Assembly (NCBI RefSeq): GCF_004343725.1
Contig: NZ_PTQW01000012.1
Coordinates: 1-64,000, forward strand
Length of the DNA: 64,000 nucleotides
DNA from: Treponema sp. J25
GTDB taxonomy: Bacteria > Spirochaetota > Spirochaetia > Treponematales > Breznakiellaceae
Reading direction: 5' to 3'
In this document: positions 1-64,000 of the stretch, piece after piece
Layout of the letters: every line of letters starts with the position of its first letter
Position numbering within the stretch: the stretch's first letter is position 1
Translations under genes and position numbers: made by a program
Notes under the pieces: model-generated
Told to the model about the DNA's origin: nothing
The model's input: only the letters and a program-made list of their open reading frames with translations
Databases searched by the model: none

Positions 1-30
1 TTTCCGTATCTGGGCGCTATACCGAGCCAT
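1..30 (-). CDS. Start of an unidentified gene running off the left edge
   Basis: An ATG at 30 reads MARYSAQIRK before the window ends. It has a near-ideal ribosome binding site: the minus strand carries AGGAGGTGA with six bases between AGGAGG and the ATG. It lies 76 bases downstream of the stop of the PL11 lyase gene and on the same strand, so it may be the next gene of the pectin operon. Ten residues are too few to assign a family. Confidence 0.4.
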   Translation of the reverse strand, partial: MARYSAQIRK

Positions 31-106
31 AGGTCACCTCCTGTTCCATCTTGTTCTAGGTGACAACTATTATGGCAGAGCGCGCTCACGTTATTTAAAT
101 ATGTTG

Positions 107-1936
107 TTAAGGAACTAAGTAAATAACAGGTTTAGGAGGATCAGACATCCCTGCTCCAATAAAAAAACTTGGGTGTGGAGGTTGATTATATCCTACATTT
201 TGCCATACGATACTTAACCTATACATAGGGTCATGCATCAATGTATATATTCTTCGGTTTGTAATATCTGTTGTTGTATAAATTCTGAGATAATTATTAT
301 CTTCAGTTCTCCAGATTACTTCTTCTCTCCAATCACCAAAAATATCAGCTACTAAACAGGGAGTTTTCTTTGTTCCATTATTCGAAGAACATCCAATTGC
401 CTGTAATAAAGTTCCTTTACCATATTTACTAATGATAATGTCATCTAACAATTCCCTTAACTCATCACCATCCCACCATATCACAAAATTACAAGAAGAG
501 GGACTGGCCCCAACAACAATACCATCCTGATTGAACAAAGAAGAACCTGTCGCCCAGATTTCTTCTCCAGGATAAGATTCAAGTAAATCTGCTGAACAAG
601 CTCTGCCGACATCTTTTGAATTCAGCCATTGGAATAAAATATTTCCTGTCCTAGCATCTCTAAGAGTCGCCCCACTACCTGTCTCATGACATTGCCAAAT
701 CTCTAATCCATTTCTTTGAGGATTAAGATCACCTACATGCAAGGCGTCTCCATGTCCCAAGCCTGTAGCATATAAACCTTTTCCGTTATCATCGATTGTA
801 CATGAACCATATATAATTTCATCTTTTCCATCTCCATCAACGTCTGCTACGCTAAGGTTATGGTTCCCTTGACAAGAATAATCACTATTACCCGAATCGT
901 TTGAATCAAATATCCACCTTTTTACTATAGATCCACTTCGATAATCCCAGGCAACTAAAACAGAACGAGTATAATATCCTCTACAAGTAACAAGGCTAGG
1001 TTTTTTACCATCCAGATAGGCAACACATGCTAAAAACCTATCCACTCTATTCCCATAACTATCTCCCCAGTCGCTAACATTTCCTCTCTCAGGTATATAA
1101 TTAGTATATGCAAGTAATTTCCCATTTAATCCGGAAAAAACACCTAAGTATTCAGGACCTTCCAGTATATATCCTTTAGAATTTCTATAATCTACTGTAC
1201 TATCACCAAATACGCCCCCCGTACCATCTATTGTACCATCGGCAATCTTACATGCTATTTCTGATCTTCCATCACCATCCAGATCATAAACAATAAATTG
1301 CGTATAATGAGCCCCAGCCCGAATATTCTTACCAAGATTTATTCTCCATAAAAAGTTACCATTTAATTTATAAGCATCAAGAAATACTTCTCCTGTGTAT
1401 CCAGACTGAGAATTATCTTTTGAATTAGATGGATCCCATTTTAGAACAATCTCGTATTCTCCATCTCCATCGAGATCACCAATACTACAATCATTTGCAT
1501 TATAATTGTACGAAACACCATCAGGAGAAGTTCCCCCTGATGGTTGAACAATAGGAATAGAAACATAATTATTAGCGAATACTGTCACAGGGTTTGAAAT
1601 ATCTTTTTCGATATTATTCTCAATACTTGTCACATAATACAATGAGTTAATATTTCCATTTTTATCCAAATAATTTCCCGTTAACAATGGACTAGAATTT
1701 ATTCTTTCTCCATTACGATAAACATTGAATCCAATGTTATTAGAATATTCATAAGCCATAATACGCCAACTAAGAAAAACACCATTATCAACTTTTATAG
1801 CTACCAGACATCTATTCAATCTTTCCATTTGACGAGCTATTGAAGATTCCATTTCGAAACTTGTTAGAACAACACAACCAGTCAAAAGAATAAATGTTTG
1901 CAAAATAGCAGTCAATTTTATACCAGGGATTTTCAT
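107..1936 (-). CDS. Rhamnogalacturonan lyase, PL11 family, lipoprotein
   Basis: This 609-residue protein should cleave the rhamnogalacturonan-I backbone of pectin by beta-elimination at the cell surface. The N-terminus is a lipoprotein signal ending in the lipobox LLTGC (Cys about 21). A fibronectin-like segment follows (about 30-120, with VAIKVDNGVFLSWR), then the PL11 beta-propeller with repeated Ca-binding D-x-D-G-D loops (DLDGDGEYEIVLKWDPSN, DVDGDGKDEI) and the conserved RAGAHYTQ segment. The C-terminal YNQPPHPSFFIG motif is typical of the YesW/YesX family. It is the last full gene of a minus-strand operon, 11 bases after the esterase gene. Family assignment is firm; endo versus exo action cannot be read from the sequence. 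Confidence 0.93.
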   Translation of the reverse strand: MKIPGIKLTAILQTFILLTGCVVLTSFEMESSIARQMERLNRCLVAIKVDNGVFLSWRIMAYEYSNNIGFNVYRNGERINSSPLLTGNYLDKNGNINSLYYVTSIENNIEKDISNPVTVFANNYVSIPIVQPSGGTSPDGVSYNYNANDCSIGDLDGDGEYEIVLKWDPSNSKDNSQSGYTGEVFLDAYKLNGNFLWRINLGKNIRAGAHYTQFIVYDLDGDGRSEIACKIADGTIDGTGGVFGDSTVDYRNSKGYILEGPEYLGVFSGLNGKLLAYTNYIPERGNVSDWGDSYGNRVDRFLACVAYLDGKKPSLVTCRGYYTRSVLVAWDYRSGSIVKRWIFDSNDSGNSDYSCQGNHNLSVADVDGDGKDEIIYGSCTIDDNGKGLYATGLGHGDALHVGDLNPQRNGLEIWQCHETGSGATLRDARTGNILFQWLNSKDVGRACSADLLESYPGEEIWATGSSLFNQDGIVVGASPSSCNFVIWWDGDELRELLDDIIISKYGKGTLLQAIGCSSNNGTKKTPCLVADIFGDWREEVIWRTEDNNYLRIYTTTDITNRRIYTLMHDPMYRLSIVWQNVGYNQPPHPSFFIGAGMSDPPKPVIYLVP

Positions 1937-1947
1937 TAATGGCCTCC

Positions 1948-3642
1948 CTATTTATAATTTCTTAGCAATTCCAAATCTTTATTTTTTAGGAATTTCTCAA
2001 GGTTACTTAAAGAAAGCGTCTTTATTCCATAAATTACACATTCGGCATTGAGAGTTGCCCCATTCAGATTAGTATGAGTTGTTTCTTTTTGAGGAAAGAA
2101 CTCACTAAGAACTCTGTTTTCTCCCAATTTGTTATAAAGATTCCCAATTATATTATTTAAGTTTATAAAAGGAACTTTTTCTTGATTTGCAGCCTCTTGT
2201 GCCCATTGTGCATATTCAGAAGAAGTTATCTTTCCATTATTAAATCTCGCTCGTGGTACAGGGCTACATACAATTGGTATACAACCTTTTGCTTTAGCAT
2301 CCTTTATATATTTTCTTAAATACCAGCCGTAAGTATGTACTATCTCTTTTTGCTTGGTTAATAAATTATCAATTTCTTCCATCTCTTCGCCATTCCCTTT
2401 TAAGGTACCTCTCGCTCTAGAATTATCATTTATTGGCCCTGAATCATTATGTCCAAACTGAATAATTAAGAAATCACCTTTTTTTAATAGATCTAAGGTT
2501 TTTTCCCAATAACCTAACGTAATATATGTTCTACTACTCGTACCGCCCAAAGCACGGTTAACAATATTTATCTTTTTTTCATCAAAATATTGTGTTATTA
2601 TATCCCCCCATCCCCACTGGCCATTCTGACCAACACCCCAGTCGTTCCTTACCGTTGAGTCTCCGACTATAATCAAATTTGGTAATTCCGGATATTGAGG
2701 TTCTGGAAGGGGTCTTAATTTCGATATTTGAGCATTTATTACCAATGAACTATCTGTAGGAACAACATTCTTTCCTTTATCAGAAAGATAATTTTCAAAA
2801 ATATTCCCTTCTAAGGCTTTAAGGCCAGAGATCACAAGACTCGCATTTATATCTGCTCCTTCATCTCCTGTATGAACATAGTCTTTAGGAAACAATTTTG
2901 AAACCTTCTCATAACCAAGCTCCTGATAAACTTTTCGAATCATCAGACTTAAATCAATAAAAGCTACACCTCTTTTTACAGCTATTTCTTTTATCCAATT
3001 ATTATACAAAACATTTCCTTCTTCAATTTGACCATCTTTCCATATATTTCTTATAGTTAACGATAATAGTATAGGAGTCGCTCCTCTAATCATTACCTCA
3101 TGAACCATTCTATCTATATAGTATCCAAAAGTACGTGCTCTTTGACTTGTACCATCATCTAGCAAACCATCTTCATATTCTAACCCAGTTCCTGGGAGAG
3201 AACCACGAGCTTTTCCTTTAAAAACAGAATCACTATCATTATGACCAAATTGTACAAGAACATAATCACCAGGATACACTTCAGAAATAGTTTTTTCCCA
3301 CAAACCTTCGAGAATAAAGGTTTTGCTGCTTCGTCCTCCTCTAGCATTATTCACTATTGTTATTTTATCAGGATCAAAATATTGTATTATTTTTTTACCC
3401 CATCCAACTGCATCTGGAGTACCATTTGCGGCTGTGGAATCTCCAACGATAAACAGTTTTATTTTTTTTATTTCTACTTTATTATTAGACAAAGATACAC
3501 CAGAATTATTATTAGATAAATTTTCTGTTGTTCTTACTTGTTCTTTTAATTCTTGTTTTTTCATAGAATCTCCAAAATGAGTACAAGAAAAAAAGAGAAT
3601 AGAAGGAATTAATTCTAATAATAAATAATATTTAAACCGCAT
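1948..3642 (-). CDS. Double-domain SGNH (CE12-type) rhamnogalacturonan acetylesterase lipoprotein
   Basis: The 564 residues contain two tandem SGNH hydrolase domains that should remove acetyl groups from rhamnogalacturonan, opening the polymer to the PL11 lyases next to it. After a lipoprotein signal (ILFFSC), domain 1 (about 60-280) shows IVGDSTAAN (Ser nucleophile), the Gly block NARGGRSS, the GHND oxyanion motif and a C-terminal DYVH Asp-x-x-His pair. Domain 2 (about 320-550) repeats this with IVGDSTVRND, LGGTSS and GHND, but reads ETTH where Asp-x-x-His is expected, so its acid may be Glu. Single-domain enzymes are the norm; the tandem form is less usual. It follows the barrel gene after a stem-loop. 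Confidence 0.88.
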   Translation of the reverse strand: MRFKYYLLLELIPSILFFSCTHFGDSMKKQELKEQVRTTENLSNNNSGVSLSNNKVEIKKIKLFIVGDSTAANGTPDAVGWGKKIIQYFDPDKITIVNNARGGRSSKTFILEGLWEKTISEVYPGDYVLVQFGHNDSDSVFKGKARGSLPGTGLEYEDGLLDDGTSQRARTFGYYIDRMVHEVMIRGATPILLSLTIRNIWKDGQIEEGNVLYNNWIKEIAVKRGVAFIDLSLMIRKVYQELGYEKVSKLFPKDYVHTGDEGADINASLVISGLKALEGNIFENYLSDKGKNVVPTDSSLVINAQISKLRPLPEPQYPELPNLIIVGDSTVRNDWGVGQNGQWGWGDIITQYFDEKKINIVNRALGGTSSRTYITLGYWEKTLDLLKKGDFLIIQFGHNDSGPINDNSRARGTLKGNGEEMEEIDNLLTKQKEIVHTYGWYLRKYIKDAKAKGCIPIVCSPVPRARFNNGKITSSEYAQWAQEAANQEKVPFINLNNIIGNLYNKLGENRVLSEFFPQKETTHTNLNGATLNAECVIYGIKTLSLSNLEKFLKNKDLELLRNYK

Positions 3643-3663
3643 AATATTCTCTCCTTTTTTTCA

Positions 3664-3697
3664 GGCAACGTTAAAGAAACAGAAATTTAACGTTGCC
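3664..3697 (-). promoter_or_regulatory. Intercistronic stem-loop between barrel and esterase genes
   Basis: A perfect 12-bp inverted repeat (GGCAACGTTAAA and its complement, 10-nt loop) lies in the 67-nt gap between the two cistrons. On the minus strand it is followed by A-rich sequence and no T-run. It therefore looks like an RNA-stabilising or processing hairpin protecting the upstream barrel and lipoprotein message, not a full terminator. Confidence 0.6.
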
Positions 3698-3709
3698 CTT
3701 TTCTCCATT

Positions 3710-4870
3710 TCAAAATCCATAAGAAAGAGCAAAATAGAATGCACTGGAATAAGCATCTATTCCTTTTAGAACTGTTAAGAAAGTCCGCTCAATACCTAAA
3801 TCTCCCATAGAAGCAGCATTTGAAGGCCTATAATAATATCCTACATCATAAGTTACAGCACCAATCTTCTTCTGAAAACCCATACCAATAACATTTACCA
3901 CATTATAACTATAATTTTTTCGAGTATCAAAAACCCCCATTAATTTTAAACCAGTATCAATAACCGGAATACCATAAGCAATTGCAAGGCCAGTACAAAC
4001 AAGATTTTCTCCCTCTTTAACATTTCCTCTTCCTCCGGTTTCTACCGTTAAACCTAGAGCTTTAAATCTAAACAGAAGATCAATTCCATAATAAAGCCAA
4101 TCACTAGTCCGATCTCCTGTACTTGTATAACCATCAACATCTGTATTTAAACCAAAACCAATAGTTACATAATTCTCCTTTGAAAAGGATAAATTATATG
4201 TTCCATCAAATATAACCCCCTGAAGCTTTGAACCATTATAAGTGTAGTATGTTTCATAATTTATTCCCCATACATTCCCATAGAAACCAGCAAAGAATGG
4301 TATTGCTTTTCGAGTAATTGTTTCTGTTCCACTTGTTTCGGTAGTACTCGTCCAATATCCAGGAGATATTGCTATTCTGGCAGAAAACTCCTTCACACCA
4401 ATGTCAGATGAAACAACAAATGGAATACCATTATTATTAGTCCCAATACCTGTTGTTATATTACTACCGACTCTATCATAGATACGACTAAATTGTAGAT
4501 ACCCGATCCTACTAGTTTTGTTTGTGCCAGCACCAGTAGTTGCTGTTATATCAAGTTTAAAATCCCTCAAATTCAATAATTTCCCCATTTTCCCGGTAAG
4601 ATAAGCCTCATACGCATACATTAGACTTGCTTTATCAGCCTCTAACATTGCATGTGCCACATGATAATCACTTTTATTATCAAAATATACAATGCCCTGT
4701 AGCGCAGACCTACCATCAGCGAATCCCCCACCCAAACTACTATCTTTAGTGTTAGTTGGATCAAAATCTTCAATAGTCAAGAAATAAATCCTTCCTGATA
4801 ATTCTGTTTGAGCATAAACTAACACCAAAGAAAAAAGAGGTAATAATATTATAAATATCAACCTTTTCAT
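3710..4870 (-). CDS. Putative outer-membrane beta-barrel (porin-like) of the pectin locus
   Basis: This 386-residue secreted protein has a Sec signal peptide (MKRLIFIILLPLFSLVLVYA, predicted cut after LVYA). A long series of alternating, aromatic-rich beta strands follows, and the protein ends in a terminal Phe (ALSYGF), the usual signature of barrel proteins handled by the Bam machinery. No cytoplasmic or catalytic motif is visible. It is 11 nt downstream of a paralogue of similar length and layout (4882-6075). From context it may pass rhamnogalacturonan oligomers across the outer membrane, which is inference. Family not recognised beyond the barrel pattern. Confidence 0.65.
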   Translation of the reverse strand: MKRLIFIILLPLFSLVLVYAQTELSGRIYFLTIEDFDPTNTKDSSLGGGFADGRSALQGIVYFDNKSDYHVAHAMLEADKASLMYAYEAYLTGKMGKLLNLRDFKLDITATTGAGTNKTSRIGYLQFSRIYDRVGSNITTGIGTNNNGIPFVVSSDIGVKEFSARIAISPGYWTSTTETSGTETITRKAIPFFAGFYGNVWGINYETYYTYNGSKLQGVIFDGTYNLSFSKENYVTIGFGLNTDVDGYTSTGDRTSDWLYYGIDLLFRFKALGLTVETGGRGNVKEGENLVCTGLAIAYGIPVIDTGLKLMGVFDTRKNYSYNVVNVIGMGFQKKIGAVTYDVGYYYRPSNAASMGDLGIERTFLTVLKGIDAYSSAFYFALSYGF

Positions 4871-4881
4871 ATGAAACCTCT

Positions 4882-6075
4882 TTATTTCAAATTAAATTTT
4901 GCAAGCAAATAAAATGAATTTAAGCTTGCATCTATATTAACTGCGGTCATCCAATCTTGAGTAATATTTAATGTAGATAATTTTTCTGCGTTATTCCCTC
5001 TAATAATATACCCGAGACCAAGAATAACACCGTTTATGTTTTTCTCAATACCAAACCCCAGGAGATTGAAAATATTAGGAGAATATGCCCTTGTATCAAG
5101 AATAATCTGAGTTTTTGCTGTTACCCATGGAGTTTCACATTGAAAAGCCCCACCGGTTACGCTAACTTCTTCTCCATTCTTTATATTACCTCTTAAACCC
5201 CAATTTAAATAATATGTATATATAAACTTATAAGATAAAACAGTATCAATTCCCCAATACAACCAATTTCCATTCGTACCACCAGAACTGGTTTTCCCAT
5301 CAACATCTAGAGCTATTCCACCACCTAATTTCAGATTTAAGTCTGTAATCTTAATTTCATAGGATAAATCCGATAACAATACTTGCTCGTTATTTCCTTT
5401 CATAGTATAAAAAGTCTCATATTTAAAAGATTCTAAAATCCCTCCTATTCCGATCATATATGGCATCTTCCATTTTTTTCGTCCTTCGGAGGTTGAATCA
5501 CTATTATCAACCCAGGAACCAGGAATTGCCGCACTTCGTAATACAGCGAAGGGGAACCCCATATCTAAAGAAATAACAGGAGGATACCCATAAGAAGAAC
5601 TAGTAGTTAAGCCAGTACTGGTTATACTTCCTATTCGATTATCAAAACGAGCAAATCCTAAAAAACCGACATCGCTAAAGTTAAAGGCTCCTGCAGATAA
5701 ACCTTTTGTAGGCAAACCATCCTTATCCTGTCCAAAACCAATTGTATTTTTTAATATGAAGCCATTCGAATTTATTTTGAAAAATTTAGCCATATCCGTT
5801 TTGAGCCACATTTCAGCAACAGAAAAGGCAGAAGAAGAAGTACTTGTAGAACTCACTCCAGAATATTTTAGACTAATTCTCGCCAAATTAAATTCATCTT
5901 CTAGATCAAAATCAATATAACCTTCAAAACCAGCAACAGTATCATTACTATTTGTAGAATCAAAATCAGTTAAAGTTCCCCAAGCCATCCTTAATAATAC
6001 ATTTTCCTTTGCAGCAAAAAGCGAAACAGTAATACTAAAAAAGATGCTTAAAAAAGCCACATTCCTTCTTTTCAT
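4882..6075 (-). CDS. Putative outer-membrane beta-barrel, paralogue of 3710-4870
   Basis: The 397-residue protein starts with a Sec signal peptide (cut near VSLFAA). It shares with its neighbour the N-terminal LTDFDSTNSNDT-type segment, a central SIPGSW/ISPGYW motif, a GLDVDG/NTDVDG-like segment and a late LGFGIEKNINGV segment, showing tandem duplication. Alternating polar and aromatic residues suggest an outer-membrane barrel. It ends in Lys (FNLK), not in an aromatic residue, unlike the paralogue. Position between the two small lipoproteins and the esterase suggests a role in oligosaccharide entry or surface anchoring; this is inferred only from context. Confidence 0.6.
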   Translation of the reverse strand: MKRRNVAFLSIFFSITVSLFAAKENVLLRMAWGTLTDFDSTNSNDTVAGFEGYIDFDLEDEFNLARISLKYSGVSSTSTSSSAFSVAEMWLKTDMAKFFKINSNGFILKNTIGFGQDKDGLPTKGLSAGAFNFSDVGFLGFARFDNRIGSITSTGLTTSSSYGYPPVISLDMGFPFAVLRSAAIPGSWVDNSDSTSEGRKKWKMPYMIGIGGILESFKYETFYTMKGNNEQVLLSDLSYEIKITDLNLKLGGGIALDVDGKTSSGGTNGNWLYWGIDTVLSYKFIYTYYLNWGLRGNIKNGEEVSVTGGAFQCETPWVTAKTQIILDTRAYSPNIFNLLGFGIEKNINGVILGLGYIIRGNNAEKLSTLNITQDWMTAVNIDASLNSFYLLAKFNLK

Positions 6076-6120
6076 TTTTTATCCTCCTAGAATCAAGTTT
6101 ATTTAATAAGGTTATCTACC

Positions 6121-6765
6121 TTATTTTTCCACAATAGTAATCGCATTAAGAGCTCTTACATTTGCTGAGTCAGAAATAGTAAACTCTAGAGTTCCGGTCG
6201 TTACAGCAACATCTAGAGACTTATTATCAAAAGAGTTAGCTGCAGAAGAAAGAGAAAGTGTTCCTAAAGTAGCATTACCGTCCGTTATGGTTATGGTTGT
6301 AGTTCTTGCAGAAGTGTCTCCAACCCACGCAGTAATAGTATAATCCCCATTTATGACATCAACTTTAAAAGTATAATCAAAGTTTCCTGTTACTAGATCA
6401 CGTAATGCATAATCTGAAGATAAAGTAGCCCCACGATCCCTTGCATTAAGAGTTTTACTAGAAGACATCGATGAAGTAATAAAACCGTAACCTCTTTCTG
6501 TTGTATATTCAGTACAGGGTCTAGGGGCTGTAGCTGTAGCATCAACAGTAATAGCAGTATATCCATCTGCAGTATAATAACTAGCAGAAGAAGTATCTGC
6601 TGGTTGGAAATCAAATTTATAGCTTCTTTTTACAACAGAACCTCCATCCGTACTCCCGCTATCCCCAGAAGAACCACTACTAGTTTGGGAAACAGTTGTA
6701 ACCTGTTCACAAGAAAAGAATATTAAGAGAGAAAGAATTAAAAAGAAGAATCTTTCAAATTTCAT
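6121..6765 (-). CDS. Small surface lipoprotein with carbohydrate-binding-like domain
   Basis: A 214-residue lipoprotein (signal ending LIFFSC, Cys about 19) has a Ser/Gly/Thr linker and then one domain of about 160 residues (FDFQPADTSSASYY to the end). The segment order FDFQP, GYTAITVDA, ERGYGFI, ARDRG, FKVDVINGDYTITAWVGD matches the galactose-binding-like N-terminal domain that precedes SGNH domains in rhamnogalacturonan acetylesterases, here standing alone. It may hold the polymer at the surface; this is inference. It is followed by the barrel gene and preceded by a paralogue 21 nt upstream. Confidence 0.65.
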   Translation of the reverse strand: MKFERFFFLILSLLIFFSCEQVTTVSQTSSGSSGDSGSTDGGSVVKRSYKFDFQPADTSSASYYTADGYTAITVDATATAPRPCTEYTTERGYGFITSSMSSSKTLNARDRGATLSSDYALRDLVTGNFDYTFKVDVINGDYTITAWVGDTSARTTTITITDGNATLGTLSLSSAANSFDNKSLDVAVTTGTLEFTISDSANVRALNAITIVEK

Positions 6766-6786
6766 GGCTTAATCCTCCTTATGTAT

Positions 6787-7428
6787 TTATTTCTTTACAA
6801 TAGAAAGAGAATTCAGAACACGGATATTGTTTTTATCAGAGACTATAAATTCTAAGGTTTTATTAGAAACCTTTACATCCACAGATTTCTTATCAATAAC
6901 ACCGCTTGCTGCTGAAAGATCTAAAACTGCTATTTCTTTTTTTGAATCCGTAATGGTTATTCTTGTAGTTCTACTATCTGCACTATCCCCCACGTAAGCA
7001 GTAATAGTATAATCCCCATTCTCAAGATCAACCTTAAAAGTATAATCATAATTACCACTAACGAAATCTCTGAGAGCGGCATCATTAGATAAAGAAGTTC
7101 CACGGTCTCTAGCATTCAAAGATTTATTAGTAGCTGACGGATCAATAACAAAACCATACCCCCGTTCAGGAGAATAAACAGTACAAGGTCTGGGGGAATT
7201 CGCAGTAGCATCTACCGTTACTGCTACATATCCATCAGCAGTAACATATGAACTAGTTTCTGTATTAGCTGGTTGAAAATCAAAGAAGAAAGATGTTTTA
7301 TTAGATACTATATTCTGAATCCTTTGCTCACTATTATCTTTTTTTACGTCTACTCGTTCTGATAATGATACGCATGAACTAAGAATAAAAAAAATCCCCA
7401 TAAAAAATAAAATTTTTTTGAAGAACAT
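6787..7428 (-). CDS. Small surface lipoprotein, paralogue of 6121-6765
   Basis: The start is placed at the ATG at 7428 (MFFKKILFFMGIFFILSSC). It has AGGAGG six bases upstream and gives a clean lipoprotein signal; a longer frame up to 7512 has no such support. The 213-residue product repeats the domain of the next gene (FDFQPANTETSSYV, GYVAVTVDA, ERGYGFV, ARDRGTS, DLENGDYTITAYVGD), a tandem duplication. It is the first gene of the six-gene operon running to 107. Binding of rhamnogalacturonan is inferred from similarity to the accessory domain of CE12-type enzymes. Confidence 0.65.
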   Translation of the reverse strand: MFFKKILFFMGIFFILSSCVSLSERVDVKKDNSEQRIQNIVSNKTSFFFDFQPANTETSSYVTADGYVAVTVDATANSPRPCTVYSPERGYGFVIDPSATNKSLNARDRGTSLSNDAALRDFVSGNYDYTFKVDLENGDYTITAYVGDSADSRTTRITITDSKKEIAVLDLSAASGVIDKKSVDVKVSNKTLEFIVSDKNNIRVLNSLSIVKK

Positions 7429-7545
7429 AAAAACCCTCCTTCTTTTTAATAAGATTATAATTACTAGAGAAATAATTTCTTTCTCACCTCCTTTATTAGT
7501 TTCCGTATACAAGTAAATTATCTTTTCAGGAATAAATAATGCATA

Positions 7546-7568
7546 CTATAAAAAAACGTCTTTCTTGT
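7546..7568 (-). promoter_or_regulatory. Shared 23-bp upstream element, copy A
   Basis: On the plus strand this reads CTATAAAAAAACGTC followed by TTTCTTGT. It matches the copy at 10478-10500 at 22 of 23 positions. It lies 118 nt upstream of the operon start at 7428. Downstream on the minus strand there is a GATAAT -10 candidate but no recognisable -35, as expected for an activator-dependent promoter. Confidence 0.6.
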
Positions 7569-7620
7569 ATAAAAATTAGAAAAAATAATTCACAAAATTT
7601 AATCTCTTAACAATAAAATG

Positions 7621-7648
7621 AAAAAAGCCACCCTTTCTTCTGGGTGGC
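7621..7648 (-). terminator. Intrinsic terminator after the 903-aa PL11 lyase gene
   Basis: On the minus strand GCCACCC and GGGTGGC form a 7-bp GC-rich stem with an 8-nt loop, followed directly by six T. It lies about 30 nt past the stop at 7682 and separates the two pectin transcription units. Confidence 0.8.
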
Positions 7649-7681
7649 ATAGAAGAACTTTAGAAGAACTAAGAAAGAAAA

Positions 7682-10393
7682 TTATTTTTTCTGAATTATA
7701 GGATTACCTTTTGGAACAATAGTTCCTATTATTGTATCCTCAAGACCTGGCAGCACATTAGCTTCTTCGGTGGAGGTATCATATCCCAAAAAGAATCCAA
7801 GATGTGGGGGCTGATTATAGGCAATATTCTGATGAGCTACTCCTAGCCGATAATGATGGTCCTGCATTAACCAGGGAATAGTATATTCTGTAGGCATATT
7901 TGTAATATATATTCTTATACTATCTTCATTTTTCCTAAGTATTAGTTCTTCTCTCCAATCACCAAAGAGATCCGCCTGCAAGCAAGGATTCCGCTTAGTT
8001 CCATTGTTAAAAGAAACTCCCGGGAATTCCATTACTGTTTCATAAGAATCTCCTCTTTTTGAGATTTGAGTTATTTTATCATCCATAAGTTGTCTTACCA
8101 GAGAACCTGTCCAATAAATAAGACCATTTGTTCCTGCTCCAATCTTCACCAGATTGTTCGTTTTTGAATCTATAGAAATATTAGCGGAATACACAATTCT
8201 ATCAGGAATAGTGGGGTTAACATTACCAGCCACACCTCTTCCCTGATCTCCTGGCCTGTATGATGCAACTAAAACTCTTCCAGTTTCAGCATCATGAGCA
8301 TGCATTGCAAGGGCCCACCCACGGTTAGCATCCCCAGAATCTTCATGGGGTGTAAATAAAACTAGTCTATTACTTTTATCTAAAGGTAATAAATGAATAG
8401 CATCTCCATGATACAAGTACGTAAATTTATACCCCTCTTTTATTCTACCTTTTTCATCATATCCTTCTTCTATTCTAAGAGGAACATCTTTTGGAGGAGG
8501 GTTCTCTCCTTTGGGAAGAGCAACTCCAACAACATATTTTACCTTAATAAATTTATCATTATTATTTTCTTTTTCAAAAGCTATGGAACCATAAAGGATT
8601 TCATCTTTTCCATCATTATCCACATCACCTACTGCAAGATTGTGATTCCCTCTACATTCGTAATCTGAATGATTTTGATATTCCGCAGAATCAAAATATG
8701 AGTCCATTACTAACCGTTTCTTGCCTTCTATTTCTTTTAAAACATAAGCAGCTAGGGTCGTTCTTTCGTAATATCCTCTACCAATTATTGCTGCAGGGGA
8801 ATTCTTTTCTCCATTCAATAAAGCAATAGCTCCAAGAAATCTCCCTGCCCTGTTACCTATAGAATCCCCAAACATCATGTAAGTATTGCCCACATCATTA
8901 TTGCGATCTACCCAGAAATACTGTTCTATATATCCAGGATCCTTTTCTTTATTTATTTTATCAGAATTATAAATAAGAGAGGAACAACTTGCACCTCTTC
9001 TACAGACAGGATTAATGCCCCACATAGATTCTGTAATAGCAAATTTATATTCTATACTATCAACTATAGCCCCTGTCATTCCATCAAAAACTGTTATATA
9101 TTCTTTTCCAGAACCCGTTGCAGGTCCATAAGTATATACTTTACACCAGGTTTGGTCCAAAATATTCCCTTTATAGCTACCGGTAGTAATGTAACCATCT
9201 TCACCAGCTTCTCCTTGATTATTATTATATACAGGATCTTCCCAACAAATAGAATAACCATTAAGTATTTTATACGTATATTTTTCTAACATTTGAATAT
9301 TGTTATTCAATATATAGTCTTCAATAAATGCGGCATTTTTTTCTCCTACAAAATATTTTGGACTATATTTCCCATTTTCGACAGATCCGGAAGTTGTTCC
9401 ATCCGCAGTTCTTAATACAACCTCATCTTTTCCGTCTTTATCAAAATCATAAACCAGAATCTGAGTATCATGAGCACCAGCGCGAATATTATATCCCATA
9501 TCAATTCGCCACAGAAGATGAGCCTGTGCATCTTCTATTTTATAAGCGTCGATAATACAAGGAGCAGAAGTCTTATAAGAATACATGGAGTCAAGAGAAT
9601 TAGAAGGATCCCATTTTACAATTAGTTCATCATTACCATCACCATCTAGATCTCCAGGAGCTATATCATTTACAGTATAAGTCGCCATTTCATATACTAA
9701 TTTTCCATCTTTTATCCGATAAGGAACTTTACCTGATTCGTTATATCCCAGAGATCGGAGCGTAGGCCCCTTTCCCCCTGTTGCATCTAGCCCTAAAGTA
9801 TCAACATAGCTTTTAAAAGATTTCAAAGCTCTATCATATTCATCAAGAGAAATAGTTCCTTTTTGTTTCTTCTTTACAATTTCTTGAAGACTATTCATTC
9901 TACTTAGGTCAATGGGCATATAATAATATTTACCTGTAGCATTAAAAAGATCTTCTCTCGGATTCCTAAACTTAATTGTTGGCTTTGGATTAGGCCGTAC
10001 CAATGTATATTCTAGGAAATTTCCATTTTTCCCTTTATTAAGTGGGAACATTGGCAGAACTGGTTTTTCATAAACTAATTCATTCCCATTAACTAATACT
10101 CCTATTTTATAATTATTATCTTTCGTTCCACTAGAATCCACATAATTAGTCTTATTCGTCATTCCAATCTTTTTATCATTTCTATAGATAATATATTGGA
10201 TATCTATTGGATCATTGCTAAATGAACGCCATTGCAAATAAATTCCCTTACTTGTCTCAATAACGACCAAACCTCGTTTTATCGATATTTTATCTGCCAT
10301 TGTTGGATCCTTAGAAGAAATGTGAACACATGAATAAAAAACAAAGAATATCCCTACTATCAAGTAAACATTAGAAAATCTAGGTCTTTTCAT
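7682..10393 (-). CDS. Large PL11 rhamnogalacturonan lyase lipoprotein
   Basis: A 903-residue PL11 lyase, about 300 residues longer than the neighbour at 107-1936 because of insertions between propeller segments. The lipoprotein signal ends VFYSC. An Ig/Fn-like region follows (KRGLVVIETSKGIYLQWR). Then comes the propeller with DLDGDGNDELIVKWDPSN, NIRAGAHDTQ, DFDKDGKDEVVLRTADG, NHNLAVGDVDNDGKDEI, and the terminal YNQPPHLGFFLG. The D-x-D-G-D loops bind Ca in this family. It forms its own transcription unit with the shared upstream element and an intrinsic terminator. The two lyases may divide endo and exo or acetylated and bare substrates; the sequence does not decide this. Confidence 0.92.
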   Translation of the reverse strand: MKRPRFSNVYLIVGIFFVFYSCVHISSKDPTMADKISIKRGLVVIETSKGIYLQWRSFSNDPIDIQYIIYRNDKKIGMTNKTNYVDSSGTKDNNYKIGVLVNGNELVYEKPVLPMFPLNKGKNGNFLEYTLVRPNPKPTIKFRNPREDLFNATGKYYYMPIDLSRMNSLQEIVKKKQKGTISLDEYDRALKSFKSYVDTLGLDATGGKGPTLRSLGYNESGKVPYRIKDGKLVYEMATYTVNDIAPGDLDGDGNDELIVKWDPSNSLDSMYSYKTSAPCIIDAYKIEDAQAHLLWRIDMGYNIRAGAHDTQILVYDFDKDGKDEVVLRTADGTTSGSVENGKYSPKYFVGEKNAAFIEDYILNNNIQMLEKYTYKILNGYSICWEDPVYNNNQGEAGEDGYITTGSYKGNILDQTWCKVYTYGPATGSGKEYITVFDGMTGAIVDSIEYKFAITESMWGINPVCRRGASCSSLIYNSDKINKEKDPGYIEQYFWVDRNNDVGNTYMMFGDSIGNRAGRFLGAIALLNGEKNSPAAIIGRGYYERTTLAAYVLKEIEGKKRLVMDSYFDSAEYQNHSDYECRGNHNLAVGDVDNDGKDEILYGSIAFEKENNNDKFIKVKYVVGVALPKGENPPPKDVPLRIEEGYDEKGRIKEGYKFTYLYHGDAIHLLPLDKSNRLVLFTPHEDSGDANRGWALAMHAHDAETGRVLVASYRPGDQGRGVAGNVNPTIPDRIVYSANISIDSKTNNLVKIGAGTNGLIYWTGSLVRQLMDDKITQISKRGDSYETVMEFPGVSFNNGTKRNPCLQADLFGDWREELILRKNEDSIRIYITNMPTEYTIPWLMQDHHYRLGVAHQNIAYNQPPHLGFFLGYDTSTEEANVLPGLEDTIIGTIVPKGNPIIQKK

Positions 10394-10477
10394 ATTACCC
10401 CCTTCTAAAAAAGATGATATTAAAATTTTTGATCTTTCTTAGAAAAATAGTATGTTAGGAATTTAGTTTAAATGAAG

Positions 10478-10500
10478 CTATAAAAAAACGTCTTTTTTGT
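10478..10500 (-). promoter_or_regulatory. Shared 23-bp upstream element, copy B
   Basis: CTATAAAAAAACGTC followed by TTTTTTGT, one mismatch from copy A at 7546-7568. It is 85 nt upstream of the start at 10393 and oriented the same way relative to the gene. Both transcription units of the pectin locus thus carry it, which suggests one regulator. Confidence 0.6.
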
Positions 10501-10502
10501 TC

Positions 10503-10550
10503 AAAAAAAAGAAACCTCTTTCCCCGCCCCCCGCATAAGGGAGGCGGGGA
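10503..10550 (-). terminator. Probable terminator of fprA
   Basis: TCCCCGCC at 10521 pairs with GGCGGGGA ending at 10550, just past the fprA stop at 10561. The minus strand carries a run of eight T about 12 nt after the stem. The offset T-run makes termination likely but not certain. Confidence 0.5.
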
Positions 10551-10560
10551 TATCCACGTA

Positions 10561-11784
10561 TTATTCTTTTAAAGAGCGGGCAAGGGCTTTTGCACGGTTA
10601 TATACTTTTTCTAAATCTTCCTTTTGGGGTTGTCCATTAAAACTTACCGGTTCCAAAAAGTTCCATTCCATTTTGTATTTTGCGATAATTTCTTCCAGTT
10701 CTTTAAGGGCTCCACCCGACCAACCATAACTCCCAAAACAGAAAGCCCTACGATTAAGGATCCTTTTCCTTCCGAGATCATCCAGCACATGAGCGATAGG
10801 GGGAAACATACGATATTCGTACGTGGGAACACCAAGGATGATCCCCTGGGAACGAAGACAAGACGCCAGAATATCTGATACATGATCCTGGGGGCTGCGA
10901 AACACCCGAATAGGAAGGCCCTCATCCCTCACACCCTGCACAGCCGCTTCTACCGCCTTGGCAGTCATGCCGTACATGCTCCCCCATATAAGAGTAATCT
11001 CTGGCAGGGCGGTCCCCCGGCTCCAGGTTGCAAATTGTTCATATAAACGAATAATCCGTTGTGGATCCTTTTTCCATACAATACCATGGCCTGGCGCAAT
11101 AAGTCGGACCTCTACAGAAGCAAGCGCCTTAATGGCCGACAGCACCGCCGGTGAGAAAGCGGCTACAATGTTCGCGTAATAACGCAGGGCCTCTTTTTCA
11201 TACATTTGCAATTCTTCTTCTGTAAAATCCGCATCGGTAAACCGATCCTCAGGAACCGAACCAAAGGAACCGAAGGCATCACAGGGGAAAAGGGTTCCTG
11301 AAGAAGTCTCATAGGTGGCCATCGTTTCTGGCCAATGTACATTGGGAATCTCCACAAACACAAGTCTTTTGCCTTCCCCTAAATCAAGGGTATCCCCCGT
11401 CTTTACCGCCTTAGTTGCAAAACGGGAGGATATATTGAAAAAGGCGTCCCCCAACCGAAGCCCCTTTTCGGTGGCCAGCACCGTAAAAGAACCGGTGGCT
11501 CGCATCAGTTCTTCGAGCCATCCACTATGATCGGGCTCCAGGTGATTTACTACCACATATCGAATATCCTGGGGGCGAATCTTCATGGCATCTAATTGAG
11601 CAAAAAGTGTTTCGGGGACCCCATCCCATCCACAGACCCCATCGATAATCGCAGTTTCAGCTCCCCTCACAATATACGAATTCATTGCCATACCCCCTGG
11701 AATAGGCCACATACTTTCAAATAGGGGTTCCTGCACCGGAGCGGATAACCGAAAAATACCTGGTACAATTTCGTTCTGTTTCAT
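10561..11784 (-). CDS. fprA: Flavodiiron protein (FprA/ROO-type O2 or NO reductase)
   Basis: This 407-residue cytoplasmic protein reduces oxygen to water, or NO to N2O, protecting anaerobes. The N-terminal metallo-beta-lactamase domain (about 1-255) has the diiron ligands HLEPDH, VHWPETM, FPCDAFGS and APGHG. The C-terminal flavodoxin domain (about 260-400) has the FMN loop WGSMYGMT and later SYGWSGGA. There is no C-terminal rubredoxin, so electrons must come from a separate donor. The start is set at 11784 (MKQNEIV), preceded by AGGTG; an in-frame start six codons earlier has no ribosome site. GC content is clearly higher than in the pectin locus beside it. Confidence 0.93.
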   Translation of the reverse strand: MKQNEIVPGIFRLSAPVQEPLFESMWPIPGGMAMNSYIVRGAETAIIDGVCGWDGVPETLFAQLDAMKIRPQDIRYVVVNHLEPDHSGWLEELMRATGSFTVLATEKGLRLGDAFFNISSRFATKAVKTGDTLDLGEGKRLVFVEIPNVHWPETMATYETSSGTLFPCDAFGSFGSVPEDRFTDADFTEEELQMYEKEALRYYANIVAAFSPAVLSAIKALASVEVRLIAPGHGIVWKKDPQRIIRLYEQFATWSRGTALPEITLIWGSMYGMTAKAVEAAVQGVRDEGLPIRVFRSPQDHVSDILASCLRSQGIILGVPTYEYRMFPPIAHVLDDLGRKRILNRRAFCFGSYGWSGGALKELEEIIAKYKMEWNFLEPVSFNGQPQKEDLEKVYNRAKALARSLKE

Positions 11785-11911
11785 ACACCTATCCCTCATC
11801 AATAATATACTATTTTAGTCAAATATTGAATATCATATATCATGCCAGATCTTATTATATTACAATACAGAGATTTATTGATTTATCGACAGGCCTGCCA
11901 TCTTGTATGCA

Positions 11912-11944
11912 CACCGATATTGCGATATCACCGAAATATCGGTG
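11912..11944. promoter_or_regulatory. Inverted repeat upstream of fprA
   Basis: CACCGATATT and its exact complement are separated by 13 nt, itself containing GATATC. The element lies about 130 nt upstream of the fprA start in the 226-nt gap to the ABC exporter. It could bind a dimeric repressor or activator. No T-run follows on either side, so it is not a typical terminator. Confidence 0.45.
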
Positions 11945-12010
11945 TTGCTGCATCTTGAAAAGAGATAAGGAAGCCTCCCTGAGGCAAGATTACCCCTTTG
12001 CGTATCTTCC

Positions 12011-13825
12011 TTAGATTAGATTTTCTTCGTATTGCAATCGATACAGGGTTGCATAAAGGCCGCCCTGGGTCATCAACACTTCGTGGGTTCCTTCTTCTAC
12101 CACCCGCCCTTCCGAAAGCACAATAATCCGATGGGCATGACGAATGGTAGAAAGTCGATGGGCGATAACAATAGAGGTGCGATTCCTGAGAACCTCTGCC
12201 AGTCCTAACTGAATAAGGTGCTCCGTTTCGGTATCGATATTGCTGGTGGCCTCATCAAGCACAATGACCCGGGGATCATGGGCCACAAGACGGGCAAAGC
12301 TGATAAGCTGCCGCTGCCCCGCGGAGATATTGGTAGCCCCCTCAGAAAGAATCGTGTCATACCCCTGGGGAAGGCGTTCGATAAACTCATGGGCATGGAC
12401 CGCCCTGGCACAGCGGATAACCTCTTCCCGACTCAAGGGGAGCCCCAGGGCGATATTATCATGGATAGTGCCTGAAAAAAGAAACACCTCCTGAAGCACC
12501 GGAACCACCGCCCGGCGCAAATCCGAAAGGGCGATATCCGTAATCGGAACATCGTCTAAAAGAATTTCGCCACCCTGAATATCCCACAGGCGGGTGAGCA
12601 CATTGGTCAGGGTGGTTTTCCCTGCTCCGGTATACCCCACTACCGCCACCATGGTCCCTGGCTCTACCACAAAACTAACGTCCTGCAAAACCGGCTCATG
12701 GGGAACATAGGAAAACTGAACATGCCGAAATTCTATCTTTCCCCTACAACGGGGTTTTGCAAAGGGTCCCTCTTCGGTACAGAGCCGGACCCGGCCTGTA
12801 TCGGGGATGTGCTCGTCCACATCCATCAGGGTAAACACCCGTTCCCCTCCAGCCATGGCCTGCTGAAGCAGGGTATATTTTTCCGCCAGATCCTGGACCG
12901 GCATAAAGAACATGTTGATCAAACTGATAAAGGCCACCAGAACCCCCACCGAAAGAACCCCTCCGCTGATCCATTGGGTTCCAAAAAAGAGAATCACCGC
13001 TAACGCAGTTTGGGCCAGGAAATCAATCAGGGGTCGAAAGGTGGCATACACATACATTTCATTTATACCCGCCGCCAGAAGATCCTGATTTTTATGGGAA
13101 AACTCCCGGCCACTCCGTCGTTCCTGGGCAAAAAGCTGCACAATGTGGATGCCCGAAAGGTGTTCCGAGAGGTAGGCGTTCAGGGCACTCGAAGCTTGCC
13201 GCTGACGACGGAAAGCATCCCGGGCCTTAATGCGATTATAGGCAGAAACCAGGGCCACCAGGGGAAGGATCCCACAGGTAACAAGGGCCAGGGGCACCGA
13301 CAACAGAAACATGGTGACAATCACCCCCGCCATGATAGAAAAATCCTTTAAGAAGGCCCCGAGAACAGAGGTAAAAAACTCGTTGATGGTTTCCACATCC
13401 CCGGTTAAACGGGTTACAAGCCGTCCCACAGGGTGACGGCTGAGGAAGGCAGAAGATTGATGAATGGTTTTTTCAAAAAGGGCCAAACGGATATCCCGCA
13501 TAATGCGCTGGGCAATCAGGGCCGTCCAATAGGTTTGTCCAAAGTTCGCCAGAAACACCACCAGAAGAAGGCCCAAAATTCGAAGGACCCCCTGCCACAG
13601 GGCGGTAAAACGCTGGGCCACCGAGATATGCTCATTTAAGAGCACCCCATCCATAAGGCGCCGGAGGATGACCGGCACCGCCAGTTCTCCCACCGTGGAG
13701 AGCACGAGGGCAAAGAAGGCCACTACAGCAAGAAACCAATAGGGCTTCAGATACGAAAGGATTCGAGCCGCAATACGGCTATCATATTCTTTAACAATCA
13801 CGTCGGCGTCAAAAAAATCAGCCAT
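12011..13825 (-). CDS. ABC exporter half-transporter, catalytically complete nucleotide site
   Basis: A 604-residue type IV ABC exporter subunit: six transmembrane helices in about 25-320, then the ATPase domain (about 360-600). Walker A is GYTGAGKTT, Q-loop LQEVFLF, and Walker B IVLDEAT has the catalytic Glu. The signature is ISAGQ where LSGGQ is standard. Its partner at 13818-15578 overlaps by 8 nt and is translated just before it. The partner has a normal signature but a degenerate Walker B, so the two form a heterodimer of the TM287/288 or BmrCD kind. Substrate is unknown; drugs or lipids are usual. Confidence 0.88.
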   Translation of the reverse strand: MADFFDADVIVKEYDSRIAARILSYLKPYWFLAVVAFFALVLSTVGELAVPVILRRLMDGVLLNEHISVAQRFTALWQGVLRILGLLLVVFLANFGQTYWTALIAQRIMRDIRLALFEKTIHQSSAFLSRHPVGRLVTRLTGDVETINEFFTSVLGAFLKDFSIMAGVIVTMFLLSVPLALVTCGILPLVALVSAYNRIKARDAFRRQRQASSALNAYLSEHLSGIHIVQLFAQERRSGREFSHKNQDLLAAGINEMYVYATFRPLIDFLAQTALAVILFFGTQWISGGVLSVGVLVAFISLINMFFMPVQDLAEKYTLLQQAMAGGERVFTLMDVDEHIPDTGRVRLCTEEGPFAKPRCRGKIEFRHVQFSYVPHEPVLQDVSFVVEPGTMVAVVGYTGAGKTTLTNVLTRLWDIQGGEILLDDVPITDIALSDLRRAVVPVLQEVFLFSGTIHDNIALGLPLSREEVIRCARAVHAHEFIERLPQGYDTILSEGATNISAGQRQLISFARLVAHDPRVIVLDEATSNIDTETEHLIQLGLAEVLRNRTSIVIAHRLSTIRHAHRIIVLSEGRVVEEGTHEVLMTQGGLYATLYRLQYEENLI

Positions 13826-15578
13826 GGCTTATCCTCTGCAGTTGCGCAATGGTGGCATAATACCCTTTCTGCCGTGCCAGGTCCCGGGGAGCCCCCAGTT
13901 CCTGGATCCGTCCTTTGTCCAGAACCACCACCAGGTCCGCCTGTTGAAGGGTAGAAATTCGATGGGAAACAATGATAGTGGTCTTCTCCTTTCCTTTTCG
14001 TGTCTTTAACAGATGGGTGAGGATATGTTTTTCCGTTTCCGCATCTACCGCAGAAAAGGCATCATCCAGCAGAAGAATATCCGGGTCCCGTACAATAGCC
14101 CGGGCATAGGAAACCCGCTGCTTTTGCCCCCCTGAAAGGCTCACCCCCCGCTCGCCGATCACCGTATCCCATCCCTGGGTAAATTCCTCAAGGTCCCGGA
14201 CAAGTCCCGCGTGAATAGCCAGGGCAGGCAGTAATTCCTCTCGAGAAGGCGATTCCAGCCCATAGAGGGCGTTATTCTTGACTGAATCAGAAAACAGAAA
14301 GGCATCCTGGGGGGTCATGCCAAAACAGGATCGTAATTGAGCCAGATCCCACTGCCGGACATCCAGATCCTCCAGGAACACCGTTCCTTCCGGCGGATCC
14401 ACCAGTCGACAGAGGGTCTTAAGCAGGGTTGTCTTTCCCGAACCGGTTTTCCCAAGGATCCCCACAAGACTCCCCCGGGGAATATCGAGGTCTATGCCTT
14501 TCAGCACCTCCTCTCCCTGGGGATAGGCAAAGTGAAGGTTCTTGATCCGTATCACTACGGGGCTTTTCCCAACCAGTGGCCGGCCAGGCTGCGACGGAGA
14601 TACAATGGTTGGCGGAGTATGAAAAATCTCCCCAATCCGTTCAAGGCTTGCGGCTCCCCGCTGGATCAGGTTGATGGTAAAGCCCGCACCAAGCATCGGC
14701 CAGATGAGCATCTGTACGTAGCTAAACACCGCCACCAGGGTTCCCACCGAAAGTTCCCCCATAATTACCCGTCGCCCCCCAACCAGCACCACAACTAAGG
14801 AGGTAATCCCGGAAAGGAAGCCCACGAGGGGGAAAAATAGACCGAACATGGTGGTTACCCCCATGTTTGCCTGAATGTACTCTTCGTTCACATCCTTAAA
14901 TTTCCGCAAGAACCAGCCTTCCTTTACAAAGGACTTTACTACCCGGCTTCCCGCAAAACTTTCCTGCACCACCTCACTGAGACGGGAATAGAGTTCCTGA
15001 ACCTTCTTGAACCGCTGCCCCACAAGTTTCCCAAAGGCTATAATCAATATGGTGATGAGGGGAAGGGGAAGTACCGCCACAAGAGAAGTTCGCGGCTCCT
15101 GGATAAACAGGATGGTTAAAATAGCAAGAGCCATAACGGTTCCATCAATAAAGGTAACCACCCCCATACTGATGGATTGCCGCACCGCCTGTAAATCATT
15201 GGTAGCGCGGGCCATCAGGTCCCCTATCTTATGTTGCTGATAAAAATCATATGAAAGTTTTAACAGATGCTCATAGAGGTCCTGTCGCAGCTGGGCCTCA
15301 ATCTTCCGGGCGGAGCCGGAGATAAAATAGCGCCACAAAAAACGCCCCCCGCTCATGATCGCCGCAATCAGCAAGAGGGCGCCTAAATACAAAAGAAGCT
15401 GCCGTACGGGGAGGTTCCCCTTGACTACCGCATCGATTATGGAACGGCTTACCTGGGGAATCAGAATTTGCATGCCATCCACAAGGATAAGACAGACTAA
15501 ACCCGCCCCATAGTGCCAGCGATAAGGCCAGAGATAGGGGCCAAGCAATGCAAAGGGGCCGAAAGTTTTTTTCTTCAC
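13818..15578 (-). CDS. ABC exporter half-transporter with degenerate Walker B
   Basis: The start is placed at the GTG at 15578 (MKKKTFGPFALLGPYL), giving 586 residues, the usual length. An open frame continues to 15836, but a good promoter lies inside it (15588-15616), so the extension is not expected to be translated. Six transmembrane helices are followed by an ATPase domain with GKTGSGKTT, LSGGQKQR and LLLDDAF. The second Asp of LLLDD replaces the catalytic Glu, the hallmark of the degenerate site in heterodimeric exporters. It is coupled by an 8-nt overlap to the second subunit. The GTG has no Shine-Dalgarno sequence. Confidence 0.85.
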   Translation of the reverse strand: MKKKTFGPFALLGPYLWPYRWHYGAGLVCLILVDGMQILIPQVSRSIIDAVVKGNLPVRQLLLYLGALLLIAAIMSGGRFLWRYFISGSARKIEAQLRQDLYEHLLKLSYDFYQQHKIGDLMARATNDLQAVRQSISMGVVTFIDGTVMALAILTILFIQEPRTSLVAVLPLPLITILIIAFGKLVGQRFKKVQELYSRLSEVVQESFAGSRVVKSFVKEGWFLRKFKDVNEEYIQANMGVTTMFGLFFPLVGFLSGITSLVVVLVGGRRVIMGELSVGTLVAVFSYVQMLIWPMLGAGFTINLIQRGAASLERIGEIFHTPPTIVSPSQPGRPLVGKSPVVIRIKNLHFAYPQGEEVLKGIDLDIPRGSLVGILGKTGSGKTTLLKTLCRLVDPPEGTVFLEDLDVRQWDLAQLRSCFGMTPQDAFLFSDSVKNNALYGLESPSREELLPALAIHAGLVRDLEEFTQGWDTVIGERGVSLSGGQKQRVSYARAIVRDPDILLLDDAFSAVDAETEKHILTHLLKTRKGKEKTTIIVSHRISTLQQADLVVVLDKGRIQELGAPRDLARQKGYYATIAQLQRISHG

Positions 15579-15587
15579 AGTTTTTTT

Positions 15588-15616
15588 AATATACGAGAGA
15601 AGGCTTTTTGTGTCCA
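15588..15616 (-). promoter_or_regulatory. Promoter of the ABC exporter operon, nearly leaderless
   Basis: On the minus strand TGGACA (15616-15611), a 17-nt spacer and TATATT (15593-15588) stand 9 nt before the GTG start at 15578. Transcription would begin at or within 3 nt of the start codon. The rest of the 323-nt divergent gap (15579-15901) holds only the opposite promoter and no convincing gene. Confidence 0.65.
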
Positions 15617-15852
15617 GAGAAACACAGCGCCCGGCGATAGATAAACAGGAGGACCATCTCAGCGGGGAGCCCGAGTTGTGGGATATTAAACGAGATGGTA
15701 CACCCTCGGGTCCGCCGATACAGAGGAGTGGTACCAGCAGTCCACCACAAGCGTTGGTTATCAAAAAGGATATGATTGCCCACTCCAGGGCATTCCCCCA
15801 TACCTTCTTAGAGCACGATGCATCATCATCCTGCAAAAAATTTATCGAATTA

Positions 15853-15880
15853 TTGACAATTCAAGAGGGGCCCCTATAAT
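15853..15880 (+). promoter_or_regulatory. Consensus promoter of the lipoprotein gene
   Basis: TTGACA at 15853 and TATAAT at 15875 are both perfect, 16 nt apart. AGGAGG follows at 15891 with five bases to the ATG at 15902. This strong expression signal contrasts with the broken reading frame directly after it. Confidence 0.85.
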
Positions 15881-15901
15881 CAAACTCAAAAGGAGGAAGG
15901 T

Positions 15902-16827
15902 ATGGTAAAAAGGTTAGGCTCCGTTCTTTAGTGTTACTCTTGCTCTCCTGTTCAGACAAATCAAAGGGGGGTCAAGAAAAACCATCGCAGGAAGGAAGTG
16001 CTATTTCAAAAGAACAATCCGGCGATGCCGAGATTGCAGAACTAAGCAAGATAGTACCGATGGTGTCGGAAATAGAGTCAAACATGGATGACTATGACAT
16101 AAAAATTATCGATACCTCAAAACTAGGCATAAATAAGGATGATTTATATTTACCGGCACTCCTTGAAGCAGTCGCCTATTTTGATTCTAAGAATACCCTC
16201 AAAAAAATCACCCTCTACGCCTATACCTCAGGGTCTACCCTGGGTGGCGCAAGAAACAATTTCTATTTTAATGACAATAAAGTAATCTGTTTTATGTCAG
16301 AAAATTATAGTCAATCTAATAAGCACTACTACTATATTGCAGGGAACAACGTTTACCATCAAAAATCTGGCGAAGAAACATACGACACAGTCGAAGAAAA
16401 ATATAAAAAAAATATATTGCAGGTAGCGCAAGCGGTTACTCAGGGAGCTAAAAATATAGATGAACTCATTATGAGTTCCCTCTATATAAACAGCGATTTT
16501 GATTTGAAAATTCAATATTTTCCCCCCACTTTCATTATGAAAGAAAAGCGGACCGGTGATGATGTAGAGTTAAACATGTACGCTGGGGACGCATCGTTAG
16601 TGGCAAATATATACGCGACGAGAGAATTTGATTACTTCGAGATTACTCTTTTCGTAGATAAGGGGTACAAGGATTGGTTCCTTGAAAATACCACCTTCGG
16701 TAAGAGGAATAAGTCCCTAAAAACTTTCGCTATAGAAAAACTTGATGCTGTCCCGGAGCAGCTTCTTGCGGAGAACCCCAATTTAGAAGGCCTTCTCATA
16801 ACTATCGAGGATACCCGGGCAGAATAA
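15902..16827 (+). CDS. Lipoprotein of unknown function, frameshift inside the signal peptide
   Basis: The ATG at 15902 has a perfect ribosome site but hits TAG after nine codons (MVKRLGSVL). The main frame, open from 15931, begins LLLLSCSDKSKGG. Adding one T to the TTT just before 15930 joins them into a normal lipoprotein signal with lipobox LLSC. The mature part is about 280 residues, acidic at first, with no motif I recognise; predicted fold is mixed alpha/beta. Either the gene is inactivated or phase-switched at the T-run, or one base is missing from the sequence. The GTG at 15931 has no ribosome site and is a poor alternative start. Confidence 0.6.
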
Positions 16828-16871
16828 GAAAACCCAATACCGGGAAAAGCGCCGAAAGAGGTGGTAAAGGG

Positions 16872-18023
16872 CTACCCCTTTACCACCGCCACCGGATGAA
16901 GTTCCACGAGGATATCTACCAGGTCCTTTTGAGCCTCCATTACCTGGTTGATGTCCTTGTAGGCGCCGGCCGCCTCATCCAGATCCCGCTGCGAACGGAG
17001 GCTGTGCACAATCCCCTGGCGCTCAAGCCGTTGTCGTTCTTCTTCCAGGTTTAAGCGCTGACGGGCCTGTTCCCGGCCCATGCGGCGGCCGGCGCCGTGG
17101 CTCGAAGACTGGAACGATTCGGCCTTTCCCTTGCCCAGCACAATATAGCTTGCACTTCCCTGGCTTCCCGGAATAATCCCCCGTTCTCCCGAACGGGCCG
17201 CGGTAGCCCCCTTCCGATGCACCAGGACAGGTTTACCAAAATGGAGTTCCTCCGCCGCATAGTTATGGTGAATATCCAGGCTATCAAGAATAGCAAGGTC
17301 CCCCATAATTTCCTGAATAATCAGGAGCACCTCTTCCATGAGTTGCCGGCGATTTTCTCGGGCAAATTCCAGGGCATACTGCATGGCCCCAAAGTATTCT
17401 TGTCCCTCCCTGGTTTCAAAGGGGAAATAGGCCAGATCCCGACTGGGCAGGGATATAGCATGCTCTTCACAGAACTGCCGGGCTCGGCGGTGGTAGTACT
17501 CGGCGATCTTAAGCCCAAAGTTTCGAGACCCCGAGTGAATCATTACCCAGAGGAAGCCCTCTGCATCCCGTTGCAATTCAATAAAATGGTTCCCACCTCC
17601 AAGCGTGCCCAATTGATAGGGGGCCGCATCTCGTTCCTCTTTAATCACAGGACTTGCGGGAAGCCGAGAAAAACCTTCCCATTTCCGAGGTTCCTTCCGG
17701 TGTTCAAATCCCAGGGGGATCCGTTGTCGGATACGGGCCACAATCTTTTTAAGGATATCCGGCTCTGGCACGGGCCTATCGGTTTTTACCGCCCTCATGC
17801 CACAGCCAATATCAACCCCGACGGCGTTAGGGATAATGGCATTCTCTATGGCGGCCACCCCTCCAATTGGCATACCGAATCCTACGTGGGCATCGGGCAT
17901 AAGGGCCACATGATGATAGGCCACCGTAAGGGATGCCAGGTTCCGGGCCTGTTCCAGGGTTTGGGTATCTAGCTCCGCTACCCAGCTATAAATGGGTAGG
18001 TTGGGCGACTCAATGATAGTCAT
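16872..18023 (-). CDS. rtcB: RtcB-type RNA ligase
   Basis: A 383-residue RtcB protein that joins 2',3'-cyclic phosphate (or 3'-phosphate) and 5'-OH RNA ends using GTP and Mn. Visible motifs in order: MPDAHVGFGMPIGG, the metal Cys in VDIGCGM, GGGNHFIEL, HSGSRNFG, and SSSHGAGR carrying the guanylylated His. It belongs to the shorter bacterial RtcB group (about 380-400 residues). No archease or rtcA gene is next to it. The start at 18023 has AAGGAG upstream. The 3' end overlaps an inverted repeat (16860-16887) between convergent genes. Confidence 0.92.
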   Translation of the reverse strand: MTIIESPNLPIYSWVAELDTQTLEQARNLASLTVAYHHVALMPDAHVGFGMPIGGVAAIENAIIPNAVGVDIGCGMRAVKTDRPVPEPDILKKIVARIRQRIPLGFEHRKEPRKWEGFSRLPASPVIKEERDAAPYQLGTLGGGNHFIELQRDAEGFLWVMIHSGSRNFGLKIAEYYHRRARQFCEEHAISLPSRDLAYFPFETREGQEYFGAMQYALEFARENRRQLMEEVLLIIQEIMGDLAILDSLDIHHNYAAEELHFGKPVLVHRKGATAARSGERGIIPGSQGSASYIVLGKGKAESFQSSSHGAGRRMGREQARQRLNLEEERQRLERQGIVHSLRSQRDLDEAAGAYKDINQVMEAQKDLVDILVELHPVAVVKG

Positions 18024-18050
18024 CGTTTTTCAGTGGCTCCTTACCACTAT

Positions 18051-18365
18051 TCACAATTCTAAGCGCCGTTTCCGGTTAAGGAGGACGGTGGTTTCCGCAC
18101 AGGCCGCCATTTCGAGCACACAGGGGGCAACCAGGGAATATTCCACAAGCACCCCCCGACGTCTATCTTCCACTAAGCCCGCTTCTTTAAGCTGGCTCAG
18201 ATACTTGGAAACGATTGATTTATCTACCCCCAATTCCTGGGCAAGTTCGCAGACACACCGGGGACGCTCTTTAAGCTTTTCCAGCATGTAAATCCGCAGG
18301 GGATGGCTTAAGGCCTTAAACATTTCCGCCCGGAGTTCACATCGTTTTTTCTCTTCTTCAGTCAT
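18051..18365 (-). CDS. ArsR-family metalloregulator
   Basis: A roughly 104-residue winged-helix repressor. ALSHPLRIYMLEKLKE leads into RCVCELAQELGVDKSIVSKYLSQLKEAGLV, the recognition helix-turn-helix. The CVC pair sits where the arsenite/cadmium thiolate site lies in ArsR/CadC proteins. The start at 18365 (MTEEEKKR) fits the family length; a longer frame to 18503 has no ribosome site and covers the promoter region. It is divergent from a mini-thioredoxin gene with a TTGCAA-type operator between them. No arsenic permease or reductase is adjacent. Confidence 0.85.
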   Translation of the reverse strand: MTEEEKKRCELRAEMFKALSHPLRIYMLEKLKERPRCVCELAQELGVDKSIVSKYLSQLKEAGLVEDRRRGVLVEYSLVAPCVLEMAACAETTVLLNRKRRLEL

Positions 18366-18514
18366 CCCCTTAAGAGTTGCAAAACATGACAACCCTGTCA
18401 AGGGCACTGTCCGTACACATGGTATGGCAAACAGGTATGGTACTCCATGCACTTTGATTGGTACATAGAGAGGGGTCTCTTTCAAAGTTCCCCCTTGACA
18501 CATTTATTTTATTA

Positions 18515-18530
18515 TTGCAAAATATTGCAA
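18515..18530. promoter_or_regulatory. Candidate ArsR operator between arsR and mini-thioredoxin
   Basis: Two TTGCAA hexamers (18515 and 18525), each its own complement, are separated by AATA. They lie just inside a TTGACA at 18495 that is a -35 candidate for the plus-strand gene. A TTGCAA also occurs near 18375. Position and A/T-rich dyad form fit ArsR/SmtB operators that repress both directions. Confidence 0.55.
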
Positions 18531-18583
18531 CATTATGATTCGGGGGTAGGGGGTTCACTCCCTCTCTGAGAAAGGAGCGACCT

Positions 18584-18823
18584 ATGAAGATTCAAATCCT
18601 TGGAAGTGGTTGTCCCAAATGTAAACAGCTTGAAGAAAATGCCCGGCGGGCAGTGGCTCAATTAGGTATTACGGCGGATTTTGAAAAGGTAAGCAATATT
18701 GACGATATCATGAACATGGGAGTCATGATGACCCCCGCCCTTGCCATCGATGGAAAGGTAAAAGAAATGGGAAAAGTACTTTCGCCTGAAAGTATTATGC
18801 AAATAATTCAGAATCATCAATGA
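18584..18823 (+). CDS. Mini-thioredoxin (redox-active disulfide protein, CPKC)
   Basis: A 79-residue single-domain thioredoxin-like protein with active site GSGCPKCKQLE at residues 8-18 and the cis-Pro in MMTPALAIDGK. It matches the small MTH895/TM0996-type family usually found with ArsR repressors and membrane permeases, where it is thought to handle thiol or metalloid redox. Here the permease is absent and only the regulator is present across a shared promoter region. It has a ribosome site (AAAGGAG) before the ATG. Confidence 0.88.
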   Translation: MKIQILGSGCPKCKQLEENARRAVAQLGITADFEKVSNIDDIMNMGVMMTPALAIDGKVKEMGKVLSPESIMQIIQNHQ

Positions 18824-18825
18824 AT

Positions 18826-18855
18826 TACCGACGCCCCTTTGTGGGGGAGTCGGTA
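18826..18855 (+). terminator. Hairpin after the mini-thioredoxin gene
   Basis: TACCGAC and GTCGGTA enclose a GCCCC/GGGGG inner stem just past the stop codon. No strong T-run follows, so it may be a weak terminator or a 3'-end stabiliser. Confidence 0.45.
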
Positions 18856-18952
18856 GAGCCCTTCTGATGGTACTTCTTATTTTCTATCCAAAGGTCTTCC
18901 CCAGGGGTCGGCAACAGGGCTTTTCATGGCATCATCCCTCCAGGGGAAAGGC

Positions 18953-20503
18953 CTACTTCTTTCTTGAGAAGGACCACCAATCGAGTTTAAAAAGGTTTTT
19001 CTGTTCTTTTCCACCCCTGAACAAAAAGTATACATCCCGTATTCCGGTAACCCGAGAAATAGGGGTGCTTCTTTCCACCCAATTGCCCCCCGTATTTTTT
19101 ACTGTCACCGTTCCTACTCGAGGGCCGTTTAAGCTATCCAGGTACATATCAATATAGCCCCCTTCTGAGGTACTCGACACGTTACAGGTTATCGATTGGG
19201 CCCCCTCTTCCCCAAAATCTACTTTAGAAAGGCCAATCCAATCTCCAGTATCAATATCGCACACCACCATGTTCCCGGGGCTGGTCAAGGGCTTTTTTTG
19301 TTCTAACGGTTCTGTGCCTATTCCTGCGGACCAGGCCATCGTTTCTGCCTCCACTTTTTGATAGGGATTAAGGAAGGCTATCTGAGGAACACCCTTGTAA
19401 TCCCCCACAATGTCCTGGATAAGAGCGTTTTCATCAAAATACATTTTATTGAGGTGGGGGGACCGATATCCCTTGGTGATTCCTAAGGCCTTTCCCAGGG
19501 TTTGGGCGTGATAGACAATATACCACTCACCGCGGAATTCAAAAAAAGCGTGGTGGTTGTTTCCCCCGACACCAAAAAATTGATAGGGATTGGCAAAGAC
19601 GGTTTTTACAAAACTAAAGGGTCCCAGAGGGGTGTCTCCAATCATATACGCAATAGCCCCGGTTGGGATAGTTTTTGGATGGACCCCAGAAAAATTCGTA
19701 CAGTAACTGTAATAATATTTCCCCTTATATTTATGAATGCCTGAATCTTCAAAAAGATAGGGTGGATTCAATGGAAGACCCTTTCCTCCCGTTGCATCTA
19801 AATCCAGAGAAATCATGTCATCCCCTAACTTTACCACCCGTGCAGTGCCAGGGTCTATTTCTTTCCCCGGAGGAACCCCACCGCCACAATATAGATAGGC
19901 CTTTCCATCATCATCGACGAGGACGGCGGGGTCAAATAACCAGAGCACATCCGCAAAACCCGGCGTACTCTTACTTACCAGGGGTCGTCCCAGAGGATCT
20001 TTCCATGGGCCAAGAGGGCTTTCTCCTACTAAAACGCCAATCCCATTGGCGCTATCCGCAAAATAAAGAAAAAAGCGGTCTAGACCATCTATCTTTTTAT
20101 AGACTACCGAAGGGGCCCAGGAGTTGCGGGCCCAGGTGGCGATACCCTCGCGCCCAGCCACAGGGATTTCCCCATGGTCTGTCCAGTTAAGAAGATCCTC
20201 TGAAGAAATACAGGTAATGGTGGTAATTTTACTGTAACTATTTTCTTTTACCGAACCATCGTTTGCATACTCGAGCACATCGCTCGTAAGATAGATGTAC
20301 ACGCGATTATGATATACCAGCGCCCAGGGATCGGCTCCAAACTTATGGCTTATCAGGGGATTTCCATTCCCCGGCACTTTTGCGACCCCCTCGGTAGGAA
20401 TTTGCGGTTCTGTCGCTCTCATCCCTTCTCTATAGTCGGTAACACAGGAGATGGCTAAACATCCTACTATTCCCAGAAATCCCCAATTCTTTAGCAGTTT
20501 CAT
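18953..20503 (-). CDS. GH43 arabinoxylan arabinofuranohydrolase-like lipoprotein with CBM6
   Basis: This 516-residue lipoprotein (signal ending CLAISC) has a five-bladed GH43 propeller in about 45-370 and a C-terminal CBM6-like domain (about 385-510, EAETMAWSAGIG to WWSF). Candidate catalytic residues are Asp in FGADPWALVY (base), Asp in LFDPAVLVDDDG (pKa helper) and Glu in LFEDSGIHKYKG (acid). The layout resembles the XynD-type arabinoxylan arabinofuranohydrolases, which remove arabinose from xylan. It is divergent from the Dpp-type importer, which may take up the products. Confidence 0.85.
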   Translation of the reverse strand: MKLLKNWGFLGIVGCLAISCVTDYREGMRATEPQIPTEGVAKVPGNGNPLISHKFGADPWALVYHNRVYIYLTSDVLEYANDGSVKENSYSKITTITCISSEDLLNWTDHGEIPVAGREGIATWARNSWAPSVVYKKIDGLDRFFLYFADSANGIGVLVGESPLGPWKDPLGRPLVSKSTPGFADVLWLFDPAVLVDDDGKAYLYCGGGVPPGKEIDPGTARVVKLGDDMISLDLDATGGKGLPLNPPYLFEDSGIHKYKGKYYYSYCTNFSGVHPKTIPTGAIAYMIGDTPLGPFSFVKTVFANPYQFFGVGGNNHHAFFEFRGEWYIVYHAQTLGKALGITKGYRSPHLNKMYFDENALIQDIVGDYKGVPQIAFLNPYQKVEAETMAWSAGIGTEPLEQKKPLTSPGNMVVCDIDTGDWIGLSKVDFGEEGAQSITCNVSSTSEGGYIDMYLDSLNGPRVGTVTVKNTGGNWVERSTPISRVTGIRDVYFLFRGGKEQKNLFKLDWWSFSRKK

Positions 20504-20543
20504 AATTTTCTCCTCCTCCTATCAGAATATTCCCTTTTCACCC

Positions 20544-20581
20544 TATCTGATATCAGCATTTTTACCGATATATATCAGATA
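20544..20581. promoter_or_regulatory. Dyad operator-like element upstream of the GH43 gene
   Basis: TATCTGATAT and its exact complement ATATCAGATA are separated by 18 nt. The left half also overlaps the perfect palindrome CTGATATCAG. It lies 41-78 nt upstream of the GH43 start, a position suited to a sugar-responsive repressor of the LacI or GntR type. It is one of two dyads in the 385-nt divergent region 20504-20888. Confidence 0.55.
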
Positions 20582-20772
20582 ATATGAGAAACAATGTTTA
20601 TTTTTTTAGTTTTTGAGGATATACTACCTTTAAAGAAAAGGCACAAAAATTACCTCCTCAGGTGAGGATTGGGACCATCACCACCGCAGGGTATCTTAAT
20701 TCGATTTGATCAATTCGATGCATCCATGAAAGTTTTGAAGATTTCCCTTGAAGGGCCTCTTAAGACCAAAGA

Positions 20773-20801
20773 CTGATATTTTCCCATTTACAGAATATAA
20801 T
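20773..20801 (+). promoter_or_regulatory. Promoter candidate for the Dpp-type operon
   Basis: A perfect TATAAT at 20796 with a CTGATA -35 candidate 17 nt upstream. The transcript would have a leader of about 80 nt containing the 20830-20859 inverted repeat. Confidence 0.5.
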
Positions 20802-20829
20802 TTTACGGCCATAATACCCATAATTCTTC

Positions 20830-20859
20830 TATAGATAGAAACAGTCTATTCTATCTATA
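20830..20859. promoter_or_regulatory. 11-bp inverted repeat in the leader of the binding-protein gene
   Basis: TATAGATAGAA and its exact complement flank an 8-nt spacer, between the TATAAT at 20796 and the AGGAGGAG ribosome site. It could act as an operator placed as a roadblock, or as a leader hairpin in the mRNA. Without a T-run it is not a terminator. Confidence 0.55.
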
Positions 20860-20888
20860 ACAACTTTTCAGGCTCAGGAGGAGCTATC

Positions 20889-23456
20889 ATGAAAAGAAAG
20901 CTTTTTTCTAGTATTACAGCTCTAGCACTCACTATGAGTATTTCCGGTCAAGCAAAAAATGGCCCTATCGTGGATAAAGTTATCTACGATGTTCGAATGG
21001 ACCAAACCATTGCGATTAAAGATACTGCAGAAGGTAAAACCGATGTATTTTTTACCGGGCTAGATGCGGGGACATTCTTCGGTATCCCAAAGGCAGACTT
21101 AGATAAACTTTCTGTGTATGCGGTTCCTTCCGGTTCCTGGTCTCTCTTACTCAATCCTATTCCCAACGAGGCTCCGTACACCTTTAAGGCAAAAGATGGG
21201 AAAGAAATATTTAATCCCCTGGCAATTCAGGAAGTTCGCTATGCCCTTAACTGGCTGATCGATCGTAAGAAAATCGTGGATGAAGTACTAAAAGGTGGTG
21301 GAGAACCTATGTTCACCGCCATGACACCTGGCCAGCCGGGGACCTATCGATTCAATCTCATTCCTGCCAAGCTGGGTATGACCTCCCGGGGGAATGAAAA
21401 GCGGGCCCTCGATGATATTGAAAAGGCCATGCAGGCTGCGGCTAATTTACCAGCTAACAAAGGGAAACTCGTAAAAAGCGGCCAGTGGTGGACCTACAAT
21501 GGGGAACCCGTCACTGTGAAGTTTATGATCCGGGTAGATGATCCTACCGGAAGGCTCCCCATGGGTCGATATGTAGCTGACCAAATTGAAAAGGCAGGTA
21601 TCAAGGTAGAACGCCTCGAATACGACCGTTCGAAAGCGGGTAAACTTGCATACTATTCCGACCCCGCTGATTGGGAGTGGTCAATGTACACCGAGGGTTG
21701 GGGTGCAGGTGCTACCCGGGCCTGGTGGGACGTTTCGGTTAGCCAGATGTACGCGCCCTACTTCGGATATATGCCCGGCGGAAAAACCGAAGGGTTCTGG
21801 AATTACAAAGACGATACCATTGATCAGATGGCACAAAAACTATATAACGGCTGGTTCTTAACCGCCGACGAATACTGGGGGGACAACCTTAAGGTTACCG
21901 AAATGGCCCTGAAAGAGGCGATTCGTATCTATATTGCAAGCCAAACCCAGTATTATGTGGCAAACAAGAACCGCTTCAATAGCCGTATGCTCTATGGTAT
22001 GGGGGATGGACTTAACAACTGGTCGGTCCGTTCTGCCGATGTAAAAGCCGATAACAAAGGAGAAAAGGTTCTGCGCATTACCCAGTATTCGGCTCGGGGT
22101 GGCCTTTTCATGAGTTCCTGGGATCCGGTCGGAACCGATGGATTTAGTGATGTCTATTCCGCTGCTATTGTAGAAGCCTGTACCGATCCTTCGACGTTTG
22201 AAGCTCCCCACAATGCAAAAGACACACCGCTGCGGGTAAAGTATGACCTTAAGAAGCTGGAAACTAAAATACGGGCCGGGAAGGATGGTAAACCAGAGGG
22301 ACTTATTCCGGTGGATCCCACGGCAATTATGTACAACTCGAGAACTAAAAAGTGGGAAAGCGGCATTGTGTATAAGGAAGTAGAGCCGGGTAAGTATGAC
22401 TATGTAAAAGAGGCAAAACCCACGGCATATAGCAAGCTTTCCGATGTGGAATACATCTATGGCAAATGGCATTCAGGACAGCCGGTTACCATCGCGGACA
22501 TCATGTATGCCTCTGCCTTTGTGGCTGAATGGGCAAACAAAGATGGCGAAAACGATCCCTATTATGATGAAGCTTTGGCCGCTCAATATCAACCGGCTAT
22601 AGCCACATCCAAAGGGATAGTACTTAATCGTAATGGGACCTTTACTTCCTACTATGACTTTAACTGGCCCATGGACCTTGATCGGGTTGCCGCAAGTGGT
22701 GTAGTAAGTCCTAAAGCAGGTAATCCTGGTCGACAAACCCTGGTTTCCTTCGAGATTTATGAGGCCCTGGCTAAATTGGTGGCGGAAGGATCCCAATCCG
22801 GTACAGTTTATTCATTTACAAGCGACGAAGCGGTTACCGAGGTGGACGTCATCAATCCTAAATGCGTCGCAGACATCAAGGCAAAACTCCAGGACTTTGT
22901 AAAAGCCCGCTATGTTCCCGATTCAATCAAGCAATGGATCACCGCAGATCAGGCGGTGGCTCGATACAATGCGGCCATCAAATTTATCGATACCTATGGA
23001 CATGCCTATATTTCTAACGGGCCCTTCTTTATCAGTAAAGTAGATTACAATGCTAACTACATTGAACTCTCCGCATTCCGTGATTATCCCTACAAATCCG
23101 ATTATTTCCCCAAACTCTTTGCTACTACCATGACCCGGATCGACAATATCAAGGTTCCAGCCAGTGTTAAACGAACAGAGGATGCAAAAATCGATATTAC
23201 CGTTTCCGAGGTAGCATACCCCGCAGATACCGCCCGCGCTGCAAGTAATAAGGTGAACGTAACCTTAACCTTAATTAAAGCCGACAATTCTGAAACGGTC
23301 TATACCGCTCGTTTTGTAAGTAACGGGAATTTCCAGGTTACTATTCCCGCTAAAGATCTGGGAGCCTTGCGCCCAGGTTCTTACACAATTGTTATCCAGT
23401 CGGTCTTAGCAAACGAAGCTCCTGCGGTACAACCGGCTAATCTTGTAGTCTTTTAG
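20889..23456 (+). CDS. Large ABC importer substrate-binding protein (SBP family 5)
   Basis: At 855 residues this is far larger than usual family 5 binding proteins (500-600). A Sec signal (cut near ISGQA) is followed by the family pattern: TDVFFTG, FNPLAIQEVRYALNWLIDRKKIV, MGRYVADQIEKAGIKVE and YISNGPFFISKVDYNANYIEL. The last 90 residues form a beta-sandwich-like domain (VPASVKRTEDAKIDITVSEVAYP to the end). It has no lipobox. It begins an operon with two permeases and two ATPases, opposite a GH43 arabinoxylan hydrolase. In many thermophiles such systems carry oligosaccharides, so xylo- or arabino-oligomers are a likely but unproven load. Confidence 0.85.
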   Translation: MKRKLFSSITALALTMSISGQAKNGPIVDKVIYDVRMDQTIAIKDTAEGKTDVFFTGLDAGTFFGIPKADLDKLSVYAVPSGSWSLLLNPIPNEAPYTFKAKDGKEIFNPLAIQEVRYALNWLIDRKKIVDEVLKGGGEPMFTAMTPGQPGTYRFNLIPAKLGMTSRGNEKRALDDIEKAMQAAANLPANKGKLVKSGQWWTYNGEPVTVKFMIRVDDPTGRLPMGRYVADQIEKAGIKVERLEYDRSKAGKLAYYSDPADWEWSMYTEGWGAGATRAWWDVSVSQMYAPYFGYMPGGKTEGFWNYKDDTIDQMAQKLYNGWFLTADEYWGDNLKVTEMALKEAIRIYIASQTQYYVANKNRFNSRMLYGMGDGLNNWSVRSADVKADNKGEKVLRITQYSARGGLFMSSWDPVGTDGFSDVYSAAIVEACTDPSTFEAPHNAKDTPLRVKYDLKKLETKIRAGKDGKPEGLIPVDPTAIMYNSRTKKWESGIVYKEVEPGKYDYVKEAKPTAYSKLSDVEYIYGKWHSGQPVTIADIMYASAFVAEWANKDGENDPYYDEALAAQYQPAIATSKGIVLNRNGTFTSYYDFNWPMDLDRVAASGVVSPKAGNPGRQTLVSFEIYEALAKLVAEGSQSGTVYSFTSDEAVTEVDVINPKCVADIKAKLQDFVKARYVPDSIKQWITADQAVARYNAAIKFIDTYGHAYISNGPFFISKVDYNANYIELSAFRDYPYKSDYFPKLFATTMTRIDNIKVPASVKRTEDAKIDITVSEVAYPADTARAASNKVNVTLTLIKADNSETVYTARFVSNGNFQVTIPAKDLGALRPGSYTIVIQSVLANEAPAVQPANLVVF

Positions 23457-23480
23457 CAACGGTAGTAATATATGAGATCG

Positions 23481-23520
23481 AGAGCGAAACTAACCAAATT
23501 CGGTTGGTTTCGCTCTTTTC
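23481..23520 (+). terminator. Partial terminator between binding-protein and permease genes
   Basis: AGAGCGAAAC (23481) pairs with GTTTCGCTCT (23507), with an inner AACC/GGTT extension, then TTTCCC. Placed between the first and second cistron, it would lower permease expression relative to the binding protein and protect the upstream message. Confidence 0.65.
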
Positions 23521-23569
23521 CCTCTATTCGATATAAATCATTCTACCTACATCATCAAGGAAGTAAAGG

Positions 23570-24607
23570 ATGTATAAGTGGTTTGCCCTTAAACGAATAG
23601 GTAAAGGGGTTATTACCTATGTGATTATCATGTTTATCCTTTCGGCCCTTTTTAACACGGTAGTAGATAATACTATGAGGGCCTCTATCGAAGAACAGGT
23701 CCGTGCCGAATCGGTTCGTTTAAAAAACCTCCAGCCCGAGGCGCTCCAAAATTTTCAGCAACAGCGGAGAGAAGCGCTTATCTCGTTATACCGCCTCGAT
23801 CGGCCCATGCTGGAACGCATTATGTTTCGCACCTGGAATACCATTACGTTTAACTTTGGTAAGTCCACCAGTATCCGTTCTTCCCGGGGAGATCGGGAGG
23901 TGCTTACCATCGTAGGAGAAGCAATCCCCCGGACAGTGCTCCTTTTTACCGTGGCCGCTTTTTTTGAAATTGTGGTGGGTATTATTCTAGGACTTAAAAA
24001 AGCACAGAAACCCGGCGGTTTTATTGATCGATCCTCTAGTTTTATCACCATGATCGTCTATGGGATGCCCACGTTTTGGCTTGCCATGATCCTTATCATG
24101 TTTTTTGTGTATCAACTTAAATTATTTCCCTCAGGTGGTATTCATAGCATTCCTACCCCTCAGGGTATTATGTACTTTATCGATATGCTCTGGCACATGG
24201 CACTTCCCATGCTTACCCTGGTTCTTATCGGGTTTTGGGGAATCGCCTTTGTGGTCCGCAACATAGTCCTCGGCATTTTACAGGATGATTATATTATGGC
24301 CGCCCGCGCCCGGGGCATCCCGGAACAGTCGGTGCTTTTTAAACATACCCTGCGGACCGCCGCCCCGCCGCTTATCACCATGTCCATACTTTCCCTCTTA
24401 AGTTCCATTTCAGGGGCTATCATTTTTGAAGGTATTTTTTCCTGGCCGGGCCTGGGAAATCTGTACTGGATAGCGGTACAACAGAACGATATCCCCGTTC
24501 TCATGGCTAATCTGGCAATCACCGTCGGACTTTACCAAATCGGACTTATACTTTTGGATCTCACCTATGGATTCATGGATCCTCGCATCAAGGTTGGAGG
24601 GAAATAG
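23570..24607 (+). CDS. ABC importer permease, DppB type
   Basis: A 345-residue inner-membrane permease of the binding-protein-dependent type 1 class. The N-terminal helix is followed by an extracytoplasmic segment of about 80 residues (MRASIEEQVRAESVRL), larger than usual. Helices and the EAA loop (YIMAARARGIPEQSVLFKHTLR) that docks on the ATPase follow, ending DPRIKVGGK as in DppB proteins. It pairs with the permease at 24613 five bases downstream. Confidence 0.88.
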   Translation: MYKWFALKRIGKGVITYVIIMFILSALFNTVVDNTMRASIEEQVRAESVRLKNLQPEALQNFQQQRREALISLYRLDRPMLERIMFRTWNTITFNFGKSTSIRSSRGDREVLTIVGEAIPRTVLLFTVAAFFEIVVGIILGLKKAQKPGGFIDRSSSFITMIVYGMPTFWLAMILIMFFVYQLKLFPSGGIHSIPTPQGIMYFIDMLWHMALPMLTLVLIGFWGIAFVVRNIVLGILQDDYIMAARARGIPEQSVLFKHTLRTAAPPLITMSILSLLSSISGAIIFEGIFSWPGLGNLYWIAVQQNDIPVLMANLAITVGLYQIGLILLDLTYGFMDPRIKVGGK

Positions 24608-24612
24608 CGGCC

Positions 24613-26013
24613 ATGAAAGACTTCTTTGGTGCTCTCAGCGATTTCTGGAAGGAATTCAAAAAAGAAAAAACAGGCCTTATTGGTCTTGGAATAGTAATCG
24701 TTTCGCTGTTGATAATTATCTTTGAGCCCCTTCTTCTTCCGTGGAAAGATACAAACACGAAATGGCGAAACATTGATTACTGGCAGGATAACACCCCCAG
24801 TGCACCCCCGGTGTGGACCAATTGGTTTACTCCTACGAAGGCAACACCTACCAGCCGTATCGACGAATACGCCCATGAAATTCATGATGATGAGGCAGGT
24901 TTTGTTTCAGAAACCTATACGTTTACCTATCATTATGACACCGATTCTTCTCCACAGGATATCATTTTTCATATGATGGGCAACGGGACTTTCCCGTTAG
25001 TGTGTGAAATAGTCCGTCCCGATGGGAATACCATACCATTTGCCCAAATATATGAAGAAGGCCTCTTCGATCAGGATATTCGTCTTTCTCTCAATAATGA
25101 CGGGAAAGATGCGGCCTTTGAATTACTGAAGCAATATGTCTCTGAAGAAGTGGTAGAACAACTCTCTAGCAGAAGCATCCAGAGCACTTCCATATTTTTT
25201 GGGGCCCTTTCAGATAAGAGCCTCGAGGCGTTTGCCCCCCTTAAGGGAACTTATCAATTTAAAATTACCATGTATCGAACAGATGAAGAAAGTAGCATCA
25301 AGGCTCCCTATGTGATTGTAACAGGCGACGTCTCAGGATTGTTGGGAACCGATTCGGAGAAACGGGACCTTTTTTCTGGCCTATTAGCGGGTCTTAAGTG
25401 GGCCCTCGCCATTGGGATAGTAACCTCCGCTATTTCGGTTCTTATTGGAGTGATGTATGGCATCATCTCTGCTTATTTTGGTGGATGGGTCGATACCGCC
25501 ATGCAATTCATATATCAAGTATTTAATTCGATTCCCGTATTACCGGTCCTTATAGTAAGTTCCGCTATCTTTAAGCCAAATATTTATACCCTCATTGGGG
25601 TGATGGTGTTTTTCTTCTGGACCGGTTCGGTGATGACGGTCCGTTCTATGGCGCTTCAAATAAAGGAGGAAACCTACATTGAAGCGGCTCGCGCCCTGGG
25701 TGCAGGTCATCGTCGCATCATCTTTAAACATATGGTTCCCCTCCTTATCCCGTATAGTTTTGCCTCCATGGCCCTTTCGGTTCCCAGTGCCATTGTCTAT
25801 GAATCCTCGGTGAGTCTCCTTGGTTTAGGGGATGCCACTATCGTCACCTGGGGACAGATTCTTCACGACGCCATCCAGGCGGGGGCTATTTTAAAAGGTA
25901 TCTGGTGGTGGGTACTTCCTCCGGGTCTGCTCATTTCCATCATGGGGATGTCCTTTGCATTCCTGGGATTCTCCATGGATAAAATTCTGCATCCTAAACT
26001 GAAAACAAGGTAA
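24613..26013 (+). CDS. ABC importer permease, DppC type, with large extracytoplasmic insert
   Basis: At 466 residues this is well above the usual 280-300 for DppC. After helix 1 (about 18-38) there is an insert of roughly 210 residues with a beta-rich pattern (TPTSRIDEYAHEIHDDEAGF to YVIVTGDVSGLLGT) facing outside. The normal permease core follows with the EAA loop TYIEAARALGAGHRRIIFKHMVP and HPKLKTR at the end. The insert may touch the oversized binding protein, as the MalF P2 loop does with MalE; this is inference. Confidence 0.88.
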   Translation: MKDFFGALSDFWKEFKKEKTGLIGLGIVIVSLLIIIFEPLLLPWKDTNTKWRNIDYWQDNTPSAPPVWTNWFTPTKATPTSRIDEYAHEIHDDEAGFVSETYTFTYHYDTDSSPQDIIFHMMGNGTFPLVCEIVRPDGNTIPFAQIYEEGLFDQDIRLSLNNDGKDAAFELLKQYVSEEVVEQLSSRSIQSTSIFFGALSDKSLEAFAPLKGTYQFKITMYRTDEESSIKAPYVIVTGDVSGLLGTDSEKRDLFSGLLAGLKWALAIGIVTSAISVLIGVMYGIISAYFGGWVDTAMQFIYQVFNSIPVLPVLIVSSAIFKPNIYTLIGVMVFFFWTGSVMTVRSMALQIKEETYIEAARALGAGHRRIIFKHMVPLLIPYSFASMALSVPSAIVYESSVSLLGLGDATIVTWGQILHDAIQAGAILKGIWWWVLPPGLLISIMGMSFAFLGFSMDKILHPKLKTR

Positions 26014-26020
26014 TATCACT

Positions 26021-26989
26021 ATGGAAAGCATTCTCGAAGTAAAATCCCTCCAAATGCATTATATGACGAGCCATGGAGCGGTGCGGGCAATAGACGATAT
26101 TAGTTTTAACCTTTTCCGGGGCGAAACCCTGGGGCTTGTGGGAGAATCGGGGTGTGGAAAAACAAGCCTCGGTACATCCCTTCTCCGGATGCCGCCGCCA
26201 CCAGGAAAATATCTGGGGGGAGAAATTATTCTAAATGGCAAAAATATTATTCCCCTTTCAGAAAAGGAAATCCGAAAAAACATCCGATGGCGAAGTATTT
26301 CCATGGTGTTTCAGGGAGCGATGAACTGTCTTACCCCTGTGTTCACTATTGGGAAGCAAATGCTGGAAACCCTGAATGAACACCTATCAATGCCCCGAAA
26401 AGAGGCAGAAGACCTTATCAGCGAGTATCTCCAGTATGTAGGTCTATCAAAAGAGGTGATGCACCGCTATCCCCACGAGCTTTCGGGGGGTATGAAACAG
26501 CGGGTGGTTATTGCGAGCGCCCTCTTTCTCAAACCTTCGGTGGTGATACTCGACGAACCCACCACAGCCCTCGATGTGATTGTCCAGGCCCAGATTATCA
26601 ATCTGCTCAAACGATTAAAACAACAATTCAATCTTTCTTTTATTTTTATCACCCACGACTTAGCCCTAGAAGCGGAAATAGCGGATCGTATCTGCGTCAT
26701 GTATGCGGGGAAAATCGTAGAATTGGGAAGCAATGAACAAATTTTTGGGTCCCAGGGTCCAGCCCATCCATATACCCAGCGATTATTGAATGCTACGCCC
26801 CTTCTTTTTAGAAAAACAAAACAACTGGAATTTATTCCCGGTACGCCTCCCGACCTTATTGCGCCGCCTAAGGGGTGCCGTTTTGCGCCTCGATGCAACA
26901 AGGTTTTTTCCCGTTGTTATGAAGAAGAGCCACCGCTCATTTCTCTTGAAGAGGGGCACCTCTGCGCCTGCTGGTTACATCAACAATAG
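26021..26989 (+). CDS. ABC importer ATPase, DppD type
   Basis: A 322-residue cytoplasmic ATPase that powers the importer: Walker A GESGCGKTS, Q-loop VFQGAMNC, signature LSGGMKQR, Walker B VVILDEPTTALD, H-loop THD. The C-terminal extension CRFAPRCNKVFSRCYEEEP with a later Cys is the usual Cys-rich tail of oligopeptide/dipeptide ATPases, which can hold an Fe-S cluster. It starts eight bases after the permease with AAGG upstream. Confidence 0.92.
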   Translation: MESILEVKSLQMHYMTSHGAVRAIDDISFNLFRGETLGLVGESGCGKTSLGTSLLRMPPPPGKYLGGEIILNGKNIIPLSEKEIRKNIRWRSISMVFQGAMNCLTPVFTIGKQMLETLNEHLSMPRKEAEDLISEYLQYVGLSKEVMHRYPHELSGGMKQRVVIASALFLKPSVVILDEPTTALDVIVQAQIINLLKRLKQQFNLSFIFITHDLALEAEIADRICVMYAGKIVELGSNEQIFGSQGPAHPYTQRLLNATPLLFRKTKQLEFIPGTPPDLIAPPKGCRFAPRCNKVFSRCYEEEPPLISLEEGHLCACWLHQQ

Positions 26990-27076
26990 GAGGATACATG
27001 GTAAGGGACTTCGGCGTTCTGCGGGTTATTCCTACTGGTCATCCCATAAGACAGGTAATGGAAAGGAGCTTTTTGT

Positions 27077-28120
27077 ATGAATGACATTGTATTATCGGTG
27101 AGAAATTTAAAAAAATATTTTAGACCCCATAGAAATCTTGTACAAACAGTACTCAAGAATACTCCCGTTCGTCCTATTAAAGCGGTGGATGATATATCTT
27201 TTGATATCACCAAAGGAGAAATATTTGCCCTGATTGGCGAATCCGGTTCAGGGAAAACCACCACAGGGAAGCTCATTATGAAGCTCCTTGACCCCACCGG
27301 CGGCAGCATTTTCTTTAACGGCCAGGATGTCACCCATCTTTCCAAAAAAGCGCTGGCTGAATACCGGAAACGGGTTCAAATGATCTTTCAAGATCCCTAC
27401 GCATCCATGAACCCCCGCTTCCGTATTCGAGATGTAATGGAAGAACCCCTGATTATCCATAAAGTAGGTTCCCACCGGAAAGAACGGCACGCCCTGATCG
27501 CCAAGGCACTCCAAGAGGTAAAGCTTACCCCCCCTGAAGAATTTATGAACCGCTGGCCCCACATGCTTTCGGGGGGACAACGCCAACGGGTTGCGACAGC
27601 CCGAACCCTCCTCCTTCAACCATTGCTCTTAGTGGCAGATGAGCCTGTATCAATGATAGATCTTTCTACCCGGGCCGAGATCCTTCATATGATGAAGGAA
27701 GTCCAGCAAGATTTAGGACTCAGTTATCTGTATATCACCCATGATCTTTCAACGGCCCGCTATTTCGCCGATCGCATCGCCGTTATGTACCTTGGGAGAA
27801 TAGTAGAAGTCGGCCCGGCCGACGAAATTATTGATAATCCTCAGCATCCGTATACGCAGGCTTTAATTCAAGCCGTCCCTGAGCCTATTCCAGGGAGGGT
27901 AAGTACCATAAAAGAACTTCCCATAAGTGGGGAAATCCCTAATCCGTCGAATATTCCTGAGGGCTGTCGTTTCCATCCCCGTTGTCCCTATGCCACCGAG
28001 GAGTGTAAGAATCAGGAAGAACCTGTGCTTGTCCCCCTTTCTACCAATTCGAATCACTTCCACGCCTGCAGGCGAGCTGGACAGTTTACACCGATAGGGA
28101 AAACATCGACCCAGGTCTAG
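27077..28120 (+). CDS. ABC importer ATPase, DppF type
   Basis: A 347-residue partner ATPase: Walker A GESGSGKTT, Q-loop IFQDPYASMNPR, signature LSGGQRQR, Walker B LLVADEPVSMID and THD. A CRFHPRCPYATEECKNQEEP tail gives the second Cys-rich motif. It closes the five-gene operon 20889-28120. VSMIDLSTRAE replaces the common VSALDVSIQAQ after Walker B, a mild divergence. A good ribosome site (AAGGAG) precedes the ATG. Confidence 0.92.
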   Translation: MNDIVLSVRNLKKYFRPHRNLVQTVLKNTPVRPIKAVDDISFDITKGEIFALIGESGSGKTTTGKLIMKLLDPTGGSIFFNGQDVTHLSKKALAEYRKRVQMIFQDPYASMNPRFRIRDVMEEPLIIHKVGSHRKERHALIAKALQEVKLTPPEEFMNRWPHMLSGGQRQRVATARTLLLQPLLLVADEPVSMIDLSTRAEILHMMKEVQQDLGLSYLYITHDLSTARYFADRIAVMYLGRIVEVGPADEIIDNPQHPYTQALIQAVPEPIPGRVSTIKELPISGEIPNPSNIPEGCRFHPRCPYATEECKNQEEPVLVPLSTNSNHFHACRRAGQFTPIGKTSTQV

Positions 28121-28198
28121 CTTAGTCGGTCTTTTCACGCCGGTAGAACCGCATAAGGGAGTGTGTTAGTACTTTAACCAACCAAGTACGGAGGGCCC

Positions 28199-28226
28199 TT
28201 GACAGGGCTTCCTTTTGTAGGATAAT
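28199..28226 (+). promoter_or_regulatory. Promoter of the tRNA-Ser cluster
   Basis: TTGACA at 28199, 16-nt spacer, GATAAT at 28221, 16 nt before the mature 5' end of tRNA-Ser(UGA). The upstream gap 28121-28198 shows no gene. Confidence 0.75.
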
Positions 28227-28242
28227 GTTAAGAGCCTTTAGT

Positions 28243-28329
28243 GGAGCGGTGTCCGAGCGGTTTAAGGAGGCGGTCTTGAAAACCGTTGAACCTGCGAGGG
28301 TTCCGGGGGTTCGAATCCCCCCTGCTCCG
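28243..28329 (+). tRNA. tRNA-Ser (anticodon UGA)
   Basis: 87 nt. Acceptor GGAGCGG pairs with CTGCTCC, discriminator G. Anticodon loop CTTGAAA gives UGA. The long variable arm and the T-arm GGTTCGAATCC fit a class II tRNA-Ser. CCA is not encoded. A structured repeat follows at 28393. Confidence 0.93.
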
Positions 28330-28392
28330 GAGAGCCGGCATAGATCCGGATGGTACTTTCTTCCGAAGAGAGGCAGAAGGGGTTCCCCCTCC

Positions 28393-28517
28393 GGGGGATT
28401 CGAACCGACGCCTTCGCCGACCAGCGGGAGGAAAAGGCAACAGGATGCTGCCGGCAGAAGGCGGAGGCGGGTTAGAAGGAATGGACAGGACGTCCATGAC
28501 CGAAAACCGAATCCCCC
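28393..28517 (+). repeat. tRNA-Ser-linked structured repeat, copy 1
   Basis: A 125-nt unit closed by GGGGGATTCG and its complement CGAATCCCCC, both derived from the T-arm of the tRNA just upstream. Inside are CGCCTTC/GAAGGCG and two hairpins with GGA in the loop (28436-28452, one mismatch in the stem; 28481-28497). It is followed by TGCTCCGG, a remnant of the tRNA 3' end. It is 121/125 identical to copy 2. It lies on the same transcript as tRNA-Ser(UGA). Confidence 0.8.
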
Positions 28518-28568
28518 TGCTCCGGTGATCCTCCAGGAACGCCAGGAAATCCACAGAAGGTAATTAGT

Positions 28569-28656
28569 GGAGCGGTGCGAGAGAGGCCGAATCGGGCTCC
28601 CTGCTAAGGAGTTGTACCCCTAAAGGGTACCGGGGGTTCGAATCCCCCCTGCTCCG
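28569..28656 (+). tRNA. tRNA-Ser (anticodon GCU)
   Basis: 88 nt with acceptor GGAGCGG/CTGCTCC, anticodon loop CTGCTAA (GCU), long variable arm built on GTACCCC/GGGTAC, and T-arm GGTTCGAATCC. The 3' half is the same as in tRNA-Ser(UGA). CCA is not encoded. Confidence 0.93.
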
Positions 28657-28871
28657 AAGAACCGGCATAGAGCCGTATGACACTTCCTTCCGAGAGAGGC
28701 AGAAGGACTTACCCCCCGGGGGATTCGAACCGACGCCTTCGCCGACCAGCGGGAGGAAAAGGCAGCAGGATGCTGCCGGCAGAAGGCGGAGGCGGGTTGA
28801 AAGGAGTGGACAGGACGTCCATGACCGAAAACCGAATCCCCCCTGCTCCGAAGAACCGGCATAGAGCCGTA
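28639..28871 (+). repeat. 39-nt direct repeats flanking repeat copy 2
   Basis: The last 18 nt of tRNA-Ser(GCU) plus 21 nt beyond (28639-28677) recur exactly at 28833-28871, so copy 2 is bracketed by a duplicated tRNA 3' end. This is like att-site or rtT-type tandem duplications at tRNA ends. No integrase gene is near. Confidence 0.8.
28718..28842 (+). repeat. tRNA-Ser-linked structured repeat, copy 2
   Basis: 125 nt with the same closing stem as copy 1, an inner CGCCTTC/GAAGGCG stem, a perfect hairpin GGCAGCA-GGA-TGCTGCC (28761-28777), and a second, TGGAC/GTCCA, around ACAGGACG (28807-28821). Short open frames in it are not plausible proteins because conservation follows the stems. It lies between tRNA-Ser(GCU) and an intrinsic terminator. 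Confidence 0.8.
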
Positions 28872-28906
28872 ACATATTTGGTGCCATAAAAAAGCGGCAC
28901 CAGACC

Positions 28907-28941
28907 GAAAAACTGGGGAACCAAAGAGACCCAGTTTTTTT
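28907..28941 (+). terminator. Intrinsic terminator after repeat copy 2
   Basis: AAAAACTGGG pairs with CCCAGTTTTT around a 12-nt loop, with the T-run running to 28941. A second hairpin, TGGTGCC/GGCACCA (28879-28902), stands just upstream. The tRNA-Ser(GCU) transcript including repeat 2 should end here. Confidence 0.8.
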
Positions 28942-28943
28942 AT

Positions 28944-29017
28944 GAGGCTGTAGCTCAGCTGGATAGAGCTTCAGATTGCGGATCTGAAGGTCGGAGGTTC
29001 GAATCCTCTCAGCCTCA
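28944..29017 (+). tRNA. tRNA-Arg (anticodon GCG)
   Basis: 74 nt: acceptor GAGGCTG/CAGCCTC with discriminator A, D-arm with GG and A20, anticodon stem TCAGA/TCTGA around TTGCGGA (anticodon GCG), T-arm GGAGG/CCTCT. A20 and A73 support Arg identity. Most bacteria read CGU/CGC with an ACG (inosine) tRNA, so GCG is notable. It lies 7 nt ahead of tRNA-Ser(CGA). Confidence 0.88.
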
Positions 29018-29024
29018 GGCTTTT

Positions 29025-29111
29025 GGAGAGATGCGAGAGCGGTTGAATCGGACGGTCTCGAAAACCGTTGAACCCGTAAGGGTTCCGAGGGTTCGAATCC
29101 CTCTCTCTCCG
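29025..29111 (+). tRNA. tRNA-Ser (anticodon CGA)
   Basis: 87 nt with acceptor GGAGAGA/TCTCTCC, anticodon loop CTCGAAA (CGA), long variable arm and T-arm GGTTCGAATCC. It is followed by the third structured repeat. Confidence 0.92.
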
Positions 29112-29138
29112 CTGGAGTATTTCGTTGGTAAAGGAAGC

Positions 29139-29262
29139 GAGGGATTCGAACCGAAACCTTCGCCGACCAACGGAAGGAAAAGGCGGCAGGATGCCGCCGA
29201 CAGAAGGCAGAGGATGGTCGGAAGGGACGTGCAGGATGTACGTAACTAGAGCCGAACCCCTC
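29139..29262 (+). repeat. tRNA-Ser-linked structured repeat, copy 3 (divergent)
   Basis: A 124-nt unit closed by GAGGGATTCG and CGAACCCCTC, following the T-arm of its own upstream tRNA-Ser(CGA) (GAGGG/CCCTC). Hairpin 1 is GGCGGCA-GGA-TGCCGCC (29182-29198) and hairpin 2 is ACGTGCA-GGA-TGTACGT (29227-29243). Relative to copies 1 and 2 the stems change on both sides, keeping pairing and the GGA loops. CCTTC/GAAGG is also kept. Confidence 0.78.
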
Positions 29263-29293
29263 ATTCTGCTGAGATAAAAGTGCATCTTTTTAT

Positions 29294-29381
<88 letters not shown>

Positions 29382-29386
29382 CTACT

Positions 29387-29494
29387 TCCCATCATCAGGA
29401 ACCATGCGAAAAAGCTCTACCCAACCCCGCCAGGTCCGGAAGGAAGCAACGGTCAGTAGGGTCTTTTTGCGCCGTGGACCTCCTGATGGTGGGA
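29387..29494 (+). ncRNA. ffs: Signal recognition particle RNA (small bacterial type)
   Basis: The conserved core CAGGTCCGGAAGGAAGCAAC with its GGAA tetraloop and asymmetric loop is present. The ends pair as TCCCATCATCAGG with CCTGATGGTGGGA, and TTTTTT (29495-29500) ends the transcript. At about 108 nt it matches the 4.5S-like class that binds Ffh. It is probably transcribed with tRNA-Ser(GGA) just upstream. Confidence 0.92.
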
Positions 29495-29530
29495 TTTTTT
29501 ATTCCCAGCGGCGGGGAGGCTGTTTGCCCA

Positions 29531-29536
29531 TATAAT
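29531..29536 (+). promoter_or_regulatory. -10 box for the yhhQ riboswitch transcript
   Basis: A perfect TATAAT lies 7 nt before the predicted aptamer, after the SRP RNA terminator. No good -35 is visible 16-18 nt upstream. Confidence 0.45.
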
Positions 29537-29542
29537 ACGCCG

Positions 29543-29585
29543 CGGCGGTCGTTCCTCTGCTACCCGCCTTATCAAAACAAGGAGT
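29543..29585 (+). promoter_or_regulatory. preQ1-I-type riboswitch upstream of yhhQ
   Basis: GGCGG (29544) pairs with CCGCC (29564), the loop ends in CTGCTACC, and the A-rich tail TTATCAAAACAAGGAG closes the pseudoknot while including the Shine-Dalgarno sequence. The layout is like the compact preQ1-I aptamer of Thermoanaerobacter (tail AACAAAACAAGGG), with a somewhat longer loop 1. The gene downstream is a queuosine precursor transporter, matching the ligand. Ligand binding would hide AAGGAG and block translation. Confidence 0.7.
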
Positions 29586-29590
29586 TTCTT

Positions 29591-30334
29591 GTGCAAAATT
29601 CCCAACAAAAAAGCATCCCTTCCAACACATTTCGGTACCTTGATCTGGTAATGGCCTATTTTGTGGCGGTGCTCATTATTAGCAATGTGGCATCCTCTGC
29701 AAAAATCGTAGACCTGGGTTTTTCCCTTTTTGGAGTTCCCATGGCCTTCGATGGAGGAACCCTTCTCTTCCCACTTTCTTACATATTCGGGGATATCTTA
29801 ACCGAAGTCTATGGATTCCGGGCATCCCGTCGGGTCATCTGGACAGGCTTTTTCTGCCTTGCCCTAGCAAGCCTTATCTTTTTTGTTTTAAAACGGCTCC
29901 CTGCGGATGCTACCTGGGAAGGGTATGCGGGCTCTACAGCGTACGATGCTATTCTGGGAGGCATGAGCAGTGGGGGCATAGCCCTGGCAAGTCTTGCGGG
30001 CTACTGGGCAGGAGAATTCTCTAACTCGGCTGTCCTGTCGCGAATGAAAGTTCTTATGCAGGGAAAACATCTTTGGATGCGGACCATCGGAAGCACCCTG
30101 GTTGGTGAATTGGTGGATACCACCGTGTTTGTTTTTGTGGCTTCCCTCTTTAACGTATTTGGCTGGGAACTCTTTATCACCCTGGTACTCACAAATTATC
30201 TTTTTAAGTGTGGCGTAGAAATTCTCATGACCCCCGCCACTTACAAAATCGTAGCTTTTCTTAAAAAGAAAGAAGAGGTAGATACCTACGATGTGGGGGT
30301 AAAACTGAATCCCTTCAGTTTCTCTCAGAAATAA
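29591..30334 (+). CDS. yhhQ: Queuosine precursor transporter, YhhQ/VUT family
   Basis: The start is the GTG at 29591 (MQNSQQKS), six bases after AAGGAG; upstream in-frame sequence is tRNA and SRP RNA. The 247-residue protein has about six transmembrane helices with the family motifs SNVASSAKIV, FDGGTLLFPLSYIFGDILTEVYG, SSGGIALASLAGYWAGEFSNS and GSTLVGELVDTTVF. YhhQ proteins import preQ0/preQ1 for queuosine in tRNA. The preQ1-I-like leader supports this assignment. Confidence 0.9.
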   Translation: MQNSQQKSIPSNTFRYLDLVMAYFVAVLIISNVASSAKIVDLGFSLFGVPMAFDGGTLLFPLSYIFGDILTEVYGFRASRRVIWTGFFCLALASLIFFVLKRLPADATWEGYAGSTAYDAILGGMSSGGIALASLAGYWAGEFSNSAVLSRMKVLMQGKHLWMRTIGSTLVGELVDTTVFVFVASLFNVFGWELFITLVLTNYLFKCGVEILMTPATYKIVAFLKKKEEVDTYDVGVKLNPFSFSQK

Positions 30335-30406
30335 CATTTTGGAAGAGCCCCTCTCTGCGACCCGGCAAGAGAGGGACTAGGGGGAAAGCAAAGCATTGGA
30401 TTAGAA

Positions 30407-30471
30407 GGCCCCTTCTAAGGAGGATTTGGCAGAGGAATACTCCTAAGGGGCCGAGAGGGGTCCTCTTTTTT
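30407..30471 (+). terminator. Terminator region after yhhQ
   Basis: GGCCCCTT (30407) pairs with AAGGGGCC (30445), with AGGAG/CTCCT inside. Directly after it, AGAGG/CCTCT (30454-30466) is followed by six T. A further CCCTCTCT/AGAGAGGG hairpin lies near 30355-30376. The 152-nt convergent gap holds no gene. Confidence 0.6.
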
Positions 30472-30486
30472 AAAAAAGAACCTGCC

Positions 30487-31527
30487 TTATTGGTACATGA
30501 TAAGATAAGGGCGAGGATTCAGACCATACACTTCCTTAGGCGACAGGAGGGGATCGTCAAATCCTGCACCGGGAATACCGGATTTAAAAAACAACTTAAA
30601 AGCTTTCACCGGCATATTGGTTGCCAGGGCATTGTATTGATAGGTAGCCCGCTTCATGGCGGGTGGGCCAAAACCATCGGCACAATGAACCAGCCGAACG
30701 CGACTAAAATCCGCCCTCACCTGCTCTCGGTTTTGTATCATCTTCCAATTAAATTGATGGATTACCAGCATCCGCTCTCCGGGGATATCATGTTCAATAA
30801 GGTATTGCTCCATTACCTGTTGAGCCCGGTTTATCTCATCGGCCGTCACAGACCCAATCTCTTGCATAGGCACGGTGGTACGCCATTCGGGGTCCAGCGC
30901 CAGATGCACATGGGGATACCGCAAATAGGGTAACATCTTTTTTAAAGAATCAATCACATCGTAACGACCAATCTGATGATCCAGAAACACGAGCATGTTT
31001 TTTTCTAACGCAAAATCGATATATTTTTTTAAGAGCCCTTCAGAAATGATACCGATCTCGCCCTTTGGCCAAACAGTACCATAGATAATATAAAAGGCAA
31101 GACGAATCTTTCGCCCCCCGCTTACCGCCTCATATTCCTGCCCAAGCTGCACAAGCCGGGCATACAATTCTTCAATCGGGTATACCCCTAAAATTCCCAT
31201 CTGCCGGGAACCGGGATGTCCATAAAATGCCAGGACATCCTCGTTCAAGAGGATAGATTGATAATCCGTTACCGATCGCCGTTGATCATAATATTCCTTT
31301 TCGGATGGAACCCAGTACGGTCGGCTCCGGTCCTCTTGCTCTTGCTGACGGACCGCCTCGGTGTAATAAAAAAAGGGAAATGGCGCCTTTTTCGTGTGAA
31401 TTCCACCGGGGAAACCTTCTTGCCGGACCACCGACGTAACAGTCTGAGCAAAAAGGAAAGAGTTCCCCATCCCGATACCCAATAAAATTATTGCACTGTA
31501 TGCCTGAACATATCGAAAGAAGTCCAT
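30487..31527 (-). CDS. Secreted protein of unknown function, possible TIM barrel
   Basis: 346 residues. A hydrophobic N-terminal segment (YSAIILLGIGMGNSFLFAQ) looks like a signal peptide cut near FAQ. The body contains VLAFYGHPGSRQMGILG, YPIEELYARLVQ, GKIRLAFYIIYGTVWP-like strands, MLVFLDHQIGRYDV, VHLALDPEWRT and MLVIHQFNWKMI. The regular strand/helix alternation with acidic residues at strand ends suggests a (beta/alpha)8 hydrolase-like fold. I do not recognise a named family with certainty. It stands alone on the minus strand, convergent with yhhQ. Confidence 0.7.
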   Translation of the reverse strand: MDFFRYVQAYSAIILLGIGMGNSFLFAQTVTSVVRQEGFPGGIHTKKAPFPFFYYTEAVRQQEQEDRSRPYWVPSEKEYYDQRRSVTDYQSILLNEDVLAFYGHPGSRQMGILGVYPIEELYARLVQLGQEYEAVSGGRKIRLAFYIIYGTVWPKGEIGIISEGLLKKYIDFALEKNMLVFLDHQIGRYDVIDSLKKMLPYLRYPHVHLALDPEWRTTVPMQEIGSVTADEINRAQQVMEQYLIEHDIPGERMLVIHQFNWKMIQNREQVRADFSRVRLVHCADGFGPPAMKRATYQYNALATNMPVKAFKLFFKSGIPGAGFDDPLLSPKEVYGLNPRPYLIMYQ

Positions 31528-31622
31528 GGTACTGTATCTATCGGCAGAGAAACGGTTGTTTCTAAAGGGGGCTTTTTGTTTTTCTTTTTATCTTAACGAT
31601 AATACCGAAGACTGAAAACACC

Positions 31623-31649
31623 CTCTTTAGGAGGTATCCTCCTAAAGAG
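31623..31649 (-). terminator. Perfect 12-bp hairpin after the zincin gene
   Basis: CTCTTTAGGAGG and its exact complement flank a 3-nt loop, 45 nt past the stop at 31694. On the minus strand GGGTGTTTTC follows, a modest T-run. It probably terminates the zincin/rsmE message. The arms contain AGGAGG on both strands, so a ribosome-site-like sequence would be locked in the stem. Confidence 0.6.
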
Positions 31650-31693
31650 AAAGGGATACCTTAACTCTGCCCCACCCCCAGCACATCATCCGT

Positions 31694-32482
31694 TTACCCG
31701 ATTTCTTCTAGTTTTTTTTCTACCTCTTCCAGCTTCTTTTGAAGTAACTGAATAGTGCGCTCAAGGCGCTGTTTTTCCCGTTCCAGGTGCTGACGGGGGT
31801 CTTCTGCTGGGGGTTGCCGGATAATGCGGGTACGCACTTCATCGGGACTTTTCCCCTGTAACAAGGCACTTTCCGCGGCCATCCGTAGTTCTTCGTTCCG
31901 GATACCCGCTACCATCCGCATGTTTTCTGCGCCAAGTGAAGGATTAAGGTTATACTGATACATTTTCATGGCCACCCGGGCCGCCGTGCGGGGAAGACAC
32001 AGGACCCGATCGATATAATCCTCAAAACGGCCCCCAATCTTTTGGCAGAGCTCATGGGCCTTAAGAAGGAGCTTCCCTAATTCTTTGATTAACGAGCCAT
32101 TGGCGTAAATATACTCGTTTTTTATTTTTTTGGTGAGTTCCACCAGATCTGGACTTGTATCAAAAACGTTTGAGTAAATTCCTAGAGTTTCAGCTTTTTC
32201 CAGCAATTCATGGAAGATGGCCCAAAACTCCGCGGTATGGGATCGGCTACTCAACAAACCTCCCCGGGCACAGGCATGCAGATGATGGGCATATTCGTGA
32301 ATAGCCGTATAAAGCAAAAGATTCGGGTCATTAAAATTCCGGTTATGGATGATTATTTCCCGACTTTCCGGTTTATAGAGGCCATTTACTTTCTTACTCT
32401 GTTTACCGGAAAAAATTACCGAAAAATCAAGCGGCGCTTCCTCAAGCCGTAACAGAAGTTCCTTCACCTGGTCCTGATTCAT
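31694..32482 (-). CDS. SprT/DUF45-like zinc metallopeptidase-type protein
   Basis: The start is at 32482 (MNQDQVKELL) with AAGGAG upstream; a longer TTG-started frame overlaps rsmE and is unlikely. Of 262 residues, the N-terminal part has the zincin motif IHEYAHHLH and a second block SHTAEFWAIFHEL 13 residues later, which resembles the HExxH...HxxxFW arrangement of SprT and YgjP/DUF45 proteins. The C-terminal 60 residues are a charged coiled coil (LEREKQRLERTIQLLQKKL). Substrate is unknown. It follows rsmE on the same strand. Confidence 0.7.
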   Translation of the reverse strand: MNQDQVKELLLRLEEAPLDFSVIFSGKQSKKVNGLYKPESREIIIHNRNFNDPNLLLYTAIHEYAHHLHACARGGLLSSRSHTAEFWAIFHELLEKAETLGIYSNVFDTSPDLVELTKKIKNEYIYANGSLIKELGKLLLKAHELCQKIGGRFEDYIDRVLCLPRTAARVAMKMYQYNLNPSLGAENMRMVAGIRNEELRMAAESALLQGKSPDEVRTRIIRQPPAEDPRQHLEREKQRLERTIQLLQKKLEEVEKKLEEIG

Positions 32483-32540
32483 TGATGTATTTCTCCTTTC
32501 TGCATCATTCTTCTTCTTTTTCTCTACTACCGTTACTATT

Positions 32541-33377
32541 CTAAAAAACGCCCATTTTCTCCAGAGCAAGGGAGGCCGCGACTAAAGCGGCCGTTTCGGT
32601 TCTCAGGGCCCGCTCCCCCATAGAACAACGGATGAAACCAGATTGATCCAATAACAATCGCTCCCGGCTCGACCAGCCCCGCTCAGGGCCAATCACCACA
32701 TAGGCCAGAACAGAGTCCCCCGAGGGTAATTGCCCCCCAGAGGACAAGCCGTCTTTTCTTGTGGTCGACCCAGAAATGGTTTCTCCATCGGCTCCTTTAT
32801 TGGGAACTACCACCCTCTGTAACGGCGGTACTGCTCCTATGGAGAGCGCCGGATTCACATTATCGGGAGCAAGACGAAGAATACCAGGGGCTTCCCTTTT
32901 GTTCACCATAGCAAGCCAGTGATCCAGCGACACGAATACCTCTACCTGAGGAAACACCGTGTCCCGGCTCTGGATAAGGCCCTCTATCATGGCTTCCCGG
33001 GCCCCGCCATCTTCTAATAAGTGGGTGTCCCGATAGGACTTTTCTCCCAAATCGGAGCCAAGGATATCAATATGAGAGAGCCCCAGGCTGGTCAATTCCC
33101 GCAAAAGGCGTCGAAGTTGAATGGGCCGAACAAAGGCCACCCCTATCCGGAGGGGATGTTTAGGTGGCGGAGCCGTATCAAGGTTAAGCTCTACCGTGAG
33201 GCTCCCATCATTCGCTATAGCCACAATCCGGCCCCTTCCCCACAAGCCACCAAGGACCCCCGCATCAAAGGTATCGCCTACCTTTTTATGGAGCACTTTA
33301 CAGAGATGGATAGTCCGGGGATCCCGCCGAGGTAGGGGACGACCAAGTTCATCGGGGGAAAAGAGCACCAAATTCAT
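32541..33377 (-). CDS. rsmE: 16S rRNA m3U1498 methyltransferase RsmE
   Basis: 278 residues: an N-terminal PUA-like domain (HLCKVLHKKVGDTFDAG, VELNL) and a C-terminal SPOUT domain with the SAM-binding knot VIGPERGWSSRERLLLDQSGF and GERALRTETAALVAA. It methylates U1498 in 16S rRNA. An insert of about 30 polar residues (NKGADGETISGSTTRKDG) sits before the VIGPERG strand and is not typical. No ribosome site is visible before the ATG at 33377. Confidence 0.92.
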   Translation of the reverse strand: MNLVLFSPDELGRPLPRRDPRTIHLCKVLHKKVGDTFDAGVLGGLWGRGRIVAIANDGSLTVELNLDTAPPPKHPLRIGVAFVRPIQLRRLLRELTSLGLSHIDILGSDLGEKSYRDTHLLEDGGAREAMIEGLIQSRDTVFPQVEVFVSLDHWLAMVNKREAPGILRLAPDNVNPALSIGAVPPLQRVVVPNKGADGETISGSTTRKDGLSSGGQLPSGDSVLAYVVIGPERGWSSRERLLLDQSGFIRCSMGERALRTETAALVAASLALEKMGVF

Positions 33378-33406
33378 AGAGTTTTTCTACCATAAAACCT
33401 CTTCAC

Positions 33407-33435
33407 TTGACCATCCGGGGCCAGCCTGCCATACT
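33407..33435 (+). promoter_or_regulatory. Promoter of the M29 aminopeptidase gene, apparently leaderless
   Basis: TTGACC (33407), a 17-nt spacer and CATACT (33430) stand six nt before the ATG at 33442, so the transcript should start at about the initiation codon. Confidence 0.55.
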
Positions 33436-33441
33436 GGGACT

Positions 33442-34596
33442 ATGAAACAGAATAAAACACACCTCCCCCATTTCAGGGAGCAGGAACCTATTCCTGAGGC
33501 GCTACAGAAAGCAGCCCAGATTGCAATCAGTGAAGCCCTTAAGGTTCAACAAGAAGAAAAGGTACTAATTGTAACCAATCCAGATCATGAGGTAAGTCTT
33601 ATTGCCCGGGCCCTGTATGACAGTGCCCTTGATGCGGGGGGACGGCCGGTCCTGATGTATCAACCGGTGAAGACCCAGCTCGATTTTGCGGAAGAACTGG
33701 TTCTAGCGGCCTTTCAGGCAAAGCCGGAGGTATTCATCTCTTTAAGCGCAGAGAAACTGGGTAAGGATCGACAGGGCATTGCCCACCCCTACGAACATGA
33801 AGGGATCCAGTTTGACCACATTTTTCACCTTCAGATGTATGGGGAAAAAACCTGTCGGGCCTTTTGGTCCCCCAGCACCACCCTCGAGTCCTTTATTCGG
33901 ACGGTGCCTATCGATTACTCCATACTGAGCCGGCGGTGCGCAAAAATAAAAGAGGTGCTGGATGCGGCGGTGGCTGTGCACATTACCGCCCCCGCAGGCA
34001 CCGACATTACCCTGGGACTTAAGGGCCGTCAAGCTCGCCTGGACGATGGAGATTTTTCCAGACCAGGAACGGGGGGTAATTTACCCGCCGGGGAGACCTT
34101 CATCAGCCCTGAAAACGACACCGCCCAGGGAGTTATCGTCTTTGATGGGTCCATAAGCCTCCATCAAGGGGACATCCTGATTCATAGCCCTATCCGCTGT
34201 CAGGTTGAACGGGGCTACATCACCTCTATAGAAGGAGGGGAAGAGGCGGCCCTGCTCCGGGAAACTATTCAACTAGCAGAATACAATGCCTACGAATACG
34301 AAAAGACGGGGAAACTTGCACCCGGCAATGGAGCTACCTATGCCAAGAATGCCCGCAACATCGGGGAGCTTGGGATAGGCTTAAATCCAGCGGCCCACAT
34401 CAGCGGGAACATGCTGGAAGATGAAAAGGCCTTCCATACCTGCCATTTTGCGATCGGCCATAATTATGATGAAGACGCCCCCGCCCTTATCCATCTCGAT
34501 GGTCTTGTTCGGGATCCGACGATTGTGGCAACCATGGCCGATGGGAAAACTGTTACCATCGAAATAAAGGGAGAACTCCAGAAGGAATTCTTATAA
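33442..34596 (+). CDS. M29-family metallo-aminopeptidase (aminopeptidase T type)
   Basis: 384 residues from the ATG at 33442 (MKQNKTHLPHFREQ). A longer frame upstream runs antisense through rsmE and is not used. N-terminal part: VLIVTNPDHEVSLIARALYDSALDAGG. The C-terminal metal-binding part has DITLGLKGRQA, NLPAGETFISPENDTAQG, NIGELGIGLNPAAHISGNMLEDEKAFHTCHFAIGHNY, with Glu/His residues at the usual metal positions. It removes N-terminal residues from peptides in the cytoplasm. No Shine-Dalgarno sequence precedes the start. Confidence 0.87.
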   Translation: MKQNKTHLPHFREQEPIPEALQKAAQIAISEALKVQQEEKVLIVTNPDHEVSLIARALYDSALDAGGRPVLMYQPVKTQLDFAEELVLAAFQAKPEVFISLSAEKLGKDRQGIAHPYEHEGIQFDHIFHLQMYGEKTCRAFWSPSTTLESFIRTVPIDYSILSRRCAKIKEVLDAAVAVHITAPAGTDITLGLKGRQARLDDGDFSRPGTGGNLPAGETFISPENDTAQGVIVFDGSISLHQGDILIHSPIRCQVERGYITSIEGGEEAALLRETIQLAEYNAYEYEKTGKLAPGNGATYAKNARNIGELGIGLNPAAHISGNMLEDEKAFHTCHFAIGHNYDEDAPALIHLDGLVRDPTIVATMADGKTVTIEIKGELQKEFL

Positions 34597-34707
34597 CAGC
34601 AGAGGGCGAACTCACCGTTGTAAAAAAGGGATCTCATTCATCAGGACTCCTTCAGTACGAGGGGTGTCCCTAAAAGGGCCCCTTACTCCTCGGGCCTTCT
34701 GCGAGCC

Positions 34708-34740
34708 AAGGGGGGCCTTCAAAGGGTCCCCTTATTTTTT
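34708..34740 (+). terminator. Terminator of the aminopeptidase gene, inside the kinase 3' end
   Basis: AAGGGG pairs with CCCCTT, with CCTT/AAGG inside, followed by ATTTTTT. It overlaps the last codons of the convergent histidine kinase gene (stop at 34719), so coding and terminator share the same bases. Hairpin-rich sequence also fills 34640-34700. Confidence 0.7.
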
Positions 34741-37700
34741 AAGCCTTCCCCTGTCTGAGCGGATGGCTCCTCGCCGTCTATTCCCGGACAGGGATTTGTC
34801 TCCGGATGGGAGGAGATGAGCGTTTCAAGGGACGCCGCAATTCGCTCAAGCAATGGACGATCCAGAATATCCAGCGCTTCCTGGAGCGCCTGCACCCATT
34901 CTTTAAAGGAGGGGGTCTTCCATTTTTCTGCCAGGGCCTGGGCCTGAATAATGAACCGTTGCCATTCATCCAGAACAAACACCCCCTTCATTCCCTGTAG
35001 AGGGTCCCATAAAAGGGAGCGTATTTCCTCAATAAAAAGGGAATAGGGGCCTTCTCCCAGTTCGCCCTTGAGTTTTCCCGCTTCCAGTTCCCAACTTTCT
35101 GACGATTGAGCAGAAAGGGAAAGGATCTCGGGCCAACCCTCTACAACATCTTCGCTCGATTTTACCAGGGGTATTAAAACGGTAAAACAGGATCCCGCCC
35201 CAGGGGTACTCTGGACAGAAATCGTTCCTCCCAGTTGCTCACAATAACGTTTCACGATGGTAAGCCCTAACCCTGTTCCCCTGCCACTCTGAGAAGAAGA
35301 AGGGTCCTGGTAAAAGGCTTCAAAGATATGGGGGAGATGTTCGGGGGCAATGCCTATGCCCGTATCTTCTACTATTATTTTTAATTGTTCCGCCTCTCGA
35401 CTCACCTGAACTTTAATAGAGCCCCGATTGGTAAATTTCACCGCATTTCCTAGCAAATTAATAAGAATATGCCGGAGCTTTTTAAAATCCGTCCATATCA
35501 GAGAAGGAACCGATGGTTCTACCATCACAAGACAGGAAACTCCCTTTGATTCCAGGGAAAGACTAAACATTTCTGTTACATCCTGGACCACCTTTTTTAT
35601 ATTCCCTTCGGTTATTTCCACCGTATCCTTACCTGCCTCAAGACGGGAAAGTTCCAGCGCATCGTTAATAAGGAGTAACAGTTGAATACTTGCCCGTTCT
35701 ATCGCGATGGCCGTAACGTGCTGGCTCGAATTTCTTAAGGCCTGCACCAAAATTCTTGCATATCCAATAATGGCATTAATAGGGGTTCGGATTTCGTGGC
35801 TTAAATTGGCAATAAATTCGCTTTTTACCGCATAGGCCTTTTCCGCCGATTCCTTTGCCTTTGTTAATTCTTCCTCGTACTGGATACGGGATTTAAGCTC
35901 TTCTTCTTGAAGTCGAATTCGCTGGAACTGGGCAGACCACCACCCCACTAAAAACAGGATTCCCAAAAAGGTTATCACATAAAATATATATGCGGCCGGA
36001 GTCTCCCAGAAATAAGGAGTCTTAATAATAGGGATAGAAAGAAGAGCCTTACTCCATTCTCCTCCACCAATAGAGGTCCGGACCTGAAACAGATAGCGTC
36101 CTCCCCGAAGGTTTGAGTACAGGGCAAAGCGCCGGTTCCCCGCATCTACCCAGTCAGGATCTATACCATCCAATCGATACTGATAGCGGATATCCACAGG
36201 GGTATTATACTGAAGGGTTGCAAATTCCAATTCAATGAGATTTTCCTCGGGGGAAAGAAGTATCTCTTCCAGGAAAGCAGAATCCTGGGAAATCCTATAG
36301 GGGGACCCCAAAACTTTTACATTCGTTAACCGAATAGGGAAGTTCCCCTTATCCCACCGATAGGAAAATTCGCGAATAACATTAAGCCCCCCGGGCCCTC
36401 CAAAAAAGAGGGTTCCCTCTTTGTTTTTAAAAGAGGCTGCGCTAAACTCCATATCCTGGAGTCCATCGAGCATTTCAAGATGAACAAGGAAGCCCGTATC
36501 CGGATGATACAGGTTAAGGCCATAGGCGGTAGCAAGCCAGAGGTATCCCTCTTTATCTTCTTGTATTGCCAGGACCGAGCTATCACTGAGTCCCTCTTTT
36601 TTAGAGATGGTCCGAAAGGTGCCGCTTTTTTCATCCAGAAGAGAAAGCCCCCCAAAGGCGGTCCCCACCCATATTCGCCCCCGGGAATCTTCCAGGATAC
36701 ACCGAACAGGGTCTGCGGGAAGCGACGTAGGATCCCGTGGATTATGGACATACCGGACAAAATCACCCTTTTCTGGATTAAGACGATTCAGGCCGCCGCC
36801 GGTTCCCACCCAGATACGACCCCGGGAATCTTCGTAAATCACATACACCAGATTGTTACTCAAACTTGCGGGATTCTCCGGGTCATGAACATACCGTTGT
36901 CGTTCTCCTGTCTTAAGGTTCCAGCGTTCTAAGCCTTCCCGAAAATACCCTACATACAGATATCCCCTGGGATCCGCATACAGGGCATACACCGTAGGAT
37001 CTTGAATCGGATTCGTTTGCCGATCCATCACGAAGTCCAGGCGCTCAATCTGCCCTGAGAGGGGATCGATACGGTTAAGGCCCTCATTCGTACCAATCCA
37101 CAGGGCCCCACTATAATCTTCCACAATGGCGTTAACCATATTATGGGTAATTCGGTGGCGTTCATCACTCCTGTCTGTATAATGAATAAATAGCTCTTTC
37201 CCCTTATCTCGCCGGGAAACCCCGCCATTCAAGGTACCAACCCACAGGGTACCCCGACGGTCTTCACAAATGGCGGAAACTGTACCCGCCGCAAGGGAGG
37301 CTCCATCTTTTGGGTTGTGTTGAAATATCTCAAGGGGGATTCGGCGGGGATCCGTTTTATTAAGACCACCCCCGTTCGTTCCTACCCACAGAAGCCCAGA
37401 GTTATCCCGATACAGGGAATACACTACAGGATGGGAAAGACTATACTTATTTTCTGGATCGGGGAGATAGGTTTGATATGTATGAGTTGCCTTATCAAAT
37501 ACATAAAGGCCCCCACCCCAACTTCCCACATATATTTTCTCCGGGTCTGAAACTTCCAAAACATAAATTTGATTATTTGGGAAAGGGTAGACTTCTACTT
37601 TTTCGTGTATGTAATCAAAGCGAAGAAGCCCCCCACCCCAGTTACCCAACCAGAGGGTTCCATTCTTATCAAATTGGATAACCATCACCGAGTCGGCGGG

Positions 37701-38390
37701 CAGGATAGCCGTTCCCTGCTGGGCCTTTCCTTTACGATACACCCGGCTACGGCCATCAGGGAAAATCCTCAAAAGCCCCCCATAGGTACCAACCCAGAGG
37801 CTGTGATCAGGGCCTTCCTGTATTGCCCGGATGGAAGGATGGGGAAGTTCTTCCCCGTAAGGCCGAAAAGAACCGGTAGTTTCTTCAAGAATCGCAAGGC
37901 CCCCAAGGGTTCCAACCCATAAACGTCCCAGAGAATCCCGGGTAATCGCCGTTACAATATCATGAGGGAGACTATCCTTTCGGGTGGCATCCCGTACATA
38001 GGAAGTAAACTTCCGGTTTTTAATATCAAAACGCGCAAGTCCTTTATAGGTGCCTATCCAGAGAATATCCTCTTTTTTATCAAGGTACATGGTCTGGATC
38101 TGATTATGAGGAAGAGAATTAAGCTCAAAGGGTTCGTTTTGAAACACCAAAAACTGATATCCATCATAGCGAGCAAGACCATTTTTCGTTCCAAACCATA
38201 AAAAGCCCCGAGAATCCTGGACAATACTCGAAATTCCTTCATGGGGAAGGCCCTGCTCACGACCAATCCGCTGAAAAAGTAAATCCCCTCCTTGCGCAGG
38301 GTATAGCACCTGAAAGAAGAAAAGTAATCCTATTAATCCAACATGCCTTTTTTTCGTCTTACCCTTTTGTATTTGTAGCCACTGGTTCAT
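34719..38390 (-). CDS. Sensor histidine kinase with Reg_prop propellers and Y_Y_Y domain
   Basis: 1,223 residues. A signal/anchor ([15 protein letters not shown]) leads to an outside sensor of two seven-bladed propellers (about 35-690), built of repeated [14 protein letters not shown]-type blades. A Y_Y_Y domain (about 690-787), one transmembrane helix (about 798-817), a coiled coil, and the kinase follow: phospho-acceptor His near 865 (SHEIRTPIN), [23 protein letters not shown]. About 130 C-terminal residues have no known domain; there is no receiver. The layout resembles the sugar-sensing hybrid kinases of Bacteroides without their receiver and DNA-binding parts. It overlaps the upstream response regulator gene by 32 nt. 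Confidence 0.9.
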
Positions 38391-39006
38391 CGGTCAACAC
38401 GTCCTGGGGGAAGAATTTAGCGGCACATTCCGGACAAAGACTATGAGAAAACATAACCCCCGTATGTTCAGAAATATATTTTTCCACCTGGGTCCAGTAT
38501 CCCGCATCATCCCGAATTTTCTTACAATGGGAGCAAATAGGAATTATCCCCTCCAACTTACGGATACGGGCAATAGCAGCCTGTAGCTCCCGATTAAGGA
38601 GACGTTCTTTTTCGATTGCCTGCCGCAATCGTATATGGGTCCGGACCCGGGCACGGACCTCATTATTATCAAAGGGTTTAGTGATATAGTCTACTCCTCC
38701 CGACTGAAATCCTCGAAGAATATCCTCCTGTTCAGAACGGGCGGTAATAAACAGAATAGGGATATCCTGCCATTCTTCCCGTTCCAGGATTCTTCGGGCG
38801 GCCTCAAAACCATCCCCATCGGGGAGCATCACATCTAACAAAATAAGGGTAGGGATACGCTTTTCCAGGTGCATAAAAAGCTCTTCTACCGATGCGGCAA
38901 TTCCAAAAGAATAGGGCTCTTCTTTTAATGCATGATGGATAAGGCGCACATTGTCTACAACATCATCGACAATCAAGACGTGGGGCCGTTTACTCTCGTC
39001 AACCAT
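38359..39006 (-). CDS. Response regulator with C-terminal CxxC/CPxC zinc-ribbon-like module
   Basis: 215 residues: receiver domain (about 8-125, IVDDVVDN, phospho-Asp in [13 protein letters not shown] near 57, Lys in ITKPFD), a coiled linker ([19 protein letters not shown]), then [14 protein letters not shown]...[12 protein letters not shown]. The four Cys suggest metal binding. No DNA-binding or enzyme domain is visible, so it may act by protein contact. It is co-transcribed with and translated just before the Reg_prop kinase. A paralogue lies at 62152-62904. Confidence 0.88.
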
Positions 39007-39013
39007 ACCTTAT

Positions 39014-39041
39014 ACTATATGATACTTCCTCTAAAAAACAA
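39014..39041 (-). promoter_or_regulatory. Promoter of the response regulator/kinase pair
   Basis: On the minus strand TTGTTT, a 16-nt spacer and TATAGT stand seven nt before the ATG at 39006. The leader would be close to zero length, although AAGG sits directly before the ATG. Confidence 0.45.
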
Positions 39042-39099
39042 GACTTATTAGAGATTTTAGAAATTTTTGAGATATTTGAAAACGGCCTTTCTTCGTTTT

Positions 39100-39124
39100 T
39101 GTGCCAGGGGCCACCCCTGGCACA
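39100..39124. terminator. Strong 11-bp hairpin after the acyl-CoA synthetase gene
   Basis: TGTGCCAGGGG and its complement flank CCA, ten nt past the stop at 39134. The T-run lies on the opposite side for the gene's own direction, so on the minus strand it works as a stabilising or Rho-linked 3' hairpin. Confidence 0.45.
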
Positions 39125-39133
39125 ATCTGGTAA

Positions 39134-41056
39134 TCAGGACTCAAACATGGCAGCTATTTCTTTTGCATAGAGCTCTACTACCTTATGACGCATCAGTTCC
39201 TGTTTATGGGATAGTTCTCGCCCTACCTCAAAGGGTTTGGGAAGCAAAGTGAACTTAAACACCCGCTCAAAGGGTTTAAACCCATTCCGGGGGCTTACCA
39301 GGTCTGCCACATCGTTAGCCACAAGTTCGTATATTTCTGGCTGTTGTAAGAGGGTTTCGTAATCCACAATGGGAATATTGTTTTCCTGCGCAAAAGCCAT
39401 GATGGCATCCTGTTTGGGAACAATGAGGGCCGCCAGATACCTTTGGTCCTGCCCAACCACCATACACTGGGCAATCCATTGGCTTTCCCGCAGTTTTTCT
39501 TCTATGGGGGCGGGTTCTACGTTTTCTCCTCCCCGGAGAACGATGGTGTCCTTTGCCCGACCGGTTATCTTAATTTCGTTATCGTAGGTCAGCATCCCCA
39601 GGTCACCCGTATTAAGCCACCCATCAGGGGAAAGCACCTTTGCGGTGGCCTCGGGTTTCTTATAGTAGCCCTTCATAACCTGACCACCCCGCACCATGAT
39701 AAGCCCCTTGTGTCCCGGGGGAAGGCTACGTCCTTCTTCATCTACAACTTTTACTTCCGTATCCAGAATGATCTGCCCCACACAGCCAGGACGGGGTTTG
39801 CTGGACCGCCGAACTGCCACCACCGGGGCCGTTTCTGTAAGTCCATATCCTTCAAGCAGGAGAATCCCCACGGCGCTAAAGAAACTATCTACCTGGGCCG
39901 GAAGGGCGCCACCTCCTGAAATACCCGCCTGGAAACGCCCTCCCAACTTGGCCTTTATCTTGTTAAAAACTAAGACATTCCCCAGCGCTTTAAAAGGAGT
40001 TAAAAGGAGCCAGGGGATAACACCGATAAGAGTGTCTAAGGCTCTAATCCTTCCATGGAAATTAGGGAGTAATCCAAAGGTAAGGTTCCGCATATAGGCG
40101 TGGGCAGTGCCCACAGCCACAAAGAAATCAAAGAGATGCTTTTTAATACCCCCTTGCTGCTTAATATTCCGATAGATACCGTCCCGCACCGATTCCCAGA
40201 TTCGAGGGACACTAGCCATCCAGTGGGGGCGTACCGCTTGAAAATCGGCCAGCATGATGGAGCCCACCGGTTTTGAGTAGGCAATGGCCGTATTAAAACA
40301 GGGGGCCACGTACTGCATGATCCGTTCAAAGCTGTGCCACACCGGTAACACCGATAGCCACACCTGCCCAGGTCTAAGATCCACAATGAGCGGAAGGCTT
40401 GGTAATTGATGGAGGAAATTGCCATGACTTAGCATGACCCCCTTAGGTTCTCCTGTCGTACCAGAGGTATAAATAATCGTCGCCAGGTCGTCCCGCTGGC
40501 CCTTTTCCATTTCCGCTTCTATCTCACCGGGTTTATTTTTACGTCGCTCTTTTCCTATAGAACGAATTTCACTGTAATGATATAACCGAACACCCTTTGT
40601 TTTGGCGGCCTGGATCGTTTCTTCTGAAACTCGATCATAGGTGATAAGAATGGTGAGGAGCGGAATTCCCTCCTTTTTCACCAGGATCTTTTCCACCTGT
40701 TTTTGATTTTCCGCAAAACTCACCTTACAATCGGAAAAACTCAGGATATAGGCAATTTCAGCGTCTGTGGAATCGCAGCCCCGGGGTACGTCGGCCGCAC
40801 CAAGAGAAAGAATGGCAAAATCGGTAACAAGCCATTCCTGCCGGTTATCCGAAATGAGTCCTACATGATCCCCCCGTTGAACCCCTATTTCGAGGAGGCC
40901 ACTGGCAATCTCACAGACCTCTTCATACATCTCCGCATAGGTTTTAGGTTGAAACACCCCCTTTTCATCTTTAGCATACTGGGCAACAATCTGGGGCATC
41001 TTTTCTGCCCGAGCTTTAAACATGAGGGGCAGGGTTCGCTCTAACTGAAGGCTCAT
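39134..41056 (-). CDS. Long-chain acyl-CoA synthetase (AMP-forming)
   Basis: 640 residues of the ANL superfamily, activating fatty acids to acyl-CoA with ATP. Motifs in order: ATP loop IIYTSGTTGEPKGVMLSHGN, GLTETAPVV, WLNTGDLG with KITGRAKDTIVLRGGENVEP, which is the adenylation hinge. Length and the late insert FGLLPNFHGRIRALDTL fit the long-chain FadD15/FAA-like group. Spirochaetes often import host or environmental fatty acids. A ribosome site (AAGGAG) is present, and a promoter candidate lies at 41152-41179. Confidence 0.9.
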   Translation of the reverse strand: MSLQLERTLPLMFKARAEKMPQIVAQYAKDEKGVFQPKTYAEMYEEVCEIASGLLEIGVQRGDHVGLISDNRQEWLVTDFAILSLGAADVPRGCDSTDAEIAYILSFSDCKVSFAENQKQVEKILVKKEGIPLLTILITYDRVSEETIQAAKTKGVRLYHYSEIRSIGKERRKNKPGEIEAEMEKGQRDDLATIIYTSGTTGEPKGVMLSHGNFLHQLPSLPLIVDLRPGQVWLSVLPVWHSFERIMQYVAPCFNTAIAYSKPVGSIMLADFQAVRPHWMASVPRIWESVRDGIYRNIKQQGGIKKHLFDFFVAVGTAHAYMRNLTFGLLPNFHGRIRALDTLIGVIPWLLLTPFKALGNVLVFNKIKAKLGGRFQAGISGGGALPAQVDSFFSAVGILLLEGYGLTETAPVVAVRRSSKPRPGCVGQIILDTEVKVVDEEGRSLPPGHKGLIMVRGGQVMKGYYKKPEATAKVLSPDGWLNTGDLGMLTYDNEIKITGRAKDTIVLRGGENVEPAPIEEKLRESQWIAQCMVVGQDQRYLAALIVPKQDAIMAFAQENNIPIVDYETLLQQPEIYELVANDVADLVSPRNGFKPFERVFKFTLLPKPFEVGRELSHKQELMRHKVVELYAKEIAAMFES

Positions 41057-41151
41057 ACGAGGCTCCTTAAAAGAAAAGTTCTATGGAGTGAGCCCAAAGA
41101 TACGGGATGCAGCACACTCAGTTTTCAGGGCTTACCACCATATTTCAGTTA

Positions 41152-41179
41152 AATGTAACATATATTGTGAATTTGTCAA
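41152..41179 (-). promoter_or_regulatory. Promoter candidate of the acyl-CoA synthetase gene
   Basis: On the minus strand TTGACA (41179-41174), a 16-nt spacer and TACATT (41157-41152) lie about 95 nt upstream of the start. Nothing else is evident between here and the small-RNA terminator at 41290. Confidence 0.5.
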
Positions 41180-41289
41180 TCTTGAATGGTGCGGATTAAG
41201 CTATAAATTTTACTGCTATAGTCAAAATTTGCCCCTTCTGTTTTTCCAGTTCATCACATGAAAAAGGGCTCGCTAAGGGGATCATCGCA

Positions 41290-41444
41290 AAAAACAAAAA
41301 AAGCCTTCCGGGAAAAGGAGGTGAGAAAACCCGGAAGGCCACGCCTGGCTGCGCCATGGACGATCGAATATGGTGCGGGGATTCGATCGGTCGCTAGAAG
41401 CGACTAGATGTACAACCTGGTGCCATCACGCATCGCCAGGAACT
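41290..41444 (-). ncRNA. Candidate small RNA with an anti-Shine-Dalgarno terminator loop
   Basis: About 150 nt with its own promoter (41451-41479) and its own terminator. The terminator stem is a perfect 10 bp (GCCTTCCGGG/CCCGGAAGGC) followed by TTTTTTTGTTTTTT. Its 17-nt loop contains CTCACCTCCTTTT, which copies the 16S rRNA anti-SD core. Other stems are GCCAG/CTGGC at the 5' end, GTCGC/GCGAC, a 9-bp CGATCGAAT/ATTCGATCG stem, and CCATG/CGTGG. No open frame or known family fits. It occupies most of the 454-nt gap between oppF and the acyl-CoA synthetase gene. Confidence 0.65.
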
Positions 41445-41450
41445 GGCTAT

Positions 41451-41479
41451 AAGATAGCAACTTTTAGGAAAAAGGTCAA
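41451..41479 (-). promoter_or_regulatory. Promoter of the candidate small RNA
   Basis: TTGACC (41479-41474), a 17-nt spacer and TATCTT (41456-41451) on the minus strand. The predicted start is near 41444, 67 nt beyond the oppF stop, so the RNA need not depend on opp transcription. Confidence 0.6.
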
Positions 41480-41510
41480 GCACATAAAACAGAAAAATTT
41501 TCAACGTTTT

Positions 41511-42548
41511 TCATTTTTTTGTTATATTATGCTCATCTTTTCTTACAACCGCATCATGATACAAGAAACAGGCCACCTGGTGGTGTTCGTCTACGGATAC
41601 TAACTGGGGAATAGCATTCCGGCACTTTTCCATGCGACGGGGACAGCGATCATAAAAATAACACCCAAACCGTTCTTTATCCGGAGAAGGCACATCCCCT
41701 GATAACAGAATTCGCTTTCGTTTTCGTTCCACCTGCGGGTCTGGCACAGGAGCCGCTGAAAGGAGAGCCTGAGTATAAGGATGAAGGGGTTTTTCAAAAA
41801 GGGCCCTGCTATCCGCAAGTTCTACAATTACCCCCAGATACATTACCGCAATCCGGTGAGAAATATAGCGAACCACCGCGAGGTCATGGGCAATAAAAAG
41901 ATAGGTAAGTCCCAATTCTTGCTGGAGATCTTTAAACAGGTTGAGAATTTGGGCCTGAATCGACACATCCAGAGCAGAAACCGGTTCGTCCGCGAGAATA
42001 AGATCCGGATTCAGGGCCAACGCCCGGGCAATCCCTATCCGCTGCCGTTGTCCACCAGAAAACTCATGGGGATAGCGATTCCTGAAGAAACGAGAAAGTC
42101 CCACCTTCTCCATAAGGAATTCCACCCGTTCAACCATTTCCTGCTTTGTCATGGAAATAAGGCCCCGATTCTGATAAATCCTCAGGGGCTCCATGATAAT
42201 CTCCCCGCTGGTCATGCGGGGATTCAACGATGCATAGGGGTCCTGAAAAACCATCTGCATATTCTTGCGGGCCTTAAGAAGCCCCTTGGCAGAAAGTTTT
42301 GTGAGATCCTGGCCATGAAAGATTACCTGTCCCGCCGTAGGACGATACAGCTGGGCCACCGCTCGGGCTGTTGTGGACTTCCCACACCCCGATTCACCTA
42401 CCAGGCCAAGGGTCTCCCCTTTTTTTACTGAAAAACTAATTCCATCCACCGCCCGGATAAACCCCTTATGAGAACTAAAGGGCCCCCCTCCGGTTGGAAA
42501 GTGGAGCTTTAAGTCCCGTACTTCTAGTATGGTTGTACCGTGATTCAT
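41511..42548 (-). CDS. oppF: Oligopeptide ABC importer ATPase, OppF type
   Basis: 345 residues: Walker A GESGCGKSTT, VFQDPYASLNPR, LSGGQRQR-equivalent EFSGGQRQRIGIARA, Walker B LILADEPVSALD, THD replaced by AHD (LFIAHDLAVV). The Cys-rich tail FGCYFYDRCPRRMEKCRNAIPQ is present. Last gene of oppABCDF, overlapping oppD by 4 nt. Substrate class is peptides or other oligomers; the binding protein here is broken. Confidence 0.93.
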   Translation of the reverse strand: MNHGTTILEVRDLKLHFPTGGGPFSSHKGFIRAVDGISFSVKKGETLGLVGESGCGKSTTARAVAQLYRPTAGQVIFHGQDLTKLSAKGLLKARKNMQMVFQDPYASLNPRMTSGEIIMEPLRIYQNRGLISMTKQEMVERVEFLMEKVGLSRFFRNRYPHEFSGGQRQRIGIARALALNPDLILADEPVSALDVSIQAQILNLFKDLQQELGLTYLFIAHDLAVVRYISHRIAVMYLGVIVELADSRALFEKPLHPYTQALLSAAPVPDPQVERKRKRILLSGDVPSPDKERFGCYFYDRCPRRMEKCRNAIPQLVSVDEHHQVACFLYHDAVVRKDEHNITKK

Positions 42549-43531
42549 GCTCGATTCTCCTCATATAGCCAGCACGACGCCGTATGCTCTGTTCCTACTG
42601 AGACAGCCGGTGGATATTTTACCTTGCATTGTTCCATTGCAAACTCACACCGGGGATAGAAGGGGCAACATTCCGGCAAGTCTATGACGTTAGGGGGTTG
42701 TCCCTGAATAGATTGGAGTCGTTCATGAGCCACCGTATCAAGCCGTGGGACCGAGCGAATCAGGCCTTGGGTATACGGGTGTTTAGGATTAGCAAAAATC
42801 TCATCCACCGGGCCCTGTTCCACAATACGCCCTGCGTACATAACACATACGGTATCGCAAAGACCTGCCACCACGCCCAACGAATGGGTAATCATGATAA
42901 CCGCCGTTCCTAAACGGCTCGTTAACTCCCGAATTAAGTCGAGGATTTGGGCCTGGATAGTCACATCCAGGGCGCTGGTAGGCTCATCGGCGATAAGAAT
43001 ATCGGGATTACAGGAAAGAGCCATGGCTATCATTACCCGCTGCCGCATCCCTCCCGAAAACTGGTGGGGATAGTTATCAATCCGTTTTTCTGGCGAAGGG
43101 ATCCCCGCAAGCTTCAACATCTCGATAGCCTTATCCAGGGCATCTTTTTTTGAGAGCCCCTGGTGCAACCGTAAGGTTTCTACCATCTGGGTAGAAATTT
43201 TTAAGAAGGGATTTAAGCTTGTCATGGGGTCCTGGAAAATCATAGAAATCTTATTGCCCCGGATTTTTCGAATTTCCCGGGGACTCATTTTCAAGAGATC
43301 CTGCCCCCGATACAAAACCTCTCCCCCCATAATTTTCCCCGGGGGGAAGGGCACCAAATTCATGATAGAAAGATTGGTCACGCTTTTGCCCGAACCAGAC
43401 TCTCCCACCAAACCAATAGTTTCTCCCTGCCGCAGATTAAAAGAAACCCCATCAACGGCCTTTACTATACCTTCATCCACATAAAAATAGGTTTTTAAGT
43501 CCTTTACCTGTAGTATTACTTCATCGGTCAT
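42545..43531 (-). CDS. oppD: Oligopeptide ABC importer ATPase, OppD type
   Basis: Start set at 43531 (MTDEVILQVKDL) with GGAG upstream; a longer frame to 43600 overlaps oppC more and lacks support. 328 residues with GESGSGKSVT, IFQDPMTSLNP, FSGGMRQR, ILIADEPTSALD and the Cys-rich tail CPFYPRCEFAMEQCKVKYP. Works with OppF to energise the OppBC channel. Confidence 0.93.
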   Translation of the reverse strand: MTDEVILQVKDLKTYFYVDEGIVKAVDGVSFNLRQGETIGLVGESGSGKSVTNLSIMNLVPFPPGKIMGGEVLYRGQDLLKMSPREIRKIRGNKISMIFQDPMTSLNPFLKISTQMVETLRLHQGLSKKDALDKAIEMLKLAGIPSPEKRIDNYPHQFSGGMRQRVMIAMALSCNPDILIADEPTSALDVTIQAQILDLIRELTSRLGTAVIMITHSLGVVAGLCDTVCVMYAGRIVEQGPVDEIFANPKHPYTQGLIRSVPRLDTVAHERLQSIQGQPPNVIDLPECCPFYPRCEFAMEQCKVKYPPAVSVGTEHTASCWLYEENRA

Positions 43532-43550
43532 CGTATGTCTCCATCGAACT

Positions 43551-44627
43551 TCAGGTCCGGTTCTTGCTCTGGGGATCCAGGGCGTCTCTAAGTCCATCAC
43601 CCAAAAAGTTCATCGCAAAAAGAAATATGGTCATCGCAATAGCAGGGAACAAAAGTCGCCACGGATACAGTTCCATGCCTTTTACGCCATCGGCTACGAG
43701 GGTTCCCCAGGAAGCCGCCGGAGCAGAAACACCAAGCCCCAGGAAAGAAAGGAAGGACTCATTCATGATAAAACTGGGCATCTGAAGGGTAGCAAAGATA
43801 ATAATGACCCCCAAGGTATTCGGTAACAGGTGCCTGAAGATGATCCGCCCCTGGCTTGCCCCCATAGAACGGGCGGCTTCCACAAATTCGGAATTCTTTA
43901 AACTGATAATTTGCCCCCGTACCACCCGGGCGATGGTAAGCCATGAAACCATTGCAATAGCAATAAAGAGAATAAAAATGGAATTCTCATTGTCCTTAAC
44001 CAGGGACATTAAAATAATGACAATAAGCATATACGGAAGCCCATAGAGAACATCCACAAAACGCATAAGGAGATTATCGACCCAGCCGCCGGCATATCCA
44101 GAAATTGCTCCAATCACAATACCAATAAGTACCGCCGTAATGGTTCCCACAATACCGATCCCGATCGAGATCCGTCCGCCGTAAATAATACGGGCAAGCA
44201 TATCGCGGCCCAAGTAATCGGTTCCTAAAATATACACCCGCTTATGCACAGGATCATGAGCTACCGTTTCTCGCAACAATTGGAGTTCTGTCTTTTGATA
44301 TTCTAGTTCTTTTTTAAGATCCTCCCGATCTTGACGCTGTAAAACTGTTTCCAGTTGTTGAATCCGAGTCTCTACTTTCTTAAGGGCCAGTTCCCCAGCG
44401 GGGGAAAAAGAAGGGGGTAAATTGGCATGCAACAAATTTTGATCATTGGGGCCATACAACGGAAGGATTGGTGCAAAAAGGGATATAAAGAGATATAAAA
44501 GCACCACATATAGCCCTAATAGGGCTAAACGATTTTTTTGTAGTCGCTTCCAGGCATCGTACCACAGGGAAACGGGTTTTACCTGTTGATTAAATTCATT
44601 GACCACATGAGAATTTTTGTTCGCCAC
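43551..44627 (-). CDS. oppC: Oligopeptide ABC importer permease, OppC type, with coiled-coil insert
   Basis: 358 residues from a GTG start with AGGAG seven bases upstream. After the first helix (about 33-53) a charged coiled coil (about 85-130, LKKVETRIQQLETVLQRQ and after) sits in the outside loop, which is unusual for OppC. The core has YILGTDYLGRDMLARIIYGGRIS, the EAA loop FVEAARSMGASQGRIIFRHLLP and ends GDGLRDALDPQSKN. It follows oppB by 11 nt. Confidence 0.92.
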   Translation of the reverse strand: MANKNSHVVNEFNQQVKPVSLWYDAWKRLQKNRLALLGLYVVLLYLFISLFAPILPLYGPNDQNLLHANLPPSFSPAGELALKKVETRIQQLETVLQRQDREDLKKELEYQKTELQLLRETVAHDPVHKRVYILGTDYLGRDMLARIIYGGRISIGIGIVGTITAVLIGIVIGAISGYAGGWVDNLLMRFVDVLYGLPYMLIVIILMSLVKDNENSIFILFIAIAMVSWLTIARVVRGQIISLKNSEFVEAARSMGASQGRIIFRHLLPNTLGVIIIFATLQMPSFIMNESFLSFLGLGVSAPAASWGTLVADGVKGMELYPWRLLFPAIAMTIFLFAMNFLGDGLRDALDPQSKNRT

Positions 44628-44638
44628 CGCAGTAACTC

Positions 44639-45568
44639 CTATTTGTAGGCTATCCGGGGATCCAGAAGGCCATATACGATATCCACTACAAAGTTCATAA
44701 TCACCAGAATAAGGGAATATATAATGATATCTCCCATGATAAGGGTATAATCCCGATTAAGGGCCGATTGAATAAATATTTGTCCCACGCCGGGGACCTT
44801 AAAGACCTGTTCCACCACTACAGACCCTGTAATGATCCCCGAGAAGGCCGGTCCCAGATAAGAAACCACGGGGAGCAACGCGCCTTTAAGCACGTGTTTA
44901 AAAATCACTACTGGCTCGGCGAGGCCCTTTGCTCTGGCCGTACGGATATAATCAGAACGGAGCACTTCGAGGATAGATCCACGGGAAAGCCGGGCAATAT
45001 AGGCAAAGTAAGGGAATGCGAGGGTGATCATAGGAAGAATTAGGGTTTTCCAACCTGCCCGAGTATTAAGCCAGCCTGAAGCGGGAAGCCAATTTAATTG
45101 CATGGCAAAAACCAGTTGCAGAACCGGACCAATCACAAAAAGGGGAACCGTGATACCAATCACTGCAAAGGACATGGCGATGTAATCAGAAAGACGATTT
45201 TGCCTGAGGGCAGAGATGATCCCCGCAAGGAGCCCCAGAATCACGGCCAAGCCCAAAGAAAGGGTTCCCAACGTAATAGAAACGGGCATGGTGGCTGCAA
45301 TCAGTTCGTTTACCGTCTGATCTTGGTATCGAAACGAAGGTCCTAAATCACCATGCAAAAGGTCATACAAATAATAACCATACTGTTTATAAAGGGGCCA
45401 ATCCATATGATATTTTTTTAGGATATTCTGTAACACCTGCTCAGGGATCTTCTTTTCCGAAGAAAAGGGTCCCCCTGGAGCAAAGCGGATAAGAAAAAAG
45501 CTGAGGGTAACGATAACAAACATCGTTGGGATAATACTCAGCAACCTTCGGATGATAAAACGAAGCAT
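44639..45568 (-). CDS. oppB: Oligopeptide ABC importer permease, OppB type
   Basis: Start at the ATG 45568 (MLRFIIRRLLSIIP), right after GGAGGAAAGG; four codons more are possible from a GTG that lies within the ribosome site. 309 residues, six helices, EAA loop YIRTARAKGLAEPVVIFKHVLK, and the standard end VDIVYGLLDPRIAYK. It follows oppA after a 179-nt gap holding a hairpin. Confidence 0.93.
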   Translation of the reverse strand: MLRFIIRRLLSIIPTMFVIVTLSFFLIRFAPGGPFSSEKKIPEQVLQNILKKYHMDWPLYKQYGYYLYDLLHGDLGPSFRYQDQTVNELIAATMPVSITLGTLSLGLAVILGLLAGIISALRQNRLSDYIAMSFAVIGITVPLFVIGPVLQLVFAMQLNWLPASGWLNTRAGWKTLILPMITLAFPYFAYIARLSRGSILEVLRSDYIRTARAKGLAEPVVIFKHVLKGALLPVVSYLGPAFSGIITGSVVVEQVFKVPGVGQIFIQSALNRDYTLIMGDIIIYSLILVIMNFVVDIVYGLLDPRIAYK

Positions 45569-45676
45569 CCTTTCCTCCACAATAAAGTTACCGGGTTCTA
45601 TAAACCCACTTGCTCTGAAAAATCTTTTTTCTCGGAGATGATTTTTTCACAGCAAGAGGGTCTATCAAAGAAATAA

Positions 45677-45700
45677 CAAAGGGGGCTGTTGCCCCCTTTG
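45677..45700 (-). terminator. Hairpin between oppA and oppB
   Basis: CAAAGGGGGC and its perfect complement flank a 4-nt loop. A weak T-rich tail (TTATTTCTTT) follows on the minus strand. It mirrors the hairpin after the other importer's binding protein (23481-23520) and probably reduces read-through into the permease genes. Confidence 0.65.
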
Positions 45701-45746
45701 GTTGGGTCCCTCTAACAGAGCCCTATTATTTTATTCATTCTTAATC

Positions 45747-47323
45747 TTATTTCTTGCGGGAAATATATTTCCAGTGATGAACTCCAAGGGGATTCCCATA
45801 CCATCCATCCCACTTAGAGAGATCGATAAGATCGAGATCGGTATACCAATAGAGAGGCAGCATAGCCTGGTCTTCGGCAAAGATTTTTTCCGCTTCCATA
45901 AGAACATTGTTCCGTTCTGCTCCCTCAGGCATGGTAGCGGCTTTCTTTACCAGTTCGTCAAATCGTGGATTAGAGTAAAGCCCATCGTTATTACCGCCAC
46001 CGGTGATAAAGAGTTCCAGGAAGTTAGAGGGATCCATATAGTCTGCCACCCATCCATGGCGAGCTACGTCGAAGTTATGAGAATTAGAACGAGTGTCCAG
46101 GAAGGTTTTCCACTCTTCATTCTTAAGATTGCAGGTAATCCCGAGGTTATTTTTCCACTGTTCCTGGATAAACTCGGCAATCTTCTTGTGTCCTTCGTTA
46201 GTGTTATACAGGATGGTAAATACAGGGAATCCCTTTCCATCTGGATATCCCGCCTGAGCAAGATATTCCTTTGCCTTCGCCACATCGTAACCAACCCCTG
46301 GCTGAGGAGTAAAACCAGGCATGGCAGGCGTAAAGGCATCGGTGGGGATCTGGCCTCCCTTAGTAACTTTTTCTACCAGGGCTTTTTTATCTACCGCTGC
46401 TGCAAGGGCCTTTCGTACGAGGGGGTTATTGAAGGGGGCCCGTTGATTGTTAAAGCAGTAATAATACGTGGCAAGCTGCGGATTTACCTGATAGTAGGGC
46501 TGAAGCTTTACTTCATCAATCAGATCCGTGGGAATCTGAGTATCCCAGTCGATTTCTCCCTTCAGGAACATATTATAGGATGTTTTTTCGTCCGTCACAG
46601 CCACGATCTTAAGCGAATTGAGCTTCACATTCTTGGCATATCCCAATATTTAGGATTTTTTACCACAAAGATGTAATCCTGGGGCTTCCATTCCTTAAGC
46701 ACAAAGGGACCATTACCCACAAAGTTTCCCGGTTTTACCCACTGATCACCATACTTTTCAATCACATGCATGGGCAGGGGAGAAAACACATAATGGGGCG
46801 TCATATCTACAAAATACGCGGCAGGGCCCACAAGGGTTACCTGCAGGGTATAATCATCCAGGGCCTTTACCCCCACCGTAGCAGGATCAGTGGTTTTACC
46901 CTGGTTAAATTCTTCCGCTCCCTTTATGATATACATCATATAAGCATATTCTGCCGCCGTTTCAGGCTTAAGCGTCCGAATCCATCCATCGACAAAATGC
47001 TTTGCCGTAAGGGGAGTTCCATCGGACCACTGACTCTTACGAAGCTTAAAGGTTACAACCGTTCCGTCCTCGCTTATCGTCCAGGATTCGGCAATACCGG
47101 GAATAGCCTTTGATGTTTTAGGATCATAAATAGTAAGCCCTTCAAAGAGAGCCATGTATATCCGATGCTCGGGAACCCCCTGAATAAGAGAGGGATCAAG
47201 CGTTTGTGGCTCCGCCGCATTATTCACGATAAATTCAGCCTTATCGGCAGTTGGACCACAGGCGGTTACCACAAGGGCCAATGCCAATACACCGAGGGCA
47301 CCAAAGAAAATCGATCTTTTCAT
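45747..47323 (-). pseudogene. oppA: oppA, oligopeptide-binding lipoprotein, frameshifted
   Basis: The N-terminal part (start 47323, MKRSIFFGALG, AAGGAGG upstream, lipobox VVTAC) ends out of frame at 46625 after KNPKYWDMPRM. The rest continues in another frame from about 46643 (AKNVKLNSLKIVAVTDE to WKYISRKK). Together they make a full family 5 binding protein of about 525 residues. The break lies in GATATGCC: one missing G (giving WDMAKNV) or an extra AT (giving WDAKNV) would repair it. The other opp genes are intact. It may be a real recent inactivation or a sequence error. Confidence 0.85.
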
Positions 47324-47411
47324 ACCCGCTTCCTCCTTGAAACAATCTAGAAGAGGCCAGAATAGCCCCCTTCTACTATGACTCAATATATATACACCGC
47401 TCCCCCTATTT

Positions 47412-47437
47412 AGGCAACTATTTTAGGCGTCTATTTT
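47412..47437. promoter_or_regulatory. Tandem 13-bp direct repeats at the oppA promoter
   Basis: AGGCAACTATTTT is followed directly by AGGCGTCTATTTT, and CTATTT precedes them. On the minus strand TTGCCT within the repeat serves as a -35 candidate with TATATA 17 nt on. An activator or repressor reading the repeat would act directly at the promoter. An ATATACA/TGTATAT dyad lies at 47444-47462. Confidence 0.45.
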
Positions 47438-47492
47438 GTAAAAATATACACTTTTTTGTATATAAATGACATTTATATATAGTTTGTCGCAA

Positions 47493-47522
47493 TTGACAGA
47501 GATTCTTACTCGCCGTTATACT
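47493..47522 (+). promoter_or_regulatory. Promoter of the acyltransferase gene, apparently leaderless
   Basis: TTGACA (47493), an 18-nt spacer and TATACT (47517) lie eight nt before the ATG at 47531. The only ATG closer to the -10 box (47523) meets a stop after two codons. No ribosome site is present. Confidence 0.65.
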
Positions 47523-47530
47523 ATGGTTTT

Positions 47531-48421
47531 ATGAAACCAATCAGTCATGTCTATCGGAATCGAATCATGGAAATGGTGGGAAAAGCCCATCTTCAATTAG
47601 TGGTTACGGAACACAATGTGTATCAAATTGCAAATAAAGAGCTATTACCCTATATAGATGGAATCTTGGATGAACTGGTACTTCCCGAATCAGGAATAGA
47701 TGGGTTTGAACACCTAGAAGAACTGCTCCAAAAGGCCAAGGAAGGAGCGTCCTGTCTTCTTTTGGTAGAACATTACAGTAATTTTGATTTACCCGTCATA
47801 AGCTATCTCTTAAGGAAAAACAGCGAAAGGGGCGCAGAAATTGCCGACGCCATTGTGGCAATTGCGGGGCTCAAACTAAACGAATCCAACCCTATCGTTA
47901 CTGCCTTTACCGAAGCCTACACGCGAATCGTGATTTATCCGAGTCGCTCTTTAGCAGGGCTTGACCCCGAAAAGGACCGGGAAGAAATTGCCCGAAGCAA
48001 TGCCATTAACCGGGCAGCGATGAAAACATTAAACAAAGTAAAAAAGGAAGGAAAATTGATTCTCGTTTTTCCCGCAGGAACCCGCTATCGCCCCTGGGAT
48101 CCAGAAAGCAAGCGGGGGGTCCGGGAAATTGACTCCTACATCAAATCCTTCGATTATTTTTGCCCCATCGCCATTAACGGGAATGTACTCCGTATTCAAC
48201 CGGGGGACATGGCCGAAGACCTGGTGTGCCAGGATGTGGTGAAAATTACCGCGGGACCGGTCATCCGATGCCACGATTTTCGAGAACAGGCCCAGCACAA
48301 AGCAGAACTAGTGCACGGGGCCGACAAAAAGCAGGCCACCGTGGATGCGATCATGGACATGCTTGAACAGATGCACCAGGAAGCAGAAAAGACCCGCCCC
48401 CGCCGGGAAGACCAAATATAA
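47531..48421 (+). CDS. PlsC-like glycerolipid acyltransferase
   Basis: 296 residues. The HX4D catalytic motif is present as VEHYSNFDLP (His near 84), and the substrate motif FPEGTR appears as FPAGTRYRPW. There is no transmembrane helix. The family transfers acyl groups to glycerol phosphates or lysophosphatidate in membrane lipid synthesis. The protein is soluble-looking and more like bacterial glycerol-3-phosphate acyltransferase-related proteins than classic PlsC, so the exact acceptor is open. It is convergent with the NYN gene, seven nt apart. Confidence 0.75.
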   Translation: MKPISHVYRNRIMEMVGKAHLQLVVTEHNVYQIANKELLPYIDGILDELVLPESGIDGFEHLEELLQKAKEGASCLLLVEHYSNFDLPVISYLLRKNSERGAEIADAIVAIAGLKLNESNPIVTAFTEAYTRIVIYPSRSLAGLDPEKDREEIARSNAINRAAMKTLNKVKKEGKLILVFPAGTRYRPWDPESKRGVREIDSYIKSFDYFCPIAINGNVLRIQPGDMAEDLVCQDVVKITAGPVIRCHDFREQAQHKAELVHGADKKQATVDAIMDMLEQMHQEAEKTRPRREDQI

Positions 48422-48428
48422 AAAGCCC

Positions 48429-49223
48429 CTACCGTTTGTCCGTTCGCCGTTTCCAGCGGATGTACACCTGGCGGCCCGGCCCATTTTCCTGGGGTCGTTC
48501 ATCAATTTCAAATTGAGGAAGGGCCCGGAACAGATCTCCCAGTTTCTTAAAGCCATAGTTGCGGGGGTCAAATTCACTGGACCGATTGGTGATACTCTGT
48601 CCCACCGACCCCAGATAGGCCCAGCCCGATTCATCCGCCAGGTCTTCCACCGCATTCCGGAGCAACGAGATAAGACGGCGATCACCCTTTATATCTCGCC
48701 CTGGCTTTGGGGCTGGCTTCGATTCCAGTTCATCCTCTTCTTCTTGCTGTTCCTTAAGGATTTCCGTATAAATAAACTTGTCACAGGCTGCAACAAAGGC
48801 CTTGGGGGTCTTCTTTTCCCCAAAGCCATAGACAATAAGCCCACTTTCCCGAATGCGGGCCGCTAAACGGGTAAAATCCGAATCACTGGACACGATGCAA
48901 AACCCGTCCAGCTTTTCGGTATACAAAAGGTCCATGGCGTCAATAATCATGGCGCTGTCGGTGGCATTCTTACCGGTGGTATACGAAAACTGTTGAATCG
49001 GCTGGATGGCATACTCTAGGAGTTTATCCTTCCAGGAACGCAGGTTATTACTCGTCCAATCCCCATAAATTCGCTTTACGCTGGCCACCCCATACTTGGC
49101 CACCTCATTCAACAACCCCTCAATAATGGCGGGCTGAGTATTATCCGCATCGATAAGAACCGCCAGTTTAGCCTGATGGGGGCCGCCGTTTTGTGACGGC
49201 CCAGGATATGGATACAATGGCAT
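48429..49223 (-). CDS. NYN-domain nuclease-like protein with LOTUS/OST-HTH domain
   Basis: 264 residues. The NYN/PIN-like domain (about 18-160) has the acidic residues of the nuclease site in LAVLIDADNTQ, DSAMIIDAMDLLY and VSSDSDFTRLAARIRESG. After an acidic linker, the C-terminal 75 residues (SLLRNAVEDLADESGWAYLGSVGQSI to RRT) fit an OST-HTH/LOTUS RNA-binding domain. The LabA/DUF88 group with this layout is thought to cut or bind RNA. It begins 14 nt after the XPB partner gene and closes that operon. Ribosome site GGGGAGG. Confidence 0.82.
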   Translation of the reverse strand: MPLYPYPGPSQNGGPHQAKLAVLIDADNTQPAIIEGLLNEVAKYGVASVKRIYGDWTSNNLRSWKDKLLEYAIQPIQQFSYTTGKNATDSAMIIDAMDLLYTEKLDGFCIVSSDSDFTRLAARIRESGLIVYGFGEKKTPKAFVAACDKFIYTEILKEQQEEEDELESKPAPKPGRDIKGDRRLISLLRNAVEDLADESGWAYLGSVGQSITNRSSEFDPRNYGFKKLGDLFRALPQFEIDERPQENGPGRQVYIRWKRRTDKR

Positions 49224-49237
49224 AGCTGCCTCCCCTC

Positions 49238-51511
49238 TTAAGATTCCTCAAAAAGTGATGTCTTTATTCTTCGCATATAACTTATTTTACCCAGGGAGAT
49301 AGATTTTTCCTCCCCCTGGGGATGGGTTTTTAAAACAAGAAACAACTCGCTGGGCTTTTTTTCTAAGGCTTTTGGCTCTCCTACATACTTAAGGGGCTCT
49401 CCATGGGGGCCCCGACAGAGTACCTCCAATAACGAATGATGGGTAAGGGCCTGTTCTACCAGGCGGACCTTACCGACATAGTCAAGCCCCCGGGCCTCAA
49501 GCCGTTCATAGCGAACCGATTGGGGGATGAGTTGGCCCTCGGTAAGGATAATGCGGCGCTCTATCCGGTTGCGAAATTCCTCTTCCTGCTCGGGGGCAAG
49601 GGAGAGTTCGGCCAATTTTTCTTGCAACCCTGTACGAAGGCGAGCCGCTTCGTCTTTGGTATCATCCTGTACCAGGGGCTCCCCCATCCCTTCCCCCAAG
49701 GGAACTACCGGCACGGTTGAGGGAAGGGGGAAAAAATGCCATCCCCTGTTTGAAGAATGGGGGCCATTTTCTTTATCCTGGGGGATCTTCTTAATAGAAG
49801 AAAGCGGGAAGCCTCCACCAGGACCGTTTTCAGGGTGGGGTGGCTGGGCGATAATATCTACCCCCGCCGCTTTAAGGGCACCCTGCACCGGAGCAGGATC
49901 CCGCACATTCAAAAGATAGACCCCTGGCGCAAGGGCTCGCCAAACATACGATTTAAGCGGCTCTGTTTCGGCCAGGTACTGCCGGTCCTTTCCAAGAACC
50001 AGCACGGGCCCCTGATGAATCATCACACTGTAATAGCGCCGCTCCCATTCATCCAGAAGATACGAAAGGTTTTCAGGTATGGGATAGTCGCACAGGCGGC
50101 GCAGAAATTCTTTAATATCCGTGGCGCTCCAGCCCCTATCAAAGGCCCGTATCACATCATCCCGGTTAAGTTCAAAATGGAATGTCCGGTCTATCCCCAC
50201 CAGGCGACAGAAACGCCCCAGACTCAGGAATTCTGCGAAGGTAATCCCAGGAAACACCACGATGCTCTGGACGGATTCAACATGGATTTTTCTTTCCCCC
50301 TCTGAGGAAGAAAGCATGTGTACCCGCCGCCACTGCCCCGATCCTTCAGGCAAGAGAAACCCAAACCAGGCAAGGTACTCCCACAATGAATCCGAACGAC
50401 GGGAAAAAGGATGGGGTTCCTGGGGGTTTGTGCCCCAGCGACGCTCCCTTCGTTGCACCGTCCTTTCTACGAGAATGAGCACCTTGCGGAGGTCCCGGGA
50501 AGAATAATTTCGATTCTCTGAAAGGGCTTTTAAAAACGAAAGGAGTACCTGAAGCAAATAGTGAAAACGACGACGGCGCTCAAAAAAAGAAGGTTTTTCC
50601 TCCTTTCGGAGCCACAGTCCCACGATGAGGTAACTTAAACGGAGAGGGCTTTCAAGACGAGCAAATTCTTCTAAGGCCGGCTCGTTCCAGGAAAGAACGC
50701 CCTCTTCCAGAGAAAGGAGCCCCAGGGCCTCGCAGGCCCCAATCATAGGAAGAATTTCCCGGGCTACATCCCGCTGAGGAAACAACCGGCTTACCTGCGC
50801 AAGGGCCTTTTTGGTAAAGGTTCCGTCCTTTTTAAAGAGATCCTCCCCATGCCACAGAAACACCAGGAGGGCCCCAAATGTAAGATCCGTCCAGGGAACA
50901 AAAACAGGGCCTGGACACCCAGGTTCATTTCCGCCGAATCCTTCCCGTACCGCTTGGGCAGCGGAATCCTCTTTTGCAGTGAAGCGTGATGACGGCAAAG
51001 AACCAATATTCCGAGGGGCCGAACCAGACTCTGGAGGGATTTTTTGTGTATCCCCAGAGGAAGAAAAGAGCAGAGCCGGGCTCAGACGCTTCTCTATAAT
51101 CGAACGAAAAAGGGGATTCACCGCAAGTCGCGCCCCCCCCTCATCGGTACATCGAAACACAATAAGCCGTTCTTCCAGGTTCACGAGCCGTTCGTGTAGT
51201 ATGCCCAGGGAATATTCGGCCTCAAAAAAGTAGAGCACATCGGCCAGCTCCGGTTCACCCAGGAACAGAATCGCCGCCACACACTGCCAATCAAAGGGAT
51301 CCAGATAAATTTCTACCGCCCGTTGTACCTCATCCTGGCTTAAAAAACTCTGAAGGTCTTCCACCAGCCGGGACTTATTATAGGGGGTTTTGACGGGACC
51401 CAGATAGGCCCGGATAAGTTGCAAAAAGGTCCCATCCGGTAACGCCAGGAGAGCCTCTTTCCATTTTTCTACAGAAGGGAACGAGTAGTTCCATGAAGCC
51501 TGTTCAGCCAT
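49238..51511 (-). CDS. XPB/Ssl2 N-terminal-like partner protein
   Basis: 757 residues and no Walker motifs. The middle (about 410-550) matches the helicase XPB/Ssl2 N-terminal-like domain found in bacterial and actinobacterial proteins: IVVFPGITFAEFLSLGRFCRLV, FHFELNRDDVIRAF, TDIKEFLRRLCDYPIPENLSYLLDEWERR, then VLVLGKDR. The N-terminal 350 residues are helical (GTFLQLIRAYLGPV, DPFDWQCVAAILF). A Pro/Gly-rich linker leads to a C-terminal basic region. The gene overlaps the XPB helicase gene by 8 nt, indicating a stable functional pair. Confidence 0.78.
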   Translation of the reverse strand: MAEQASWNYSFPSVEKWKEALLALPDGTFLQLIRAYLGPVKTPYNKSRLVEDLQSFLSQDEVQRAVEIYLDPFDWQCVAAILFLGEPELADVLYFFEAEYSLGILHERLVNLEERLIVFRCTDEGGARLAVNPLFRSIIEKRLSPALLFSSSGDTQKIPPESGSAPRNIGSLPSSRFTAKEDSAAQAVREGFGGNEPGCPGPVFVPWTDLTFGALLVFLWHGEDLFKKDGTFTKKALAQVSRLFPQRDVAREILPMIGACEALGLLSLEEGVLSWNEPALEEFARLESPLRLSYLIVGLWLRKEEKPSFFERRRRFHYLLQVLLSFLKALSENRNYSSRDLRKVLILVERTVQRRERRWGTNPQEPHPFSRRSDSLWEYLAWFGFLLPEGSGQWRRVHMLSSSEGERKIHVESVQSIVVFPGITFAEFLSLGRFCRLVGIDRTFHFELNRDDVIRAFDRGWSATDIKEFLRRLCDYPIPENLSYLLDEWERRYYSVMIHQGPVLVLGKDRQYLAETEPLKSYVWRALAPGVYLLNVRDPAPVQGALKAAGVDIIAQPPHPENGPGGGFPLSSIKKIPQDKENGPHSSNRGWHFFPLPSTVPVVPLGEGMGEPLVQDDTKDEAARLRTGLQEKLAELSLAPEQEEEFRNRIERRIILTEGQLIPQSVRYERLEARGLDYVGKVRLVEQALTHHSLLEVLCRGPHGEPLKYVGEPKALEKKPSELFLVLKTHPQGEEKSISLGKISYMRRIKTSLFEES

Positions 51512-53336
51512 GAGAAACCCCGTGGGATGACGCAGAAACAGGGGATTCTGTACCCGTCTTCAGTTCGGCGCCCTTTGTGCGGCGCTTTTGCTCTGTTTGC
51601 CCCTGCCCCGGAATGGGTTGAAAACCTGGAGTCCCCAGATAGGTCAGTTCTTCTTCGGACCAGTACTGGATTGAATAACGATACCCCTGCTCTGTTAAGA
51701 ATTGCTGGCGATGAGCGGCATATTCTTCTTCCACCGTATAACGAGAAACAAGGCTGTAAAAATAGGCGTTCCGTTGCTTGGGCCGCAGGATGCGCCCCAG
51801 CCGTTGGGCCTCTTCCTGTCGGGAACCAAAGGAACCGGAGACCTGGATAGCCACGGAAGCATCCGGCAAATCGATAGCAAAATTGGCCACCTTAGAAACC
51901 ACGAGGATTCGCCGTTCCCCCCGTTTAAAGGCCTCATACAGAACTTCTCGCTCCTTATTGGGGGTCTGCCCCGTGATAAGGGGCACCTTCAGGGCCCGGG
52001 CGAGGGCTTCGAGTTGACTGATATACTGTCCAATTATAAGGATGTAATCCTCTGGATGATTGTCCACCAACTGCATCACCGCGGGGATTTTTAAGGGATT
52101 TTCACTGGCCAGTCGATACTTAGCCCGGCCCTGGGCAATGGCGTAGGGAATCCGCAGGTCTTCGGGCAAATCGATACGAATTTCGATACACCGGGCCTCG
52201 GCAATCCACCCCCGTTGTTCCAGGTCCTTCCAGGGCACATCGTAGCGTTTGGGACCAACCAGGCTAAAAACGCTATCTTCGTTGCCATCCTCTCGCACCA
52301 ACGTGGCCGTAAGCCCCAGTCGCCGCACCGCCTGAAGCTCCGCCGTGACCCGAAAAACCGGCGCAGGCAACAGGTGGACCTCATCATAGATGATAAGGCC
52401 CCAGGGCCGCTGGCGAAAAATCCTAAAATGGGGAAAGTCCTCTTCCTTCCGGGGTCGCCAGGTAAGAATCTGATAGGTCGCCACCGTAACGGGGGCTACC
52501 TGTTTTGCGTCTCCCGTATATTCGGCAATGTCCTGTTCTGTCAGGCTTGTCTTATCAAGCAGTTCATCAATCCACTGATGGACCGCCGCCACATTGGTGG
52601 TCAGAATAAGGGTATTGGTTTTAAGCTGGGCCATTACCACCATTCCCACGATGGTCTTCCCCGCACCGCAGGGAAGCACCACCACCCCATAGCCGCTGCC
52701 GGGGGCCCCCGTCCCTAAAACGGCCCGGGCGGCTTCAAGCTGGTATTCCCGGGGCGCAAAGGGCTTTCCTTCCCGGCTTGTATTCCGTAAAGCAATCTCC
52801 AGCGGGGCCCCCTCGGTAAGAGGAGCCTCATCACAGACGGGCCAGAGAAGGCGGATGCATTCCTGTTTTACCACCCCCCGATGGAGCATCGATAACGAGA
52901 AGGCCTGCCGTTCCGGCAAGGGAGAAAGGTATTTTGCCAGGCTTCGAGAGGCGGCAAGCTCCGTCCAGATGGCCCTATCTGCACAGGTCAGGAGAAGCGT
53001 ATCGGGCGGGAATGAAGCATCCTCAGGTTTTTGCAGACGGAGTTTCCCATACCGGGCCATCAGGTCCTGATAAAAGAAAAGACTCTGGGGCGGAAGGGGA
53101 TAGCGGGAATAGCGCTGCAGGGTAGTGACCACATCTTCCGCAGAAAGGCCGGCGCTTGCCCCATTCCATAAAGAAAGGGGGGTGATGCGATAGGTATGAA
53201 TATGCTCAGGGGATTTTTCAAGCTCCGCAAAGGGAAGGATCGCCGCCCGGGCTTCCTCAGCCCTTTCGGCATGCACATCCAGGAGCAGGGTCCCATCACT
53301 TTGAACAATAAGAGGATTTGCGCCGTCCACTGCCAT
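51504..53336 (-). CDS. XPB-family DNA helicase (SF2)
   Basis: 610 residues. An N-terminal damage-recognition-like domain (about 1-200) is followed by RecA-like domain 1 with Q/Walker A (FAPREYQLEAAR, LPCGAGKTI), IIYDEVHLLPA (DEVH) and LTATLVREDGNED (with the RED motif of XPB). Domain 2 has ILIIGQYISQLEALA, VVSKVANFAIDLPDA and QRLGRILRPK. These are 3'-5' DNA helicases of repair; bacterial versions occur in mycobacteria and spirochaetes. It is the first gene of a three-gene operon with its partner and a NYN protein. No ribosome site is seen before the ATG. Confidence 0.9.
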   Translation of the reverse strand: MAVDGANPLIVQSDGTLLLDVHAERAEEARAAILPFAELEKSPEHIHTYRITPLSLWNGASAGLSAEDVVTTLQRYSRYPLPPQSLFFYQDLMARYGKLRLQKPEDASFPPDTLLLTCADRAIWTELAASRSLAKYLSPLPERQAFSLSMLHRGVVKQECIRLLWPVCDEAPLTEGAPLEIALRNTSREGKPFAPREYQLEAARAVLGTGAPGSGYGVVVLPCGAGKTIVGMVVMAQLKTNTLILTTNVAAVHQWIDELLDKTSLTEQDIAEYTGDAKQVAPVTVATYQILTWRPRKEEDFPHFRIFRQRPWGLIIYDEVHLLPAPVFRVTAELQAVRRLGLTATLVREDGNEDSVFSLVGPKRYDVPWKDLEQRGWIAEARCIEIRIDLPEDLRIPYAIAQGRAKYRLASENPLKIPAVMQLVDNHPEDYILIIGQYISQLEALARALKVPLITGQTPNKEREVLYEAFKRGERRILVVSKVANFAIDLPDASVAIQVSGSFGSRQEEAQRLGRILRPKQRNAYFYSLVSRYTVEEEYAAHRQQFLTEQGYRYSIQYWSEEELTYLGTPGFQPIPGQGQTEQKRRTKGAELKTGTESPVSASSHGVSHG

Positions 53337-53344
53337 AACAGGTT

Positions 53345-53373
53345 ATTGTATCAGGGAGAAGAAAGCGATGCAA
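53345..53373 (-). promoter_or_regulatory. Promoter candidate of the XPB operon, apparently leaderless
   Basis: TACAAT (minus strand, 53350-53345) lies eight nt before the ATG at 53336. A weak -35, TTGCAT, is 17 nt upstream. No Shine-Dalgarno sequence is present. Confidence 0.45.
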
Positions 53374-53493
53374 CGTATGGGAGGATTTTTTAGATTGATG
53401 GCCCCATTCTGCACGATGATTCTGCACCAACACAGATTACCTTGTTTCTATCTTTTACCCCAAGGGGAGGGAGACCAGACAAAACGAAAAAAC

Positions 53494-53567
53494 TGACCCG
53501 GAGCCGATTCGAACGGCCGACCTGCTGCTTAGGAGGCAGCTGCTCTATCCTACTGAGCTACCGGATC
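53494..53567 (-). tRNA. tRNA-Arg (anticodon CCU)
   Basis: 74 nt: acceptor GATCCGG pairs with CCGGGTC, discriminator A; anticodon stem GCTGC/GCAGC around CTCCTAA (CCU); T-arm CGGCCGTTCGAATCGGC. A GTTTTTTCG tail follows on the minus strand, a likely termination point. CCA is not encoded. Confidence 0.93.
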
Positions 53568-53745
53568 AGACAGGAGTGTTATACCCCGCAATGAGTTACG
53601 CTGTCAATGAGACCCTCTGCTCTACCCTTGTCCTTACCGGCTAAAACCGGTACACTCAGGCTATCCGCCACGCCGGTATATCGGCAGAGGCGGGCCCCAT
53701 ACCATCGGTGAAACCATCACAGATCTTGAACCCTGAGGGATACCC

Positions 53746-56700
53746 ATGGCAGACACACCTATCAAACGAGTATATGTCGAAAAAAGATCAGGTTTTGACA
53801 TAGAAGCCCGTCATCTGCGCCAGGATGTGGCCCACTTTCTTGGAGTCCAATACCCTGAACTAACCCAGCTCCAGGAAGTACGGATTCTCCATCGGTACGA
53901 TGTGGCACACCTTACGGATGAGGACTTCCACAGGGCCTGCTCATTGGTCTTTGCGGAACCCCAGTGTGACTCCTTTTTCATTCAAGAAAGGGTACCCCAT
54001 GCAGAAGGGGCCAGCGTGTTCGGCATTGAATACCTCCCGGGTCAGTACGACCAGCGGGCCGATTCGGCAGAACAATGTGTAGAACTTGCCGTAGGGGTCC
54101 GCCCCCGGGTTCGCTGCGCCCGAATTTTTGTTTTTCGGGGCCCCCAGGGCCCCCTCTCGACAGAGGCCCTCAGGGCCATAAAGCGATACCTTATCAATCC
54201 GGTAGATTCCCGAGAGGCTCCCTTAGAGCTACCGCCAACCCTGGATGAAACGACAACCGAACCATCCGATGTGCCTGAAATAGTGGGGTTTATCACCATG
54301 AAGGATGATGAACTAAAAGCCGTCCTTTCCCGTTATGAATTAGCCATGTCTCTGGCGGACCTTCAGTTTTGTCAACGGTACTTTTCTTCTATCAAACGGG
54401 ATCCTACCCTGGCGGAACTACGGGTGTTAGACACCTATTGGTCAGACCATTGTCGACACACCACCTTCACTACCATTTTAGAAGAGGTCACCTTTAGTGA
54501 AGGAGCGGAAAACGAAAAACTCCAGCACATGTGGCACCGCTATACGGAACTTAGAAAAGAACTGTACGGAGAAGCTGCTGATACCCGGCGACCTCCAACG
54601 TTAATGGATATAGCCACCATCGGGGCTCGGTACTTAAAGAAACAGGGGTTGCTCCAGGATCAGGAAGAGTCCCCTGAAATCAACGCCTGCTCTATTCATG
54701 TAACCGCCCGCTTTACCGATGGGACCGCAGAACCCTGGCTCCTCATGTTTAAGAACGAAACCCACAATCATCCTACCGAAATAGAACCCTTCGGGGGGGC
54801 CGCCACCTGTCTTGGAGGAGCCATCCGGGATCCCCTTTCAGGGCGGGCTTATGTGCATCAGGCGATGCGAATAAGCGGCGGCGGGGATCCCCGGACACCC
54901 CTGCAGAAAACCCTTCCAGGGAAGCTCCCCCAACTGAAGATAGCCCGGGAAGCGGCGGCGGGGTACTCTTCTTATGGGAACCAGATAGGGCTTGCCACCG
55001 GTCAGGTAGCGGAATTCTATCATCCCGGCTTTCTTGCGAAACGAATGGAACTCGGCGCCGTGATTGGGGCGGCTCCCCGGGCATGGGTCCGGCGAGAGGA
55101 CCCCCAACCAGGGGATGTGGTGCTCCTGGTGGGAGGGAAGACCGGTCGCGACGGCATTGGGGGAGCCACCGGCTCTTCCCGGGCCCACACGGATAGTTCT
55201 GTGGAGACCGCCGGCGCCGAAGTCCAGAAGGGAAACCCCGTGGAAGAACGTAAACTGCAGCGCCTTTTCCGAAATCCGGCAGTAACCCGGATGATAAAGC
55301 GCTGTAATGACTTCGGCGCCGGCGGGGTCTCGGTGGCCATCGGAGAATTGGCCCCGGGCCTTTCCATCGACCTTGACCGGGTTCCCAAAAAATACGAAGG
55401 CCTGAACGGGATTGAGCTTGCCATTTCTGAGTCTCAGGAACGGATGGCCGTGGTAGTGGCCCCGGAGCAGACGGAGCCTTTTATTCAGGCCGCAGCGGCA
55501 GAAAACCTTTTGGCCGTACCGGTGGCTACCGTAACAGCAGAGCCGTGCCTTCGGATGTACTGGCAGGGGAAAACCATTGTAGACATAGAACGGTCCTTCC
55601 TTGATACGAACGGGGCGCCCCGGTCGACCAGGGTACGGGGCGCCCCTCCTCTCTCAGAGAAAGAGGAGCATCGCGTCCCACCGGGCTCCGGATCGGAAGG
55701 ACAAGAATCTTCCCCACAACCGGCGTCTTCCTCCACCCGCCCCGGGAAAGGCCCGGCGCCGGCAGATTCTCCGCAGCAGGGGGTACCCCATACCCCCACC
55801 GCAACAGGCCTCCAGCAATCCCCATCTGGAGAACAGATATCTCCCTCTTTGACAGGGAAAACCAGACATTTGCAGGGGAGCCCCCTTTTCTGGGACCGTC
55901 CTGAGGGGCTCCTCAGGGCTCAGCCAGGGACATACACCGCCCGGGCCCTACTCGACGCCCTTGAACGGGAACTGCGGTCCCTGCGGAGTGGAAGCCGCCG
56001 GGGGCTTCAGGAACGCTTTGATGGATCTATCGGAGCCGCTTCAGTTCTTTTCCCCTGGGGTGGGAAAGAACAGGGAACACCGGAATGCGGTATGGCGGCC
56101 CTGCTTCCTTCATTAGAAAAAGAAAGCCGGACCGCGAGTCTTTTCACCTTTGGATACGATCCCTATCTGGCGGAACAAAGTCCCTACGAAGGAGCAAAGG
56201 GGGCAATCCGGGAAGCCCTGGCAAAATTTACCTGTCTCGGGGGAAATCCCTGGCAGGCCCGCCTTTCCCTGCAGGAATATTTTCCCCGCTGTGAAACCCC
56301 TGAAAAGTGGGGGAAGCCCCTGGCAGCCCTGTTGGGGGCCCTCGAGGCTCAGCTCGAATTACGGGTTCCCGCCATTGGCGGTAAAGACAGCATGTCCGGT
56401 ACCTACCGGGACCCCAGGAATCACATTGAGCTTGAGGTTCCCCCCACCCTTGTGGCCTTTGCGGCGGGGACCACCGAGGCATCCCTCGTTCGATCCGGCG
56501 CTCTTTCGGGGGAAGAAGGGAATCTCCTGGTGTTGCTGTATCAAACAGCAGAAAATGAATGGGAGTGTTTTCGCAAGAACATGGATCTCGTTCAGGCCCT
56601 TACCGCTCAGGGGGCGATTAGGGCCGCCTATCCCGTCCAGGCCGGTGGGGTCCTCGTAAGCCTTGCCCTTATGGCTTTTGGGAACATGACGGGAGTGGAG

Positions 56701-57927
56701 GTTCAGGCAGCAGCGGCTTTGCTTCCTGATGCAAGATGGTATCAGGGTTCGGTGCTTCTTGAAATAGATCAGAGCGCCTTTGAACGTCCTGCTTCGGCGG
56801 TTCAGTCTCTTCTGGAGGAACACCCCTCCGTAAAGGTTGTGGGACGCACCCTCCCTAAAGCCCTGTTCCGCCTGATTCTCGATACCGGCAATGAAGCATC
56901 CCTTTCTGAGGAAGAAAACCCAGAACGGTTCGTGGCTGAAGAGTCCCTGGAAAGTCTCAGACGGGCCTATGAATATCCTCTGTTGCAGGTGTATCCCCAG
57001 ACCTCAGGGGGCGCAAGCGCTGTAGAACCTGCAGGCGAAACGGAGGCCCTTCAGCTTCCCCTATGGCAGAGGGAAAAGTCGAACCAACAGGGGCCTCTAT
57101 TTTCTGCCCATCCCCTGCGGGGGCTTGCACCGCTGGTGGTCCTGCCGGTTTTTCCGGGGACAAATTGTGAATGGGACATGGAACGGGCCTTTCGTCGGGC
57201 CGGGGCCCGAACCAAGCAGGTCCTCTTCCGCAATCGGGACCGACAGGATGTGGTGGAATCAAGCCGGGAGCTAGCGGCCGCCATCCGAGAAGCCCAGATT
57301 CTTGCATTTTCAGGGGGCTTCAGCGCAGGTGATGAACCGGAAGGGTCGGGCAAATTCATTGCCAATGCTCTACGCTCCCCCCTGGTACGAGAGGCGGTGC
57401 TTTATCTGCTAGAAAAGCAGGATGGGCTTATCATCGGCATTTGTAATGGGTTTCAGGCCCTGATTAAGGTGGGTCTTTTGCCCTATGGTGAATACCGGGA
57501 CGCCACGGCAGGCATGCCCACCCTTACCTTTAACCGGATTGGGCGCCATGTGTCCCGGATGGTCTACACAAAGGTGATGTCTAACCGTTCCCCCTGGCTC
57601 GCATTAGAACCCGTCGGGACCATCCACACTATTCCCGTCAGCCATGGAGAAGGGCGCCTCGCCGTGGAAGCATCGATGGGAGCGGCATTGTTCCAGGCAG
57701 GGCAGGTCCCATTCTGTTACGTAGACCAGGAGGGCCGCCCTACCATGGCAGAGCCCTGGAATCCCAACGGTTCAGCCTTTGCTATCGAAGGACTTACCAG
57801 CCCTGACGGCAAAATCCTGGGGAAAATGGGCCATTCGGAGCGCTGCGGCCCCTTTGTCCATGTGAATATTCCAGGCAACAAGGAGCAGCGGATTTTTGAA
57901 GCGGGGATACGCTATTTTGCAGGATAA
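53746..57927 (+). CDS. purL: Phosphoribosylformylglycinamidine synthase, single-chain PurL
   Basis: 1,393 residues for step four of purine synthesis (FGAR + Gln + ATP to FGAM). The order is N-terminal domain, linker, FGAM synthase core with YWSDHCRHTTF, FKNETHNHPTEIEPFGGAATC, GAGGVSVAIGEL and IGGKDSMSGTY, then the class I glutaminase from about 1,128 (VFPGTNCEWDMERAF, nucleophile Cys in IGICNGFQ near 1,231). A Pro/Ser/Gly-rich insert of about 85 residues (about 625-710) separates the two halves and makes it roughly 100 longer than the E. coli form. It has a ribosome site (TGAGGGAT) before the ATG. Confidence 0.95.
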   Translation: MADTPIKRVYVEKRSGFDIEARHLRQDVAHFLGVQYPELTQLQEVRILHRYDVAHLTDEDFHRACSLVFAEPQCDSFFIQERVPHAEGASVFGIEYLPGQYDQRADSAEQCVELAVGVRPRVRCARIFVFRGPQGPLSTEALRAIKRYLINPVDSREAPLELPPTLDETTTEPSDVPEIVGFITMKDDELKAVLSRYELAMSLADLQFCQRYFSSIKRDPTLAELRVLDTYWSDHCRHTTFTTILEEVTFSEGAENEKLQHMWHRYTELRKELYGEAADTRRPPTLMDIATIGARYLKKQGLLQDQEESPEINACSIHVTARFTDGTAEPWLLMFKNETHNHPTEIEPFGGAATCLGGAIRDPLSGRAYVHQAMRISGGGDPRTPLQKTLPGKLPQLKIAREAAAGYSSYGNQIGLATGQVAEFYHPGFLAKRMELGAVIGAAPRAWVRREDPQPGDVVLLVGGKTGRDGIGGATGSSRAHTDSSVETAGAEVQKGNPVEERKLQRLFRNPAVTRMIKRCNDFGAGGVSVAIGELAPGLSIDLDRVPKKYEGLNGIELAISESQERMAVVVAPEQTEPFIQAAAAENLLAVPVATVTAEPCLRMYWQGKTIVDIERSFLDTNGAPRSTRVRGAPPLSEKEEHRVPPGSGSEGQESSPQPASSSTRPGKGPAPADSPQQGVPHTPTATGLQQSPSGEQISPSLTGKTRHLQGSPLFWDRPEGLLRAQPGTYTARALLDALERELRSLRSGSRRGLQERFDGSIGAASVLFPWGGKEQGTPECGMAALLPSLEKESRTASLFTFGYDPYLAEQSPYEGAKGAIREALAKFTCLGGNPWQARLSLQEYFPRCETPEKWGKPLAALLGALEAQLELRVPAIGGKDSMSGTYRDPRNHIELEVPPTLVAFAAGTTEASLVRSGALSGEEGNLLVLLYQTAENEWECFRKNMDLVQALTAQGAIRAAYPVQAGGVLVSLALMAFGNMTGVEVQAAAALLPDARWYQGSVLLEIDQSAFERPASAVQSLLEEHPSVKVVGRTLPKALFRLILDTGNEASLSEEENPERFVAEESLESLRRAYEYPLLQVYPQTSGGASAVEPAGETEALQLPLWQREKSNQQGPLFSAHPLRGLAPLVVLPVFPGTNCEWDMERAFRRAGARTKQVLFRNRDRQDVVESSRELAAAIREAQILAFSGGFSAGDEPEGSGKFIANALRSPLVREAVLYLLEKQDGLIIGICNGFQALIKVGLLPYGEYRDATAGMPTLTFNRIGRHVSRMVYTKVMSNRSPWLALEPVGTIHTIPVSHGEGRLAVEASMGAALFQAGQVPFCYVDQEGRPTMAEPWNPNGSAFAIEGLTSPDGKILGKMGHSERCGPFVHVNIPGNKEQRIFEAGIRYFAG

Positions 57928-58037
57928 GGGGCGACCCCCAGAAGGGGGGCTTTCCGCCCCTCTGGCAGAAACCCTGGGAACCGCGGCGGGAAGGCCCGGC
58001 AGGAGCATTCACCTGGCAACTAAAGAAATACCCTTCT

Positions 58038-58076
58038 AAAACGATGGGGTCTTACTTTCTGTCCCCATCGTTTTTT
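58038..58076 (+). terminator. Bidirectional terminator between purL and a lipoprotein gene
   Basis: AAAACGATGGGG pairs perfectly with CCCCATCGTTTT around a 13-nt loop, with a six-T run on the plus side and four T on the minus side. It serves both convergent genes. A CCAGA/TCTGG-based hairpin lies nearer purL (57939-57964). Confidence 0.85.
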
Positions 58077-58086
58077 GCCGGTCGTT

Positions 58087-58803
58087 TTACCGCACCTTCA
58101 TGTAGTTAGAGCCTACTTTTTTAAACTTAAGCTGGGGTTCCAGAATGATTCGTATATTTTCCACCTTATACTGGAAAGTAACTGGTAATGCGTCATGGGG
58201 ATATCGCTCTAGCGTGACTTCTCCCTTATACAAGGTGTCGGTGCTTTTAACTACCCCTAAAAACCAGCTATCGTAGTTCCTGCGACCATACCCGTCCTTT
58301 TTACCACAGAGGACGAGCATGTCGGGTTTTAACTCCTCCGCTACGGCGGGTCTACTTTTGGTGATTATCCACGTTCCCGGCACCCAATATTTCCCATTGC
58401 TATAAAATTCCTGGATTTCCGCTTCTCCCTTAGTTTTGTCTGAGGGAGGGGTAAGAATTTTCCCCAAAATATAGGTACCTTCAAAACGGTCCGGAGCATA
58501 ATAAGTGACTAATACTTCTTCTGGTTGGAGGTAATTTTCCTCGGGAGGCGTAACTCCCGCAGGGAGAGGTCCGCCTTGATTAAACACAATGATACCATCT
58601 TTTTGGGCTTGTGCAGGGGCAACCGCAGGCGAAGCAGGTTTTTCTGCCGGCTGAGCGGCCTTTTGATTTTGCGTGTTTTGTGGTGTTGCTTCCCGGGAGG
58701 GGGGATTCCCCACCCTAATAGAGAAAGAGGCAGGGGTTCCCGAACAGGCTCCCATAAAAATACCCATAAGGCCTATTCCTACCACTAACCATCCGAATCG
58801 CAT
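58087..58803 (-). CDS. Lipoprotein of unknown function
   Basis: Start at 58803 (MRFGWLVVGIGLM) with AGGAGG seven bases upstream; a longer frame to 58896 lacks a ribosome site. 238 residues: lipobox FMGAC, a Pro/Ala/Gln-rich linker (TPQNTQNQKAAQPAEKPA), then a globular domain with LVTYYAPDRFEGTYILGKI, KYWVPGTWIITKSRPAV, MLVLCGKKDG, YDSWFLGVVKSTDTLYKGEVTL. Strand-rich pattern suggests one or two small beta barrels. I do not recognise the family. It is divergent from a membrane AraC regulator, with a 119-nt gap. Confidence 0.65.
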   Translation of the reverse strand: MRFGWLVVGIGLMGIFMGACSGTPASFSIRVGNPPSREATPQNTQNQKAAQPAEKPASPAVAPAQAQKDGIIVFNQGGPLPAGVTPPEENYLQPEEVLVTYYAPDRFEGTYILGKILTPPSDKTKGEAEIQEFYSNGKYWVPGTWIITKSRPAVAEELKPDMLVLCGKKDGYGRRNYDSWFLGVVKSTDTLYKGEVTLERYPHDALPVTFQYKVENIRIILEPQLKFKKVGSNYMKVR

Positions 58804-58922
58804 GATTAACCTCCTGTATTGTAAATTTTTGAATACAAATGTACGTCGTATGGCATGCTTTGTCGTCCTAAAATGAAAAATGGGACTAAAAAACAAAAAA
58901 AGAACATATTAAAATTGTCAGT

Positions 58923-60062
58923 ATGATACTCATTACTGCCTTAGCTTTTGCGGGGGCATTTCAAGGGGTACTCATTCTTCTGCTTATTTTGACTAAATAT
59001 CGACACCCTAAGAATTTTGCCCTGGCTCTTCTTGTGTTATTCTTTTCCCTTCGTTTGGGTACCATCCCTACCTGGAATGCATCGATTATGGCAGAGCATC
59101 GATGGTTGTGGCCGGTCCTTACAACACTGCCCTTCTTATTCGGGCCCCTTCTCCTGTGGGCGGTCTATTCTATCGGAGAACATGAAACAACCACCCTTCC
59201 TGGTTTATGGGTGCATTTTATTCCCTACGGTATAAGTGTGGTTGGTCTTTCAATCTTTATTTTCTTCACCCCAAACCACACATACCAGGCATTTATCCAG
59301 CAAATATTTTACAAGACTCCTCCCCTCTGGGCGATGATTTTTAACTGCAGTAAGGTGTTGCTCAACATCTCATATGTGAGCGCCGCTCTCATTCTCTCCT
59401 TTGGGAAAAGAAGCAGGCGGCTTTCTTCGATTCATCGTTTGTGGCTAAGGCTGCTCACCATTACTTCTGGAATAACCCTGCTTTTTTTCTCCTACGTAGC
59501 GTTACATCCCCAGGCAACAGCGAATTTTACCACAGGGAATATCCTCCCCTTTCTGTTTCTCGCCATAACGATGGCCCTTTTATTATATGGAATTACCTTT
59601 CTGGTGCTTCTTTCGCCGGCTTTTCTCGAAGAAGGGGGTATTCCCCTTTCGTATAAAGGAGTTTCTCCTTGCCTCGAAGAAGAGTGTAAGAATTTAGCCC
59701 AGCAGGCCCTGGATAAACTGCAGCAGGGGATCTTCAAAAATCCCACTATTTCTGAACGTCTTTTAGCAAAACAGCTAGCGGTGCATCCTAACAGACTTTC
59801 CCTGGCCATTAACTACACCTTTCGTCTTCCCTTTAGAAGATTATTAAACCAGCAACGGCTTTCGTATTTTCAGGAGGAAGTAAAAAAGGGGGCATTAGAG
59901 CATAAAAGTATCCTCCAGCTCGCCTATGAAGCGGGGTTCCCCTCTAAAAGCACCTTTAATAGAGTGTTTAAAGAAGAACTGGGAATAACGCCGTCAGATT
60001 TTGAAAAGGGGAAAAACCCCACGACTCGGGGAAAGAATCAACAAACAATGATGATGAGGTAA
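58923..60062 (+). CDS. Membrane-bound AraC-family transcription regulator
   Basis: 379 residues: about seven transmembrane helices in the first 235 (LITALAFAGAFQGVLILLLIL onward), then a linker and a C-terminal AraC helix-turn-helix pair (about 280-365: TISERLLAKQLAVHPNRLSLAINYTF, KSILQLAYEAGFPSKSTFNRVFKEELGITPSDF). Such proteins bind DNA while in the inner membrane, likely sensing an envelope signal. The target may be the divergent lipoprotein gene or its own gene. No ribosome site precedes the ATG; TAAAAT lies seven nt upstream. Confidence 0.87.
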   Translation: MILITALAFAGAFQGVLILLLILTKYRHPKNFALALLVLFFSLRLGTIPTWNASIMAEHRWLWPVLTTLPFLFGPLLLWAVYSIGEHETTTLPGLWVHFIPYGISVVGLSIFIFFTPNHTYQAFIQQIFYKTPPLWAMIFNCSKVLLNISYVSAALILSFGKRSRRLSSIHRLWLRLLTITSGITLLFFSYVALHPQATANFTTGNILPFLFLAITMALLLYGITFLVLLSPAFLEEGGIPLSYKGVSPCLEEECKNLAQQALDKLQQGIFKNPTISERLLAKQLAVHPNRLSLAINYTFRLPFRRLLNQQRLSYFQEEVKKGALEHKSILQLAYEAGFPSKSTFNRVFKEELGITPSDFEKGKNPTTRGKNQQTMMMR

Positions 60063-60156
60063 AAACTCATATTTTGGGGTCCCACCCGCACCCCCCTTCT
60101 TCTCTCCCCTGAGGAAGTAACCTCAACACCCTCTGGGGGACTCTCCGTTTAACATA

Positions 60157-60185
60157 TTCACATCCCTTTTGCATGGTTGTATACT
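60157..60185 (+). promoter_or_regulatory. Promoter of the flavin reductase-like gene, apparently leaderless
   Basis: TTCACA (60157), a 17-nt spacer and TATACT (60180) stand six nt before the ATG at 60192. Both hexamers match five of six consensus positions. No ribosome site is present. Confidence 0.6.
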
Positions 60186-60191
60186 TTCCCT

Positions 60192-60710
60192 ATGGATTAT
60201 CACAGCATACCACCTGAGAAGGCCTATACCCTCCTTAATCCGGGGGGCATTGTCTTTGTATGTACCAGGAATGCCCTGGGTATCGATAACCTTGCTCCCA
60301 TTGCCTGGTCCTGTCCCCTCGATTATGAGCCCGTCTCACGGGTGCTCCTCGTGCTCGACCCTGGCCACGCAACTACTCTTAACATTGAATACCAAAAAGA
60401 ATTTGCCCTGGCCCTTCCTACGTATAACCAGAAACAGCTTGTGGAACAGACCGGTTCCGTTTCAGGCAAAACGGTGGATAAGTATGACCGTTTTGATATT
60501 CCTACGGTAAGGGGAGAAAAGGTACAGATTCGCCTTCCCGCCGATGCGGCGGCCTATCTGGAGTGCCGGCTTTTGCAAATTCAGCAGATAGGTTCGATAG
60601 CGGTGGTGGCAGGGGAAGTACTCTGCGCCCGGGCGGTAAAGGACGCATGGAAACTCCGGCTTCACTATGCAGGAGATGGACTGTACTACCGACCGGGAGA
60701 AGAGGTATAA
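60192..60710 (+). CDS. Flavin reductase-like FMN-binding protein
   Basis: 172 residues from the ATG at 60192 (MDYHSIPPEKAY); an in-frame TTG 15 nt upstream would fall within the -10 region. The fold pattern matches the FMN-binding split barrel: NPGGIVFVCTRN, NLAPIAWSCPLDYEPVSRVLLVL, TTLNIEYQKEFALALPTYNQ, DKYDRFDIPTV, YLECRLLQIQQIGSIAVVAGEVL. These proteins reduce flavin or act as small oxidoreductases. Substrate is not evident; no monooxygenase partner lies nearby. Confidence 0.83.
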   Translation: MDYHSIPPEKAYTLLNPGGIVFVCTRNALGIDNLAPIAWSCPLDYEPVSRVLLVLDPGHATTLNIEYQKEFALALPTYNQKQLVEQTGSVSGKTVDKYDRFDIPTVRGEKVQIRLPADAAAYLECRLLQIQQIGSIAVVAGEVLCARAVKDAWKLRLHYAGDGLYYRPGEEV

Positions 60711-60799
60711 AAATCTGGGCCCGGGTTTTTATGTACCCAGGCTCCTCTCTTCATGATAAGGCTATTCACCTCGTCGAATCTTGAAATAAAGGCTGTTTG

Positions 60800-62032
60800 T
60801 CACTTGCGCTGACTCTCTTTCCAATCGAGTCCCGCCTGAAGGTAGGCGTAAAAGGCTTCTTTGGGACGGCAGTCTTTATCCCACAAATAGAGGTTCTGCT
60901 TAAAGTCTTTATACAGAGGATAGTCATCACAGAGGCCAAAAACGGTGACACTGGTAATATTGCACGGTCCCCCGTTATCCGTATCCATCTTAAGAAGGAG
61001 ATACATCATTTCATGGTAGCGCTGGGCCTGTTGTCGCAACCGTTGGGGCGTTATGGGCCCATCAATCTTAAAGTTAAGTTCCGTGACCTGCAGTTGTAAA
61101 CCCGTTCGGGCAAATATCTGCAGCGTATTTCTAAAACTGTTCGGAGCGCTTGTGGAATCTAATTCAGGATACTCAAGTCCTACGGTAGGCTGAAGACCAA
61201 TACCATCGATTAATCCTTTTTGCTTTAATGATTCCACTACTTCCAATATAGTAGAGCGTTTCGGTGGTTCAAAAACATTATAATCGTTATAAAAAAGGGC
61301 TACATTCTTATCGGCATATTTTCGGGCGTAAAAAAAGGCCTTTTCAATATATCCTGCCCCCATCGTCTGGTACCAGGGGCTATCAACCCTAAGGCCTCCC
61401 CCATCCGCTACAGCCTCGTTTACCACATCCCAACAATATATAACACCGGGATATTTTTTTTGGGTGTAGGTTAGCACCTGCTGAATATAGCTTTCCAGGC
61501 GTCGTTCCATGGTGCTGGCATCGGCCAGGGGTTTTGCCTCATCGTAATTTACATGAAAAAACCACCTGGGGGTCTGGACATGCCAGACCAGCGTATGCCC
61601 CCGCATTTTAATCGCATTCTCTTTACAGAACTGCAAAGCCGGTTCCACCGTATCGAATTTACATACCGGCAGTCCGTCGGGATTCTTCTTAGTGGCCCCT
61701 TCATCGAGCAAGTACACAGGCTTCATCAAATTGGACAGGGTGGTACTATTGAAATGCTTTTTTAACAGGGCGGCCATGCCTTCGTGGGTTATAGACGCCG
61801 TCTCATTAGAGATTCCATTGATGGCAGCTCCCATAAGGAAATAGGGAGCAAACACATCTTTTAAGGCCAGGTCATCCCGTAGTTCATAGGCGTCCAGTCC
61901 ACGCCAGACCCCAGGGAGAGGTTTTGGCGGGCCTTTTTGAAGGGACGCTCCGACAGAAATTTCTTTTTCTGTGGTCATACAACTCATCATTAACAATCCT
62001 CCGAGCACCCATACAAAACTCTGTTTATACAT
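60800..62032 (-). CDS. GH10 endo-1,4-beta-xylanase lipoprotein
   Basis: 410 residues. Lipoprotein signal ending LLMMSC, then a single GH10 (beta/alpha)8 barrel: MGAAINGIS, RGHTLVWHVQTPRW, CWDVVNEAVADGG with the acid/base Glu, FYNDYNVFEP, DGIGLQPTVG and the nucleophile Glu in LQVTELNFKIDG. It cuts the xylan backbone at the cell surface, complementing the GH43 enzyme at 18953-20503. There is no CBM. It has ribosome site AAAGGAGGG and a promoter candidate upstream. Confidence 0.93.
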   Translation of the reverse strand: MYKQSFVWVLGGLLMMSCMTTEKEISVGASLQKGPPKPLPGVWRGLDAYELRDDLALKDVFAPYFLMGAAINGISNETASITHEGMAALLKKHFNSTTLSNLMKPVYLLDEGATKKNPDGLPVCKFDTVEPALQFCKENAIKMRGHTLVWHVQTPRWFFHVNYDEAKPLADASTMERRLESYIQQVLTYTQKKYPGVIYCWDVVNEAVADGGGLRVDSPWYQTMGAGYIEKAFFYARKYADKNVALFYNDYNVFEPPKRSTILEVVESLKQKGLIDGIGLQPTVGLEYPELDSTSAPNSFRNTLQIFARTGLQLQVTELNFKIDGPITPQRLRQQAQRYHEMMYLLLKMDTDNGGPCNITSVTVFGLCDDYPLYKDFKQNLYLWDKDCRPKEAFYAYLQAGLDWKESQRK

Positions 62033-62058
62033 AGACCCTCCTTTTGTAATATACTAGT

Positions 62059-62087
62059 ATGTTACCCCAGAGCGCCTAATCTGTCAA
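62059..62087 (-). promoter_or_regulatory. Promoter candidate of the xylanase gene
   Basis: TTGACA (minus strand, 62087-62082), a 17-nt spacer and TAACAT (62064-62059). A near-palindromic ATACTAGTAT lies between it and the ribosome site and may be an operator. Confidence 0.5.
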
Positions 62088-62151
62088 TCTTTATTTATTT
62101 TTAGAAGACCACCCTTTAACATTTAAATATCAAAAGCTTTCTTTTATTGAA

Positions 62152-62904
62152 TTACGACTCCGAACTTAAGAGCTTTTTTGCACAATCAGGGCAAAGTCCA
62201 TGGGACACGTTTTGCCCTTCCTTCGCTTCGATAAATTCTTCTACAGGATACCACTGGCCTTTTTCATCCCGGATGCGCTTACAGTTGCTGCACATGGGAA
62301 GGATTCCCTCCAGGCTTGCGATGCGCTGCTGGGCCTCTAGGAGTTCCCGATACATCCGTTCTAGCTCCCGTGCCCGGTACAAAGAGGCTTCATAACTTGC
62401 AATAAGCAGGTTAAAGAGCTGGGCCCTGTTCGCATTCAATCGGTATTGGGTACCACCGATAGATACCGTAAATGCCTGATTTTGTTGATCCGCCGGGTCA
62501 AAAACCTTCCTATGAAGATGGGCTTCAATCCGTTCAAATAAGAATTCTTCTTTGTATGGCTTGGGGATAAAGCTATCGGCTCCACTCTCGATACCCCGAA
62601 TGATGTCTTCTGGCTCAGAAAGGGCAGTGACCAGAATAACGGGGATGTGATGCAGTTTTTCATCGTTCTTTATAGCCCGGCAGAGGGCATACCCATCCAT
62701 TTCAGGCATCACCACATCACTGATTACCAGATGTACCGGTTCAAGGAACAGAATCTTAAGCGCCCGGGCCCCATTTTCAGCGGCAAAAACCCGAAAACCC
62801 CGATGTTCCAGGAGGGACCGCAACGCCTGAGCCTGAACCTTGCTGTCTTCGGCGATAAGGATAGTGGGAACAGTATCGTTTTTTTCTATCGTTGGCTCCA
62901 CCAT
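62152..62904 (-). CDS. Response regulator with C-terminal CxxC/CPxC module
   Basis: 250 residues: receiver domain (ILIAEDSKVQAQAL, phospho-Asp in LVISDVVMPEMDG, Lys in FIPKPYK), a helical spacer of about 60 residues (SIGGTQYRLNANRAQLFNLLIASYEASLYRARELERMYRELL), then MCSNCKRIRDEKGQWYPVEEFIEAKEGQNVSHGLCPDCAKKLL. It is a longer paralogue of 38359-39006. There is no kinase beside it. AAGGA precedes the ATG. It lies after proS on the same strand. Confidence 0.87.
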   Translation of the reverse strand: MVEPTIEKNDTVPTILIAEDSKVQAQALRSLLEHRGFRVFAAENGARALKILFLEPVHLVISDVVMPEMDGYALCRAIKNDEKLHHIPVILVTALSEPEDIIRGIESGADSFIPKPYKEEFLFERIEAHLHRKVFDPADQQNQAFTVSIGGTQYRLNANRAQLFNLLIASYEASLYRARELERMYRELLEAQQRIASLEGILPMCSNCKRIRDEKGQWYPVEEFIEAKEGQNVSHGLCPDCAKKLLSSES

Positions 62905-63027
62905 TTGGTTCCTTCTTTTCTATCGCCGGCTCCTTTCAAAAGAGGCCCCATGGCTTTCCTCAGGGAAATGGCGATTTTTCCCCAAGGTAACGCCCCCACA
63001 GGGGGCCGTCCCCTCTTTTCTTCGCTT

Positions 63028-64000
63028 TTAGTTCGCTAGACGGGCCAATTCTGAACGTACATAGTCAATCAGGAAGCTCTGGGCTTCCTCAAAGGCTAGG
63101 AGGCGATTCTCCTTTTCTCCCCGGATTTTTACTTCTACCCTGGGAAGGTTCTTTTCGCCCACCACCACCCGCAGAGGAATCCCGATAAGGTCCGCATCCT
63201 TAAACTTAACCCCGGGCCGTTCATCCCGATCATCCACCAGGACTTCTATCCCTACTTTTTCAAGATTCGCGGCAAGCTCATCGGTAATAGTCTGGACCTG
63301 GCCATCATACTTGATGGGCACGATAATCACATGGTAGGGCGCCACCGACATGGGCCAGATAATACCATCATCATCGTGGTGTTCTTCGATTATAGAGGCA
63401 AGGGTTCGATCAACCCCTATTCCGTAACAGCCCATCAGGGGAATCTGGCTTTTACCGGCCTCATCCAGGTAGGTTACGTGCATGCTGACCGTATATTTGT
63501 ACCCCAGCTTAAAGATATGGCCTAATTCGTTCCCTTTCTTTTCGTAAAGCGTTCCGCCACACTGGACACAACAATCGCCGGCCTTTACTGTCCGCACATC
63601 CGCTACCAGCCAGGCCGTAAAATCCCGACCATAGGCCACATGGGCATAATGGAGGTCCTTCGCGAGGGCTCCGGTAATAGCATCGGGCATATCAGTAACA
63701 CTCTCATCAATCACGACAGGTACTTTGGTAAGCCCCACGGGACCCGCAAAACCTACCGGCGCGTCGGTAAGGCGCTCCACATCACCATCGCTGGCCAGTT
63801 GCACTTCCGAGGCCTTGAGCACTGCCGCCAGTTTTGTTTCGTTTACATCCAGGTCGCCCCGAATAGCCACCGCAAAGAACGCCTCGGGATAGGTCTTAGG
63901 CGCATCGGGCGCAGCCTGATGAGGCTGAAGGTGGGCACAGCCCGGGGCATTTGATAAATCGAGTTCCACATTCAGGGCCCGATATATGAGGGTCTTGATA
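63028..64000 (-). CDS. proS: Prolyl-tRNA synthetase, C-terminal part
   Basis: The frame continues past the right edge (IKTLIYRALNVELDL at the boundary), so only about 324 C-terminal residues are visible. They cover the editing (INS/YbaK-like) domain (FFAVAIRGDLDVNETKLAAVLKASEVQLA, GFAGPVGL), the class II motif 3 in MGCYGIGVDRTLASIIE, and the anticodon-binding domain (VAPYHVIIVPIKY, VLVDDRDERPGVKFKDADLIGIPLRVVVGEKNL). This is the bacterial-type ProRS that loads proline on tRNA. The insert VELDLSNAPGCAHLQPHQ after KTLIYRA is longer than usual. Confidence 0.93.
   Translation of the reverse strand, partial: IKTLIYRALNVELDLSNAPGCAHLQPHQAAPDAPKTYPEAFFAVAIRGDLDVNETKLAAVLKASEVQLASDGDVERLTDAPVGFAGPVGLTKVPVVIDESVTDMPDAITGALAKDLHYAHVAYGRDFTAWLVADVRTVKAGDCCVQCGGTLYEKKGNELGHIFKLGYKYTVSMHVTYLDEAGKSQIPLMGCYGIGVDRTLASIIEEHHDDDGIIWPMSVAPYHVIIVPIKYDGQVQTITDELAANLEKVGIEVLVDDRDERPGVKFKDADLIGIPLRVVVGEKNLPRVEVKIRGEKENRLLAFEEAQSFLIDYVRSELARLAN

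Follow-up and report, generated by a model that had tools for sequence, protein, structure and literature searches.

Folded units behind tRNA genes in Spirochaetota and other phyla as probable parts of a very small non-coding DNA cassette

The tRNA-linked folded units of Treponema sp. J25 belong to an apparently undescribed family of non-coding elements, small in size, large in number, and present in several phyla. The units are probably the folding part of a very small non-coding DNA cassette that would lodge in tRNA and tmRNA genes at the T-loop. In such a cassette, a copy of the gene's 3' end beginning at C56, often with a terminator, is followed by a core of about 110 nt whose fold forms on the tRNA-sense strand. 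A basal stem, P1, closes the core, and the right arm of this stem is the following copy of the tRNA 3' end. The units fit a tiny recombination element targeted at tRNA genes better than they fit the regulatory RNA put forward in the original prediction. The family is held to be new because it does not belong to the known systems with which it was compared, and because a limited search of the openly searchable literature yielded no account of such elements. A motif found downstream of tRNA genes in Methanopyrus (PMC5217627) was rejected as a relative, being a short palindrome unrelated to the units.

The window, that is, the whole stretch of 64,000 nt that was analysed, contains a tRNA cluster in the order Ser(UGA), Ser(GCU), Arg(GCG), Ser(CGA), and Ser(GGA), as annotated by ARAGORN. 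The repeats of about 125 nt that had been predicted behind the first, second, and fourth of these genes were located (Table 1), and are 96% and 71% alike over 131 nt. Within the window, tRNA-Arg(GCG) and tRNA-Ser(GGA) have no unit, as had been reported. The described closing stem derived from the T-arm, the inner CCTTC/GAAGG stem, and the two hairpins are likewise all present, with GGA in both hairpin loops of all three copies. The copies sit in a tRNA operon without terminators. Across the window, Rfam matched only tRNA and SRP RNA; no family reached its gathering threshold over the units, and nothing relevant appeared over them at E values up to 10. The SRP match is a bacterial small SRP RNA lying directly 3' of the tRNA-Ser cluster (29393-29491; RF00169, 66.6 bits).

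Table 1. Positions of host tRNA genes, units, and repeated tRNA 3' ends in the window (CM, covariance model; fold z is relative to shuffled sequences).
Feature	Position	Strand	Basis
tRNA-Ser(UGA), host gene of unit 1	28242..28330	+	ARAGORN, Rfam
Unit 1, folded core with basal stem P1 (28393-28401 with 28509-28517)	28393..28517	+	CM R1, 125.5 bits; fold z -5.1
Copy of tRNA-Ser(UGA) 3' end from C56, with one C fewer than the tRNA	28508..28524	+	Sequence reading; 3'-end-copy statistics
tRNA-Ser(GCU), host gene of unit 2	28568..28657	+	ARAGORN
Unit 2, folded core with P1 (28718-28726 with 28834-28842)	28718..28842	+	CM R1, 129.4 bits; fold z -5.5
Unit 2, inner hairpin P2b GGCAGCAGGATGCTGCC, GGA loop	28761..28777	+	Sequence; consensus
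Unit 2, hairpin P3 TGGACAGGACGTCCA, GGA loop	28807..28821	+	Sequence; consensus
Unit 2, left direct repeat of 39 nt, from C56 in the tRNA to 20 nt beyond the tRNA end	28639..28677	+	Repeat-length analysis
Unit 2, right direct repeat, identical 39 nt	28833..28871	+	Repeat-length analysis
tRNA-Ser(CGA), host gene of unit 3	29025..29112	+	ARAGORN
Unit 3, folded core, P1 with GAGGG matching its own tRNA	29139..29262	+	CM R1, 113.5 bits; fold z -4.1
Degenerate copy of tRNA-Ser(CGA) 3' end	29253..29270	+	Sequence reading

Relatives of the units are widespread. A first DNA search found them in 73 of 149 related genomes, and a covariance model was built from 29 diverse copies. With this model (E < 1e-6), the window's genome has eight copies: the three in the window, three in tandem behind tRNA-Met, one behind tRNA-Pro, and one behind a degenerate tRNA end. 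At least 81 of 393 Spirochaetota genomes carry the family, a lower bound obtained with strict filters. A pattern scan of named genome contigs, combined with the model, placed further copies in records of Omnitrophota, Deltaproteobacteria, Seleniivibrio (Deferribacterota), Elusimicrobia, and Armatimonadetes, with up to 11 copies per carrier genome. In the class of the deltaproteobacterial genome GWB2_55_19, units occur in 30 of 63 genomes and lie near tRNA genes at 17 of 18 loci inspected. Contamination is therefore an unlikely cause of this spread. No real match to a unit was found in phages or plasmids. In viral contigs, the matches to a first pattern were rejected as chance similarity in coding sequence, and none of four matches to a second pattern was positive with the covariance model.

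The placement of the units is consistent throughout. Among 222 usable non-redundant copies, 207 lie on the strand of a tRNA or tmRNA gene and start no more than 600 nt beyond its 3' end, and most of the others stand behind 5'-truncated tRNA pieces. The host genes include tRNA-Ser (81), Met (24), Pro (15), Ala (11), Gln (10), Arg (9), tmRNA (6), and nearly every other isotype. The family had been described too narrowly as linked to tRNA-Ser: in relatives, copies also stand behind tRNA-Ser(GGA), tRNA-Arg, and tmRNA, and the association is with tRNA 3' ends as such.

The boundaries of the units are set by the host gene. The right arm of P1 is the beginning of a copy of the host tRNA's own 3' end; of 157 such copies, 150 have T-loop C56 as their exact starting point. 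The copy stops at the end of the tRNA in about half of the 157 and otherwise extends up to 65 nt beyond it. The first 17 nt of the tail match the upstream tRNA without a mismatch in 125 of 196 copies, as against 1 of 1960 comparisons with tRNAs of other isotypes. A closing stem that matches its tRNA, as predicted, is supported. The left arm of P1 is complementary to the same host stretch (9.55 of 11 positions, against 7.16). The left boundary of the units reads GATTCGAA-N-C, and their right end has CC or GC before GAATCC, never GTT. In one tRNA-Ala unit (L024, 1400-1623), the tail CCCCTTATCTCCA matches the tRNA-Ala of a locus in another genome (L017) and not its own 3' end; this mismatch suggests either a transfer or a later replacement of the tRNA end.

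The fold of the core is shared across the family. Basal stem P1 is followed by stem P2, which encloses a small hairpin and P2b, and then by P3. The small hairpin has the form CC-GA-CC-nnn-GG-GA-GG with tandem G-A, P2b is a hairpin of the GGCGGCAGGATGCCGCC type, and P3 presents a second such loop, of the form C-A-[G/C]-G-A-N-G. A third GGA, in GGGAGGA, is part of a third small hairpin with tandem G-A pairs. In an alignment of 150 copies, 95.5% of cells are paired, double changes occur in all 28 pairs, and covariation scores 0.55, compared with 0.15 for shuffles, values that lean towards structure because related sequences were aligned on the basis of the structure. The compensatory changes first noticed among the three window copies hold in this larger sample, with very strong covariation of stem pairs. 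Additional copies and covariation, both named as checks in the original prediction, were thus found in abundance. Two elaborations of the fold were seen. In the GWB2_55_19 class (L313 and L314), one outer stem can enclose two or three repeats of the P2a-P2b-P3 module, and in L033 (1657-1804) the tip of P2b is extended by the perfect palindrome GGATTTTTCAACGTTGAAAAATCC.

In 174 of 183 copies, the better fold is that of the tRNA-sense strand and not of its complement, a bias that fits folded single-stranded DNA, or RNA. The stems vary almost purely as Watson-Crick pairs with few G-U: G-U accounts for 1.5–1.8% and A-C for 0.7–1.5% of the alignment cells, compared with 5.4% and 0.2%, respectively, in the acceptor stems of neighbouring tRNAs. 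At column pairs 105-204 and 108-201, G-U is nearly absent although G-C, C-G, and A-U all occur. In sequences that are GC-rich and aligned to a structure, such a low G-U content is suggestive, pointing to DNA without proving it.

Transcription terminators bear on the same question. Between the tRNA and the first unit, a T-run is present at 42 of 85 non-Ser loci, and 40 of these 42 have a terminator hairpin. The median distance from the end of the terminator to P1 is 14.5 nt at the 42 loci, which leaves no room for a promoter. The proposal that the units are transcribed with their tRNAs is therefore not upheld as a rule, and the pattern makes little sense for a by-product of tRNA processing. In tRNA-Ser clusters, a T-run occurs in only 9 of 72 spacers. 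Cassettes in tandem can carry different terminators (L059, L063, L064, and L070), as would be expected if every insertion came with a tRNA end and a terminator of its own.

An alternative is that the units are functional non-coding RNAs, made with tRNA precursors or by read-through and folded on the sense strand, that bind a protein through their C-A-[G/C]-G-A-N-G loops and have spread by duplication along tRNA operons. We consider this unlikely. It agrees with the better folding of the sense strand, the slight excess of G-U over A-C, the lack of terminators in most tRNA-Ser clusters, and the conservation of the loops (GGA in 114 of 126 P2b and 97 of 126 P3 loops), yet an RNA role leaves the exact C56 boundary and the copied acceptor strand unexplained, and it is at odds with terminators some 15 nt ahead of half of the non-Ser units and with the near absence of G-U at the two column pairs above. 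Overall, we place a role of the units as DNA well ahead of a role as RNA.

Comparison of sites and cores, rather than direct observation, suggests that the elements move. Cassettes are about 130–260 bp long (median 181; 132–467 measured tail to tail) and contain no genes. An empty site, with 20 nt between tRNA-Ser(UGA) and tRNA-Ser(GCU) (L040, genome G104), has a filled counterpart in the same genus (L032, G128), where a unit lies between the same two genes and the right flank is identical to that of the empty site. Similar cores stand behind different hosts, such as Arg and His (L113 and L197, alignment score 0.81 per base), Val and Ser (L016 and L018, 0.77), and Asn and Thr (0.7–0.8), and each P1 and tail fits its own tRNA. 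The core therefore spreads, with arms that differ from target to target. Several genomes contain units whose closest relative stands behind another tRNA of the same genome.

Some of the presence and absence could nevertheless be due to deletion or unequal crossing over between the copies of a tRNA 3' end. Alternatively, the units would be old, immobile repeats of tRNA operons, duplicated and deleted in tandem through recombination of these copies, with arms matched by gene conversion or quasipalindrome correction. Tandem arrays are indeed common and include copies with identical spacers, cores are very diverse, and no accompanying enzyme was found among the Y1 transposases, integron integrases, and reverse transcriptases searched. 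This explanation is improbable, however, in view of similar cores behind different isotypes and tmRNA, patchy occurrence across phyla, and empty and filled sites that differ by a single unit.

Larger insertions are also found at some loci. Between units at L109, L153, and L294, toxin–antitoxin and ORF6N-type genes were recognised from their translations; these genes were rejected as cassette cargo, the cassettes themselves being free of genes. Small ORFs resembling HigB/HigA and DUF4258/DUF2283 toxin–antitoxin pairs were read at L153 (3235-5248), beside degenerate units behind tRNA-Glu. L109 and L294 contain 5'-truncated tRNA pieces and are consistent with ordinary islands at anticodon loops, which would have displaced the unit together with the tRNA 3' half. 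At L154 (429-4536) and L142, an intact tRNA-Val(CAC) is followed by an insert and then by a tRNA-Val 3' half, starting from the anticodon loop, with its unit; the intact gene lies 3.9 kb and 1.4 kb upstream of the 3' half, respectively. Such a displaced 3' half with its unit is what an ordinary island leaves when it inserts at the anticodon loop.

The original prediction held that the GGA hairpins, freed by tRNA processing, sequester CsrA, and csrA, the absence of which had been named as an argument against this, is present in the window's genome. CsrA needs GGA. Titration as the function of the family is nonetheless very improbable, since csrA was found in all 21 genomes tested, the nine without units equally with the 12 that have them; GGA is missing from 12 of 126 hairpin-1 and 29 of 126 hairpin-2 loops (10–23%), where its main replacement is CGA, so that the loop is conserved and not the GGA itself; and terminators cut many units off from the tRNA promoter. 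CsrB/RsmY-type small RNAs share GGA in hairpin loops with the units, but there is no family match at threshold. A weak similarity of unit 3 to the CsrB model, at 13.2 bits and far under the threshold of 71 bits, speaks slightly for titration. Locally, the three window copies, with GGA in both loops, may bind CsrA.

If the units are parts of a T-loop cassette, the cassette would recombine or insert as a folded single DNA strand at TT|C56. The host tRNA would thereby keep a complete 3' end, and often a terminator too, and the displaced 3' end would become the right arm of P1. The left arm would then be fitted to the new tRNA by guiding, by templating from a nicked bottom strand, or by later correction of an imperfect palindrome. 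The enzyme would act in trans. The window copies need not have a function for the host. A bolder version, which we offer tentatively, is that the element retargets itself: a folded DNA core would move between tRNA and tmRNA genes and acquire both P1 arms and its end from each target, a nucleic-acid-guided or target-templated T-loop insertion common to several phyla.

Among the candidate enzymes, neither Y1 transposase, integron integrase, nor reverse transcriptase tracks the units in co-occurrence. The Y1 transposase (PF01797) is absent from G000, G027, G327, G481, and G341, all of which have units. The integron integrase (TIGR02249) falls under the cut-off in G000 and G038, both rich in units, and in G033 and G341, and exceeds it in genomes without units, such as G091. 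The window's genome, which is 99.9% complete, has no Y1 transposase, no integron integrase above the cut-off, no reverse transcriptase and, among TIGR02249-related matches, only two Xer-like tyrosine recombinases. As no examined enzyme class tracks the units, the mobiliser may come from elsewhere or be a housekeeping recombinase. In G033, a reverse transcriptase gene lies about 0.4 kb upstream of a unit-bearing tRNA-Met (G033:C1:2609130-2609705).

The nearest working likeness to the units is the attC site of integron gene cassettes. Both are kept by fold rather than by sequence, have pairing boundary boxes, and form tandem cassettes, and in both the target supplies the right half; the covariation and strand asymmetry of the units are those of a folded single-strand hairpin maintained by its structure. 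The likeness fails on boundary boxes and integrase. AAC (R'') and GTT (R') are conserved at the two boundaries of attC sites (PMC2727003), whereas the units lack both, their cassettes have no gene, their target is the tRNA T-loop, and genomes rich in units, G000 and G038 among them, have no integron integrase. Islands and satellites that integrate into tRNA genes through the att sites of tyrosine recombinases also target the 3' part, supply a replacement 3' end, and leave direct repeats, which in the units run from C56 to or beyond the tRNA end. In contrast to these islands, the cassettes are very small and encode no integrase, their arms and tail are rewritten for each tRNA, and the folded core is conserved across phyla. 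REP/RAYT repeats and MITEs are likewise short, non-coding, foldable, multicopy, and intergenic. The units differ in their single orientation, fixed place behind tRNA genes, and lack of a fixed terminal sequence, and the RAYT-type Y1 transposase is missing from the window's genome. The rtT repeat of the E. coli tyrT operon also lies downstream of a tRNA and carries a tRNA 3' end.

Even if the units acted as RNA, they would represent an unnamed structured family present in many genomes. If the cassette interpretation is correct, they would be widespread minimal elements that exploit the one stretch common to all tRNA and tmRNA genes and adapt their own ends to each target. The way would then be open to look for a new enzyme of DNA-folding recombination or of guided insertion, and a further source of variation in tRNA operons would be added. 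The interpretation would also account for the non-coding arrays that follow tRNA genes in spirochaetes, Treponema among them, in Omnitrophota, and in deltaproteobacterial lineages.

Follow-up and report, generated by a model that had tools for sequence, protein, structure and literature searches.

A small RNA of spirochaetes carrying a copy of the 16S anti-Shine-Dalgarno sequence in its terminator loop

The alpha-r14/NfeR1 small RNA (sRNA) of Sinorhizobium is Hfq-independent and represses by pairing at the Shine-Dalgarno (SD) sequence, with its anti-SD held in unpaired hairpin regions whose stem sequences are divergent (PMC10746234). The csRNAs of Streptococcus, which belong to the CiaR regulon, occur as several related RNAs per genome; their anti-SD is unpaired, lies between two stem-loops and is often accompanied by the anti-start CAU (PMC3091779). 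The terminator loop is the pairing site in RepG of Helicobacter pylori, which targets a G-repeat in one leader and not the SD consensus (PMC8295292), and the RsaE/RoxS RNAs of Firmicutes are conserved within their lineage and aim C-rich stretches at SD regions (e.g. PMC4409812). In Flavobacterium a strong rpsU SD serves the autoregulation of bS21, which works via ribosomes without bS21 and involves no sRNA (PMC9976891).

We analysed a stretch of 64,000 nucleotides from Treponema sp. J25 (contig NZ_PTQW01000012.1; "the window"), which carries on its minus strand, from 41479 to 41296, a promoter, a folded RNA of about 149 nt and an 11-bp terminator. Our comparisons indicate that this sRNA most likely acts like the anti-SD sRNAs (NfeR1, csRNAs, RepG), yet it lies outside all of the families that we tested. 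Its anti-SD stands in an unpaired hairpin region and its stem sequences diverge, as in alpha-r14/NfeR1, but it has a single terminator loop with the 16S-type UCACCUCCUUUU where alpha-r14 has three hairpins, each with CCUCCUCCC, and it comes from another phylum. Like the csRNAs, it is one of several related RNAs per genome with an unpaired anti-SD, and the anti-start CAU is seen in its siblings too; however, its anti-SD is found in the terminator loop, while the siblings have anti-SD stretches both there and between stem-loops. The csRNA promoters are CiaR-dependent, whereas those found here are TTGACC (window) or ECF-type (sibling), and no TTTAAG pair of the CiaR motif TTTAAG-N5-TTTAAG was seen upstream of the window sRNA or its homologous loci. 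The C/U-rich terminator loop, predicted to be exposed for pairing, recalls RepG, whose sequence is unrelated. RsaE/RoxS are unrelated to the window sRNA in both sequence and fold. We know of no full 16S-tail identity in RsaE/RoxS.

Searches of Rfam gave no match at the gathering score for the window RNA or for 16 homologous loci, and a scan of the window RNA at E ≤ 10 gave only sub-threshold matches, among which suhB/mmgR was the sole sRNA family (15.9 bits, cut-off 41). Our searches of the open-access literature returned no report combining anti-Shine-Dalgarno, sRNA and terminator loop, and none of such an anti-SD RNA in spirochaetes or, by title, Treponema. Hfq was detected in the positive-control genomes and in 0 of the 29 genomes searched, so that this sRNA, unlike Hfq-dependent sRNAs, would act without it. 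The features of the locus and the two further features of the window referred to below are as follows.

41474..41479, minus strand: -35 box TTGACC, read from the sequence and from homologous loci, 76 of 86 of which have TTGAC at the equivalent position
41451..41456, minus strand: -10 box TATCTT with a 17-nt spacer to the -35 box, from the sequence and homologous loci
41296..41444, minus strand: predicted small RNA of about 149 nt (fold z -5.06; 135 of 195 family genomes have a homolog scoring 57-76 bits)
41435..41440, minus strand: 5' arm CCTGGC of P1, the closing stem of the 5' domain, from the fold and 57 aligned homologs
41344..41349, minus strand: 3' arm GCCAGG of P1, partner of CCTGGC, from the fold and aligned homologs
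41330..41340, minus strand: terminator 5' arm GGCCTTCCGGG, from the sequence, the fold and compensatory changes in 9 of 10 modelled pairs
41313..41329, minus strand: terminator loop TTTTCTCACCTCCTTTT, anti-SD copy, predicted unpaired, from its invariance and an unpaired probability of 0.999 in 57 homologs
41302..41312, minus strand: terminator 3' arm CCCGGAAGGCT, from the sequence and the fold
41296..41302, minus strand: terminator T-run, from the sequence
39134..41056, minus strand: gene for an AMP-binding (acyl-CoA synthetase-like) enzyme, downstream of the sRNA
7480..7494, minus strand: AAAGGAGGTGAGAAA, complementary to the loop over 15 nt without mismatch, candidate site in a small lipoprotein ORF's leader

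The 5' end of the sRNA was placed 7 nt past the -10 box. The predicted fold has an energy of -61.6 kcal/mol (z -5.06 against shuffles), and the 5' domain folded alone gives z -3.26. Ten Watson-Crick pairs and one G-U make up the terminator stem, which closes a 17-nt loop, UUUUCUCACCUCCUUUU, that includes UCACCUCCUUU, the 16S rRNA 3' tail of relatives. Loop and 16S 3' end have 11 nt, TCACCTCCTTT, in common; that end reads GGATCACCTCCTTTCA in four family genomes, and GGATCACCTCCTTTC is read at all 16 of the 16S 3' ends taken from seven complete genomes of spirochaetes, of which four are in the same family. The 16S 3' end was not found in the window's own assembly. An earlier note on this DNA had proposed a TTGACC-17-TATCTT promoter, a highly paired RNA of about 150 nt and a terminator whose loop copies the anti-SD; its coordinates, promoter and terminator were correct when we re-read the minus strand, and the fold and the 11-nt identity agree with the remainder.

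The presence of this sequence in the loop of a terminator is not due to chance. There are 25 copies of CACCTCCTTT in the whole genome, and the one at the sRNA locus is the only copy that sits in a strong terminator loop. As a control we took about 224 kb of the same genome, which holds 251 terminator-like sites, a handful with CCTCC in the loop; by our reading, two of these sites are strong terminators with a CCTCCTT-core loop, namely the sRNA locus and a hairpin of contig C6 that is shorter. At about 91149-91179 of C6 (G000:C6, L032, minus strand) we observed a third terminator with an anti-SD-like loop, GTTCCTCCTTA, behind TTGAAA-17-TATACT.

The hairpin was found by blastn in most of the genomes of the same family that we searched. 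At E ≤ 0.01 a covariance model matched 161 of the 195 family genomes, and 135 of the 195 scored 57-76 bits (counted from the table). Its E-values were too generous: 21 of 29 control genomes of other groups also gave weak matches at E ≤ 0.01, the best reaching 35.1 bits with the exception of one bacterial hairpin at 43.6 bits. We therefore trusted only scores above about 37 bits combined with a CCTCC/CTCC loop. Some weak matches from the phylum, such as L146, which has no anti-SD loop, were dropped. The genomes of all species were scanned with the pattern GGTTTN{0,3}CACCTCCTTTTCC; among the matches listed, all 46 with Spirochaetes or Treponema in the title have terminator stems of at least 8 bp, and among the 34 other matches listed only one, from a Spirochaetota MAG (L229), does. 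A further locus, L167 (BP7.bin59, 2663-2707), has an anti-SD terminator hairpin according to the covariance model, not according to the stem count.

Over 42 distinct alignment rows the stem is 99.5% paired and 9 of its 10 pairs vary on both sides with compensation (1.2 in shuffles), while slid versions of the pairing drop to 73% or less. The loop core CACCUCCUUUU is unchanged where the stem pairs covary. It should be noted that the invariance of CACCTCCTTTT in 86 of 86 loci was seen in loci chosen by a pattern requiring that core; the same invariance was present in 21 sequences found by BLAST, independently of the pattern. The earlier note held that its proposal would fail if related loci kept the stem and lost the anti-SD loop; since the loop is invariant while the stems covary, the opposite is the case. 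A closing stem (CUGAU...AUACGG/CGUAU...UCAG), changed on both sides, is common to 57 longer homologs. The body upstream of the terminator ranges from 18 to more than 100 nt across homologous loci, and by eye no conserved peptide was seen in the alignment of the 57 homologs. Judged by these sequence comparisons, this is a real and lineage-wide small-RNA family, whose function we infer.

The same comparisons agree with the proposal that the RNA is free-standing, as it has a conserved promoter of its own and varying neighbours. TTGAC-N18-TANNNT is found upstream of 76 of 86 homologous loci, compared with 0.65% of shuffled upstream regions. The flanking genes differ among loci and the gene upstream is not conserved. 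Of 76 loci, 55 have the first downstream gene on the strand of the sRNA and 21 have it on the opposite one, and in 17 family loci, including those of the nearest relatives, this gene is a same-strand relative of the AMP-binding gene. In the window, a separate promoter for the AMP-binding gene, TTGACA-16-TACATT, lies between the terminator and the gene's start.

A diverged sibling locus in the same genome was found by the covariance model (G000:C3:116628-116669, L113), and sibling loci are also present in several other families of the class. In the window's genome the sibling is preceded by the ECF-type promoter GTAACC-N15-TGTT and contains two CU-rich stretches of anti-SD; many sibling loci carry a second CU-rich CCUCCUUU in the linker, and in two related genomes (L124 and L129) there are two tandem hairpins, each with an anti-SD loop. 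The motif GTWACC-N15(14)-NGTT lies upstream of 14 of 40 sibling loci, several being closely related to one another, with 0.0027 expected per 220 nt. The sibling promoter appears to resemble those of ECF sigma factors, judging by the AAC of its -35 element and the GT of its -10 element. Genome-wide the motif is not enriched: genomes contain about 10 sites each, which is close to the number in controls, and we therefore claim no ECF regulon. In two genera (L306 and L312) the same ECF-like motif is followed by a common GACGAGGGCGTGCGG, a candidate conserved transcript start. In 7 of 13 non-redundant sibling linkers, CAT stands on the 5' side of the anti-SD at a distance of 0-8 nt; together, CAT and anti-SD are the complement of SD-spacer-AUG, which points to translation initiation regions as putative targets. 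Some sibling loops (UCUCCUUU, ACUCCUUU) differ from 16S yet still fit SD pairing.

The earlier note had suggested that the loop could block translation broadly and that the opp operon could be a target or partner. Broad action is doubtful: the full complement AAGGAGGTGA has six sites in a complete relative (G026), of which one is the sRNA, three are 16S and only two lie elsewhere. Because full complements are this rare, pairing would be selective, with rpsU as the best candidate, or would take place in short registers, and it is unlikely from these counts that the sRNA acts on all mRNAs. Nor does opp look like a partner, as it has only 4-7 contiguous nt complementary to the loop and the upstream gene is not conserved; opp was rejected as a target as well. 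Predicted duplexes of opp and the downstream gene, at -7.8 to -11.2, did not favour the loop over the 16S tail. The opp solute-binding gene is split into overlapping frames (46625-47386 and 45747-46646, minus strand), reflecting a frameshift or an assembly error. The site at 7480..7494 was also rejected; it lies about 50 nt upstream of the lipoprotein ORF's ATG, this ORF has another SD nearer to its start, and a search of G026 gave no match to the site.

In its own genome AAGGAGGTGA precedes few genes, among them rpsU, which encodes bS21 and is the best candidate target, not a result. The rpsU leader contains AAAGGAGGTGAGAA, with 14 contiguous nt that could pair with the loop. Of 19 family genomes, counting the window's own, 13 carry AAAGGAGGTGA at rpsU, and TTG is a frequent start codon there. 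The predicted duplex with the rpsU leader is -26.4 kcal/mol for the loop and -21.7 kcal/mol for a relative's 16S tail. In the leader sequences used for these and the opp duplexes, a few bases were filled in. An exceptionally strong rpsU SD is common to Flavobacterium (PMC9976891) and this family. The extended SD must have another reason to exist, since one genome (G021) keeps it and the sRNA was not detected there. Among the upstream regions of rpsU (L366-L395), those of the family have an SD complementary to nearly all of the 16S tail, mostly followed by a TTG start. The rpsU genes from different families of the order frequently show ATC, ATT or ATA as the apparent start codon, which was assigned from the alignment alone.

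We consider it likely, with room for error, that this is a trans-acting RNA which pairs with the ribosome-binding sites of selected mRNAs. We counted in its favour the loop core, invariant among covarying stems, and the predicted unpaired loop; the conserved promoter of its own with neighbours that vary on both strands; the control ceiling near 35 bits against at least 57 bits in 135 of 195 family genomes; the CAT beside the second CU-rich stretch of the siblings; the rpsU SD with its predicted duplex; and the failure to find Hfq in the 29 genomes. Weighing against it are the scarcity of full-length complements in mRNAs, the extended rpsU SD of G021, and the exact 16S-tail identity, which would also fit rRNA mimicry toward a protein. 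In that case the loop would titrate a protein that binds the 16S 3' tail (the bS21/bS18 platform, Era, S1 or another), which we regard as unlikely, and a resulting change in ribosome composition or biogenesis is no easier to credit. The 11-nt identity is kept across the family though full SD complements are rare, and bS21 helps to bind the 16S tail in Bacteroidia; however, bacteria outside Bacteroidia lack the pocket (PMC9976891), the GGA(U) found before the anti-SD of 16S is missing from the loop, the sibling loops UCUCCUUU and ACUCCUUU deviate from 16S while fitting SD pairing, and CAT beside CCTCC in the siblings points to start codons. It is more doubtful still that the RNA is a sponge or target of an SD-like RNA, or vies with 16S for SDs and thereby slows initiation in general: in predicted duplexes the loop almost matches the 16S tail in pairing with any SD, but such a brake would require ribosome-like amounts, and a partner RNA was not found.

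Two further explanations concern the terminator itself. That it belongs to a cis-acting leader or attenuator, setting read-through into the acyl-CoA synthetase-like gene, would account for the 17 loci where this gene comes first on the same strand, nearest relatives included, and for same-strand genes in 55 of 76 loci. Most loci have some other downstream gene, on the opposite strand in 21, the window's gene has the promoter TTGACA-16-TACATT beyond the terminator, and no alternative antiterminator fold was seen; we find such a leader improbable. We give almost no credence to an ordinary terminator with a CU-rich loop that closes an untranslated or chance transcript. Terminator-like sites are common and the model matches 21 of 29 unrelated genomes weakly, but those matches end near 35 bits, only one other strong CCTCCTT-core loop occurs among the 251 sites, and the promoter is conserved along with a loop that stays invariant while its stem covaries.

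The sequence shows a promoter, a fold, an exposed loop conserved beside a covarying stem, restriction to one lineage and no detectable Hfq, and from this we infer how the trans-acting RNA that we prefer would work. The sRNA would be made from its own sigma-70-type promoter, its 5' domain would fold into a closed structure, and its terminator hairpin would expose the 16S anti-SD tail as an unpaired copy. This loop would pair with the SD regions of selected mRNAs and block binding of the 30S subunit, with no need for Hfq. The best targets would be strong, extended SDs, with rpsU (bS21) the leading candidate. A bolder proposal, to which we give a small chance, is that spirochaetes possess an ancient pair of anti-SD sRNAs, one with a housekeeping-type and one with an ECF stress promoter, that controls bS21 and so sets ribosome composition; that this control would run through the extended rpsU SD or through 16S-tail mimicry is equally speculative.

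This sRNA represents a new RNA family which, judged from sequence, is kept across a whole spirochaete family and probably silences selected genes via their ribosome-binding sites. Spirochaetes such as Treponema have few known sRNAs and no detected Hfq, and a stand-alone RNA with a 16S anti-SD loop found family-wide offers a testable entry to RNA regulation in these bacteria. It is also an unusually clean case in which to ask how a copy of a ribosome sequence may achieve selectivity.
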